Shown here piece after piece: positions 1 to 64,000 of a stretch of DNA of 64,000 nucleotides (positions within the stretch are counted from its first letter, which is position 1; each line of letters begins with the position of its first letter). Made by a program: the position numbers and the translations under genes. The notes under the pieces were generated by a model. It was given only the letters and a program-made list of their open reading frames with translations, did not search any database and was not told the origin of the DNA. This DNA comes from Gossypium raimondii (lineage: Eukaryota; Streptophyta; Magnoliopsida; Malvales; Malvaceae). The stretch is taken from positions 48,245,980 to 48,309,979 of the forward strand of contig NC_068575.1 in NCBI RefSeq assembly GCF_025698545.1, written 5' to 3'.

Positions 1-700
1 TTTTATCTCATGAGAATCATTATGTCTTCCTTTAGTAAAAGTTAATTACTAACAAATAGCAATTAAATCATTTGCCCTAAACAAATGACCCATGACCACG
101 TTAATTTCTATCTATCATTTAACGTCAATAAGAGGATATCATTTACCCTTTATTGGGCTATAAATTCTACTATTGTAAATGAAATTATGTCATGCAGAAG
201 TTGTATACCCAACGTCTCAACTTTCGACTCTTTAGTTATTTGAACTCAAGCTTTTAATACATCAAAATATACGAGTTACGCACATATGGTCAGTCACATA
301 CTCAGGATTGAGGTAAATCACGTTATGAATGTTACAAGTGAATTAATTCATAAACGGATCTAATATTAATTCAACTTGGGTCTTGTTCGATGTATTGTCA
401 ATATAGACGATTACAATGAGTCCCTCACTCCAATACCCTAGATAATGTATCTTCCCAATTGGAATTAATAGATGACATAATAATCCTTTACTCAAATTGC
501 TCAATTTCGCTTCATCAAACAATGAACCTTTTAGATTACTTACTAATACGAGTTGTCTTCTCACTTTACAATTTGACCACGTAATGCAACTTAGTACTAG
601 TTAAATATTAGGTAATCAGTGAGCCAATATTTGCTTACATTTTGCTTTGTATGCAAAAACTGTTGAGAACAAATGCAAACAATATTAATGAGTATAATGG
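1..700 (-). repeat. LTR-like retrotransposon sequence, no gene
   Basis: I find no convincing coding sequence here. Read on the minus strand, the composition and phrasing resemble the LTR or untranslated end of a plant LTR retrotransposon. No terminal TG/CA pair, primer site or target duplication is visible, because the sequence runs off the window edge. The short open frame at 343-564 has no recognisable domain. Confidence 0.3.
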
Positions 701-705
701 AATTA

Positions 706-1490
706 TTAGACCAATTTATTTAAAAAATTGAAATTACAAGTGACGAATGAACTATACTTAGATCTCGACAAACTCGAGAAGAAACTACTTTGATTAGGGG
801 CAATCAACTTCAATAAAATCACCTTAAATTTGTTGACAATAATCTTGGAGATACACTTACACACCACATTGCAAAGACTTATACGTCTCAATTGACCCAT
901 GCATTCAGGTACTGAAACCTTAGAGATTAATATAATAAAATTATTGTTAATACCGGTTGGTACTTTACCTTTCGTAAACGCCCCCTTAACAACCCTCCTC
1001 GCATCCTCCCTTACAGTATTCCAGTTACGCTGAAAAACAACAACTTGAAACCCATTTGGTCCAAGCTCTTTATAAGCACCCATATTGAACATGACATTTT
1101 TAATTTCCTCGTCGGTAACCATCTTATGGAGTCCTTCCGATTTTTAATTCCATTCTTTCAAGTCCATAGCCACTTGTAATTTGGAACCCAAATTCTCACT
1201 AGCCTTAAAAAAGTCATTGAACTCATTATGCAAAAGCCAAACACCTCAAAACGAAAGTGACGTTTTGATTTGGGCAGAGGGGAGAAACCTTGCAGCTAAC
1301 TAGAAGTGGCAATGATTCGATTTAACCCGAGGCAGATGAAAGGCAATCACATTTGGGAAGAGCAGCTTCTAGTCAACACTACAATAAACCTTGTCAAGTC
1401 TTTCTTGAGTAGAGTACCAACTGTTACGAGAACAGACCCAAGTATATTTCGAACCGACAAAGCCTAAATCAAGCAACTGAAAATCCTGTA
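706..1490 (-). pseudogene. LINE retrotransposon fragment (endonuclease and reverse transcriptase)
   Basis: This is a decayed non-LTR retrotransposon ORF2 on the minus strand. Between about 1260 and 1490 a broken frame reads like the end of an APE-type endonuclease: DLGF-G-KYTW, then RLDKVYC, then LPRVKSNHCHF, which corresponds to the family's SDHCP end motif. From 1122 to 706 a longer frame holds the start of the reverse transcriptase. It shows the E-EI-NVMF-MG-YKELGPNGF block (usually KAPGPDGF), then ISKV-VPE and LRRISLCNVVCKCISKIIVN (usually YRPISLC). The catalytic YADD region is missing and several stops break the frame, so it is dead. It may have arrived independently of the plus-strand LINE piece at 1810-2540. 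Confidence 0.75.
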
Positions 1491-1809
1491 GTCACTCCTG
1501 ACTATTGTGGCAACCATTGCGGTTCAAAGATTTGAAATTGACTTCTCCAAGGAGGTCGCAACTAACAAAGGAAGTTCTAGCGAGACCAATCAATCTGAAC
1601 CACTACTTAAAATAAAATATTCTATAAAAAGATTACCCTCTTTTAAAAAACAACCATTTATTTTTAAAATTTTACCACTCACTTTTTTCGAGAATAAATT
1701 TTACCACTTATTTATATATATTACATGATTTTTTATTAATATATTTTTACATAATTTTTTACCTATGGTATGAGATAATTTATTATATTTTAAAACAAAT
1801 CCCAAACAA

Positions 1810-2540
1810 TGCATTTCTGATGAATTGGTTAGAGAAATACTTCCTCCTATTTTGATTGGTGACATGAAGAATGTGTTTATTGCTCCTGTTCCTTCTGAAG
1901 AAATTAAGTTTGTAAGGTTTGGAATGAATGGTAATAAAGCGCTATTTTGCTAAAAATTTTCAAGCATGTTGTAGTATTATGGCCTATGGGGCAAGATGTT
2001 ATAGAGGCTGTGAAGTATTTCTTCTCTGCCATCTTCACTTTCGTGTACATAGGTTTATGATTTTTTTATCTATCTCTTGATGTTAAATAGAATGAAACAA
2101 AGCTTACTTGCTTTAGTTTCTAGTAATCAGAAGGCTTTTTTGGCTGGTAGAAACTAGGCTGATTCTCTTCTGTTAGCACAAGAATTGGTACATGGGTATA
2201 GTATGTCCCCAAAATGTGCTTTAAAGGTGAACCTTGGGAATAAATTCATTTTTTAGATGTTGAAAGTTTTGGGATTTCACGATGTTTGTAGAAATTGAGT
2301 TTGTGCTCTCTTCAGTGGCTTTGAATAGGGCAGGGAACCCCTTATCCCCTTACCTATCCATTCTTGTTCTAAATATTTTCTCAACTCTCTTAAATCTTGT
2401 TGGTAGGTATAAGGTTTTCGTTTATCATCCAATGTGTAAGAAATCACAGTTAACTCATTTGTGTTTGGAGATTGATTTAATGGAATAGCTAAAGATTTTC
2501 AAGGCTCAACCAAATCAGTTTTTTCAAGTAATTATAAGTG
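1810..2540 (+). pseudogene. LINE reverse transcriptase fragment
   Basis: This is a second non-LTR retrotransposon remnant, on the plus strand. Broken frames give PSEEIKFVRFGMNGNKA near 1890-1940, then LLALVSSNQKAFLAGRN and SLLLAQELVHGYS near 2100-2210, where the family has QSAFVPGR-I-DNILLAQE. Next comes a piece resembling the G--QGDPLSPYLF-L segment (AGNPLSPYLSILVLNIF, near 2330-2390). Last is HPMCKKSQLTHLC at about 2425-2465, which fits the stretch just before the catalytic F-DD motif. There are many stops and frame changes and the active-site aspartates are lost. It lies head to head with the minus-strand LINE fragment to its left. Confidence 0.7.
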
Positions 2541-3891
2541 ATAACCCTGGTTCACATTATTCATACTTCCGTACTCAGCTGGCCGGTCGCAAAACTACAT
2601 CGTTTTTTAATACCAGTTCATGCCAACATTCAAAAGACAGGTAAATACTAAACAGTACCCTAAACCCATAATTTATGAAAGCTTTGAACATTTCTTTCAA
2701 AAAATAAAAAACAAAAGCTTTCAAAATAAATAAAAAGCTTTGAAAGGATTTGATGTTAATTGATTGAAATAAAAAAAGATAATTTTTTGTAAAAAAAATT
2801 AATAAATATTATTATAAGAATTTGTATACCTTTTAGTATTTTATTTATATTTCTTTAAAAATAAATATTTATTTAAAAAAAGTTACATCCTTAAAAAAAA
2901 AAGAAGATAATTTGCCAAAGTGAAACTTAAATCAAAATCATGAAAAATTTCAACTCAAGATATTATTTACAACCAACAGAGATGTTTATATATATAATCA
3001 CAAGATATTTTGTTTATTGACACCTGCTTATGTCATGAGATAGAACTTTAATGTCATGGGACTAGAACTTTAGTCTAGTAAACTATGCGACCTTAGGCGA
3101 TTTTCTAGGTTCAAATTTACCTAAGTTAGCTTTACTCTCGAAAAATGAGAATTTTCGTATAAATTCTCTAAGATATCGAAGTAAAAATCCATGAATAAAC
3201 AGAAAAGCCATAAAAAAATAGCGCATGTCAAGTGTTTGAGTAATACTCTCAAAAGTATTCTATTACTTTAAGGTTTACAATTGAGTGATTACGAACAAGG
3301 GGAATGTCTCTATTTATAGTTGAGCTCTCACAAATCCAATGGTATAGATCGAATTACATCGACGACTAAGATTAATGTCTATCTACAATATGAGACTTCT
3401 AAGGATTTAAACTATATACATTACAATAATTATACTGGTAACTCTAGTTTTACTAGAGTGCTCCATCGGGTTACTAAGGCTTTAAGTAAATGAGTTTTTC
3501 AATGTGTTTCACGAATCAGACCAGTGCAAATGATTTAAATGAGCGTCATTTAATCAATTGACTTCTATGAAACACACTTTGCACATTCGTCATGAGCTTT
3601 AATTCGTGGCCGCCCGTGACACTTAACGACTTAATTTATTATTTTGAAAGATGGAAATAAAACGAAATCCCGTTTTTGCTAAATTCAAAATGGGACGGCA
3701 GGGAGAGTCTCAAGGGTTTTAGTTGAAGTCTCCTCTCCACCACCCAAAATTAAATCCTCCTCCTAATAATTTCTTTTTCTTTCAGGATCATAATATTTTC
3801 CAGGAAAACAATTCCCTAAAGAAAAAATAAAAAATCATTCTAGGTATTATTGAAGATAAAAAAAAAAATTAAAGCTTTACAAAAATCAATA
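2541..3891. other. Intergenic stretch upstream of the AP180 gene
   Basis: I see no gene in this AT-rich stretch. Positions 3000-3640 have the feel of a degenerate retrotransposon LTR, including an imperfect inverted pair around AATGTGTTTCACG (about 3500) and GAAACACACTTTGC (about 3570), but no clean ends. The last 150 bases before the AP180 start are pyrimidine-rich (CTCCTCTCCACCACCC near 3730), as is usual for a plant 5' leader. No convincing TATA box was found. Confidence 0.4.
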
Positions 3892-6387
3892 ATGCCTAGC
3901 AAGTTAAAGAAGGCAATTGGTGCGGTGAAAGACCAAACCAGCATTAGCCTTGCCAAGGTCGTCAACACCAATTCCGCCAGCCTCGAAGTGGCGGTCCTCA
4001 AGGCCACCACCCACGACAAAGCCCCCTTCGACGAGCGTTATGTCGATGAAATCCTACGAACCGTCTCCTCCAACAAGCTCTTCGCGGGGATCGCCGCCCG
4101 TGTCATCGCCAAAAGATTAGGCAAAACAAAGAATTGGGTCGTCGCCCTCAAATGCTTGATGCTTGTCCTTCGCATTTTCCAAGATGGCGACCCTTATTTC
4201 CCTAAAGAAGTCCTCCATGCAATGAACCATCGAACCAATATCCTGAATCTCCCCACTTTCAGAGATGAATGCAGTTCCAGTCCTTGCGATTACACCGCTT
4301 TCGTCAAGTCCTTCGCCTTCTATCTCGAAGAACGCTTGGAATGCTTCCTCACGGGGAAGCTTCAAAGGCGATTCACGTTCAAAGAGAAACAACTTAGCCA
4401 TCCCAGGGCACGTCGAGCTAACCAACAACCTGTTCGACACATGAAGCCCCCCATGTTGCTCGATCGGATTTCCTATTGGCAACGGTTGCTTGCTAAAGCT
4501 ATTGCCACAAAGCCCATAGGTTCAGCCAAGACGAACCGCTTGATCCTGGTTTCCTTCCATGCTATCGTACGAGAAAGCTTCGATCTTTACAGGGACATAT
4601 CTAACGGGCTCGGTCTTGTCTTAGATGGTTTCTTTCATTTGCAGCATCAATCATGCGTTAATGCCATCAATTATTGCGTCAAAGCCAGCAAACAATTCGA
4701 AGAGCTTTCGAGTTTATACGAGTATTGTAAGAGCTTGCCAATTGGGAGAACCTCGGATTATCCGAGTGTGCAGAGGATATCAGAGGAGCTTATTGAGACA
4801 TTGAAAGTGTTCTTAAAAGACCAAGCTTCGTTCCCATCAGCTGGGATATCACCACCTACGAAACCACATCGTTTGCTTCGTCTCCTAACGTCAGCCGCCA
4901 AGGATCTCTCGCTTTTGGAGATAGAATCTCAGGCCGGTTCGAGCTCGATTGTTTGTACATCGTTGGAAGAATTGATGAATCAAGATGAAGAACCTGTTGT
5001 AACAATGAGGTCATCTTTCTCGACGGGGACTTTCTGGGAGTTGTCTGAAAAACAGTATCGCGAGCAAGAAGATTCGTATAATGCCGCTGAAACTGGCTCC
5101 AACCATTCCTTACCCATTGATCAAGATCAAAATACGAGTTTAGATTTTATATCCTTCGATGAGTGGCCAGCAGTAGATGCTAATAAAACCCAAGGACAAC
5201 AAAGTTCAGAGCCATCATCGTCTTCAGCTAATGGTGACAAGGGCTGTTGGGAACTTGCTTTAATAGAGCCCACGCCGTCGCCACAACCTGTGCCACAGGC
5301 TTCCCAAAACTTGGCTAATAATAACTCTTTCTTCGGCAACTGGTTTCAGCAAGACCAAGCTTCTCAAAATGGAGCTAATGGTGCCTCTTTTCCCTACAAT
5401 TGGTTTCAAGAAGATCATAGAAATGATCAGCAAGCTTCTCGAAATGGAGCCAATGGTTCCTCTTTTACCAACAGTTGGTTTCAAGAAGATCATCAAAATG
5501 ATCACCAAGCTTCTCAAAAAGGAGCCAATGGTGCCTCTTTTACAAACAATTGGTTTCAAGAAGATGTTAGAAATCATCAGCAAGCTTCTCAAAATGGAAC
5601 CAATGGTGTCTCTTTTACCAACAGCTGGCTCCAAGAAGATCTTAGAAATCAACAGGCGTCTCAAACTGGAGTCAAGGTTCATTCATATATCGATGACTGG
5701 CTACTGCAACAACACCACCAACAACAATGGCAAGCTTCCAATGATGTAGCCAATGGCCATACGTGTTTCGATGACTGGTTAAAGGAAGATAAAAGTCCAG
5801 AGCATGCCCCTAATCAAATTGTCGTATCCAATGGCCGCTCTTATTTCGATGATTGGTTTCAAGCAAACCAAAGAGACCAAGAAGAACGAAAATCAGATTC
5901 GAATTGGAGCAACAATGGCGGTAACGAAAGCTGGGAGCTTGTGTTGGTAGAAGGCACAACGCCACCTTCACAAGCTTCTCAACATTTAGCCGACGGAATC
6001 CAACCTTCAATGGCGAATAATTTATTTGATCACAGACCCATAGTGCCTCAACGCCAATATAATCCATTTCTCGAAGATGAAACGAATATATCAGCAGCCA
6101 TTGCAACCACTGTTGCTGGTTTCCAAGAAAGGTTCTTCCCAATGGAACCAACATTTCATGCAACACCAACTTTTTACGCTCAAAGTTGTAATATTGAAAT
6201 ACCGACTCCAACGTTTCATGCGATGCCAGGTTCGGTTTCCCAGCATCCTAATGGGACAACAACAACAGGGTTTCAGGGTGGTGAAACTGGCGAGCCTTTC
6301 GCTCCATGGCCAACTATGAAAGCTAACAACAATGTGTCAGTGGATCAACAAAATGTATTATTTCAACGACAGTTGTGGTTGCAGTGA
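3892..6387 (+). CDS. AP180: AP180-type clathrin coat assembly protein (ANTH domain)
   Basis: This is an endocytic adaptor that binds phosphoinositides at the plasma membrane and promotes clathrin cage assembly. The single-exon frame encodes 831 residues. It starts at the ATG giving MPSKLKKAIGAVKDQTSIS, the conserved N-terminus of plant AP180; an upstream in-frame TTG at 3850 is not a plausible start. Residues 1 to about 290 form the ANTH domain, with the KLKKAIGAVKDQTS lipid-binding helix, TKNWVVALK, LRIFQDGDPYF, a DYTAFVKSFAFYLEERL helix and SFDLYRDISNGL. The tail is long and unstructured. It contains two WEL-L-E motifs (CWELALIE and SWELVLVE), a YNPFLED motif with an NPF tripeptide at about 724-726, and a glutamine/asparagine-rich block of 25-residue repeats (about 489-663). 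Arabidopsis AP180 is roughly 650 residues, so most of the extra length is this repeat block. Family assignment is strong; the role of the repeats is unknown. Confidence 0.93.
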   Translation: MPSKLKKAIGAVKDQTSISLAKVVNTNSASLEVAVLKATTHDKAPFDERYVDEILRTVSSNKLFAGIAARVIAKRLGKTKNWVVALKCLMLVLRIFQDGDPYFPKEVLHAMNHRTNILNLPTFRDECSSSPCDYTAFVKSFAFYLEERLECFLTGKLQRRFTFKEKQLSHPRARRANQQPVRHMKPPMLLDRISYWQRLLAKAIATKPIGSAKTNRLILVSFHAIVRESFDLYRDISNGLGLVLDGFFHLQHQSCVNAINYCVKASKQFEELSSLYEYCKSLPIGRTSDYPSVQRISEELIETLKVFLKDQASFPSAGISPPTKPHRLLRLLTSAAKDLSLLEIESQAGSSSIVCTSLEELMNQDEEPVVTMRSSFSTGTFWELSEKQYREQEDSYNAAETGSNHSLPIDQDQNTSLDFISFDEWPAVDANKTQGQQSSEPSSSSANGDKGCWELALIEPTPSPQPVPQASQNLANNNSFFGNWFQQDQASQNGANGASFPYNWFQEDHRNDQQASRNGANGSSFTNSWFQEDHQNDHQASQKGANGASFTNNWFQEDVRNHQQASQNGTNGVSFTNSWLQEDLRNQQASQTGVKVHSYIDDWLLQQHHQQQWQASNDVANGHTCFDDWLKEDKSPEHAPNQIVVSNGRSYFDDWFQANQRDQEERKSDSNWSNNGGNESWELVLVEGTTPPSQASQHLADGIQPSMANNLFDHRPIVPQRQYNPFLEDETNISAAIATTVAGFQERFFPMEPTFHATPTFYAQSCNIEIPTPTFHAMPGSVSQHPNGTTTTGFQGGETGEPFAPWPTMKANNNVSVDQQNVLFQRQLWLQ
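5356..5880 (+). repeat. 75-bp in-frame tandem repeats in the AP180 tail
   Basis: The AP180 gene contains back-to-back copies of a 75-bp unit starting CAAGCTTCTCAAAATGGAGC. Copy starts fall at 5356, 5431, 5506 and 5581 (exact 75-bp spacing), then at about 5653 and 5731 with 72 and 78 bp, and more diverged copies follow. Each unit encodes about 25 residues of the form QASQNGANG-SF-N-WFQED--N. The period is a multiple of three, so the frame is kept. Later units change the core to DDWL and DDWF. Confidence 0.9.
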
Positions 6388-8165
6388 AAACACGATCGTT
6401 GCAAGGCGTTATAGTTTGGTATATTTGTTGAATGAAAATGTATACAATTCAATTTGTAAATACCTTTGTAAAACAAATTCACTTGAAAAGATAAGAGAAA
6501 TGGATTGCAAATATTAATTCAAGTGTTCATATGACCAAATTTCACTTCAAAAATATTGACCGACAAAAATTTCACTGCAAAAATGACTTTCCTAACTAAT
6601 TCTTCGTGAAGTTGCAACATATAAGCAACAACGAATAAACTACTTGCATCTATTTTGAAATAAAAAAACAGTAAGAACAAGTTTCCATTTAAAATTCCAC
6701 CTACTTTTAGAGGTGTTCATGAAAGTTATAAGCTAAAAGGAATTTTTGGTGTCATAATCATTCCAAATTTCAAGCAAACGATCAGGGAACAAAAAAATAA
6801 ATTAAATTGAGTTGTGGAATGTTGAGGAGAAAGGATAGGATGAAATGCATTAGTGATAAATAATCTTATGAGAAAAGATTGTATATCATGTTTTAGTGTA
6901 TATATATATATATATATATATTTCATTTAAGTCAGAATATTACTTTTAGAATAAATTAACTATAAGGTTGGAATAAAATAGATAATCTTTTTTTTAAGTT
7001 TATAACTATAATATAATTGTACAAAATACAAATAATAACTAAAATTGTTGATGAGGGGTACCAATAAAAGAGGAGGAAGTGGTGGAATAAAGGAGACCGA
7101 TTCATCAAAATAGGTAGAGGGTCAAAGAAGGTTAAGAGGAGGAGGAGGGGGACCTCTATGAAGGTAAAGGAGACTGAGTGTAGAGAGTAAGTATTGAGGG
7201 TTGCTAATGGGGAGAAGACCCCTTTGTCATCGTTAGAGAGGGTATTTAAAGGGGAGACCCTCTTGTCTCATAGTGGTGATGTAGTAGGTTATTACCAATA
7301 GGTTATCATCATGGAATGCATGGAAGACATATATGGTGAGACCTATTTTATTATTTAGGCATTACAAGGTTATTATGCTCAAGTGGAGCCCAATGTTTCC
7401 TAAAAGAACGTTCACACTTCGAAAGTGTTCACATTAAAAAGCATGCGGCTTGGCGGATGAGGGTTAAATTTAATCCTTTAGGCTAATTAATTTCAAAAAT
7501 TTCTAATTTACTTTCAATAAAAGAGTAAAGGTCAAATCGAATAAATTTGTAAATGTTGAGGGCTAAGTTTGTTATTGTATCTTATATATGAACACCAAAA
7601 CAAACATTTAACAACGTCTAACATACATGGACAAATTTTCTCGTTTTTTCTGGTTAATTAGTTAAAATGCAATCTAAAATATAATACAAGAAGTTTTGTG
7701 GTACTCTTACCTCCAAAAGCCTAATTAAAAAATATACTAAACTTTGAGTATGACGTAGAAAAAAAAAGTGACATGGATTAACTTAATTGATGAAGGTCTA
7801 GATAATAATGTTTTTTTTCAAAATGATAAAATGAATTGTTACGTCTGCAAGATCATTTTATTCTAGTCAGGGTGGAGGGAGAGGTAGGTAAATAGTCTTG
7901 GCCCCGAAATGATAAATTCTTTATTAACTCCTTTCATTTTAGGAAAATATTAGTTTATATAATAGTAAAATTGTATTTTGACTCTTAAAACCGACTTAAA
8001 AACGTAATAGGAAAATATTAGTTAATATAATAGTAAAATATTTGTTGTATTAAAAACGTAACAATGACTTAAAAACGTAACAATGGCATGTTTAAATAGT
8101 AAAATTGTATTATATTAGTTAATATAATATTACATTTAATGCATATAGTGCTGCCAAGAGTGTGC
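6388..8165. other. Intergenic stretch downstream of AP180
   Basis: There is no recognisable gene. A TA dinucleotide run lies at about 6899-6921. Positions 7060-7460 are purine-rich (GGAGGAGGAGGGGGACC) and could be a degraded retroelement, but no domain or terminal repeat was seen. The rest is AT-rich. The AP180 3' end and polyadenylation region should lie within the first 200-300 bases. Confidence 0.4.
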
Positions 8166-8169
8166 ATGA

Positions 8170-8970
8170 TAGGGTAATTTCATTATATATATATATTATT
8201 GGTAGTAATGTCCATTAATAAAACAATCAAAGATCTAAAAAAAAAAAAGAGTGAGGAAACGAGAATCAAGCAGAGCATTGGCATGTGAAGGTGTGGGGAA
8301 GGAAGAAAGCTAAAATAATGGACCAAGCAATCTTTGGGTATATCTAGTGTTGGTGTAGTCAGGTAGTAGTATATATATATATTATAATGTTGGTTTTCCC
8401 CAAGTGAATGCGATGTCGCTGTAATCTTGCACTCTTCTGGGGACCCGCATTTTCTGCCTTCTTTTCTATGTCCCTGTCTCTTCATAATATATGCAACTTT
8501 TAGCCTCTGTTTCCTATATCTGCGCCGACCCTCTCTCTCACTCCGCACCATTCCCCCTTATTTTTCATTTCCTGGCTGCTGTGCTTGCTGAATCTATGCT
8601 GGCCTCATCTTCCCAATCCTCCTTTTCACATTCTCACCATCATTCATGCTCATGCTCCACTGTCCCCCCGCCCTTTTGTGTTCCACTCAAGAACCACTTT
8701 TCCTCTTGTTATATTTATTATTTAATACAACAATAAGAGTAATTAATGCATTAATTATATAACATTTTATTTAAACTATGACGGATAAATAAATGTATTT
8801 ACCTTTGAACTTATTTGATGTTATTTACTTTGTAAAATCGGTTCCAAGAATACATGATGTCTCCTCTTTTCCCCCCTAGTCCCAACATTGAAGATTGCAA
8901 ACAAAGTGAGGAAATGAGGGGATCCACCACCTGTACCACCTACATAATCATTACCGTCGATTTGGATTTG
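8170..8970. repeat. Duplicated non-coding block, copy A
   Basis: This block is colinear with 12197-12900 on the other side of the armadillo gene. Shared landmarks in the same order are GCATGTGAAGGTGT, ATGGACCA-(g/t)CAATCTTTGGG, TCTAGTGTTGG-GTAGTCA, GATGTCGCTGTA-TCTTGC, GGGACCCGC, TTTCCTATA-CTGCGCCGA, CTGTGCTTGCTGAAT, AAGAGTAATTAAT, AACTTATTTGATG and AAGATTGCAAACAAAGTG. Small insertions and deletions separate the copies. Neither holds a shared open frame, so conservation is at the DNA or RNA level. The open frame at 8491-8736 is not kept in copy B. Confidence 0.75.
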
Positions 8971-9935
8971 CTTCCCTCCCATTTACCCACCTATTTGGAA
9001 AACCCTAAAGCTTTCCACAAGTAACTGTCAGCCATATATTCTCATGCCATGGGTTTAACATCATCCTACATGATTACCACCCCCCGAATTTGATCACTAA
9101 CGTCCCACCCCATAATATCAATATCCAAACTAACATCACAACAATACCTACCAAACTAAAATTCAATACCGAATTACATTACACATAAAGATTAAACAAA
9201 CAAACAAACCTTTAATAATTTACATTATAGAACAAAGTACAAACATTATAATTAGGAAAAGAAAAAAAGAGGGAAGGAAACATAACAATCATCATACCCT
9301 CCCTCTTACAGCTCAGCTTTCATCAGTGAATCAAATATTACTAAAAAAAAAAAAACGAGGATACTCCCTAAAAACCGCATCCATGCCTTCAGTTATCATC
9401 ATTTAAATTAACATAGTGTTTAAAACATATAATAATAATTAATATTTTGCTTTTGAGGTAAAGTTTTGGAGTATACGAAGTGTGTTTGCCGCGTTTTCAA
9501 CCACAGCAGTTCTGACAGTTAGAAAATTCCAAACCTCCTCCTGCATTACAAATTAAAGCAAAAATGAATTCACGTGCCATACGACGTATCTACAAATCTA
9601 CCACGTCAATTTAGACGCCTATGCACCGCATGGTGTTATCTACTTTATCTTCCTTCATTACCACGTCAGCATATTATTACGAATAATAATAATAATAAAG
9701 AAGGGTCCAACGAATTTATCATTTCCCCCGGATTTAGGTGACAAAACTGAGTACCAGTAGTGAGGGGGGGGGGGGGGAAGCAGGGGTAATATCCTACTTT
9801 AACCGGTCAAGAATGGTGCTAAAATAGAGGACAGTTATTCCACGCGCCAACAACCTAACAGAACCCTGAATTACCAATTATATCCTCGTAAAAGGAACAT
9901 ACCTTAGTTGGCGGGGAGGTGAGTAGCTTTACTGG
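8971..9935. other. 3' flank of the armadillo gene
   Basis: There is no gene here. The stretch contains an AAT trinucleotide run near 9680-9697 and a 14-base G run at 9764-9777. The armadillo gene is on the minus strand, so its 3' untranslated region and polyadenylation signal should lie just below 9936. CCAAGTCCTGCTGAA at the border is already coding. Confidence 0.4.
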
Positions 9936-11660
9936 TTATTCCCTCCAAGTCCTGCTGAAAATGCTTTTTAGCCTATTTCCAGCTAGTCTCTGAAGCGCTT
10001 TCTTTGCTCCGGCGACTTCAATTTCCGCCAGACGCTGCAGGTGCTTATTGGCACCGGCAGCCGTCAGTCTCTTCCTACAACCACCGCTTCCTCCACCCAA
10101 CACTGCAGTCACCACCATCAGTGGAAACTTCTTTGACACAGCCTCATTTTTGGGGTCCAACATCTGCACCAATCTCATCACGCTCTTCTCATCCCCAACC
10201 AACTCCTTCCTATTTGACCGGACCGTCAGTAGCGAAACAAGCGCCTGGGCTGCCGCCTCCTGTAACCCTACTGGCTTTGGTGATTCCATTAATTTTACCA
10301 AAGAACTAATGCAACTAGAAATGGCACGCTTGTTTCCATCACTAATCGATAACTTTGATAACAAACAAGCTGAAATCTGTTGCAAAATCAAGTTCCCGTG
10401 CTTAATAAACTCGCCCAATTGGATAATGAAGGCCGTCGAAGATGATAAAATCCGTGAAACGGAATCTAAAACCGAAAGCGAACTGATCGTGCGGAGAAGA
10501 TGCTCGACTGTATCTGAACTTGATAAATCTTGAAGTAGATGCATTAATCTTGGCAATCCCTTTTCTTGTATAATCAATGCACGGAAATATTCGCCCGAAG
10601 AAGCGAGTATCGAAATGCAATTGGCTGCTTTTTCTTGGGCAGCGCTGGTACCCGAGATTAACAGCTGGAACAGAACAGGAAACGCACCTTCTTCACCCAA
10701 AGCCATTCTAATATCTTCCACGGAAGCCACGTTTCGAAGAGCGCCAACCGCGTGGGTTTGTGTCGGTTGGGAGCCAGATCGGCAGGCTTCTATTAATACC
10801 GAAACTCCGCCGTATGCTGAAATTGCCCAGGTGTTTTCGGGATCGGCGGTGATTGCTTCAACAGCAATCGCGGCCTTTTCTTTTAAAGCAATGGAACCTG
10901 TTTCAAGGATTCTCAGTAAAGGCCCTAATCCTCCTTCCTCGAAAACAATTTTTCTCAAATCTTCGCTTGAAGAAGCCAGTACCGATACTGCCAAAACGGC
11001 TTGTTCTCGAATTAAAGGTTGGCTGTTAACTTCAAGAAGGCTTATCAAATAGCCAACATTTCCCTCTTTAGCAACCAGCGGAGTAGATTTCTCGTTGTCG
11101 TTGAGAAGCTGAAGAAGTGATTCTAAAGCTTTCTTTTTGAACTCGATGCCTCCGATCTGAAGTCGGGTAAAGAGATCCCGGATGAAAAATCCCAAATCGT
11201 CTTTATCAGATCCAGGTCCCGGGTGAGACAAAACGATGGCGTTGGACTGGTGAAGAACGCCAGACCTAAGAAGCAGATCGAGATCATGGAGATGGTTGGA
11301 GAGAGAAGACGAAGCCATGTCGAGGTCGCTTTGCATGAGGAGTTTGCCGCCGGTGAATGAAGAGAGGATACATTGATCGGAGAGAGCTTTCAAACGCTGA
11401 AGGGTGGAGAGAAGGGAAGGGAAAAGATTATGAAGCAAAGAGTTGTCGTTCCAGTGAGGAGATTCGGAGATAGAGGAGAGAGATGATTGGAGGGAACAGA
11501 GCTTCGATCGGAGGACTTGCCACCGTCCGACGAAAGACCGGACGGTGAGAGAAGAAAGGAGGAGGAGAGAGAGAACGCCGGTGATTAAGTCGAGAAGCGT
11601 CTGGGGTGGTTGAGTTTCTGGTTGCTCAGACAGCGGCCGCGGCTGTTGGGGTGGATGCAT
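9936..11660 (-). CDS. Armadillo-repeat protein
   Basis: This is a single-exon gene of 574 residues that starts MHPPQQPRPL and ends FSRTWRE. Residues about 20-140 form a helical N-terminal region with a very leucine-rich stretch (LLDLITGVLSLLLLSSLTVR), followed by LLRSGVLHQSNAIVL. From about 165 to 500 there are successive armadillo-type helices, with signatures such as EGNVGYLISLLEV-SQPLIREQAVLAVSVLA, EGGLGPLLRILETGSIALKEKAAIAVEAI, YGGVSVLIEACRSGSQPTQTHAVGALRNVA and EGAFPVLFQLLISGTSAAQEKAANCISILA. These repeats are protein-binding scaffolds. The architecture matches a plant-specific group of stand-alone ARM proteins related to the ARM half of plant U-box ligases, but no U-box is present. The partner and pathway cannot be read from the sequence. 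The gene lies between the two copies of a duplicated non-coding block. Confidence 0.88.
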   Translation of the reverse strand: MHPPQQPRPLSEQPETQPPQTLLDLITGVLSLLLLSSLTVRSFVGRWQVLRSKLCSLQSSLSSISESPHWNDNSLLHNLFPSLLSTLQRLKALSDQCILSSFTGGKLLMQSDLDMASSSLSNHLHDLDLLLRSGVLHQSNAIVLSHPGPGSDKDDLGFFIRDLFTRLQIGGIEFKKKALESLLQLLNDNEKSTPLVAKEGNVGYLISLLEVNSQPLIREQAVLAVSVLASSSEDLRKIVFEEGGLGPLLRILETGSIALKEKAAIAVEAITADPENTWAISAYGGVSVLIEACRSGSQPTQTHAVGALRNVASVEDIRMALGEEGAFPVLFQLLISGTSAAQEKAANCISILASSGEYFRALIIQEKGLPRLMHLLQDLSSSDTVEHLLRTISSLSVLDSVSRILSSSTAFIIQLGEFIKHGNLILQQISACLLSKLSISDGNKRAISSCISSLVKLMESPKPVGLQEAAAQALVSLLTVRSNRKELVGDEKSVMRLVQMLDPKNEAVSKKFPLMVVTAVLGGGSGGCRKRLTAAGANKHLQRLAEIEVAGAKKALQRLAGNRLKSIFSRTWRE

Positions 11661-12196
11661 TTGCGGTTGAAGCCCGGATTAGGAACCGGAACTACAGGTA
11701 TTAAGGTGTTAATAAGTGACAAGGGAAAAACATGAAGAGACTTGGGAAAAAAAAAAGGCACTTTGGTTGGACGGAAAAGGGAAGCCAAGGAAATGGAGAG
11801 AAAGAGAGTTCCAAATTCCAATAATGAAAAAACAATTCCAGTACTGGACTGAGTTCACGGGGCAAAAAACATTGGATTTGAACAAAATAGAAATACCTAT
11901 AACATTAACAGTAAATTAGTAATGTTGGTTGTGTTTGGCGCGAGAGAAGAGAGAGGGAAAAGGCCGAACACAATTGTGAAAGGTAATGATAGAAGCAATA
12001 GAGGAGGCAGCATGAAGCTTTACAGCTTGTTCATACAGCAGCTTTAAATTAAAGGGTATAAGGGGCACATTATTTATCACCTTTTACCAACACTATAAAA
12101 CGATAAATAAAAAAAGAAAAGTGGAACAGTTTGCTTAGCATTTAGCATTTAACACTTAGCAGGCATATGGATACATAGTGACTGCAGGCATTGGTA
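11661..12196. other. Upstream region of the armadillo gene
   Basis: This is the presumed 5' leader and promoter side of the minus-strand armadillo gene. Positions 11700-11830 are purine-rich on the plus strand, so the mRNA sense strand is pyrimidine-rich there, as plant leaders often are. No clear TATA box was pinned down. The open frames here look like chance. Confidence 0.35.
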
Positions 12197-12900
12197 GGGT
12201 AATTTTCAGTTTTTCACTGTATATATTGGAAATAACGACCACTAATTGAACTGTACATCAAAGATTAAAGAAAAGGGAGGAAAGGAGCATGAAGCAAAAG
12301 CATTAGCATGTGAAGGTGTTGGGGAGGGGGGATGAAAGAAAAAATGGACCACTCAATCTTTGGGGGTGGGTAAATCTAGTGTTGGAGTAGTCAAGTAGTA
12401 TATTTTTATAATGTTTCTTTTTCCTAGATGAATGTGATGTCGCTGTACTCTTGCTTCTTGGGACCCGCTTTTGTAGCCTCTTTTTACTGTATCAAATTTA
12501 GACTTTGTTTCCTATAACTGCGCCGAGCCTCACTCACTCCGCATTTGGCTGTGCTTGCTGAATGCAGGGCTCCTCTTCCCATTTCGTTTTTGCTTTTTCA
12601 GATTCTGAGTATCATTCCCCCGCTTATATTGTATACCATAAGAGTAATTAATTAGTTCGTGTATTTTTTAACTCATAAGTATAGATAATACTTCATTTAA
12701 ATTATGAATCTTTGTCTTGTTTTTAAACTTATTTGATGTGTAAATTTTGAGGAGAGGGGCCCGTAATTATGTGATTTACATTAAATAATACGTACATGAA
12801 AGCTAGTCTATTTTTTTTTTGTAAGCCCGACATTAAAGATTGCAAACAAAGTGTGACAATGAAAGGGGTCCACCCCCACCATTACATCCATCATCGGAAG
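12197..12900. repeat. Duplicated non-coding block, copy B
   Basis: This is the second copy of the block at 8170-8970, in the same orientation and order, about 4 kb away. It lacks the longer CT-rich section seen in copy A (about 8600-8700) and carries its own insertions. No open frame is shared with copy A. It could be a duplicated promoter, enhancer or non-coding RNA gene; nothing in the sequence decides between these. Confidence 0.75.
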
Positions 12901-14418
12901 CATCGCTAAATATTAACAACAATCATTACCCTCCATACAAGTGTTAGGGTTAGGGTTAAGGTGGGAAGGGAAAGAAAAGCGTTTGCTAGGACATAAACCC
13001 AAGGAGAGAAAAGGCGTTTTCTCAGTGTGAGGGAAGCGTTAGAGGCGAAGGGAGACCTGGCTTCGCTTCCTTGCTTACTGGGCCCTACTTTGGGCTAAAA
13101 CAGTCGGTCAACTACGGAACGTTGACTAAATATCTTTCCTCAACACTTTTCTGCCACGTCAAATTAGATAATACTTTTTTTTACACAAACGGCGACTTTT
13201 TTGAAAAGAGAGGGAGAGGGGTTGACTTCTAAATTGGATATTGTATATACACTATTTCCAAGGTGATACATTAATTAAGAAATTTTATTGGTTTTCCTTA
13301 ATGTGACAAAAAGTATGGAACAATTGGTTATATGTAAGATGCTTTATGTAAGATGAGTAGATGAGGGATGAAGATGAATTCGTTTCGGCCGCACTAGAAT
13401 TGGATATTTGCAAAAATCATTTTAGATGAATGCCGTGGGCCTCTAATTTTGCAGGCGGGACGTGCATATCATTAGGAGTTTTATTTTCAATCCAATTCTT
13501 TTATATTAGATCTTAACAAAAGAAGAAGACATCTTTTATAGGAGGAAAATAAGACTTTTTAAAGTTTTTTTTTTATTGTTATATGTAGGGAGAAAATATC
13601 TTCTATGTCAACTGAAACAGATAATTTAAAATAAGAGAAGCAAGGAATAAATAATAATAATAATATTTTTGAGGTTTTCTTTATCCAGAATACAGAAATT
13701 ATTTATCAAATTAGACGTGATTGTCAATTAATGTGATAGAGATAGGAGCAGCTAGAAGCTGGGAGATGGATCCATATTTTTCAGACTTTAATCTTCATAT
13801 CATCATATAATGTGGAGCAACCACCTGACATTTTGCTTCTTATTTCTATTGGGAGTACCTTAATGGCCGCATCAAAGACTGCCTTCACCTTCTGCATGTA
13901 AAGCAGTTGCACAAGATTCCATTAATTAGAATTCAACACAAATTTTCAGTTCAAAGATTATGAAGACGACGTTGAAAATAGTTCACCTGCTGTGTTTTTT
14001 AGCTACACTCGATGTATGCAGGGGCCTCATTCTATTTCTTTCATTCCTCTCCCTTAGAAAAAGAAGCTATGCAAGAAAATTGTTTTAAATGTTAAGTGGA
14101 ACGTGCTACCCTTGAATGAAAAAAACAAACTAATAATCTGTAAATATGTACCGGAGCTGTAGAAATAGGCACTGCGTTCGTTGATGTCATGAAGCTTGGC
14201 CAATGAAAATTTTCAGAGTAAACTGCTTCTGAAACTCCCAATTACTTTCATTCTCAATCATCTTTCGGCCCGCATTTTCAGAGTAAAATGATTGCTTAGT
14301 TAACACCATATTTACCTATGATGGTAATAATCACAACAGGAACTTGGCTTTTGTTCTGTGTCATTTGCCTCCGCTTCCTCGTAAGAGTTTTATATGGTAA
14401 CACTCCATCATGTTAAAA
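12901..14418. other. Intergenic stretch, nothing recognised
   Basis: This is AT-rich non-coding DNA. A short TTAGGGTTAGGGTTAAGG tract at about 12945-12961 resembles the plant telomere repeat but is only two or three units long. Short direct repeats (CATTTTCAGAGTAAA) occur at about 14208 and 14273. I see no gene. Confidence 0.35.
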
Positions 14419-14459
14419 CACACACACACACACACACACACACTCACTCACTCACTCTC
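14419..14459. repeat. CA microsatellite
   Basis: A (CA)n run of about 12 units passes directly into a (CTCA)n run of about four units. It is a compound simple repeat likely to vary in length between individuals. Confidence 0.9.
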
Positions 14460-14479
14460 ATACATACATATGCGCTTTG

Positions 14480-14730
14480 ACATGTATGGTTTGGCTGGAA
14501 CCTGGCAAGCTTGTCTTAGTTTTACAGTTAGTTGTTTTCTGTTAGATACAGTTGCAGAAGAGGTTTAGTCTAGGTTTACTGTTAGAACTAACCATACTCT
14601 ATAACTGATCTAATTCTCTCTGTATATAAATCAAGCTCGTCTCTATTGAGATATTAGACCTTTTGTTAATAAAACAAGTAGATCATATTTTCCTTAGTTC
14701 TTGGTTCTTTCCATTCATTCAATGGTGTAT
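14480..14730 (+). repeat. Possible Copia-type LTR fragment
   Basis: The stretch contains TGTATATAAATCAAGC (TATA-like) followed about 60 bases later by TTAATAAAACAAG (polyadenylation-like) and a T-rich end. That is the usual internal order of a short plant Copia LTR. No paired LTR, TG/CA ends or target duplication was found, so this is a suggestion only. Confidence 0.35.
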
Positions 14731-14999
14731 TCTTGGTTATTCAACATTATGTTAAGAGGGATAAAACTTTGTGGTGCTTTTGGGCTCCAACTCAGCTTCC
14801 ATTGACCACCCACATATACATTGAAAGTAAACAACAGATTAAGAATTGTATAACAAGCAAGACTTGACAAGTACTTGGAAGAAACCAATCACCTATTGCC
14901 AAATATATGAAATTGAAAAGAAAGAAAGATTGGTGAAGTGAAGTCGATTCCCAGAGGAGGTGCCGACTTCAACCCCTATACGATAGAAATGCATCTATT

Positions 15000-15725
15000 T
15001 GCTAAATAATTTTTTATAGCGCTGATAGTGAGGTAAAAGTTACTTTTGAAGATATCATGCGAGATCATAATGGCAACTGGCTCGCTGGATTTATGAGCAT
15101 TGGCAGCACCTCTGTTACGGAAGCAGATACGATACATGGAACTCTGCCACTTAAGGATGAAAAGCAATTCATTCGTGATATCAAGCAATTAAAGAAAACT
15201 CATGAAAAGCTGTAGTCAACCATGAGTGAACTGGACGAAATTCAACAAGGTTTGGACAGGAAAGAGGGTCTGAAGGTAGCATGTCCTTACTCGGTTAATA
15301 CTGCTTTCGGTCGCTTATTCGGTTCTTCTGTTTGAACTGTCTTTAAAGAAAGAAACGAACCAATTGAAAAAAGGTTGAGGCTGCTACCGAAGAGTTAAAC
15401 AAATTGCGGTTCCGGTTCAAAGCTGCGGATGACATCCGACAAAAAACTTATGCGCAGTTGCAGGGTTTGAAGAAACAAATCATATGAGAAGGTACTTCTA
15501 AATCCCGTAAGCTTAGAGTGAATGAACATAATCGTGTGGGACACTTAATCATATCTGAGACTCATAGACAAACCTATATTTTCGTTCCAGTTCTTATCGA
15601 ACATGATATAAGCAGAAGTACAATAAAAATATGTCGATGCTACTCTTGTTTGAATTTTGCAGAACCTGGATGATTTAAATAAAGCAAATGAGTTGGCCAC
15701 GAAAGGGGCGGGTCAAAAATGATAC
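15000..15725 (+). pseudogene. Degenerate coding remnant, partly like a proton pump interactor
   Basis: Positions about 15040-15215 translate as EDIMRDHNGNWLAGFM and on. This is weakly like the RNase H domain of plant LINEs. Further right, a broken coiled-coil frame gives EGLKVACPYSVNTAFGRLFG near 15270-15330, then EELNKLRFRFKAADDIRQ and KTYAQLQGLKKQI near 15390-15485. A separate piece, NLDDLNKANELATKGAGQ, follows a plausible acceptor at 15661. The second half resembles the coiled-coil segment of plant proton pump interactor proteins as I remember that family. Stops at several points show it is not functional. The family assignment is tentative. Confidence 0.35.
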
Positions 15726-16424
15726 TTTTGGTCAGAAATAAAAATATTAAAAAATTCAAGATAATAAAGTGAAAAAAAAAAAACAAGATTGAATAGAATG
15801 ACTTTTCAAAATTAACAAAAAAATTTAAAATTTAAATTTAAAAAATAATTAAATAAAACACAGGAGGGGTCTAGTCCTCATTTTGGGCTCAAATTGGGTT
15901 GAGAAGTATTGGGCTTTCTCTATTCACTAATTTCTCTTTTTCTTTTTATTTTCCTAATCAAATTAATGGTCCAATCTATTAAATCTTTATTTTTATTTAA
16001 TTATTATAAATTAAATAATAATAGAAACATGAAAATTAATTTTAAAATTATGGAAAAATTAAATAATTAAAGTAGTTTATATTTTTTAACCGTTTTTTTT
16101 AAAAATTCGATCTTTTTTTTACCAGTTGAATTAATTTTGCATTGATTCACTCATTCTCTAATTTTAGGATATTGGTTGGATAGTTAAATTTCAATTCAAT
16201 TACCGCTACGTAAATGTTAATAAAGTGGATCTTTGTGTTTGGTGTCCGCTAGAATTAGTAAACGTGCGAAAGCTCCTTTATCACGTAACTATTGTATGAG
16301 TTTTAAATAATAAGATATTTAGTAGTCTCGATAAATATTAACAATCTATGTTAAAGTTTGCTTTACATATCATTATTTTTACTCAATTTCAATTAATTTT
16401 GTTTTAATTTTATCTTCATTAAAC
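15726..16424. other. AT-rich intergenic stretch
   Basis: There is no gene. The sequence is dominated by A/T homopolymer runs, and no repeat ends were found. Confidence 0.4.
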
Positions 16425-17025
16425 CTATTCAATGGTCGGGTCACTCAACTTGACCCGAAGGCCTTCCCAAAAAGTGAGAGGATTTTGGTAAAAATATAGG
16501 CCGAAAATGAGCTTGGACAAAAAAAAGAGAGACCAGTTTAGAAAACGTTTCAGGCCTCGGGTAAGGCTTTTTGGCCTGAGCCCGGCCCAAATATGCAAAA
16601 AAAATTTGATTTTTTTACTGTTTTCTTGTTTTTTACTCTCTTTTTTCACTATTTTTGCTACCATTTCACTATTATGTAGCTATTATTTTGTTGTTACTAT
16701 TTGGATATTGTATAAATTTTGTTTTATTATTAATTTTGTTACTATTTTAGAGGCATTTACTTGTTAAGTTGTACCTATGTTAGTGTTATTTAAATATACA
16801 TATTGTTTTTAAATTTGTTAGAAAATATTTATTTTAATATTTTTAGTATTTTTAATGTATTATATATTTTTTAAAAATATATTAAAAATAATATAAAAAT
16901 TAATACAAGCGGGCCGGGTTTTATCATTTTAATTTGGGTCGGGTTTGGACAAAATTTTAAGCCCATTTTTCAGGTCAGGTCAGGCCTAAAATATTGGTTG
17001 GGTTCGATCCGACCCATGGACACAT
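16425..17025. mobile_element. Degenerate hAT-type MITE relative
   Basis: The right part, read on the minus strand, starts TTAGATGTGTCCATGGGTCGG and continues through CAGGCCTGACC and AACCCGGCCCGC. This is the same layout as the intact element at 32852-33298 (TAGAGGTGCTCATGGGCCGGG). The centre also holds GGCCTGAGCCCGGCCC near 16575. The left end is not clean and no target duplication was found, so this is an eroded copy. Confidence 0.45.
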
Positions 17026-19440
17026 CTAATCCTTACCCAACAACCACATATTATAAGTACAACCGTTCATGGGTCCAGTGGCCCATCTGATCAAGTCAAC
17101 CTAGTCTGTATTGACTCGGTCCAATTTTAAAATTAAATAGTTTTTAAAAATATTAACTTTAATTGTATAAACATATAAATATTAATATAAAGTTATATAT
17201 TTTATTATTTTTAAATCGTAATGTTTTTTTATTTTATATATTTAATATAAAATTGTAAAATATATAAAACTATAAAATTATATAATTATCTTATTTGATT
17301 GGTATTCTCTATGTTCGCTTTTATTGTCCATATTTGGGTTTCTTATACATTTTAATGTTAATAGTAATATTAATATTAATTTAAAATTATATATTTTATT
17401 ATTATTTAAAAGTAATAATAATATATTATTTCTAAACAATAATACTTTTATTTTATTATTTTAATATTCTATTATATTTCATTTTAAATTATATAAAGAT
17501 AAGATGGTACACTAAGAAATAACACTTATGTTTTAAGTCAAGTGAATAATATATATCACAATTTTAAATAACCAAACATCCTAATGGAGTCATATTTACA
17601 TTTAATCAAACTTAATTTGTATTTAACATTACACTCATCTTTTTCATCAACCCTACCAAAACTAATTTAAAAATCATAAATTTTTAACATGTTTGAAAAA
17701 AATGAGTTTTTGCCCATCAATGCCGATTTGGCTAATTTTAAAATTATTTTCTCCCACACCATTGTTTTAAGTGGGCAATTGAATGGTGTATGACCTTTTG
17801 TTAATGTCATAAGCAGGATACATATCATGGGTCATATAGATAGATTGTGTGTAGTTTATTGATTTCTTTTTGTTCAATAAAGAAGTGCAGTGGTAAGTGT
17901 TGTTGTTATTATAAAATCAAATCCACGTCTTTCAAATTATTATAATAGTAACAAAACCAACCAGCTATAAATATTAGGGGGAAATTGTGAAAAGGGCCCT
18001 GGAAGATCCAAAGTCTGAACTCACTAATCATCATTGCATGTTGCTCCTAATCATTTAGAATTCGAAGTTCATCGCCATAATTTTAGAAACCAAGAAAATG
18101 GGTCTAATACTAAGCTAACTTACATTAATTTTTGGCGTAATCTCTACTCAATATTTACGTTTTTTATCAATTTAATTCTTATTCTTTTTTAAGTTAAATT
18201 TAGATTTTTAAAAACAATTTAATTTGACCATCAGCTTTTTAAAAGATTTAGATTTTTGTTGTTCTTCAAAAGAAATACTAACTAAAATGTTAAATTTTAA
18301 AACATAGTTAGCTCGCATGGCAATTGTATGTATTTAATGCTTTAATTTGAATTTTATAAAAAATATAACTTTTAACTTTTTTAAATTTTTGAACATTTTA
18401 TAATCTTTAAATTATTTGTTACCGTGATATATAAGATAAATAGTGACATGCCGACCTTGAGTATACGTGGATTGTCACCAGATTACTATGCCAATCTTAT
18501 TAAAGAATTAATGTTTTAGTTAATATTTTTATTTAAAATAATAATAATTTAACTCTTTTTCTAAAGACTAATGATTAAACTTAACTAAAAAAGAATAAAA
18601 CTAAAATTAACAAAAAAAATATAATCATTGAAAACTAAATTTAACATCATACCTTAATTTTGACTATAAATGTATTAACTATATATGTTGATATCATATA
18701 CTCTCTTTTTTTTTTTTTTGCCATAATCGTGCATAAGAGATTGTCTACTTAATAAAGATTTGAGCCCTCGTTTTCCATGATTAATTTAGGTGTTGGAGTA
18801 CCTAACTCATAATGCCCGGATTTCATGGCTTTTTTGACTTTGAGAAGCAAAAATTAAAAGGATGTCCCATTCATCTCCTTTCAAAGAATATATATATGAA
18901 AGATTTACTTGTGTAAGTGTAAAATTATTAGTTTTACATATGATAATATTTTAATAATTAAATTTATTAATATAATTGTAATTATATTTTTAATGTTTGA
19001 AAGTTGTTGTGTTTGATAATAATAAAGTATTGCTACTTTGTTGGCTCCAAGTAGTGACTAATTGATTGTATCTAATTAACAAATGTAAAACATTCGTTGT
19101 ATGACCCAAAGTATATAACTGAACATTTGATTGCCCCTACAATCCATCATATGATTGGCTGCTATCTATGTAGTTTCACTCACCAAACACCCATATATCC
19201 TCCATTGATGGTTACATGTTTTTATTAATATTTGCAATACTGTATATGAATCTGAAGAAGCAGGAGAGCTTAAGTTAAGCAATAATTTGAGAGTACAGTA
19301 ACTAAAAAGGGTGCAATGTTTCCTTTTTCAATTTCTTTCTGGAAAGCTTGGGGAGAATGGACCCACTCTTCTCTTATGTCTCAGTATCACTCCTTAAATT
19401 ACATCCCCATCTCTTCACTCTTCACTCCATCGCCACTCTC
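17026..19440. other. AT-rich intergenic stretch upstream of the RING gene
   Basis: No gene is recognised. Long AT-rich tracts such as 17120-17500 and 18300-18700 suggest old repeats, without visible ends. The last few hundred bases should contain the promoter of the RING gene. I could not assign a definite TATA box. Confidence 0.35.
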
Positions 19441-19441
19441 A

Positions 19442-19563
19442 GGTTTTGCTTCTACTTTCCAATTTTTTCTTTTTAATTGAAGTGAATTAGCATGTGCTCA
19501 TCTATACATTTGATTTTCCTTGTATTTGAATATATATATATATATATTTTTTTTAAATTTGCA
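19442..19563 (+). other. Probable 5' UTR intron of the RING gene
   Basis: A likely donor (CTCTCAG/GTTTTG) at 19442 and an acceptor after a long T tract (TTTTTTTTAAATTTGCAG/AGTGAATG) ending at about 19564 would remove about 122 bases. The spliced leader would run straight into the RING start codon at 19620. A TA run lies just before the T tract, near 19531-19548. No transcript evidence is available. Confidence 0.45.
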
Positions 19564-19619
19564 GAGTGAATGATCATCATATTAAACATTTGTGCATGTA
19601 GAAACACCGAGCGGAAGAA

Positions 19620-20273
19620 ATGGAGAGCAGAATAACCAAGTGGAAGAATCTGAAACAGAAGTTAGGTTTGAAGGCAATGGGGATGGGTTGCTGTGGAGCC
19701 ACATGGAATCCCAGACCCAGAATTTCCACCATTTCAATCCTCGACGAAGATGAAGAAACACCTCAATCACAACAAGTCATTACCAGGACCACCACCCGAT
19801 TCAATGTCGTAAACAGCGCCACCGTCCCCCTGTTGCTGGCCCGCCACCACCACCAACAACAGCAAGCGGTACCCACCCCGCCGACATCCGCCTCGGGGAT
19901 GAACTTAGCAATGGCGCTGGCCGCGGAGCGTAATTTGCGGGGAACCAACGACAACACCAACAACGTGGGTCCCAGACCGGTGCAGGTAAAGACATTGATG
20001 AGATTGATTGAAGAAACGGAGGGTGAAGATTGTTGGACACAACAAGAAGAGCAACTGAAGAAGAAGCAGAGGAAAGAGGTGGTTGAAAATGAAGGTGGAG
20101 GAGGAGGGAGCTGCGATTGGATGTGCTGCGTGTGCATGGAGAGGAAGAAAGGAGCGGCTTTTATTCCATGTGGGCACGCCTTTTGCAGGGTATGTTCCAG
20201 GGAAGTGTGCCTCAACCGTGGATCCTGCCCTGTTTGCAACCGTTCCATCCTGGATATTCTTGATATTTTCTAG
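19620..20273 (+). CDS. Small C-terminal RING-finger protein, probable E3 ubiquitin ligase
   Basis: The single-exon frame encodes 217 residues starting MESRITKWKNLKQKLGLK. The last 50 residues form a C3HC4 RING with zinc ligands C169, C172, C184, H186, C189, C192, C203 and C206 (CCVCMERKKGAAFIPCGHAFC, then GSCPVC). This fold recruits an E2 and usually gives ubiquitin ligase activity. The N-terminal part is basic then low complexity, with a histidine/glutamine run at about 76-82 and a helix at about 95-107 (NLAMALAAERNLRG). An acidic-lysine stretch (EEQLKKKQRKEVVENE) and a glycine run precede the RING. The layout fits a plant family of short RING proteins related to inhibitor-of-apoptosis RINGs. 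There is no transmembrane segment, so a soluble cytosolic or nuclear location is likely. The substrate is unknown. Confidence 0.87.
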   Translation: MESRITKWKNLKQKLGLKAMGMGCCGATWNPRPRISTISILDEDEETPQSQQVITRTTTRFNVVNSATVPLLLARHHHQQQQAVPTPPTSASGMNLAMALAAERNLRGTNDNTNNVGPRPVQVKTLMRLIEETEGEDCWTQQEEQLKKKQRKEVVENEGGGGGSCDWMCCVCMERKKGAAFIPCGHAFCRVCSREVCLNRGSCPVCNRSILDILDIF

Positions 20274-20751
20274 ATTAATTGAGATGGGGTCTGAAAATAT
20301 TCTTTTGAATTTTACATGCACTCTACCACAACAACATCTTCATTTGCGTCATCAATTCTTCATTCCATTCCCAATGGCATGTAAAATTTTTCTGCACTTA
20401 ATTTGGACAAAGCCAACAGCTAACTTTGGGTATCTCTATGAGCCCAAATTCCTCGAGGGACCGATGAGTTGATCACATTTTTCCTTCTTATTGAATTGGT
20501 ATTATAAATTAATTCAATATTAATTTAAAATTAATGGTCACATCATCATAAACAATTACATTTAGTACTCTCATTTATATGTACTTACATGTTTAAATTT
20601 TGTTTTACTTACAATTTAATATTTTTTTTAATTTTAATATCGTACATATTTCATGTGTTATTATTCTTAATTAATTTTAAACCATAATTTCATTATTTAT
20701 TGCATCTTATTTTTAAACACACATTTATGTTCTAAATATGTAATTTTCATA
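20274..20751. other. 3' flank of the RING gene
   Basis: This is AT-rich non-coding sequence. The open frame covering 20083-20472 in another frame is a shadow of the RING gene plus its 3' end. The 3' untranslated region of the RING gene should lie in the first 200 bases. Confidence 0.4.
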
Positions 20752-20760
20752 TAAATATTA

Positions 20761-21977
20761 GGGTAAATTATAAAATTAGTCACCCAATTATTAGTGTGTT
20801 TCTATTTTGATCACCCAATTAAGAAAATTTTCAATTTAGTTACTAACGTTTTAGATTATTTTATTTTGGCCACTCACGTTTTAGTTTGTTTCTATTTTGG
20901 TCACTCTCTGTTAAATAGTTAATGAAGTAATAATGTAGCTTTTTTCTAATTGGTACAATAACACATTTAGTCATCAATACTTATACATTTTATGAAATCC
21001 TATCAATTTGATCCTCAAACACATATAATTAGATCTTGATAAACTTATATGTAAATTTGTGATTTTGATAAACCCAAAAACTTAGAACCCTCCAAAACTC
21101 AATAAATTTGTGTTTTTTTTTATGAACTTCATTCATGATCGTGCTAATAGCATTCTCAACAGAGAAACTCAAATTTTCCTATAAAACCTAACAAATAAAA
21201 ATAAAAACGAAAAAGCCTCTTATAAGCCTTTTTCAAATCATCATCTTTTGCATTCTTATCAACTTGAAGAATCATGTAATAATCGAAACCCATCTCTAAG
21301 CATAATTTTTTTTTGGTAAAATTTATCTTCATCTAATTTGTTTGCAATTTATTTTTAAAAGATGTAAATTTTCTAGGTTTTTGATTTTTCTAACTTGAAT
21401 TTTAGATTTTTATTTAAAAAAATAGATGCATGTTTCTATAAAATAGATTATGACATCATCAATGCAATGTGTCACAACTTGAGAGTGTCATGTAATATAA
21501 CATTGTTATAAAAAGTACTAAAACTCATGACAGAATGAAAACTTGGGTACCAACTTGGGACAAAAAAATTATAAGTACCAACTTGGAAGAAGGTGTTAAG
21601 TTGAGAGAGAGTAAATGCATATTTGAGCCTTATAATTATAATTAAATATAAACACTTGTAATATATAAAATAATATTATATTTTTGTACTTTTTCATAAT
21701 ATATAATTTATATTTAAGCATATGTGTTTGAGGTTCAAATTGATAGAATGTGTAAGTATTGAGGACTAAATGTGTTATTATACCAGTTAGAAAAAGACCA
21801 CATCATCATTTTCGCTAATCATTTAATGGTGAGCAGCCAAAATAGAAACAATAAAAAATGTCAGTAACCAAAATAGAAATGATCTAAAAAGTCAGTGACT
21901 AAATTGAAAATTTTCATAGTTGAGTGACCAAAATAGAAACACGCTAATAGTTGGTTGGCTAATTCTATAGTTTACCC
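20761..21977. mobile_element. Non-autonomous MULE-type element with long terminal inverted repeats
   Basis: The 1217-bp element begins GGGTAAATTATAAAATTAG and ends in the inverted counterpart CTAATTCTATAGTTTACCC. The inverted similarity runs inward for well over 80 bases (shared CAATTATTAGTGTGTTTCTA, TTTTGATCAC and GAAAATTTTCAATTTAGT with few changes). It is flanked by a perfect 9-bp direct repeat TAAATATTA at 20752-20760 and 21978-21986. Long inverted repeats and a 9-bp duplication are the hallmarks of Mutator-like elements. The interior has no transposase frame, so it depends on another element to move. Confidence 0.85.
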
Positions 21978-22042
21978 TAAATATTAATGTAATTCAAGTC
22001 ATTTCATGCCCATGAAGTTTTGAAGTGGTGGTAGTCAATACT

Positions 22043-25000
22043 TGTAACACCCCTTACCTATGTCCGACGCCGGGACAGGATACGAGGCATTACCGGTCTT
22101 AAACACAAGTAACCATACAAAACCGAGCCATAAAATTTTCATTCAATTTAAAACTATTTATACATATGCATCATCAACAACTCTTATACGAGCATAATTA
22201 TATCTAATTAACAAACCATACCATTGAGCAAAACTTAGCCATTGGACATCAAGACTTCTAGCACATACAACCATTAGGAATTTAGGCCATACCCACAACT
22301 CATCATGTATCATGCAAACACAACTCACATCACAAGACATTGGCATATAATTAATATATATATGTAGGCTTACAGCCAATTAGCCAATATAAGCCAAGTT
22401 ACATGGCTACACATAAATCAAACTTTTAACCATTACAAACCAAAACATAATAACTCATACACAAAATGACTGAGTCCCTATACATGCCATAAAATTAAAA
22501 ATGCTTGAATACGTTGATACCGATCAATAGCTTGATACTGTGATAGAATCTCCGACGATCTCCAACTCGAGCTAGTATCTATGACACTATAGGAAAAAAA
22601 AAGAAAGGGGGTAAGCTATATAGCTTAGTAAGTTGGTATGTAAATAATAAGCAATCTGTTAACATGCTTTTACCAATCCTCACAACATGTTCTCAAGATA
22701 ATACAATCAAAATTGCACATAGTTCCACTATTTACTCATGCTCACATCAAGCTGTCTACTCGGTCATAGTCACTAAATTATTTATATCTTGCGCTACGGA
22801 ACTCCAAATTAGGATCCGCTTGATTTTCCTGAAACTAGGCTCACATATCTTCTTACCATAAAATTTTTAGAATTTTTGGTCTATCCAATAAGTAGATTTA
22901 ATTCTTCGAAGTGATCCTTGTTCTGCTATCTGACAGTTCCGATCCTTATTCTCTAAAAATTAATTATCTCATAGTACGGGATTCAGATGATATTCCCGTT
23001 TGTTTCTCTTGAAAATAAACTCATTAATAATTTTAATCATATAAATTCTAACCCATAATTCTTTTTATACAATTTTTAATGATTTTCCAAAGTCAGAACA
23101 GGGGATTCCAAAATCATTCTGACATTATCTCACAAAAATTCAAATATCTCATAATACGAGATTCTTTTGCTTACACCGTTTCTTCTATGTGAAACTAGAC
23201 TCAATAAGATTTAATTTCATGTCTTATTAAACCTCTAATGCAATTCCCACAATTTTTGGTGATTTTTTAAATTTATACAACTGCTGCTGTCCAAAACTGT
23301 TTTCTTACAAATTTTACTCTTTCATGATTTCTTTGTATTAACATTTATTTAGACACACATAACACCAAAGCATATCAATAACTAGCCATTCCAATAGTTA
23401 ATCATTATCATATATTTACATGCCATTCATTGGCCAATTTCACCTATACATCAACAATAAAAACTTAAACATATCATGTCTCAATTTAATTTGGCCTAAA
23501 AACCTCACACAATCATCAATCAAATTTACCACACATTTATACCTCATAAGTATAGACCTATAATCACAAGGTCATCACAAGATCATTCTCATAAATATGA
23601 CTTACTCATTTACATTATTGCCAAATGTCCAATATACATCGAGTTCATTACTCATGAATTTTTCGTACATACCTGTATCCTTTCAACATGATCATACCTT
23701 GTCTTTTCTTTTACATAATCTTTGGATTACCCGTTGAACCACTTGAAATACTAAGGATACTCGGGAAAACTCGTACATAATGTATCGTACAAATGTCATG
23801 TCCCAGACATAGTCTTACATGGAAATCTCATATCGATGCCAATAGCTCAACTATTGTCTTACACGAAGTCTCATATTGATGCCATATCCCAGATATGGTC
23901 TTATACGAAATCTCAAATCAATGCCGATACCATATCCTAGATATGGTTTTATATGGGATCTCAAATCAATGCCGATGCCATATCCCAGATATGGTCTTAT
24001 ACGAGATCTCAAATCGATGCCGATGCCATATCCCAGATATGGTCTTATACGGGATCTCAAATCAATTCGATAATATATATACATATACAAATCAATTCGG
24101 CAATGTATATATCTACATATAAATCAATTCGACAATATTTAAAACATATACTTTTGAATTCAAAAACATATATTTACTTATGAACTTACCTCGTACGTAA
24201 ACGAACGGATCGGATCAACTACTCGTCAACTTTCGATTTCACCCGATCTAAATCCGATTTCTTTCTTTCTTGATCTATATGAATTCAAATTTAACTCATT
24301 TAATCACCTATTCATTCAATTTCATCCAAAAATATCTATTTGGATATTTTTTCACTTTATCCCTTAAATTTTCACATTTATTCAATTTAGTCCCTATTTC
24401 ACAAATACACAAAATTCACACAATTCAATATAACCCAAGCTTAGCCGAATTACTATAGTGCCCCTAGAAGCCCAAAACTTTCATTTATTTCACATTTCAA
24501 CCACTCAATTTGTCATATTTCACAATTTAATCCCTATTTGACATTTTTGTCAAAAATCACTTTACAAAACATATTAATCTATCAACAATTATTCATTTTC
24601 CATCATCAACATTCAAAAAAATCAAGCTATCATCAATGACAACTCACAAATTCATCCACCAATTCAAAAACTAGGGCATGGGCTAGCTAGAACACGAAGC
24701 AACGATCTCAAAAACGTAATTATCAAAAACGAGACAAACAATACTCAAATACAAGCAAAATGGGGTTGGCCGAAAGTTCAAGCTTCCGTGGCTTCTTTCT
24801 CTTTCAATTTTCGGTTGAATAATGGTTAAAGATGATAACTTTGCCTTTTTGTTTTATTTGTTTTGTCATTTTTAACCAATTTACATAATTAACCTTTATA
24901 AACATTATTTATTACACAAAATGCCAAACCATCATATTCCACTATCTCTTTAATGGGCTAATTACCAAATAAGGATTTCCACACTAAAGTTCTATAGCTA

Positions 25001-25209
25001 TTTAATAAATTTAGCTAATAGAACACAACTTTTACGCTTTACGCGATTTAGTCCTTTTTACCGAATTAAGCATTCAAACAGTAAAATTTCTTTACGAAAA
25101 TTTCACACATATATAATCACATGCTGTAAATACCAAAAATAATATTAAAATAATTTTTCGACCTCAGATTTGTGATTCCGAAACCACCGTTCCGATTTAA
25201 CTAAAACCA
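22043..25209 (-). mobile_element. Solo-type LTR of a Gypsy-like retrotransposon
   Basis: The left edge TGTAACACCCCTTACC is the reverse complement of the GGGTGTTACA end seen on other LTRs in this window, so the repeat lies on the minus strand. The right edge is placed at ...TTAACTAAAACCA on the TG...CA rule. No gag, pol or primer site was found, so it looks like a lone LTR of about 3.2 kb. Its minus strand between about 22.8 and 23.3 kb matches the plus strand at about 46.9-47.4 kb (shared AAGATATAAATAATTTAGTG, ATCAAGCGGATC, TCAAGAGAAACAAA). I could not match a 5-bp target duplication, so the right edge is approximate. Confidence 0.6.
23797..24080. repeat. 48-bp tandem repeats inside the LTR
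   Basis: About six copies of a 48-bp unit containing CATATCCCAGATATGGTCTT and ATCTCAAATC-ATGCCGATGC are present. The AGATATGG core occurs at 23891, 23939, 23987 and 24035 (exactly 48 apart), with two more diverged copies to the left. The unit contains the near-palindrome CCCAGATATGG. Repeats of this kind within LTRs can act as enhancer arrays; that role is inferred. Confidence 0.85.
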
Positions 25210-26259
25210 GACTGTTATAATATTGTATCAGTATTGGTCATATCGGTCAGTACGTATTGTTCTAGTCTTAAACTGGTATCAACTTATCTATGTTCCATTT
25301 TGGTTAAAATTACGGTGCATTTTGACTACTTCGATGTGTTTTGACCTATTTCAATCAACATTGGCTTGTACCGGTGTGTACTAGCCCATATTGGTTGGGA
25401 CCAAAATTTGATATTTTAAAACAATTTTAAATTTTTTTCTTATAATTTCATTTAAAATTAGTAGTTATTAGATTAAATTATTGAACCTAATTAATAATTT
25501 TAAAACTTATATTTACATATAAATATATTTATATGGATATAATTGAAATATATTTGTATGTATATATTATATAATCAAAGAAGAAAACAAACAAGTAGGT
25601 GGAAATTGATACAATTTTATGTTGAAAATTTTAATTAATAACAGTGTCAAGTTAAATTGATAGATAACCATGACCTCTATCATTATTTTAAAAGAAATCC
25701 CATAATAAATATAATCCTAAAAAAGGAAGAAAGGCCACCAACTTTATGTGATGGCTGGAAGATTAAGAATGTTCATCATCCTAAATATAATTTGGATTCA
25801 AATTACGTTAGTTGTATTTGTTATTCAAACTTTATTTTGTTATTGCAATTCAAAAAAAAAATCGTAACGGCTTCGGGGCCATCTGAAAGAACAAAGAGAT
25901 AAACACCTTATAGCCTATCGGTATTAATCTGATGTTGCAATTTGGTATATAACTTATCAAGGCAATACGTGTCGTTTTGTACTTCCTTGACTAAGAATTT
26001 GTTCTTTGAAGTTTAAGAAAACGTGAGAAATCTGAAACTTCCCATTCCCACTTTCTTTGAATTTCATCAAATACAGACATTATCATTGTGTTTGCTTCTT
26101 GGCTCTCTTCATACTTATCGACTTTCTTCATCGATGTATTTATTTATTTGAATATGTATAGGATTAAATCAAAACTAAAGTTTCAAATATACATTTAAAT
26201 TATAATTAGATTTTTACGTGTATAATTATACCAAACTAAAGTTCATGCATAATTTTGAT
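25210..26259. other. Intergenic stretch, nothing recognised
   Basis: Positions 25217-25400 contain repeated short phrases (ATTGGT, GTACCGGTGTGTAC) that suggest an old repeat. The remainder is AT-rich. The open frame at 25657-25902 has no recognisable domain or exon context. Confidence 0.35.
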
Positions 26260-26270
26260 TATGCAATATT

Positions 26271-26433
26271 TGATTGAGTGTTAGTTCGATTGGCATCAGT
26301 AATATTGCTGATGCAGAAGAACGTTGGTTTAAGTGCGCTGAAACGTATTGTCCTCCTATTTAAAGATTAGAAAGAGATTATAAATAGTTTTAGACATGGT
26401 ATTATATGATAATAAAATTAATGCTAAAAAAAG
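26271..26433 (+). mobile_element. tRNA-derived SINE
   Basis: The 163-bp element starts GATTGAGTGTTAGTTCGATTGGC. It carries an A-box-like TTAGTTCGATTGG and a B-box-like GTTGGTTTAAGTGC about 35 bases later, which together form an internal RNA polymerase III promoter. It ends in an A-rich tail (GCTAAAAAAAG). It is flanked by a perfect 11-bp target duplication TATGCAATATT at 26260-26270 and 26434-26444. Size, promoter layout, tail and duplication all fit a plant tRNA-related SINE. Confidence 0.8.
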
Positions 26434-26444
26434 TATGCAATATT

Positions 26445-27526
26445 CGTAAAAAGGTAAGTAAGGTGTTAACTGAGAGGGTTTTGATAGACAAGAAGGTAGA
26501 AGCAGGGTGTTTTCGTTTTAATTACCATTATCTAATGGGAAGTTAAATTAATGGATGATGAAATAAGCATGACGTTGTAGATCCAATACAAGCGAACGTG
26601 TAGATATTTAAGTAGATAGAGTTTGCTTAGGAATTCCAGGTTTTGGGCCGACGACCACAACATGCATGGCGGCATTCTGCCATTTATCTCACGCTTTTCT
26701 TAATACAAATATGTTCCAGTATTTAATAAATTAATTTCTGACTAAATGTTTAAGGAAGATGGAGCGGATAAAACCTCCTATTATTTATTTAATAAGTTCC
26801 AATTCATACATATTCAAAGTTTCATGTACGGCTGATCCCATGGTTTGAAGAGGTTTTGCTAGTAGGTGTCTAGAGTGATCATATCCTGATTTATATCATG
26901 AGATAATCTCATCGTGAGGGTAGGATTTTTCAAAAGATGAAGGGTAGAAATGGCAATAAATGATACATATTTGGCAGTAGACGATTTCATCAAGAAAGAG
27001 GAAGACTTGCAAAGAAAAAGAATGTGTTTTTTAAACAAATACGAAGAAAAAAATGAAAAGAAAAGGACAAAAAAATCCTACACGGTTATGTTCAAGTTCT
27101 TATTTCATTTAAATAATTCCATTTTAGTATTTTTTTTTTGTTTTCACATAGTTATCTTCTTTTATTTACATATTTACATTTAAGTCATTTTGTATGTTTT
27201 TTATATGTCTAATAAAAAAAGTCATTTTATATGTTTTATTTTTATTTTAATTCTGTTTATTTTATTTTAAAATTTAAGATAATTTTGGTTTTAATTTTGG
27301 ATTTTAACTGTGTTAAATTTTTTAATTTCAAGTTTTAAATTTGGATTTTAATTTTGATGTTATATTAATTTTAATTTAGTAAATAGGGTTAGTATTTGGT
27401 ATATTGGTAGTGTACTTTTTTTTATTTATTTCACAAGCAGACTTAAAATATGGCCATGTGTTTCTTTTTTTAATATTTTACTATACTCCTATAGGATACT
27501 TGTCAATCCTCTGATCCCACTTGTGG
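26445..27526. other. Intergenic stretch, nothing recognised
   Basis: There is no gene. The sequence is AT-rich throughout, with T-rich runs from about 27100 to 27480. The open frame at 26950-27183 is low complexity (lysine/glutamate then phenylalanine rich) and not convincing. Confidence 0.35.
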
Positions 27527-27980
27527 TGTAACCTCCTAACCCCGGCCTAGACGTTATGACCAGATTCTAAAGATTACATTGACCACCAAAATAGCCTTGT
27601 AAAATGACATGTTTTGAAAACCATTTGCTTATCTTTCTATATAAAGTCGTGTGAATCTCTTAGTTTTGCAAAAACATATGAGTTTCAAACATAAAAAAAA
27701 ATTGATTTAAATATAATATATACTTTGCAAAGGTTGATGATTTGTGAAAACTTAGTCGATTTCCAACTTATTTACTTTTTAAAACTCATTATTTGACAAA
27801 TTTTAATTAAAACCAAGTTGCTTGCATAATTAAATAAAATTTCAAGTTTAGCCAGTTTAAATCTTAAATGTCATGCACACCAAAATAATCCCAAATTAAA
27901 GTCCTATGCCACAATCCAAACAAAACATTATAGTCCAAAATAACAAAAAGTTTAAATATTAAGTTTAAATATTAAGTTTA
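27527..27980 (-). repeat. Fragment of a Gypsy-like LTR
   Basis: The left edge GTGTAACCTCCTAACCCC and the following CGGCCTAGACGTTATGACC resemble the terminal part of minus-strand Gypsy-like LTRs such as the one starting at 22043 (TGTAACACCCC). The right edge fades into AT-rich sequence and no target duplication was found. Confidence 0.45.
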
Positions 27981-28089
27981 AAAATAATACGTTTATTAAA
28001 AATTATTCGAGATACCCCTTCGATTGTCGAATCCGAATCCTAACCTCGCTGGTTATTTGAAAAGACAGTAAACTAAGGAGTGAGCTTGA

Positions 28090-29385
28090 GTGAGCTTAAG
28101 AAGCTCACTGTGAGTCACTGTCATATCACACGATCCAATTCATGAAACTCCACCTTCGCGTCCCACATACTCCAAATGGCCAAAATCTCTAGTGGGACGC
28201 ACTCTATGATGTCCGGATCGACGTATATATAACAACCATTCAAACTGTAATGAACAATTGTAAATCATGTTATGTACAGAATTTTAAATTAAAATTAATT
28301 GCGTATTTATTATATGTTTGAAAAAATCAATAACAAACCTTGGGTTTTGAGTGTTGATCTAATAGCAATATTCATCTTCGAGCTACTCTAGTTGTCCCAC
28401 GTAACTATATCCATGGTTCCACATATTCAGGCGATACGTTAATTTAAACATATAATAAAAAAAACCATTACTATACAAACTCCATATTTATTATAAAATG
28501 ATTTTTACCTTGTCACCAATGGGAACGTATATGGTTCGTTCACTTGGGGACAAAAAATTGGTAACCACCACCAGGCCCATGACTGCAGCAGAAACAAGCA
28601 ACAACCGATTGACATCTTATCCGGTTTTGCAGCTCAACACAACTCCCGATACAACATGGCCAACACGGCTGATCCCCAACTCATTCGTTCGCTTTCTTTG
28701 AAGTCGACTAGGTGTAGTAGCCACCTTATATGTACCAAATTTTGAGATTTATCGGGCATTAGAACGCCCCCAATTAGCCTAAGGATGAATGCTCAGGCGT
28801 ATTGTTCTTTGACGACGTTGGGCGCGTCCTTAGGATGATCTTTGAAATTCCTTTCCAACCAATTAATATGTATCGACCATCGTAAAAACTATTTGACACC
28901 TTTCCCAAAAATGCCTCACAAAGATCCTCTTTACCGAGAATGATCGTTGACCCCATAACGACTGGCCCATCCACCAGTAAACCCAGTTGTAAAGCTATGT
29001 CCTCGAGTGTGATTGTACACTCGTTGCATGAAAGATGAAAAGTGTGTGTCTCGAACCTCCAACTTTCCACCAACGTGCTGATGAGTATAGGATCAAGTTT
29101 GCAGCCCCTGAGCATGTGAGACGCCTGCAAGAATCTCGCGTCTTGCAAGTAACCATGAATTTCGATATCTGGTCTCTTCGACGAGTTATGTTTGAACCTC
29201 TCTAAAACACAATTATTTGTCTATTTATACTGACAAAATAAATTAATTTAAAACATTTTAAAAATAAATTTTTTTAAATTTAACTTAATTGAAAATAGTG
29301 AAATTAAAATTGTCTTACCTTTATCGCTTGAGTGGTGGAAATGTGCTTGTCATCGAAACAAATTAGAGAGGTTGCCATTCGTGAA
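28090..29385 (-). pseudogene. Plant mobile domain (PMD/MAIN-like) pseudogene
   Basis: This is a broken gene of the plant mobile domain family, transposon-linked proteins related to MAINTENANCE OF MERISTEMS. The apparent first exon starts at about 29381 with MATSLICFDDKHISTTQAIK, followed by a GTAAG donor. The second exon continues KHNSSKRPDIEIHGYLQDAR, then HMLRGCKLDP, FHLSCNECTITLEDIALQLG and EDLCEAFLGKVS. A frameshift occurs near 28855, where the frame switches to WLERNFKDHPKDAPNVVKEQ, followed by a stop inside EQYA-stop-AFILRLIGG. The remaining domain (MPDKSQNLVHIRWLLHLVDF, SWGSAVLAMLYRELC) runs to about 28600. A later piece near 28435-28365 reads LNMWNHGYSYVGQLE. The family is recognised; the frameshift and stops make it non-functional. 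Confidence 0.8.
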
Positions 29386-29389
29386 AATT

Positions 29390-30413
29390 TAATTGAAACG
29401 AATAAAATACAAAATAGTTAAAAAATAATATTTTTAAACAAGCGTATCAGAAAATTTAGAATAAAACTTGAGAAAATTGAGAGAATCAAGAGATTTTAGA
29501 AAGAATTGAGAGAGTTGAATTTGAGTGAAAAATAAAAATGGCATGGTATTTATAGATAAAAATGACTGTTGGGCCCTTTAATTTTTTTACCATTGCCAAC
29601 CAACGTTCAAAAAACCGTTGGAATTGACCGTTGGCGAAAAGTTCACACAACTGGACGCGTTTTCCCTTTCTCTCTCCAAAATCGACCTATTTCTCTAAGT
29701 TTAAAAATAATTTTTTTTGGCATATATGCCTAATTTAGCCCATAATTTTAGTTAAATGTATATATATATTTAGATTTTTTTTAATATTCTTCATGTCTTC
29801 GGACTTCGTAGTTATTCTTCCTAACAATATCAATTTCTAAGTATATATATATATATATATATTTGATCTAAATTTTAAAAATATATATATAAAAAAGACT
29901 CTTGAAACGATATTTATTGTTTTATTAAAAAAGCTTTTAGTAAATTTCTAATTCCCTTAACATATAATACTTTTATAACCATATTTATAATATTTTTAAA
30001 AATGATGTTGGGTTAAGTGATAATATGAAGATGGTTTCCTTATTCCAAAATTGGTTCTTCAACTGTGTCCATGGAATGCTAGTAGAATTCATTCAATTTT
30101 TCAGACCCCATAACAAATACATGATTTTTTAATTATCAAATGCTAAGATTTTAGGTTATTTGACGGTCCGCTGCTCCGAGGCTGTGAAGCCGCTTAGGTA
30201 AGACTTGTTTAATGTGAAAGCAATTAAAGTTAAAATACTTAAATATTAAAAATCATTTTGTTTCAAAACTAGTACCAAATAAATAAAAATATTTTGAAAA
30301 TTCAAAATAAAATTGAACACAACGTCCAGTAACAAAATTTCACCTTTGAATTTTATTTCCTTACTTCTACTATTATTTTTCCAGTCCTCAAAACCTCACT
30401 TTTGTGAAACTTC
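29390..30413. other. Upstream region of the ACC oxidase gene
   Basis: This is AT-rich sequence with a TA run at about 29841-29861. There is no gene. The right part, from about 30200, should hold the regulatory region of the ACC oxidase gene; no specific ethylene-response element was identified with confidence. Confidence 0.4.
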
Positions 30414-30421
30414 TATAAATA
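30414..30421 (+). promoter_or_regulatory. TATA box of the ACC oxidase gene
   Basis: TATAAATA lies 115 bases before the ATG, preceded by a C/T-rich segment and followed by CCCCCCTACACC. Spacing predicts a transcription start near 30445-30450, giving a leader of about 90 bases. Confidence 0.7.
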
Positions 30422-30505
30422 CCCCCCTACACCTTCCTTCCATTCTGCATTAAAGAAAGTCTTGAGCTAAGTTTTAACATCCATTCGAAACTAAAAGATC
30501 AGTGA

Positions 30506-31731
<1,226 letters not shown>

Positions 31732-32843
31732 TATACTGGAGTTGGATACAGAAATAACAATGAAGGACGTATCTATTTTTCAAGTTTTAGTAGTTCGTTA
31801 AAAAATAAAGCTCACAAATAAAGAAGTTTGATATGAAGTAGATTTTGTCCATTATTGTTGTAAACAGCAGCATCAATTACAATAGTCTTTATCTTATATA
31901 TTCATACTATCTTCTTCTTTTTAATTGACTTATTAGATTCACAGAAAACATAATCCTTTTCCTCTTGAATCCAACCAACCAATATACCATTTGGTACATG
32001 AGTTTGACATTTTTTAATATGGTTCATGTGTTATTCTTTTGTCTAATTCGGTATTAATTTGTATTTGACAAAACATTTATATTTTGATATTCCAAGGTAA
32101 TAATGTTAACTTTTTAGGGTTTAATTTGAATTTTAGGGTTTACTTATAATTTTGTTAAAATAAAACTAATATTTAATTATAATTTGATTATTAAATTTGA
32201 GTTTAGAGTTTTTAAGTTTAGATTTTTAATTTAGGTGGAGCGTATTTTACCACCTCTACTCATTTTGTGAGTGAAATTAATTAATGATTATTTATTTCTG
32301 TTTTTTAAATAATTAGATTAAAAATTTTAGAAAAAATAAAGTAATTTTAGTTATAGTTTGGAGGACTAAACGTAGTTTTTTCAAATGTGAAAACGGAAGA
32401 AGTGGGTAATAAAAATAGTTTTATTTTTTAAAAGAAAAGTTAAATTATTAAAACAACCTTATAAATATATTGCATTTAATACATAAATTATTTTTTTATA
32501 TAATTTTCTAATTGAATTGGTGTCATTAAGTTGAGCGACATCAAACTCCGTAAAAAACATTATATAAAGTATTGAATTGGTGTAATTTTTTAATTTTTTA
32601 ATTGATTTTTTTTTTGTGTACTAACACATCTCTCGAGTCTTGCAAGTCATATCTCTACCAATCAAGGTGTTTCTTCGTGAATTGTACACAGCTCTTTGCG
32701 GAGTTCAGAGACAAAGTCCTGACATGGGGACAATACCTTTAATTGTTATGAGATCGATCAACAACCTGGTGAATGACATTTAAAAAACTTATTCCAACGG
32801 AGATTAATAAAAATTTCAAATTATTTATAATGAATCGAGATAT
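31732..32843. other. 3' flank of ACC oxidase and intergenic stretch
   Basis: The first 100 bases include the likely ACO polyadenylation signals. The rest is AT-rich with no recognisable gene. Confidence 0.4.
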
Positions 32844-32851
32844 AGTGAAAC

Positions 32852-33298
32852 TAGAGGTGCTCATGGGCCGGGCCGGGCCCAGAAAAAAATTTCGGCCTGG
32901 CCTGAAATATGGGCTTAGAATTTTGCCCAGGCCCGGCCCGGGAAAAAATTCATAAGCCCGGGCCCGGCCCGGCCAGTTTTTTAAATAAATACCAAAAATT
33001 TATTTTAAAAATTAAAACAAAAATTTAAAAAAATATTTTAAAAATATTTTAAAATTAAAAAAAATTTAAAAAGTATTTTTAAAAAATTTAAAAATTTAAA
33101 AAATTTTAAAAAAGTATTTTAAAAGTATTTTAAAATTAAAAAAATAAAAATATTTATTATATTCGGGCCGGGCCCATGCCAAAAAAGTGGCGCCCGAGGC
33201 CCGGCCCGTTTTTTAATCGGGCCTCATTTTTTGCCCAAGCTCATATTTCGGGCGGACCGTTGGGCCGGGCCGGGCCGCCCGGCCCATGAGCACCTCTA
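32852..33298. mobile_element. hAT-type MITE with GGGCCGGG-rich inverted ends
   Basis: The 447-bp element starts TAGAGGTGCTCATGGGCCGG and ends with the inverted CCGGCCCATGAGCACCTCTA. It is flanked by a perfect 8-bp duplication AGTGAAAC at 32844-32851 and 33299-33306. Ends of TAGAGGTG form and an 8-bp duplication are typical of the hAT superfamily. The centre is made of A- and T-rich runs (AAAATTTAAAAA) with no coding sequence. The GC-rich arms (GGGCCCGGCCCGG) are strikingly different from the AT-rich surroundings. Confidence 0.88.
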
Positions 33299-33306
33299 AG
33301 TGAAAC

Positions 33307-34503
33307 TAATAAGATTGAAATCCCATTAAATCTTGTTTTATGAAACAAAGAAAAAAGGAAAATTTGAAAAGGAAGGCAGATGAAGGTGAAGAGGCTCATG
33401 CACCTCCAATATTCGTCAACAAACACCATTTAAAGAATGATTAATGTTATTATCTTCTCTCCCACAATGAATTGTTTTGCTTTTAATTCTTTTTCCGAAT
33501 GAAAATGAACTTCTTGTCCTTTGCGGGGGTTGATATGATGAAATGTTTGTGGAGGAACAAGAAAGGTTGGAAATCGACATCATTATCATCAAAGATGACA
33601 TATTCTTTAAGATGCGTGACATGGATTCAACTAGTGGAGCTCTGCTATAATGACAATGGAATCCCTGGCAGTCTCATCATATCATATCAACAAACGAGTT
33701 AATATGATGTATTCTATTTCGAGGATATTTCAAATTCTAAATATTGTCTCTTGTTTGGTATTAAAATTCTTTTCTTTGCTTTTGTTTTTTACATTAATAT
33801 GAAGTAAAACGTTTAAAAGGAATAGAAAAAGTAGGAAAAAAGCAAATGCGGTGGAAGTTGCATGCTCAGATCTTACGGCAAAAAGTCTGCTACAAGTTGA
33901 GAAATGAGAACAGGTTCAATGCATCTCCCCTTTGAACCACAATAATGTAAGGCAAATAAAATTACAAAACGAGTTTCACGATTTGATTGCTTCCAATTAA
34001 ACCAGGGAGAGGGGGAAGGAGAAGAATATACCTGCCATCTGCAAATATACTTGGTCTAAAAAATGAGATATTATTTTATTTCAACAACAACAAATCAAGA
34101 CTTGTATTGAATAAGAGTTGATGTTTTAGCCTTTTCTTTTAAAACAAAAACAAGATTGAGTGCGATTTGCTAGCTCAGTCTTGGCGAGAAATTATTCTGA
34201 ACCCACGGTGAAACTAAGAACAAGCAGAGTCCACACTTTTTGACTACTGGACCACTGCTGAATCAATGATGTTACATCAATCCAACTAAAGCCGACTTTT
34301 GACAAATAATTAAATTAAAAATAACTAATAAAAAAAAAAGAGGGCAACATTGGTTTTCGTCAAAGCTGGTTGAATAGTAGTATAACAATCATAATTTTGA
34401 GGGAAAACAACAGAGGGGAGGTAAATTCACTAATCCTATTTTATCCTTAAAACCTATATACAGTTGAACCCAAAACCAATACTCTCTTTGAACTTCAATT
34501 TTG
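33307..34503. other. 3' flank of COP1 and intergenic stretch
   Basis: No gene is recognised. The 3' untranslated region of the minus-strand COP1 gene occupies part of the right side of this stretch. The open frames at 33416-33702 overlap on both strands and have no domain. Confidence 0.4.
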
Positions 34504-37500
34504 TCAAGCCGCAAGGACTAGCACTTTTATGGTTCCCTGACTGTTAGCAGTTAGCATGGTAGGGCTATCGCTCTTCCAACACACCGCACTTATGAAGTGC
34601 GATCCACCCCCATCTTCATCTGCATCCTCCATCTCTTGTGAACCAAATCTATGCCATGTTACCGGTTTCGATATTTCCTGCAATTATTACCCAAAGATTA
34701 TGAAACTCCAAAACCCCCAACAATAGAACTAACCAACGATTAAACCTACACAACCACAAATCTCAATAAATCAGTATAACCCATGAAGATTGCAATTTGA
34801 TGGTTTTCCTTACCTTGTGGTACACGTACACTTCATTTGTTTCGCTGCCGCATGCAATATATTCACTGTTTACAGTGAGGCCTACGAAATTCTTCTCATT
34901 TGTATGGCCTTTAAAAGTTCGAAGCTGCAAGTAAACCACATTGATATCAATGAAAAAGATTCCACAAGTACAAGACAAATAGCTTCTTAAATAAATGTTT
35001 GCCAGTATACTTTCTAGCTCCTATTCCAGAACTCATTACGTAAATAAAAATGGCTTTGGTTTACATCTCCAGAACAACACCACAGAGGCTTTCCTACCAC
35101 TACTCACCGCATTTTTACCCACCAAGGAAATAAATGAGCAAAATAAGAAAATTACAATATGAAATGAACAAACAAAAAACTGAAAGGAAAACATGGAAAC
35201 AGACTAATAGCTCAAAATGCACAGTACTAAGAGCTAATTTAGCATTATTTTTGCAAATATAAAAGCTTAGTTTAAAATATATGCTTTTGAGAAGTGTTGG
35301 GAAAACAATGCTATGAAAAATATAGTTTCTTAGTTTTAAGTGTTTAACATTACAGTACAAAAAATATATTGTGAAAATTAAAATTTCCATTTTAGATATG
35401 ACATTTGAACTTATAAAACAAATCAATTTAAATAACAATCAAATTAGTTAATATTACAATATATGAAATATATATATTCTAAATACTTTTAAGCAATTAA
35501 TACAAATTTTTTTGTAAAATTATAAATAAATAAACATATTTTAGATATTAAAATCACATACAACCATAACCCTTATGAATTTAAATATAAAATGTTGTGT
35601 ATTTGATATAAATTTTAAAAAGGAAAATAATTGCATACCCAATATAATCATTACAAAAAAACATATATTAAATATTAAAATTTAAAGTGGATTTTATATC
35701 TAATATAATTGTATATGCTATAACCAATATAAATATGGGTAATTTTATAATTTCTCATCAAAGCTAGCTGTTCTCAAAAGCTAAAGGCACTTAAATCCAG
35801 TTTTTTGTTTGGATTTCAAAGCCAAAGGTGAAACCTAGTTGTTCAGCGTTGCTTTTGCTGTCAAAAAGTGCTTTTAGACAGCCAAATGCAATGCTAAACG
35901 GGCCCTAACTCTAGGTGTAAATTAATGGAGAACTTTTCTTAAATCTTCCAATGCTAAACAGATCATTTTATTTGGAAGACTCTAGTCAACATTTAGAGCA
36001 TATAAAACAAATTATCCTTAACATGTTACATTATACATTTCTGAACCGGCTTCTCAAAATGTAGAGCAGGTCAAGTTTCACTGCTTTTCGAGAAGCCATA
36101 GCATTGAAAGCATCAATTTAGAGACTGGAAAATTTTAACTTAAATCAATAAGAGCTAAATGAAAAAAATTATCTGGGATAAGGCATAATTATGAAATAAT
36201 GAACCAATATTAACACATTACTCACCGGCAGATTCTCCTTCACATCCCATAACCTTAGTGTGCTATCTGTAGATGCAGAAGCAAGTTCATTTTCAGACAA
36301 GAATTTCACATATGAGACCGCTTTCTTGTGCCCACTGAACACATGAAGTGGACTACTGATGTTTCTTAAATCATAATAGTGGATGTGATGATCTGCTGAA
36401 CCAACCTGCATAAGCCACAAAGTTTCATAGTTTTTCAGTTGTTCTTTCCATAAAAGAAAAGTAGTTCTTATTTAGCATTCCTAAGCTAGCAAGACTAGTA
36501 AATGCAGTCTGTAAAAACAGAAAACATGCATATAAAGCAATTTCAAAGTTTAACTCCTTCAAAATTGGCCTTGTGACTGTGAAGTAGCTTCCTTAAAATA
36601 CTGACGAACTTAAATAAATTATCTATGACAGAATTTCTTGGCGTAGTTACAAACATTAAGAGAATTTTAATTTGGGAAAAATATTCCAGCTTCAAAGAAA
36701 ATAGAAAAGAAAATGCATTTTTTTTTTTTGCAACACACAATCTTTCAACCATTATGAAACTGAAACAAATAAATCCATACCGCAATGAAATTGCTAGATC
36801 CAGGATTATACTTGACACAACATATATTTGCTTTCATGTCAATATTAATAACACTGGCCTCCTGCTTTGTGCACCAAACTTTCACCTGGTCAATTAACAA
36901 AAACACATCCATGTTATGATTAGTCAACAATGAACTTTCCCTTGCTGATGATGAAAGCTTAAAGCAAACGAAACCATGATATGGTTAAAGATAAATGCTT
37001 CACGTAACTCGTAAATAAAAATCTAGTATTCATGTCAAGAACCTTGACTAGATTACTTAACCATATCTTGCAAGTGTCAACCCATTTATCTGTTACACCC
37101 TTGTCTTCACATGATAAGATATAGACTAGCTAAAATATAATTGACAATGTTACAGCCCCATGTGGAGATAATGAATAATTATCTCCTGAATCTCTCCTTC
37201 CAAAATGCAATGATAAGATATTGTAAATTGATTAAGTAAAGCAGTATTACTCGGTATAGGATATGGAATATGTCAGCGTACCTTGCAATCATCACTACCA
37301 GATACAAGCATTGAGGGGTCCGTCCGTGAGAAATCAACACTCCATGCTCGTTTTTCATGTTCTTCATATTCCATTAGACTCTGTGAAAGTGATTAAAACA
37401 ATATGAAACATAAAATAATAAGGTTGGAAAATCTAGTTTGAAATGAAAATTATAACAAGTCTAAGAAATGGACTATATTGTCAGGTCAATTAGTAAACCA

Positions 37501-40500
37501 TAACAATTCCTCATTACCTGACGTGTTGTTACATCCCACACGGTTACTATCCCCTCATAATCACTACTAGCTATATGATTCTTCCAATGCTTGTTCCAAC
37601 TCAAGCAACTTAGTTTAGAACGCGTGGACATCTCCACAACAGGACAGTGTACATCTGCTGGTTCATTTAGGACCTAGAAAACAACTGCGTAGTCAATAAG
37701 AGTCGGTATAGCTAAAGATTGGAAGGAAAAGTAGCAAATTATTAACTGTGAACTTTCCTTTTCAGTATGCAGATCCATTAATATGACATCAATAACTTCA
37801 ACAAAATACCAGCCTCCTTCTCAAGGTTGTTACAAATCAATACAAGAGAAAACAACAGTGGGTGCAAGACTAACCCAGAATATAAATGGTTGTTAAATGT
37901 ACAGAAAAGGCATCCATAGAAAATGCTCTAAAACAACATTTACTGTTTTCCTGCTTCTGTATAAAATGGGGGCGGAGAACAGTACTATACTGTAGTACAT
38001 TTCCCTTGTCAATTGCGACCAACAATAATGGTAAACAGAACCAATTGTGAAAGGTTTCAGAAATTCAGGATCTTACCATTGAGAGATCAAAAACTTTAAT
38101 GCGCCGAGACACTCCAGCTGTAGCGAACAACTCATCATCACGGTCAAATTCTATGCTGCAATTACCATGATCCATTCAAAACAAATTCAGCACTCTTGCA
38201 TATATACAAAGAATGAGCACTAAACAGATTCTGGAGTTGATTTATTTGCAAGAAAAATACCAAGATTCACAGACTAAGCTTCCTAATCCAGAAAGAAAAA
38301 AAATCCACTGCTTTGTCTTAGACACACTATATTTCAGTGAAAGTGAAATCAGGCACTCCTGAGAGAAGAAAGAAAGGAATTCAGAACATCCTGGCTACTC
38401 CCTAACAATGGTCACCAGCCTCTGTTTTCTTTGGGTGTAATGCCTGTATTTTGAAGCTACTTTCCTTCGTTAATAATATTCATTTCTGCCAGCTCTTGTT
38501 ACTTTATAAATGTAGTTTGGACTCTGGTTTTTGTAGATGCTAATACAATTAAAATCTGCTCTTTGTAGACAAACTATGGATCTCTGATCCATACCCAAGA
38601 TCAACTTCAGGATCTTAGGATCATTTTCAATCAGGAAGGACTGTTGTACAAAACATAATACTATGTAATTGTGATCCTATTTCCATTTGTTTGAAGAAGA
38701 TAACATGTAACAAAAGGATTCTTATACATACAAATCATAGCTTGAACTTGGAATGAGAATGAATATATTAATGATGCATCTTCACCTTTTAGTTTTTCAG
38801 CCCAATAAATCACAACACTCTTGGAAAAGAATAACTTCTTATCCATTGAATATTATATGAATCGAGTTCACAGCCTAATAGAACTTAGAAGTAGAGGGTA
38901 CTTTGGTGGGATCCTTGCGGACAGAAATTGTAGTTGAGAGTACATATCGTCCACTCTTAAAAGTACCTATCTGTTTGAAAAAGGTAAAAGAGTGCTCTGG
39001 GCCCATAAAAGATAAGGAAGGATTTAAAACCACACAGTTTCATCTTGATGATGACTTATGGAGTCCAGACCATATGGTTTTACTTAAATGCCAAAATCAT
39101 CTAGATTATAGAATAACTTGTAAAAGGTACAAGCATATAAAACTTGTTTGGAAAATGGTGAATCAAACCATCAATCAGTGGGGTCCACATGTTAGTGTGC
39201 AGTTTCATAAAAATGAAGTTCCGATTTCTGTAAAGCTGATTGAAATCAGATTGATTTTTAACTTTTACTAGTATTGAACAAAAACATTAACACATCCAAC
39301 TATGATATTCAATTCCATTTTTACCAGTACTGTGTAACATCACAGAATAATACATTTCTAAACAATTTTAAATCAACATAATAATACATTTTTCTACAAT
39401 ATTAAAACAACATTTAGATGCAAGAATCTCACCTTGATACTATATTGGCTGAATGAAAGAGATCTCCAAGCCTCACTTCAGCAATGACTCTTAGTCGACT
39501 GGTAGAGAGGAATCAAAAGGAAAATCTGGTGATAAACTGAAGTACAACAGGAAAAGGAAAAGGGAGAGGAAGGGGATGGAAGGTGTTAATGTCAACTTAT
39601 GTCCACTACATAATTGAAAAGTGGCATCCATACCTGTATTGAGTAAAAGTACTCAGCACAGACTGAAAATCTGCAAGACCCGCATTATAACCCTCTCTAT
39701 GAATGACATTTTTATCACTTTCTTGCTTAATATGCAGCTGGTTTGCCAACTGACGTCGCTTTTGCAGGTAACACTCTTGTAGGTCATTAAACTGTGGCCA
39801 AGGGTGAAAAAGTAAAGTGAATTTAGGCCTGAAAAGAATAATGAATCAATAAAGGTTTAATGTTTTAAGCTGAGTCAACTATAAATGACATCTCCAGACA
39901 AAAAACAATTGCACAATAAACCAATTAGAACACGTTTTCATGATGATTGACCTCTCATATAAAATGATGAAAATTTGAAGTTAAGTCTGCCAATTGCCGG
40001 GCTCAACTATTAACAACAAAATCACTCAATGGCAAATTGTTCTTCAAATATAACCTGTAAGATCATTAGCTGGAGCATCTAACTGTAAATGGCAAGGCAT
40101 CCATCTATGATATTATAACATTCTATCAGAAACCACTAACGTAAAAACCAAATCAGTCTTTTATGTGATTCACAGAGCTCTATGAAGCAAGAGAAAAGTA
40201 CTTATAGCAAACTCCAACTAGTTCATACTAAGTTTAATCAAACCAAGAAAAAGTGTTAATGTTAATCCTTAATAGGTTTTTGGCCACCTTTTTTTTTTTT
40301 CAGCAACCAAATGAAATTCAGGTCTTAAAGTTATTTTGCATTATTGCCAATTGCAACTATGTAAGATTAAAGCATATACCAAACAAAAATTTGCGACTGA
40401 AACCTTCTAAAATCACAAACCTGGGCATGAATCCGCTTTTTTCTTGCAACAGAGAGACCAGATTGATTGAACCCTTGTGAGTCCGCTCCACTTAAGGCAT

Positions 40501-43158
40501 CTTTTCTCTGACTAACATGGCCACTCAACTGTGTCTTTCCATCTATTTTCTTGTTTTGAAGATTCCCTGCAGGCATCCCTCCTCTGATATTTAGAGAACT
40601 AGAGACAATTCCACTATTGTTCTTGTCCATGGATGAAGACCATGGCTTTCTTGTGCTAGAATCATCTCCAAGCATCCGCAATTTCACAGAGTATCTATCT
40701 CTTGCACGATACAAATCCACTCTATGTCTCTCCACAGAATTTATGTCCTCTTTAATAAACTGAAGATCAGTTTGTATCTACAGAAAGGAAACGAATCTTG
40801 TCAACGACCTACCGAAAAAGAAAAGTGAATATTTCCAGCAAAAAAAATCAGATCAAAGCAATTATCAATTAAGGTAGCTATTTGTACAAATATGTTCACA
40901 TAACGGTTAAATTAAAGTAAGAGACAATATACTAGAGCTACTGAAGAACAAATATCACAATTAATGAAATATCTATGAGCAGGGAAAAAACAACACAACC
41001 AGAACTGATCAGTCAAACTGAAGAATGAATTGGATAGAACATAATGATGGTTCAAAAATAGTGAACGGGAAAAAAAAAGTGCCATAAAGAAAATGCAATG
41101 GACCTCATTTAGTTCATCAACTTTTTGCTTCCTTAAGCACTGTAAGAAATCCAGCAGTATTTGCATATTTCTCTCAGCTTCTTCCTGTTCCATTTTTCTC
41201 TTCTTCTCTGCAAGGAGGGACAAAAGGTTGTCCAGCTCCTTGATTGTAACCTCATAACCCTGTAAAGAATCAAATTTAGTTGGAAAAACTGCTAAGTAAA
41301 AGAAATTACGGGCTCATCCACTACTGTTCAATTTAAAGAGACATCAAATGCGACTCTTGGTTGACAGCAGCAGGAGGAAATAAATAATATATTAAAACTA
41401 CTAGTCATGAAAATTCACTATAAACCCTTGTAAGCTCACAGCTGGAAGCTTAAAACCAATTGTATACTATCATTATCAGGCAACTTAAATACTATGGAAG
41501 GGGGCATTTCGTGCCCTAAAGTGAGAAAAGTAATAGCAACAATTCTTGGTAATCAAGGATAATTTGCCATCTATAGAGTAACTACACATACATCTATAGA
41601 TAACAAAGCTGGACCTACTCCCAGCTTTGGGATAAAAAGTAATCCCAATTCCCACTTTTGATCATTCTAGCACCTCTAAGACATTCATGCATCTGCACCA
41701 CTATACCTAGCAATCACAATCCAAGTACCTTAAATATGCCGCAAGTAAAACACTATATTGACTGTAATGAAAGATCAGGTCAATGAATAAACCGATGCAC
41801 TTAATTTAGTATGCCTTCTTTGTGCATGGCATTCCAAAAAGATGGTAAGAAAAGCAGCACTCAAGATGTATTTTGTTGTTAGTCTGAGCCTGTGTGTGTG
41901 AAAGATAGAGGGAGGGACATAATTAGCAAATCACCCCAGGGGGGAACTTGAATTAGAAACACCAACGCATAAATTCCTTGATATAACAAATGAAAATTTT
42001 AGATTTCTTCCAAAAAAAACAACTAACCTGTTGTAACGCCTGACGAAACTGTTCCACAGGGGATGCAGTTTTTGATATTTGACGAGCTGAAGTCTTCTTC
42101 AAAAGCTACAAATGTGGTACAGAGAAATTATATAATGATAAGCTCAACTCTGGAGTAGAAGTACACCATTTCAAGATATAATTACATGACCATAAAACAG
42201 TCTAACTACACTATTTAGGAAATCATGTAGTCAGTCATAACAAGACAACTAAGATGATCTAAATAAAACCAAGACAAGGTTACCCCATTAAATTCGGTAT
42301 TCTAAATTTTAAATGTTCAAGTTTGATATTGGATCATTATCTGAAGCATTTTGATCTAGGACATTGAATATCTTGAAATATGATATTCCAGGAAATAGAG
42401 AGTGGGAATCACCAAGAAATAAACTCCTGGGACCCTCTGTTGAACTGTTTTCAGCGCTGACTACTGGGTATAAAAATTCTAAACCCACTAAGACTCCACC
42501 AAGTACACCGTGAAAGCATAGGGAAAATAATTGTAAGATAAAAGAGAGACAAGCAAGATAATAGCTGTGCCAGTTATCAGTGAGGCGATTGATATTCACT
42601 TTCAATCCACATAGGAGCTAAACTTGAATCATACAAGTAAATCGTAGCTGGATACAAGACATCTAAAAGGGTTGGTGTGTTCTAGTAACAAGAAGATTCC
42701 AATCATATCCAAGTCAAGCATTATTTTCAAAGAAAATTAAAAAAAAAAAACAGAACCTCAAATAACCATGATATTTAAAATTGATTCAATCATATATGTT
42801 CGAAACATAATTAAATCCAAATTGGAGCTAATAAAGAGCAAAGAGAACCAACCTTATCGAGCAAAATATTGGGGAAAAGCTGATTATTAGTGAGAAATTG
42901 AGAGCAACAAGGGCAATCGCTCTTGTTTCGAAGATGGGTAATTATACACATGTAGCAAAAGCTGTGACCGCAAGACGTGAGGAAGGCGTCCTTAATTATC
43001 TGCATACAAATCGGACACAGCAAGTCCTTATCCACCTCGGCATCTTCTGAAACAGCAGCGGAGGCAGCTTCGAGTGGAACTTCCTCCAAGGAAGATGGCT
43101 TAGAGTCCGGCTTGACCGCCGGCACACGAGGGTCGGTGCCAGTTGAGAATTCTTCCAT
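34504..43158 (-). CDS. COP1: COP1 E3 ubiquitin ligase (RING, coiled coil, WD40), 13 exons
   Basis: COP1 is the central repressor of light signalling. With SPA proteins it marks HY5, CO and other light regulators for degradation in darkness. Thirteen exons on the minus strand (42853-43158, 42028-42105, 41104-41259, 40421-40777, 39634-39791, 39433-39498, 38077-38155, 37518-37673, 37282-37380, 36781-36885, 36226-36405, 34814-34924, 34504-34677) all have GT-AG borders and join to 674 residues with one continuous frame. Arabidopsis COP1 is 675. The RING has ligands between C48 and C85 (CPICMQ, CGHSFC, CPCC). Exon 3 (129-180) is the start of the coiled coil ([20 protein letters not shown]). The basic ARKKRIHAQ lies near 291-299. 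WD40 repeats fill about 365-674 ([30 protein letters not shown]) and the protein ends TIKVLVLAA. No damage is seen. The intron order matches the known 13-exon plant gene. Confidence 0.97.
35231..35905. mobile_element. Possible Harbinger-type MITE in COP1 intron 11
   Basis: The right edge reads GCTAAACGGGCCC and the left edge GAGCTAATTTAGC, which pair as imperfect inverted ends. Three-base TAA repeats flank both (35228-35230 and 35906-35908), as PIF/Harbinger elements leave. The right end reads inward TGGCTGTCTAAAAGCACTTT on the minus strand, phrasing I associate with a widespread plant MITE. The inverted similarity is short and the interior is AT-rich, so the call is tentative. It sits in a 1.3-kb intron and does not disturb the splice sites. 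Confidence 0.45.
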
Positions 43159-43639
43159 GTTTTTAGTTACCGTTTTTGGATTTGACGTGTGCAGCGATAA
43201 ATAAACAAAATTTCTGCTTAGAATAAAATAAAATTTAGAGAGAAAGAGAGAGAGAGAACCAAATGAGCGGTTTTCCTTTCTGAGGGTAAAAACAGACCAC
43301 GCCATCAGTGGAAGTGGGCTTTTAGAACTTTTGGTTTTTTATCTTGTAATTGGATAGGGCTACCTAGGCTACCTATACAGAGAGAGAACTAATTTTTGAA
43401 TCCCTCGATATTGCGTTTTTTTTTGGTTATAAAATTAGAGGTTAAACTATATGTTGATTTTTTGTTATTTGGCCTTTTTTAGGCTTTTTTTTATTTATTT
43501 AGGGAAATATGTCGTTTTAGGATAGAAAAAGGGAAAGTATGTCCAAGATTTTTTAATTATGTTAGCTTTAGGGTTTTTGTTAGGGTTAAGTTTTTTTAAG
43601 GGTTTAGGGTTGAAACCGTAAAAGTTTATAGGTAGATTT
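43159..43639. other. COP1 upstream region
   Basis: This is the presumed COP1 leader and core promoter. A GA/CT-rich tract (AGAGAGAAAGAGAGAGAGAG) at about 43236-43255 lies about 80 bases upstream of the ATG; on the coding strand it is pyrimidine-rich, common in plant leaders. The left edge of the foldback element begins at about 43640, less than 500 bases upstream of the COP1 start. Confidence 0.45.
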
Positions 43640-44640
43640 GAGGGGTCGATGATGTGATATCGCGCCTCAGAGTACATACATTTCATATTTCATGGCAGGA
43701 TAGGACTATTACCTCAAAAAACTATCTTGGGGAAGTTAGGTTTTGGGGTGACAATACTTGATACAGTCACGAATCGAAGTCTAGGTGGAGGTCCTAGTCG
43801 GTGACTGTGATGCAGTCATGGGCTCAAGTATCATCGGGGGCCTGTTGACGGTCGTTATGCAGTCACGAGTTCAAGCTTTTTGGATACCCACAAATGATGC
43901 TTTATATATACCATACATACATAAGATTTATGTCATAATCATAGGAAAAACGAAGGGAATTTTGGTGTAATCAACGTGATTTTTCTCTATTTTCAAGCAG
44001 TCAGTATCTTTAACCTTTCATTCTTATCCGAAGGTTCACCCCAAGGTGGACACAAGAGAGCTCTCAGGTGGAGAGCGGATGTTCCAGCACAGTAGAAGTC
44101 AAACTCGGGTCGACGCGGCAACGGTTGTAGTTATTAATGGGTTGTTTAATAATGACAATTATTATCACCCCGAAAGGATCATCACCTTTACTGCACCGCA
44201 ACAGCCGTTCCTTGCCTGAAAGTCCTCCTATGTCCATGGCAGTGTTGACCTTCGAATAAGAAGGAAGGTTAAAAATACCGACTGTCTAGAAATGGAGAAA
44301 AAAATTTACGCTGATTATAGTAAGAAGCCCTATAGTTTCTCTGTATGATTATGCCCTCCAACTTCTGTATGTTATTTATAAAGCAACATTTTCGGGTATC
44401 CGAAAAGTTTGAACTCATGGTCGCATAACGACCGTCAACTGCCTCCCCCATTATACCTCGATCCATGACCGCATAACGGTTATCGATTGAGACTTCTACG
44501 TAAACTTTTACCCGTGACCATACAAAGCAAAATCACCTAAGAGCCCAACTTGCCCAAGATAGGTTTTGGAGGTAATGGTCCCATCTCGGCAGGATATATG
44601 AAATGTGTATGTCTCAGAGCGATATCGCACCACTGGCGAT
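43640..44640. mobile_element. Foldback element with about 0.4-kb inverted arms
   Basis: The left arm (about 43640-43990) and right arm (about 44290-44640) are inverted copies. Shared blocks in mirrored order are TGATATCGCGCCTCAGAG, CATACATTTCATAT, ATTACCTC, ACTATCTTGGGGAAGTT, GTTGACGGTCGTTATGC, GAGTTCAAGCTTTTTGGATA and a CATAATCATA block. The arms cover most of the element and leave a loop of about 300 bases. The left arm also has about 48-bp subrepeats beginning CAGTCACGAATCGAAG (43764), CAGTCATGGGCTCAAG (43813) and CAGTCACGAGTTCAAG (43860). No transposase frame is seen. I did not find a clear target duplication, so the superfamily (MULE-like or other foldback type) is open. It sits directly upstream of COP1. 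Confidence 0.7.
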
Positions 44641-44689
44641 GCAAGAATACCTCAAACAATCCAAATTTGCTAATTGAAAAGGATAAAAT

Positions 44690-45485
44690 TTGCTAATTGA
44701 ATCGTAAAGTATAAATGGTTGGTTCTGGAAGTCAAGTGGTTTTAGAAAATGAGATATTGGGACCTCATTTCTATAAATTGATATTTACGAGAGTGTTATT
44801 AGGGTCATATTAAAAATTGGTTAATAAATTTTAATGTTTAGATAGTTAATTAATTGAAAAGGACTAAATTGTAAAAGATAAAAAAGTTGAATTATATGTG
44901 ATAAAAGGATAAAATGGCTATGGAATTCTTAACTAATGGACTTAAATGGTAAATATACCATTTGATTTTATGATGGACAGTTTTGAGTGATTAAATGAAT
45001 GAAATTTGGATAATTTTTAAAGGACAAATTGATAATTTGGTAAATTAATAACATAAACTAATAGTAAAACAAAGTGATCATCTTCTTGCTTGAGATACGA
45101 ATAATCGTAAACTCCATGGGAGAACTTGGAAGGTTTGGCCAAACATATTCCATGCATGTTGGTGTTTTTGAGGTTAGTTTTTAGTGATTTTTATGTTTTT
45201 GAGCTCGTATTAGCTTAATCTAGCTAGCTCGGGGGTCAATTTGTTAAACTGTTAAAAGTTTAGGGATTTCCATGAATGGTTTAAGTGTGTTTGTGGATTT
45301 AATTGATAGGTTATTAAGCTTGGATGTTAAATCGAAGTATTTTGTTAAGTGATTTTTAGTAATTTTAATGTTAAAGGATTAATTTGTTAAAAGAGTAAAA
45401 TTCATGGGATTTAATGTGAAATTTTGATGAGTATAGGTTGTTTAGATATCCTATAAAAATTAGCTAACCTGAATTTTAGTGAAAA
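44690..45485 (+). repeat. 5' part of a Gypsy-like LTR
   Basis: This stretch is similar, in the same direction, to the LTR at 62170-63767. Shared text includes AAGTGGTTTTAGAAA-TGAG, GGACCTCATTTCT-TAAAT and the later TTTTTATGTTTTTG. The similarity stops at about 45485, where different LTR-like sequence begins, so this is probably a truncated copy interrupted by a later insertion. Confidence 0.5.
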
Positions 45486-48299
45486 TATAACATCCTCAAA
45501 CTCTCATGGTCTAAAATAATATGAGATAAAATTTTAGCGAAATAAGGTATAAGATCATAGAAAATGAAAGTTACAATATATCAAAAGAGGGTTAAATCAA
45601 GAAGCATGGCATGATGTATTAAGGAAGGGACTAAATTGCACATATGCAAAAATTTTATGGCACAAGCATAAATGTAACATCCCTACAATTGATATATAAT
45701 AAAAGTAGTAATAAATTGAATAATGTATAATTGATTTTTCGATAAAATGAGAAAATGATATAAAGTGGATAAAAGAGAATATTGAGTATTAAAATGATAA
45801 TAATAATGATTAAGAAGTAGGTTTTAGTATATTGATTTAAAGTAAAGGCTAAATCGTAAATATGTGGAAAGTTTTTGGCTTAAGTGTAAATATTTAAAAT
45901 TTAGGGGATCGAAGTGTGAAAACGAGAAAGTTGAACGACCAAAAGTGAAAATAATCCAATTTAATAAGATATGAAATTGGCATGTAAGGACCAAATTGAA
46001 TAGGAGAAGAATTGTGAGGGACTAAATAATAATTTTATCAAATTAAGTGATGATTCAAGGATGAAATTTTGAAAGATCATAAAGGGCAAAATAGTCAATT
46101 AGCAAGAGGGAGAGTTCTAGAATGTAATGATGATGTTGATGATATTTTGGTAATTTTTTTAATTAATTAATTAGTTAAGTATTATTTTATTAATATTTTG
46201 CTTAGATATTTATTAATATTTTATTTAGAAAAATGGTAATATAAAAAGAAAGGAAGGATGAAGGAAATGGATCATCCTTCCAACGTGAGTGAAAAAGTGA
46301 GAAAAGAAGTTTTTTTCTTTACAATTTAGTCTTTTGCCCTGAAAACCTACGTCCAAAATTTTTGAAAATTTCCTTAGATATTAAAGAGAGAAGATGAAGT
46401 AGAGATTCTAAATAATATGTTCATCAATTTAAAAGCAAGAAAATAGTAAATGAAAGTGGAGAAAATGAGAAGAAAAAGGAAGGAAAGTGATAAAGATGAG
46501 AAATGCATGGAAATGAAGAAGAAATGAAGAAATTCTTGACAAAGGAGGTAAGTTTCATATTAAACCTACTTGTATTTCAATAGATTGAGTTAAAGATGTT
46601 TTGAGTAAGACATATGAAACATGTATTTAATCTAAATACTAGAAATAGAAAGTATTTGACGAAGAATAGAGACTTAAAACACTAAATTGGTAAGAGAGAA
46701 TGTGATTTGTATGGTGAAAAGTACTAAGATTGAGAAATGAATATGTAATCTACACATAAACATAAGTGTCTAAATTGTATAGTATAATCAAAAGTATGGC
46801 AATTATGTGTGAATGAATGAAAGATAGTGCAAATAACCATGGAAAAGAAAAAAAATTCATTAAAATAGTTTGGACAACAAAGGTGACTTAGCTTTGAACA
46901 TTCACCAAAATTATAGAAATTTATTTAGAGATTGAATTAAATATGTAATTAAATATTATTGAGTTTAGTTTCATATGGAAGAAACAGAATTTTATAGTTT
47001 TAGATATATTAATTTTCGTGAAACAAGGTTGGAGTGGATTTAGGTTCCCCTGTTCTGACTTTGGAAAATCATAAAAAATTGTAAAAAAATAATTAGGGTT
47101 TTAAATTTATATGTTTAAATTCTTAATGAGTCTATTTTCAAGAGAAACAAATGGAAACATCATCCAAACCCCGTACTAAGAGATAATTAATTTTTAGTAA
47201 AGAAAGGTCAAAGCTATTAAACAGCAGAACAAAGACAAATTTGAAGAATTTACTGTACTTATTGGCTAAGTCATAAATTCTGAAATTTTTATGGTAAAAA
47301 TATATTTGAGTCTAGTTTCAAAAACATCAAGCGGATCTTAATTTCGAATTTTGTAGCTCAAGATATAAATAATTTAGTGACTATGACTCAAGTGGACAAC
47401 TTTGATATTAACACATAAGTAAATAGTGGAATTATAGATAATGTTACATATAAGCATGTTATATACTAAAAGTTAAAGATTCTAATAAATATATACATAA
47501 AGGATGTGGAATGGAGAGGAGGAGGAGGAAAAAATATATGAATATATATATAGTAGACAATTTGAAATGTTTCAAAATGGTTGTAAGTGATGGAATGATT
47601 AGTACATGTGAGTATGTTTAAACGAATTGATAAAATAATAAGTGAATAATTGTTAATTGATGTGATATTGAATTCTTTGTTAAAATTTTATGAAGAATTA
47701 AATTGATTGGCAAAATTTAGAAATAAATATGAAATATACGTAAAGTGGGTAAACTACTTTTGAAAGTGCAAGTCCTCCAATGGTCTTATTTGTAAAACTT
47801 TAATATTTGTGTTAATTTTATATACTTTGTTATCTTTGATTGAATATCATGTTTTTATGAGGACTTGATATTAGAAATAGATGTAAGTGGATTATATGTA
47901 AAATGAAGTGGCAGTTATGACATCTGAATATATATTCAGGTAATGATATATAAAAATAAATAAATAAAAATAAAAAGTGGAACTTGTAAAAAAATGGAGA
48001 CGACGTCAAGATGACAAGTTTGTCATGTCACTACATGGAAACCCCAACGTCGCGATGACAGTTCAGAAATTTTTATGAACTTTACAGTTTGACCTTTGAT
48101 TAATTGTGGATGTTTTAATGAACTCCTTTAACTCATTATTAGTTCTATCGTAAATTCAATTATTACTAAAATGCGTTAATGATCTACATTAATTAAATAA
48201 TATGATAAATTGATCTGAAATTTTCATTAGTTGCTTCGGCAACGAATGTGATATCCTGATGCCTTGACTCGACGATCGGGTCGGGTGTGGGGGTGTTAC
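45486..48299 (+). repeat. Degenerate Gypsy-like LTR ending GGGGTGTTACA
   Basis: The right edge is GACGATCGGGTCGGGTGTG followed by GGGGTGTTACA at 48299, the end shared by LTRs in this window. Positions about 46.9-47.4 kb match the inverted LTR at 22.8-23.3 kb. There are candidate inner edges at about 45487 (ATAACATCCTC) and 45671 (TGTAACATCCC), so more than one insertion may be stacked here. There are no retrotransposon coding domains. Confidence 0.5.
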
Positions 48300-50520
48300 A
48301 AAAAATGGTTAATTTGCAAGTTTCAGGTTTAGGGACTAAATCGCATAAAAGGTAAAACATTGGGGTTAATTTTTTAAATTTCTTATTGATAAGGGTTATA
48401 ATTTGAATTAATTATATTAAGTTATTTGAATGGTTTAATTGAATAAAAATTATTATTTAGATCAAGAAACGAGCCAAACGGATCAAAACCGTGGAAAGCT
48501 AAGTGCCAGATTAGTCATCTGCTTCGTTTTTACAACTGTATTTGTTGAGGTAAGTTCGTATAAGGATTAAAATCATTATTTTCTATTTTGGATGGATGCA
48601 AATAAATATTTATGCTATGTTTAAATTAAATTGATAAAAGTGTGATAAATTGTTATTATGGATCAACTAGAGAAATTAATCAAATTAAATGATATATTTG
48701 AAAATATGCATTTCATATATGTATAATGTAATGGTATGTTAGACTGAAATCAAAGGATATGAACAAGGAAATGTCCTTGTGAATACTTAAGATACAAATG
48801 ACATGTCATTAGGGATTATATGGTTTCGGGTGCTGGTTCCGGATGTCCTACCGATGGCTGAGGTCATGCATTTTTTGCGAATTCTCCACAGCTCCTATGA
48901 GCAACATCATGTAGCTAACATCTTGACTCACAGCTCGTGTGAGCAGGCCCATTTCATAGCTCGTGTGAACATTACAGAAAAGGTTTCAATTACATGTACA
49001 GGCACACTTTGTGTGAGCATGGTTCCCGAGTATCCGATGTTATTCTATTTGGTTCAACAGGAAATTAAGGGTTAAAATGAAAAGGTACGTATTTGGATTG
49101 AAAATACGGAATGGAAAATGGAATGTAAGTATTTGGATTGAAAATGTAACATTTGAATTATGTGGATGAATGATTTATACGGTGAAATTCTTTTTATGAT
49201 ATGAACGGGTAAGTAAAGTTTTAATAAGTATGTAGATATATGAAACGAACCATGATTTGGGGTAATTATATGGATTGTAGAGGTATGTGAAATGGTAAGT
49301 AAAAGATTAAAATTATATATGTATGAGCAATGAATCATGGAATTGAAATATTGATATGTCACATGCCATGCTTTGATTTGAATTACATATGAATTGTACC
49401 CTTACTAACCTTATGAGGTTGTGTGTATAGGGAAGGAAATTTGGCATATGTCATATTGAAAGTATGTTTGATTGTTTAACTTAATATGTTTGGTAAGTTT
49501 AAGTTCATTTATACGAGCTTACCAAGAGTTATTTGCTTACGTAGTTGTATTTTTATGTTTTGTAGATCATCGGAAAGCTCGAACGGTTGGAATCAATGTC
49601 AGAGCATGATCACACTATCCATCGATCCATTTTGGTAGCTTTTGGATATTTTGACTTATGGTTATAAATGGCATGTATAGGGTTGTATGTTAAATTAGTA
49701 TGTTTTGGACTGTGTCAAGCTTTGGTATGCCTTAATACCTTTTGTTAATAGTTGTGGATGGTTTTTTGAAATTAGGAAAGAAATGGTTGATTGATATGTT
49801 TTTGGATGGTTGAATTGGTATGTTTTGAAAGTAATAAGAGTGTGTTGCTAACTTGACCATGTGATATCTTTTGAGCTTATGCTTAACTTATTTGCATATG
49901 TATATGTCTTTACATTAGTTGGTATATGCTTAAGTTAATAGGTGAATTTGGTCACTTAAGTATGTCTTATGAAAAAGTATGGCTAAGAGGTATGATTTGA
50001 GAATGAATTAACTAAATGATGTGTATGTGATGTATGTTTTGGTCATGAACTTATGGTGTTGAAATTAATGTGTTTTAGGTGAATAAATTGTGGTGTCTAA
50101 CGTAGGCACATTGGTTAGATTTATATTGAATGATTTTTTTACATGTTTTAGGTGACTTTGAATGTGATTTATGCATGTGAAAGTAGTTATAGATGGTATG
50201 GCTTAATGGGTAAGAAACGGTTTGTTTTAAGGGTGGTTAAGGGAGCACACGACCTGGGACGCAGGCTATCACACGGCCGCGTGCCACACACGATCACCCC
50301 ACACAGTTGTGTGTCATTTAAATTTTAGTGCAGAATAAACCACACGGATTCAGAGAGTTACATGGCCTGGCGACATGGTAGTGTGACCCTATTTCGAATA
50401 CTCACATGGGCAAACACATGAGTTGGGACACGGCCGTGTGTCCTAACTTCGAATGTCAACAAGGTTTAGGCTATGTCATACGGCCTGACCACACGGGAGA
50501 AGCATAAGAGAATGGAAAAT
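48300..50520 (+). repeat. Degenerate LTR with CACGGCCGTGTG motifs
   Basis: This is LTR-like sequence in the plus direction, with phrases such as GGGACTAAATCGCATAAAAG and ACGAGCTTACCAAGAGTTA. At 50250-50510 there is a cluster of CACACGGCCGCGTG, ACACGGCCGTGTGTCC and CATACGGCCTGACCACACGG. A short cluster at 48880-49020 repeats AGCTC-TGTGAGCA. Such clusters are typical of cotton Gypsy-type LTRs as I know them. There are no coding domains. Confidence 0.5.
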
Positions 50521-52632
50521 AAAGAAAAAAAAAAAGAAAGTTAAAAGAATATAAAAGAAAAAAATTAAATTGCTCAAAATAAAAAAATATAGGGGCTAGT
50601 TGTAGAATATAATCTAAAATTTTCGTTTGGAATGATAATTTAACATGCCACATCAACTTACCGTTACGCTGTTAACGGCAATTAATGGCTCAGTGACTAA
50701 AATGTTACAACACGATAACGTAAGTTATTAAAACGTAACATTTCAAATATAAATGACTAAAATGTAACCCGAGGTAAACAAAAGTGACTATTTTTATTGT
50801 TTACCCAAAAAAAAAACTTCAAATAAAAAATTCTCAAATTTCATATTGTTATTCATCTCAACAACAATTTCGATTTTTTTTAACATCTTAATTTTTGGTA
50901 TTTTTTTTTTAAAAATTTTCAGCATAATGTTTAGAAATCAACATTTTTTTCTAAACAAATAAAATATCAATTGGTAAAAGAAATCTAGCATTTGCAACAC
51001 AGCTTTCATCTCTATAGCTTTCAATGCCAAAAATCTTTGTCTTCAACCTAGCCTACATCTCCAGTGGTGTCGTAAAAAAATTCAAGGTGTTGACATAAAC
51101 GATGGGGTGGTTGGGTTCGATGGTATCGGTGATGACAAATCCACAAAGAGCCATTTGCAGCAAGTTTTGAACAAGGAAAGAAAGTGGGTCATCATTCTCT
51201 CTCAGATCGAAATTACTATCCTACTCTATCAATATGTACGTATATGTATATTTGTATCTAAGATAGCTTTAAAGCAAGTGAAACCCCTTGGAATTCGATG
51301 AAAGAAAACAAAGGGTAAAAGAAAAAGATGATAGAGAGTTGAGGGAAAGGGTTTTAGTGGGCAAGAGAGAATTTGAGTGGTGCGTGGTGAGCATCGTTTT
51401 GGGAAATTTTAAGCTAAAAGCCAAAGTAAAGAGAAAGAAATGGGAGAGAAAGAGGAAGTGTTTTGTCATCAGAATCTGAATGGGAAGCTGTCATTCGAGG
51501 TTGGTGGCTATGATGATGGAGGGAGAGGGTTAGAGCAGCGAGAGAGAAGATGAAGATAGAAAATAAGATATGTTCCAACATTTATTCATAAATGGATACA
51601 AGTGACTTTATAATGTGGACACCCGTGACCATCAATGTCATGAGTAGATTAAAACACGTAAATGTTGTGACAAAAAAAAATCATGTAAATGCATACATGT
51701 TAATAAAAAGTTCAGGTGTAAGGGAAGGACGAACAATCACACAATAGTGTAAAAATCCTTTTTAAGTGGTCAAAGAGTGTTAGAATAAGTATTTGAGAGT
51801 TTTAAAGGTTTTTCAAGAGAGTATTTTTATGAAAAATATCCGAGTAGATGGTCATAGAATTGGGATCATATATATTTTTAGAGGTTGGCACCCCAATCCG
51901 GTAAAACTATTCTTTATTTTTTAGTTCAAAACGTAGATGGGCAATATTCATCTATTTGGGTATGCAATGCTTTGTTAGTTAGCATAATCCCATGATTAGA
52001 CCTCTGTTCGTTAGGCTAATGGATGTCCGCTATATTTGGCGATGGGTATGTCCTCCTCTAAGCAAAGTACCCGAACCAGCCTTTAGACGAGAGATGATTT
52101 CATGATTATCTTAATCTGAGGCCGAACAGTACCGATGTCGGATACTGATACATAACCCAAATGAATCCATGTAAATAAGGTCATATCTAAACATGGCCAT
52201 CAACATGTCAACGCAAGTCCCTATCAATACAGTTTATCATCAACGCAATTCACTTTCATTGTTTGACCCCAAAAATGGTCACTTCTCTAGCTCTTTCCGC
52301 GCCACCTGCTTCTTTGATTTTTACTACTGCCACATAATTAAAACATTTAGTAAGTTATAAATTATTACCTTTAATTTGTTCCCATTCCTTGCTTCCATCC
52401 TGCAGGTACAACAAACAAATCTGTTTCTAGAATATTGCTCTTCAATTTTCATGCAAATACCTATCATAAAAGTATGCGCATTCCACCCATTTTTTAGCAA
52501 CATAGGATAACTCAACAAGGCCTGCGATTATAGCAAAGACCACTATTTTGGTTCATTTGTAATTTGGCCACTATAAAAACTAGAAAAACAAAAACTGGCT
52601 GGTGGTGCAGTGGAGCACAAGAAAACTTTAGG
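50521..52632. other. Intergenic stretch upstream of the lipase gene
   Basis: No gene is recognised. Around 50640-50810 the sequence (GACTAAAATGTAACCCGAGG through to GTGACTATTTTTATTGTTTACCC) resembles one end of a MULE-type element like that at 20761-21977, but no opposite end was found. Positions 51300-51560 are purine-rich. The promoter of the lipase gene should lie in the last few hundred bases. Confidence 0.35.
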
Positions 52633-54739
52633 ATGCTTAACTTTTCAAGTGTTTTGACATTATTAGTATTATTCTTTGTGTCACCAAATGTTTCGGCCAT
52701 TGATAAGGTGTTTCCAGGCAATGCTAAGGATGTTGATATCATAATAAAATCCTCAATCAGTGATGACGAAGATACTATCTGCAAATCGCTTGTGCAGACT
52801 CAAGGTTACGCCTGTGAAGAACATAAAGTAATGACATATTGATTTCAGCTTAGAATTATGTCCTTCAACTTTGTAACATCCAATGACTGCTGTCAGAAAC
52901 CTTTCTAATTGTTCTTCCAGGTTACTGCGAAAGATGGTTACATCCTTAGCGTGCAGCGGATTCCAGTAGGGCGGTCTGGTAAGACAGCGAGCAAACCGCC
53001 GGTGCTGCTACAACATGGGCTATTAGTGGTTAGTCACTGTAAAACATTAATCTCCATGCTTGAATGACATGATAATTGTCAATAACGTAGCATGTAATAT
53101 GGTGACAGGATGCCGCAGCATGGTTGCTGAACACTCCAGATGAATCTTTAGGTTTCATTTTAGCGGATAACGGCTTCGATGTGTGGCTTGCGAACACACG
53201 CGGAACTAAATATAGTCGTGGACATACGTCTTTGAGTTCGAATGATTCGGTTCGAACTTTTATATGTATCGTACTCCATGATTAGAATATTTTGCTATGG
53301 AGTTCATTACTCATATTTTTTTTGCGTGCAGGCTTACTGGGAATGGTCGTGGGATGAATTAGTCCAGTATGATCTTTCAGCTCTTGTCCAATATGTTCAG
53401 TACAAAACTGGGCAGAAGTTGCATTATGTTGGGCATTCCTTGGTAAAGTCACTGTAAACTTTTTTTTTTTTGTTCCAAACCATCTGTTATGGAATATAAT
53501 GGCTGATGCTAAGGAAAAAAACCTTCGAAAATATACTATTTTAGGGAACTTTGATCGCTTTAGCTGCCTTTTCCGAACAAGGTAAGCTGATAAACATGTT
53601 CAAATCAGCTGCTTTGCTTAGTCCAATTGCTCACCTCAATCAGATTCCGTCGCAATTAACAAAAGAAGCTGCACAGCTGCATATAGCCGAAGTAAGATCT
53701 CTTAGTATATCGTTTTCTAGTGTGAATTTTAACTTATTTTATTCGGATTCGTATCAGATACTTGTATGTATCCGATACGGGTCTATTTAAATTTCTTTTA
53801 AAAGTACTTTTATGTATTTGGTGGGTCTTAGAGAGGGTCATATATAGGCAACTCCATCAATTTAACAGTTTCCTATGGTTTGACAAACAGGAATTATACA
53901 GCTTGGGTTACCGTCAATTTCCTCCAGGATGGTGAGAATTAATGAAGCATTGGTTCTTAATTTTTAAGCAGTCCAAGAAAAGAGATTAGAATGCTAATTC
54001 CCAACCTGCATAAAGAACGTAAAATCTCAATGGTTCTTTGATGGAACAGGGACGTCCTAGGCCCAATTCTGGAAAAGATATGCAATGAACCAGGCACTAA
54101 TTGCTCCGAGTTAATGACTGCTTTAACAGGTCCCTTTCCCGGCTTTGCTCGTTATAAATCCTTGACATCAATGTTTGCTTCTTCTTCTTCTTCTTTTTTT
54201 TATTCTTAATGGTGAAAGAATGATGGCCGATCACAGGCCCAAACTGCTGTATAAATTCTTCAAGGGCAGGCGAGTTACTTAAACATGAACCCCAACCAAC
54301 TGCAACTAAGAACATAATCCACTTGTCTCAAAGTAAGTGCCTTTAACGTCCATAATCTTTGATCCATTTGTCTTTTTTAATTACTGTGGCTCTTTGGGTT
54401 TGTTGTCGAACAGTGATAAGAACAGGGACCATAGCCATGTACGATTACGGTAGTGAAGATGAGAACAAGGAACACTACGGGCAATCGGATCCCCCAGCAT
54501 ACAACATGAAAAACATCCCGAAAGAGCTCCCTCTTTTCCTTGGCTATGGCGGTCAAGACATGCTTGCTGATGCTAACGATGTTAAGGCCTTGCTAAATGA
54601 CCTCAAAGATCACGACAATGGAGAGCTGGTTGAAGTATACAGCGAGGAATATGCTCATGCAGATTTTGTTCTTGGTGTGAATGCTAGTAAAGTCGTCTAT
54701 GATCCTATGATTTCCTTCTTCGACATCCATTCATCTTGA
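52633..54739 (+). CDS. Secreted acid-lipase-family triacylglycerol lipase, nine exons
   Basis: This is an alpha/beta-hydrolase of the gastric/lysosomal acid lipase family, related to plant triacylglycerol lipase 2 and MPL1. Nine exons (52633-52827, 52921-53028, 53109-53249, 53332-53442, 53545-53691, 53891-53931, 54050-54129, 54237-54332, 54414-54739) join in frame to 414 residues, the normal size. The start is the ATG at 52633, giving the signal peptide MLNFSSVLTLLVLFFVSPNVSA; an in-frame TTG upstream is not used. Downstream are QTQGYACEEHKVTAKDGYIL, the QHG oxyanion region, NTRGTKYSRGH and the nucleophile elbow GHSLG with S184, split by intron 4. The remaining catalytic residues are D355 (GYGGQDMLAD) and H388 (EYAHADF). 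FLTG-type CC residues follow in GPNCCINSS. It should hydrolyse acyl esters in the secretory or extracellular space. Related genes respond to pathogens or insects, but no regulatory element is visible here. Confidence 0.92.
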
Positions 54740-55488
54740 ACTTCAACTTCACATTTAACAGAATTTGTATATGAAGATTCTGTGCCGAAACAAAATTTAA
54801 AGCTTAAGTTCTCTTGTGCAAAGACAAACTTTTTTTTTTTGGGGGGGGGTTAATTTGTAGATTAACTCTATACATTTTTTAAGCATTTGGTACTTAAAAT
54901 CTATGGTTTGGTTTTTTAATTTTACTGGGATAAAATTATCACTATATTTATTGCAACAATTAAGAGAACATGAGTTTAAGCTTACTTAAACACCTTTTTC
55001 CTTTGATTAAAGGATACAAGAATGGATAAAAGTTAGTCCTTGTATAAAACTAGTCACCTATTGCCAATGAGGCATTGTTATTATTGGTTAAGGTGGAGAC
55101 CTTGGATCTTTAAACACTTAAGTTTCAGTCTCACCCTCCATTATTACTATGTTTGGTGCCGCATTGTTACATTATTTGGTTTTATCCTGTTTAAATTTGA
55201 TTTAAATAAAAAATTTTAAATTTAAATATATTTATAAAAATGTTTTTAAATTTTTATTAATATTTTAAACAGTAAAATGAATCGAGCCCACTAAAAATTA
55301 ATCTAGAATTTCTTTGAAATCAGGTAGGCTTATGAATAGCTTTACATTACAATGACATTGACATGGTTCAGTTTATCAAATACTATATCTCAAAGTCACC
55401 TTAGAATTTTTCATGTTAATCTCTTTCCATTTTTTGTTTAAAATGTTAAGAATTAAAAATCCTGAACTTTTTCATGTGAAACAAACAC
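54740..55488. other. 3' flank of the lipase gene
   Basis: This is non-coding. A T run followed by a G run lies at about 54830-54849. Around 55060-55150 the text GGTTAAGGTGGAGACCTTGG and GTTTCAGTCTCACCCTCC loosely resembles the A and B boxes of a SINE, but no tail or target duplication supports it. Confidence 0.35.
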
Positions 55489-55682
55489 GTGTTACTGAAA
55501 AACCTTCTTGAAGCTTCGTCTCCACTTCAAACTGATTATGTTTATTTGAAAATTTGCAATAATTTCTTGCAAGTCAAAGAAATTACATATAGGAGGAATG
55601 TTACACATGACAGTAGTTGCCCCTTTTGTCAAGAAGAAGTCGAGACTCTGGAGCATCTCTTTGTCCACTGCAACGTTGCTAG
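55489..55682 (+). pseudogene. LINE zinc-binding region (zf-RVT) fragment
   Basis: The frame contains CPFCQEEVETLEHLFVHC, the C-x2-C...H-x4-C zinc-binding motif that follows reverse transcriptase in plant LINEs. The upstream part (KICNNFLQVKEITYRRNV) fits the usual lead-in. The coding text stops abruptly at CNVAS, where the Copia LTR (55683) begins, showing that the LINE remnant is the older host of that insertion. Confidence 0.75.
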
Positions 55683-55983
55683 TGTTGGATAATATGGTGC
55701 CATGAATGTGTTCTTGTAATCAATTTGTTTAGAATAGATGAATCTAAGGAATCCAATAGTTATGCATGAATGTATTTATCTAAGATGCATGTATGTACTA
55801 GATACATATTTATTATTAGATGCATGTATTGAAACTAATAGTCACATATAACAACTATATAAAGGTTGTAAGTGATGAAGCCATTGTAAGAAAGTAAGAG
55901 ATAAAAAGAATATGATATGAGAAAAGTATTCATTCTATGTTAAATGTCTCTTCCCTTCATCATCTGTAGAATTCTCTCCAACA
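55683..55983 (+). mobile_element. 5' LTR of a Copia retrotransposon
   Basis: The 301-bp LTR begins TGTTGGATAATATGG and ends ATTCTCTCCAACA, the perfect TGTTGGA...TCCAACA ends of many plant Copia LTRs. It is followed after three bases by a primer-binding site. The matching 3' LTR would lie outside the window to the right, so its identity to this copy cannot be measured here. Confidence 0.85.
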
Positions 55984-55986
55984 AAG

Positions 55987-56000
55987 TGGTATCAAGAGCT
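55987..56000 (+). other. tRNA-Met primer-binding site of the Copia element
   Basis: TGGTATCAAGAGCT lies just inside the 5' LTR and matches the usual initiator-methionine tRNA primer site (TGGTATCAGAGC) with one extra A. Reverse transcription would start here. Confidence 0.85.
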
Positions 56001-56025
56001 AGAGATCCTTACAAAGTGAAAGAGT

Positions 56026-56717
56026 ATGTGTGAAAATAAAATTAATCATGACTTCCAAAAGCACAATATTCAAGTTCCTGAATTCGATGGCAAAAATTAT
56101 GATTTTTGAGCAGTTAAATTGGAGACATTATTCACTTCCTAGAATGTCTTGGGGTTTGTCAATGAGGGCTATGGAGATTCAAAAGATGCTACAAAAGAAT
56201 AACATGAAGAATTAAAGAATAATAAGATTACGAAGGCCGAAGTTTTCGAGATGATTCAAAGAGGAGTCTCATTCCATATTTCCTAGAATGATAAAGAGCA
56301 AAAAAATCCAAAGAAGCATGAATATTCTACAACAAGAATTCGAATAAGACACAAAAGTGAAAGTTGTTAAACTTCAATCTCTCAAAAGAGATTTTGAGAA
56401 TGAAAAAAATGAAAGAACATGAAAGCATAAATGAATATCATAATAGATTGTCTACGTTGGTGAATCAAATGAAGGCACATGGAGACACAATTGATGATCG
56501 TAGACTTGTTGATAAAATTCTAATAAGCTAGACAGAAAAATTTGATCCTATGGTAGTCGTTATTGAAGAAACTAAAGATCTATCAACTATGATTGTTCAA
56601 CGATTAATGGGTTTACTAAGATCTTATGAGCAAAGATTGTTACGTCGCTTAAAAAAATCCAATCCAAGCTTACCATTGATCTTAAGAATGATGGTATAAC
56701 GATCTGAAAGTTAGTGG
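56026..56717 (+). pseudogene. Copia gag, N-terminal part, interrupted
   Basis: The gag frame starts MCENKINHDFQKHNIQVPEF, then DGKNYDF followed by TGA where the family has tryptophan (TGG). The text continues AVKLETLFTS and GYGDSKDATKE, and further on HESINEYHNR-like and LTIDLKNDG pieces. Several more stops and frame changes are present. The frame is then cut by a Gypsy-like LTR at 56718. The rest of gag resumes at 63768. It is a dead copy; the gag retains the UBN2-type fold signature. Confidence 0.8.
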
Positions 56718-56829
56718 TGTTGGAAATGGAGGTTTCAGAATTCTGTTTTTCGATAATAAAGTCAATAAATATTATTTATTAATATTTACAAGAGTATTAC
56801 AGTATTAAACTGAAGCTCGCAATACACCA

Positions 56830-57195
56830 AAACAGGCTTTTAGCGGCATTTTTAGTGGCGTTTGGACAAAAAACGCTGCTAAAAATCGAGCATTAGCGGC
56901 GCTCAACATAAAACGCCGCCAAAGATCGAGCATTAGCGGCGCTTTCAGAAAAGCGCCGCTAAAAATGAGCATTAGCGGCGTTTTTTGAAAAAACGCCGCA
57001 AAAAACCTAAGCCCAACGGCCCTGTTTTCTGACCTTTTGGGGCTTTGGCGTTTTCTCAAAAGCGCTGCTAATGCTCTAGCTTTTAGCGGCGTTTTTAATA
57101 AAGCGTCGCTAATGCTCAAAGCTTTAGCGGCGTTTTTAGGAATGCGCCGCTAATGCTCAGACCTTTAGCGGCGCTTTTCAAAAAGCGCCGCAAAA
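56830..57195. repeat. Left subterminal repeats of the CACTA element
   Basis: This array contains short palindromic units of the form TTAGCGGCGTTTT---AAAACGCCGCTAA, repeated about every 30-60 bases in both directions. Subterminal repeats like these are where CACTA transposases bind. They form the open frame at 56805-57119 by chance. Confidence 0.85.
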
Positions 57196-57479
57196 ACATT
57201 TTACATGTCTATTTACTATTTAATTTGTTTATTTATATTAATTAAAATTCAATTTATTTTTAATTAAATATTTTTTTTAAAATGGATCAATTTAAAATAA
57301 TAACACGTAGAAATAATTTGAAATAAAAAACATAAAAAATATTTGTTAAAAATGGAAAAATTAAAATACTATTATTTAAAATAATTTTAAAATTTTTGGG
57401 TACATGACTGATTGGTTTTAATTTATATATTAAATAATTTCATATATAATTGTAAAAGATACGATAGTATTAATTTTAA

Positions 57480-58130
57480 AATATTTAATTAATTATCATT
57501 ATAGTTTAGGGTTTAACATATATGGTTTAAGGTATATGGTTAATTTAGGATTTAAGGCCGGTTTAAGAGTTACAATTTTAAGGTTTATAGATTATGGAAT
57601 TAGGGACTATGGATTAGGGATTTTGGTTTAAGGGTTGTGATTTAGGGGTTAAGGGTTAGGGGTTAGAGATTAAGAGTTAGGGATTTAAGGTTTATGGATT
57701 CGGTGTCAGGTTAGGGTTTAAGGTTTAGATTAATTAGTGTGTTTTAATTTATATTAAATAAGGTTTAAGTGTTAGGGGTTAGGGATTCGGGTTAGGGTTA
57801 GAGTTTAGGATTTAGATTGATTAGTGTTTTTTAATTTATATATTAAATAAGGTTTAGGGCTTAATAGTCAGGGGTTAGGGGTTAAAAGTTAAGAGTTAGT
57901 GATTTAGGGTTTAGAGATTTGGGGTTGGGTTAGAGTTTAAGGTTTAGATTAATTAGTATTTTTTAATTTATATATTAATTAAGTTCTTATATAATTGTAA
58001 AAGAGGGGTTAGGGGTTAAGGGTTAGGGGTTAGGGGTTATAAGTTTATGTTTTATGATTTAGGGTTTAGGAGACATGGGTTTAAGGTTTAGATTAATTGG
58101 TATTTTTTAATTTATATATTAAATAATTTC
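57480..58130 (+). repeat. Telomere-like GGTTTAGGG/GGGTTA block
   Basis: This stretch is rich in degenerate TTTAGGG and GGGGTTA units (for example GGGTTAGGGTTAGAGTTTAG and GGGGTTAAGGGTTAGGGG). It is broken by recurring copies of GATTAATTAGT-TTTTTAATTTATATATTAA (near 57735, 57820, 57955 and 58100). It therefore has a higher-order repeat of roughly 100-140 bases. It lies inside the CACTA element and is not a telomere. Confidence 0.7.
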
Positions 58131-58700
58131 TTATATAATTGTAAAAGAGATAATATTAATTTTAATATATTAAAATTATTATTATAGTTTAAATTATTTA
58201 AGAGATAATAGATCAATTTTATATATATTAAATGATTTAGGATTTAAGGTTTACTTTAGATTTGTTTTATTATAGATCAATTTTATTATAGTTTAAATTA
58301 TTAAATGGTTTAAATTATTAAAATATACTATATTTATTTTGAGAGTACTTGATTTTTTTAATAAAAATCCAGTTTATAAAAAATAGTTATAAAAAATATT
58401 TTATAAAATCACATAACTAATAATTTTTAGTAGATAAAATAAAAAAATTTTAACTGAGCAAAACGACATCGTATTGATCAAAATAAAATAAATTTTTTAT
58501 GGCGTTTTTATGAAAATTGCCGCAAAAGATAAGCAATTGCGGCGTTTTTATAAAAAACGCCGCAAAAAAAAACATTTTACTTCAAAAAAAATGGCGCCAT
58601 TTTATCCCTAAATTCCCCCCTGAAGCCCCTAATTTTCCCCCTAAAAATAATCACCTCAGCACACTATTACTCCCTCAGCTCTGCGCGAAATCCTAAAGCA

Positions 58701-59013
58701 ATGCCTCCCAAAGTAGCTAAATCCCTAGAAACAACGAACTCGCCTTCAACCTTCTTCTTCAAACCAGGTCCCCCTCTCTCTCTTGCTCTCTCTTTGCTTT
58801 TTTGCCTGATTTTTTTTTCTTAGATGAGTCCCTGGATGGTTGGAGTCTTATTGTTTCAACAAGGCAAGTGGGTGTTCCAAATCCATCATTGAAGCTGGAA
58901 ATACATATTTCCAAGATTTTAGGCAGTTTTTCTTGGTTGTTTTATGGGCTTAAATCGAAGCCGTTTAAGATCTTCTGCTCCGTTTCACTCCAAGCCTTTG
59001 TTTCGTAGACATC
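58701..59013 (+). other. Possible first exon(s) of a chimeric transcript in the CACTA element
   Basis: An ATG at 58701 opens MPPKVAKSLETTNSPSTFFF, with a possible donor near 58766 (CCAG/GTCCCCC). A second piece from about 58823 (DESLDGWSLIVSTRQ) follows a T-rich tract and a TTAG acceptor. The CT-rich upstream sequence is leader-like. I do not recognise the protein. It may be a third captured gene's start, possibly joined to the XRN exons by splicing, but this is inference. Confidence 0.35.
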
Positions 59014-59230
59014 TTCAATCCATGAAGTAAGTTCCTTTTTCCAAATCTCTGTCCTTTTTTCTGTTTTCCTGATTTTTGAGGCACTTATTGTTTGATTATT
59101 TGTTGATTATGGGATCTGGGTACTCGGATATCTATAGCAAAGTCAATTTAAGCATGTGTTCTGTTTATTTTCTTTGGCCTACTTTAGTGGACTAAGATCA
59201 TGCACTCTGCTTATTGTTGAAACACGACAG

Positions 59231-59909
59231 GATGCTGATTTAATTATGTTGGCCTTGGCCACTCATGAAGTTCACTTTTCAATCCTTCCAGAGGTTCATA
59301 TATTTTACTTTGCAAAATTAGAACTTGTTATTTGCTTCATCTTTGCAGTTCTTGAACATATGGACCCTTAGGGAGTATCTGGAATATGAGATGAGAATCC
59401 CCAATCCTCCTTTTGAAATTGACTTGGAACGCGTTGTGGATGATTTTATATTCATATGCTTCTTTGTTGGCAATGATTTCTTACCTCATATGCCTACACT
59501 CGAGATTCGTGAGGTTTGTATGTTGAAGTAATTATTCTATTGTTGGGTTGTATTTTTATATTGTGATTTTGAATGTAACTTTAGGGCTTTTATATGAAGC
59601 CAAGGTTTTAATTGAAAGCCTTCCCCTTTTCAATTTGTTAATTTCAGGATGCAATCAACTTGTTAATGGTAGTATACAAGAAGGAATTTAGATCATTTGG
59701 TGGTTATTTGACTGATGGAAGCAAGGTGCCTGTTGATCTTATGTGTGATGGCCACTTATTATTCCAGTCATCAAATTTCATCTAGTAAACTAAAGCTTTT
59801 GACTGTATGATTTTTATTTCAGCCTAATTTGAGCAGGGTAGAGAATTTTATCCAAGCTGTAGGGTCCTATGAAGATAAAATATTCAACAAAAAAGCACAG
59901 TTGCATCAG
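59231..59909 (+). pseudogene. Captured XRN 5'-3' exoribonuclease fragment, four exons
   Basis: Four exons with intact GT-AG borders (59231-59293, 59349-59513, 59648-59725, 59823-59909) join without a break to 131 codons. They read [90 protein letters not shown] and PNLSRVENFIQAV. This is the central catalytic part of nuclear/cytoplasmic XRN exoribonucleases, including the DAD and VGNDFLPH-P signatures carrying acidic metal ligands. The N-terminal part and the whole C-terminal part are missing. It lies inside the CACTA element, so it is a transduplicated fragment and not a working enzyme. Intact introns show capture from genomic DNA, not from mRNA. Confidence 0.85.
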
Positions 59910-60986
59910 GTTTGTTTGAGTTTAGGATCAATATGATTCTCTTTAACTGAAACAAAAAATTAGTTTGTATTTAGCTTTTATCTGTGATCCAAATTATTCT
60001 GGAAAACTTGCGAATGGTCTTACCTTGTGAGTCAGTAGTCTCTTTCTATTTCATTCTGCATGTGGTATTCATTATGTGTTCAATCCTCTTTCATATGCCA
60101 ATTGATTTAGATTTAGGCAATATTCATTTCAATGATGAAGTAGTGTTAGGTTTTTCTTCTTTGTTAGCTAATATTAATTTTAATCTGCTGGTTTTAGCTG
60201 CCTGTTATTTGATTAGATTGTTGGTTATGCTGGCTTGAGTTGTGAATCTGGTGAACAAAGAACTTGCATAAAATCTCTTTAGTTTCTTTCTTTTTAAAAA
60301 TCATTAACTATAACTTTACTAGTAAGAAATGAGAAATATCAAACCCACCACTTCTCAATATCCGAGCATTTAACTTTACTAGAATACCTTGTGCTCTTGG
60401 CAACATTTGGCTGCCCCTACATTTCTTAAATTTTTTTTCTAATTCAAATTCATATTTACTGTTTTTTGAACAAAAATTAATAATAATTTTGTTTTGTCAT
60501 TTCTTCTAATATTAATAACTACCTACTTATACTATATTAGAGAATCAAATATTCACCGAGTCAATGGAGTATATAATTTAAATAAATTATCCTTGAGATA
60601 GTACCGAACCAGTTTTCCTCTTTGAAATTGCTTTAACTAGTGAAATGCTTCGGTAGTTTGCTATCTTTGTGGTGGAAATTATTGATGTCTATTTTGGAAT
60701 TTGGAGCTATAATTTCATTTTTTTTATATGCAATTTTATTTTTATTATTTTTCTTTTATACAGGATGAGAACCGGTATAGTTTAAGCAATCTCATTAATG
60801 TCTTGTTTTATTCTTCTTGAAATTCGAAGAATCAGTTATTTAAGTGTTTTCATTCAGTTTACATGTTTACCTCTGTTTCTCTGAGTTTCATATTTAACTA
60901 ATCCATATTAATTGGTGGTAAATTCATGTTTTGGGCACTAATCAATTTTAACCAAATTATCTAACTGTAATTTGTACTGCTTCCAG

Positions 60987-61150
60987 ACTTTCAGCAACAT
61001 GATCCCAAAATTGTCAAGCAAATTAGCCAAATGCGGGTGAATCACCTTGGACTAAATTTGACCAAAGATGATCTGCAAAACGTGGTTGATTTAATGGAGC
61101 CATATGGTCAGATAAGCAATGGAATAGAATATCTAAATCCTCCCCTTGAT
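60987..61150 (+). pseudogene. Captured exon of an FtsHi-type chloroplast protein
   Basis: A 164-bp exon with an AG acceptor (CTTCCAG) and a GT donor (GAT/GTCAGT) reads FQQHDPKIVKQISQMRVNHL, then GLNLTKDDLQNVVDLMEPYG and QISNGIEYLNPPLD. I recognise this as a segment of the plant FTSHI5/EMB2458 group, catalytically inactive relatives of the chloroplast FtsH protease. The exact paralogue is from memory. Only one exon is present, downstream of the XRN exons and within the same CACTA element, in the same orientation. Confidence 0.65.
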
Positions 61151-61814
61151 GTCAGTAACTAACTTGCTTGTCATTTTAAATATGCAAGTCAATTGCTATT
61201 AATAATTTTCTGTTGGATTCTTTTTGGACTAAAAAATAATTTCTGGGGATAGTCTAAGAATCTTAAATTTTATAGAAAGCCAATAAAGTGCTTGCTGGAC
61301 GAAATGTGGTGATTAATTGAATTGCAAGGTCATACATGCTGTTAATTTTTTAAGAGCTGATAAATGAGTATGACATAGTGCTCATAAATGTTCTAAGGAT
61401 GTCTTTAGATGAATGAAATTGTTTGATAGTTTGAAGTTATAAATCTTTGTATTGATTTTTCTCAACAATCAAGCCTGTTATACTTAGCAAATTTTTCGTG
61501 AGAATGGGTGTTTAACAGTTGTGAATTGTCTTGAAATATATGCGGTTGAGATGGTTGATATATTATCAAGCATGCAATATATATCACTTGGCGTGACAAG
61601 TTTTTATAGGATATATTTGAAATGGGTGCAATTTATATCCTTGTTACATGGAAATATATATTTAGCTTTAAAGTTAAAATTTTAATAGAAATTTTAATTT
61701 AATTAATATTTTTATCCTTAAAAGTATATAGTTTAAAGTTTAAATTTCAAAAAAAATATATATAATATTTATCATACAAATAAATATTATTTAATTAAAA
61801 CATTTTTTTAAAAG

Positions 61815-62160
61815 TCATGTATTTAGTGGCGTTTGTCAAAAAAGCGCCGTTAAAAGTTATCTTTATAGTGGCGTTTATTGTAGAAGCGTCGCTAAAGGTC
61901 ATGATCTTTAGCGGCGTTTGTGTTAGGAGCGCTGCTAAAGATCATGACCTTTAGCGGTGTTTGTGGGACAAGCGCCGCTAAAGGTCTTGGTCTTTAGCGG
62001 CGTTTGTAGGAAAAGCGCCGCTAAAGGTCTTGGTCTTTTGCGGCGTTTGTGGAAAAAGCGCTGCTAAAGGTCTTGGTCTTTAGTGGCGTTTTTTTCAGCG
62101 ACGCGGTCTTTAGCGGCGTTTTTTCCGGCTCTTCTCAAAGCGCCGCTAAAAGCCTGTTTT
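61815..62160. repeat. Right subterminal repeats of the CACTA element
   Basis: About eight tandem-like units of the form GGTCTTGGTCTTTAGCGGCG, TTTGTGGGA--AAGCGCCGCTAAA are present. They mirror the left subterminal array but are more regular. The last unit leads directly into the right terminal repeat. Confidence 0.85.
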
Positions 62161-63767
62161 GGTGTAGTGTCGGTCTAATAATTTCGGTTATTTGAACAGT
62201 TAGATAAGGTACAAGTGTATCTGTTCTAAAGTAAGTGGTTTTAGAAATTGAGGTATCAGGACCTCATTTCTGTAAATCGGACCTATAAATATTTTTATTA
62301 AATATTTACAGAGTTATATTAGAATTTAAATTTTGATTAGATAATTTCGTTGAATTAGTGCTTAATTTAAGTACAGAGACTAAATCTTATAAGAGTCAAA
62401 AGTTGAATTATAATTACATCATAAAGTAAAACATAACTAAGTGACTCATAAGGTTAAACCATTGGTTTAATGAAAGTGGACGATAATGAATGATGTTATA
62501 AAAGAAAATGTAATAAAATTAATAAATAAAACAAAACATAAAGTTATAAAATAAAAACAAAATAAATAACAGATGGTATAGTGGATTGAAAGACAAATAT
62601 TATTCTCTTTTCATCCAAACCATTCGAAGTAAAAATAAAATGAAGAAAGACACACAACACTAAGGGTTTCAAAAGTTTCAAGGTTTAATTGGTTAGTCAA
62701 TTTAGTTCATTTTCTTGTAATTTTTATGTTTTTGGAACCCTAGTAATACGAGTTGGCTAACCTATATAGTATTTTTTGGTATTATTCTAGACTGAAGATG
62801 TTTTCATTGTTAAATAATTGAAGTTTGAGGTGTTATTTTGATAGATTTTAAGGTTATAAGTGAAATATGACTAATTTGTAAAGTCAATTGATGATTTTGT
62901 ACAATAAGGATTAAATTGTGAAAAATTTGTAATTTGGGGTGTAATTAAGAAATAGGAAGTCCTATAGGGACTCTAAGAAATTTGACATAAAGTTTGGGGG
63001 GTTAATTGTGAAAGTTATATTAGTCTCGGTTTTAGAGGTTAAATTGAATAATATGCAAAAGTTGTATAATTTAGTAATTGAATGTGAATTGGGCTGTTTA
63101 GTGTTAATTTATTATTATTTTTTAATCCATAGCAAACATTGACCCAAAATCCTCGAGAAAGAAAGGAAAAGACAAGGTCGTCAATAAATAGCTCGGAATT
63201 TATAGTTTGAATTTCTATAACATGAACCTTTTCAATTGTTGCATTCACAAACTGCGCTACATGGTAATAACATGATGTAAGTTGGAAATGATAGGACGAG
63301 CTGAATTGAACTGATTCGAATTCGTTGTTTGTGATAAGGACTAAATTGAATAGATTTGAAAATATAATATATTATTATAATTGTGCAATTGAGTTCAATT
63401 AGTGATGAATTATGCTGTCACATATGTGATTGATTGATGAATTATATTATAGAACTGAGAAATTGAGTATATTGAAATTGAAACAAGAGTGGATAGTGGA
63501 TATCAGTTCATAAGCTCGAAATTAGGGATTTGATATTGTACAATTTAATCAATTCGATTGAGATAAGGAAAAATGCATATGTTGCAACTATGATAGCTCA
63601 GTTTAATATATGTAAATAGATTGAATAGCACGATATACTTGCTTGTATGTGATGAATTGATATTTATTTGAGATTTTGATAAATAAATTGCATGCAATTG
63701 TTTGATATTTGTTTGTAGCATTCTATTACTTGGGTCCGATGATCGGACTGGGACAATGGGTGTTACA

Positions 63768-64000
63768 GATGGGAGATCTTTAATACAAAACAAAGGCGAG
63801 CCTTCTGGAGGTGACAAATTTGGAAGAGGTCGAGGCAGAGAAAGAAATTCACGTGGACGGGGTAGAAGCAACAACAGTGGTACACAAGGAAATGGTGGTA
63901 GATCCAATAAATGGTATGGAATTTGTAAAAAGAATAGTCATGAGGAGATGGATTGTTGGAATAGAGGCAAGCCACAATGCTACAATTTCAAGAAGTTCAA
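63768..64000 (+). pseudogene. Copia gag, zinc-knuckle part, continues beyond the window
   Basis: After the LTR the Copia frame resumes: GRSLIQNKGEPSGGDKFGRG, RGRERNSRGRGRSNN, then CKKNSHEEMDCWNRGKPQCY. This is the basic arginine/glycine linker and the start of the CCHC zinc knuckle of Copia gag. The first knuckle cysteine appears lost. The frame is the downstream continuation of the gag broken at 56717; pol should follow outside the window. Confidence 0.8.

Follow-up and report, generated by a model that had tools for sequence, protein, structure and literature searches.

A Pack-CACTA element of cotton that carries exons of a host XRN gene, and dispersed elements with parts of the same gene

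The sequence analysed (G000:C11:48245980-48309979) is a 64-kb window of a genome of 750.8 Mb in 281 contigs. It contains a 5350-bp CACTA element which encloses a segment of a host XRN gene, an exon resembling FTSHI5 and possibly a piece of a third gene; the features, with the evidence for each, are as follows.

56817–56819, no strand: left target-site duplication (TSD), TCG (read from the sequence, end search)
56820–62169, plus strand: non-autonomous CACTA element of Pack-CACTA type, 5350 bp (TIRs, TSD, frames, Pfam)
56836–57194, no strand: left subterminal repeats of TTTAGCGGCGTTTTT type, spaced by about 40 bp
58701–59026, plus strand: possible third gene fragment, exon-like, beginning MPPKVAKS (weak matches, E 0.046–0.17)
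59145–60094, plus strand: host XRN segment, exons and introns, about 950 bp, parent L046 (tblastx, alignment with the parent)
59231–59293, plus strand: XRN exon a (DADLIM..., end of XRN_N), 21 codons (Pfam, splice check)
59294–59348, plus strand: shortened intron, site of a 385-bp deletion (alignment with the parent and two exon-keeping copies)
59349–59513, plus strand: XRN exon b (FLNIW...VGNDFLPH...EIRE), 55 codons (Pfam, splice check)
59648–59725, plus strand: XRN exon c, 26 codons (splice check)
59823–59909, plus strand: XRN exon d, 29 codons (splice check)
60987–61150, plus strand: exon similar to FTSHI5, an inactive chloroplast FtsH (PDB 8xku_C, E 3.9e-19); start at 60987 or, with the inner AG, at 60995
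61808–62155, no strand: right subterminal repeats of TTTAGCGGCGTTTTT type, spaced by about 43 bp
62170–62172, no strand: right TSD, TCG (end search)

A target-site duplication of 3 bp is a trait of the CACTA family. The window copy has the traits of the CACTA (En/Spm, CMC) superfamily, that is, CACTA TIRs, the 3-bp TSD and subterminal repeats; its right terminus at 62169 is an exact CACTA-type end with zero mismatches, and the left one at 56820 (CAATACACC...) has one mismatch to CACTACACC / CACTACACCAAAACAGGC. A Pfam scan of five element frames (77–114 aa) detected no CACTA transposase, and two stop-to-stop frames of at least 95 aa exist between 56820 and 62169; since the frames scanned do not encode the transposase that marks an autonomous CACTA element and long frames are few, the element is read as non-autonomous. 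It carries host coding DNA whose parent is located elsewhere, on C5, and is a Pack-CACTA element, non-autonomous and with host-gene cargo.

The four XRN exons (21 + 55 + 26 + 29 = 131 codons) are each preceded by AG and followed by GT, and they form a single frame with zero stops, as the first-pass annotation of this DNA had stated. Together they match the Pfam profile XRN_M with an E value of 1.1e-39 (profile positions 2–86 of 443), and a search of the PDB with their translation gave 14 distinct matches from the XRN family (best E 4.2e-37). The first 21 residues correspond to the extreme end of XRN_N, positions 220–240 of 241, with an E value of 3.5e-4 and a score of 20.5 bits, which is under the cut-off of 22.9. 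The active site is thus only partly present, the fragment beginning at the DAD motif. A functional XRN has a complete catalytic XRN_N domain in addition to XRN_M, and the fragment does not; since nearly all of XRN_N is missing, an active nuclease would be excluded. When the window was searched by tblastx with the locus of the parent and with a more distant XRN locus (L040), XRN exon homology was confined to 59145–60094, inside the element, and no complete XRN gene extending in both directions was found in the 64 kb; the proposed capture of XRN exons by a CACTA element was borne out by this confinement together with the ends and the TSD. The remaining matches were short, covering 13–25 residues at 21.7–24 bits with the parental locus and 11–32 residues at 21.7–29.9 bits with L040. 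Positions 20556–20750 match positions 1072–1264 of L040 with up to 46 bits; this part of L040 precedes the start of the gene (MGVPAFYRW at 1875), so these matches are not XRN exons.

A DNA search of the genome with the XRN fragment gave at least 20 matches, the window included. Alignment to the host XRN loci, suggested earlier as a way to find the source, identified L046 on C5 (about 22.726 Mb) as the parent among the loci retrieved: over 949 aligned bases its identity to the window copy is 97.0%, versus 77.7% over 942 bases for its paralogue L047 (C5, 15.137 Mb). L046 is a separate, longer XRN gene, the conserved exons of which start with MGVPAFYRW and flank the captured part on either side, and its similarity to the element is limited to the XRN segment. 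Noncoding divergence from L046 is 3.06% (17/556) for the window copy and reaches 3.77% (29/770) in the most divergent copy, L045. Three other XRN loci, L039, L040 and L041, are less closely related; by similarity L046 groups with L047, and L039 with L040. From plant sequences, the L046/L047 pair is presumably XRN4-like; XRN4 is the cytoplasmic paralogue of XRN2 and XRN3 and lacks a nuclear localisation signal.

The parent contains an additional exon of 49 codons (CFICGQMGHIAANCEG) between exons a and b, which we take by its pattern to be a CCHC zinc knuckle. The four exons described at first are present and in frame, but they are not contiguous in the gene: the CCHC exon and flanking intron are absent from the window copy, from L042 and from L043, and are kept in L044 and L045. 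The distance between exons a and b is 440 bp in the parent and 55 bp in the window, a deletion of 385 bp, and at the junction the alignment reveals a 5-bp microhomology (AAAAT) in the parental sequence. All five parental exons consist of whole codons in one frame, the introns between them being of phase 0; the frame consequently stays open despite the loss of an exon, and for the same reason an open frame is no sign of selection. Retention of frame and motifs is what is expected from the youth of the copy and from phase-0 introns.

Ten elements were examined, five of which (the window copy and L042–L045, subfamily A) are located on C8 (three), C11 (the window) and C12 (one). Both ends were found for seven of the ten, six of them having identical 3-bp flanks; the exception is L043, the right end of which is degenerate. 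For the other three a single end lies within the DNA retrieved. CACTA ends thus surround the related copies as well. The left border of the XRN segment is common to all five A copies and the right border to four; in L045 this side is affected by a small deletion, past which its sequence agrees with that of the others. The five elements of subfamily B (L048–L052) contain a 404-bp stretch of this XRN gene (positions 3844–4247 of reversed L046; 96.5–97.3% identity), so that at least ten elements hold part of it. The piece in B contains the CCHC exon which the window copy has lost and stops within the VGNDFLPH exon, short of that motif; in four of the five B elements the left part is about 80% similar to that of the window element. 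At two sites (reversed L046 3965 and 4164) A and B have the same change, differing there from the parent as well as from the paralogue; the support for a joint A+B branch is 53%, and a single capture or two both fit.

Counting the window itself, the genome holds at least 18 matches to the FTSHI5-like exon, and its presence beside the XRN exons makes the window copy a multi-gene Pack-CACTA. Two of the places with this exon, 99% identical, lie 3.6 kb apart on C13 (5.598 and 5.602 Mb), and in L044 on C12 it is part of a tandemly duplicated stretch of about 491 bp (L044:5929-6915, approximate limits). The exon-like piece at 58701–59026 is present in all five A copies, with a deletion of 57–58 bp in L043; a SWEET-like identity was considered for it and rejected, the similarity being below threshold.

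Whether the captured exons are maintained as protein was assessed from the parent and the five A copies, among which 24 sites of the four exons vary. Sixteen changes are copy-specific, 14 nonsynonymous and 2 synonymous, with 12.8 of 16 nonsynonymous expected under neutrality; the neutral lower-tail probability is 0.86, and under the constraint between L046 and L047 (omega 0.164) 14 or more nonsynonymous changes have a probability of 1.1e-4. The other eight sites fall outside this comparison, two being shared by two copies (one nonsynonymous, one synonymous) and six common to all five (three of each). Sites fixed between parent and copies include positions 4313, 4402, 4464 and 4599 of reversed L046. 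Pairwise dN/dS to the parent, a Ka/Ks-type check run on the five copies, ranges from 0.18 to 0.66 and is below 1 throughout (window 0.43, L042 0.18, L043 0.50, L044 0.34, L045 0.66). L042, the least changed copy, differs from the parent by three nonsynonymous and four synonymous changes, fewer nonsynonymous ones than neutrality would suggest (P 0.034), a count that takes in the parent's own constrained branch, for instance site 4474, where the copies agree with the paralogue. The copy-specific ratio of 14 to 2 led us to reject selection on the protein in these copies, with the dN/dS values and the count for L042 pointing the other way. Sister copies are damaged further: L043 has lost a splice donor (GT to AT), and in L045 the CCHC exon is interrupted by an in-frame TGA; this copy also has a 9-bp duplication and reads IGND in place of VGND. 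The four exons themselves have no stop codon in any of the five A copies, an outcome with a chance of 0.47 for 16 random point changes (55 of 1179 possible changes make a stop). Judged from the DNA, the XRN piece is in decay and nothing points to a use of its protein, which is ordinary for such elements; we infer that it has no protein function in the plant, and a functional protein from the captured exons is not upheld.

The first-pass annotation had also raised the possibility of a chimeric protein. In the form considered here the XRN exons would be joined to neighbours such as the FTSHI5 exon, and for the soybean element Tgm-Express1 splicing of element exons into host transcripts has been described (PMC1947982). 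In the window copy, the one copy checked for this, splicing from exon d to the inner AG at 60994 would keep the frame open through the FTSHI5 exon, with a stop following; the outer AG, by contrast, gives an out-of-frame join as read from the sequence (its context is TTGCAG in three of the four other A copies, TTGTAG in L044 and TTCCAG in the window). Upstream, 6 of 262 ATG–GT pairs, each tried as a single intron, lead into exon a in an open reading frame, adding 11–26 upstream codons, but none of the six has a donor of the GTAAG type; the GTAAGT donor at 59027, which follows an ATG-led piece from 58944, joins exon a out of frame, and read without splicing, the frame that leads up to exon a contains stops. 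Among the 262 pairs no well-formed frame leading from upstream pieces into exon a was found. A short peptide could begin at an ATG within exon a. As the neutral-looking copy-specific changes also speak against it, and with splice and stop damage in the sister copies, a chimeric product is very improbable and the suggestion was dropped.

It has also been considered that the fragment acts as RNA, its transcripts or 21–24-nt small RNAs silencing or tuning the parental XRN gene. Perfect matches to the parental exons are frequent (213 of 313 exon 21-mers and 200 of 301 24-mers), the 21-mers matching L039, L040 and L041 with 0, 1 and 0 and the paralogue L047 with 41; moreover, since at least ten elements carry part of the gene, there would be many possible RNA sources. 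However, perfect 21-mers are the default outcome of 97% identity, and blastn of the parent against the ten elements found the fragment in a single orientation with no inverted duplication, so that no hairpin source is evident. Such an effect is thus unlikely, and the more specific form of it, in which the Pack-CACTA family with its two subfamilies would feed small RNAs that lower the XRN gene, would be a long shot. RNA decay components have been suggested to attenuate RNA silencing, as described in PMC6101400; if the RNA effect were true, the element would act on the balance of decay and silencing that itself controls the element. Least probable by far is that the exons are the remnant of a local XRN gene, or of a tandem-duplicated pseudogene, hit by a CACTA insertion. 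The XRN segment retains both exons and introns, which also means that it is not a retrocopy; but its homology ends at 59145 and 60094, within the element, and in four other elements (three on C8, one on C12) the segment recurs with an identical left border. A local gene or pseudogene is refuted by borders common to dispersed copies.

Preferred, with a probability of about 90%, is that a Pack-CACTA element took up five consecutive exons of the XRN gene and spread, that a sub-lineage lost the CCHC exon, and that the exons are neutral passengers of an element moved in trans. A non-autonomous Pack-CACTA (a transduplicating CACTA) would have acquired the exons when host DNA was trapped between two CACTA ends, through aberrant excision or repair or through neighbouring elements moving together; aberrant excision or co-mobilisation of neighbouring elements has been proposed for Pack-CACTA elements (PMC8903248; reviewed in PMC13317346). 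The element with five XRN exons would then have spread to at least five sites, and the sub-lineage that includes the window copy would have lost the CCHC exon through the deletion at the 5-bp microhomology, the captured exons probably drifting neutrally all the while. Dispersed copies with TSDs suggest that a transposase from another element mobilised the family in trans. On the capture reading, the steps are visible side by side in one genome, that is, the parent, the five-exon form, the form with the deletion, and subfamily B, the piece of which overlaps. It also follows that, where introns are of phase 0 and the copy is young, finding captured exons in an open frame says little about function.

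With respect to known systems, TIR sequence and host genes differ here from those of the Pack-CACTA and Pack-TYPE elements described in PMC8903248, and in mechanism no difference from that description was found. Tgm-Express1 of soybean is likewise a CACTA element (5.7 kb) with host fragments that include exons, introns and splice sites; it is inserted within an intron of the host's flower-colour gene, into whose transcripts it is spliced (PMC1947982), whereas the window element is known from DNA alone. CACTA elements of Chenopodium also contain pieces of host genes, which according to the account in PMC8978399 lie upstream of the element's TAD domain, whereas here the scanned frames have no transposase domain. 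No report of XRN capture by a CACTA element, or of Pack-CACTA in cotton, stood out among the top-listed literature, in which few subscription journals were covered.

Outside the element, the flanks at 56003–56700 and 63740–64000 resemble, by eye, degenerate gag pieces of Copia type; as such pieces occur on both sides, the CACTA element may have inserted into an older retrotransposon.
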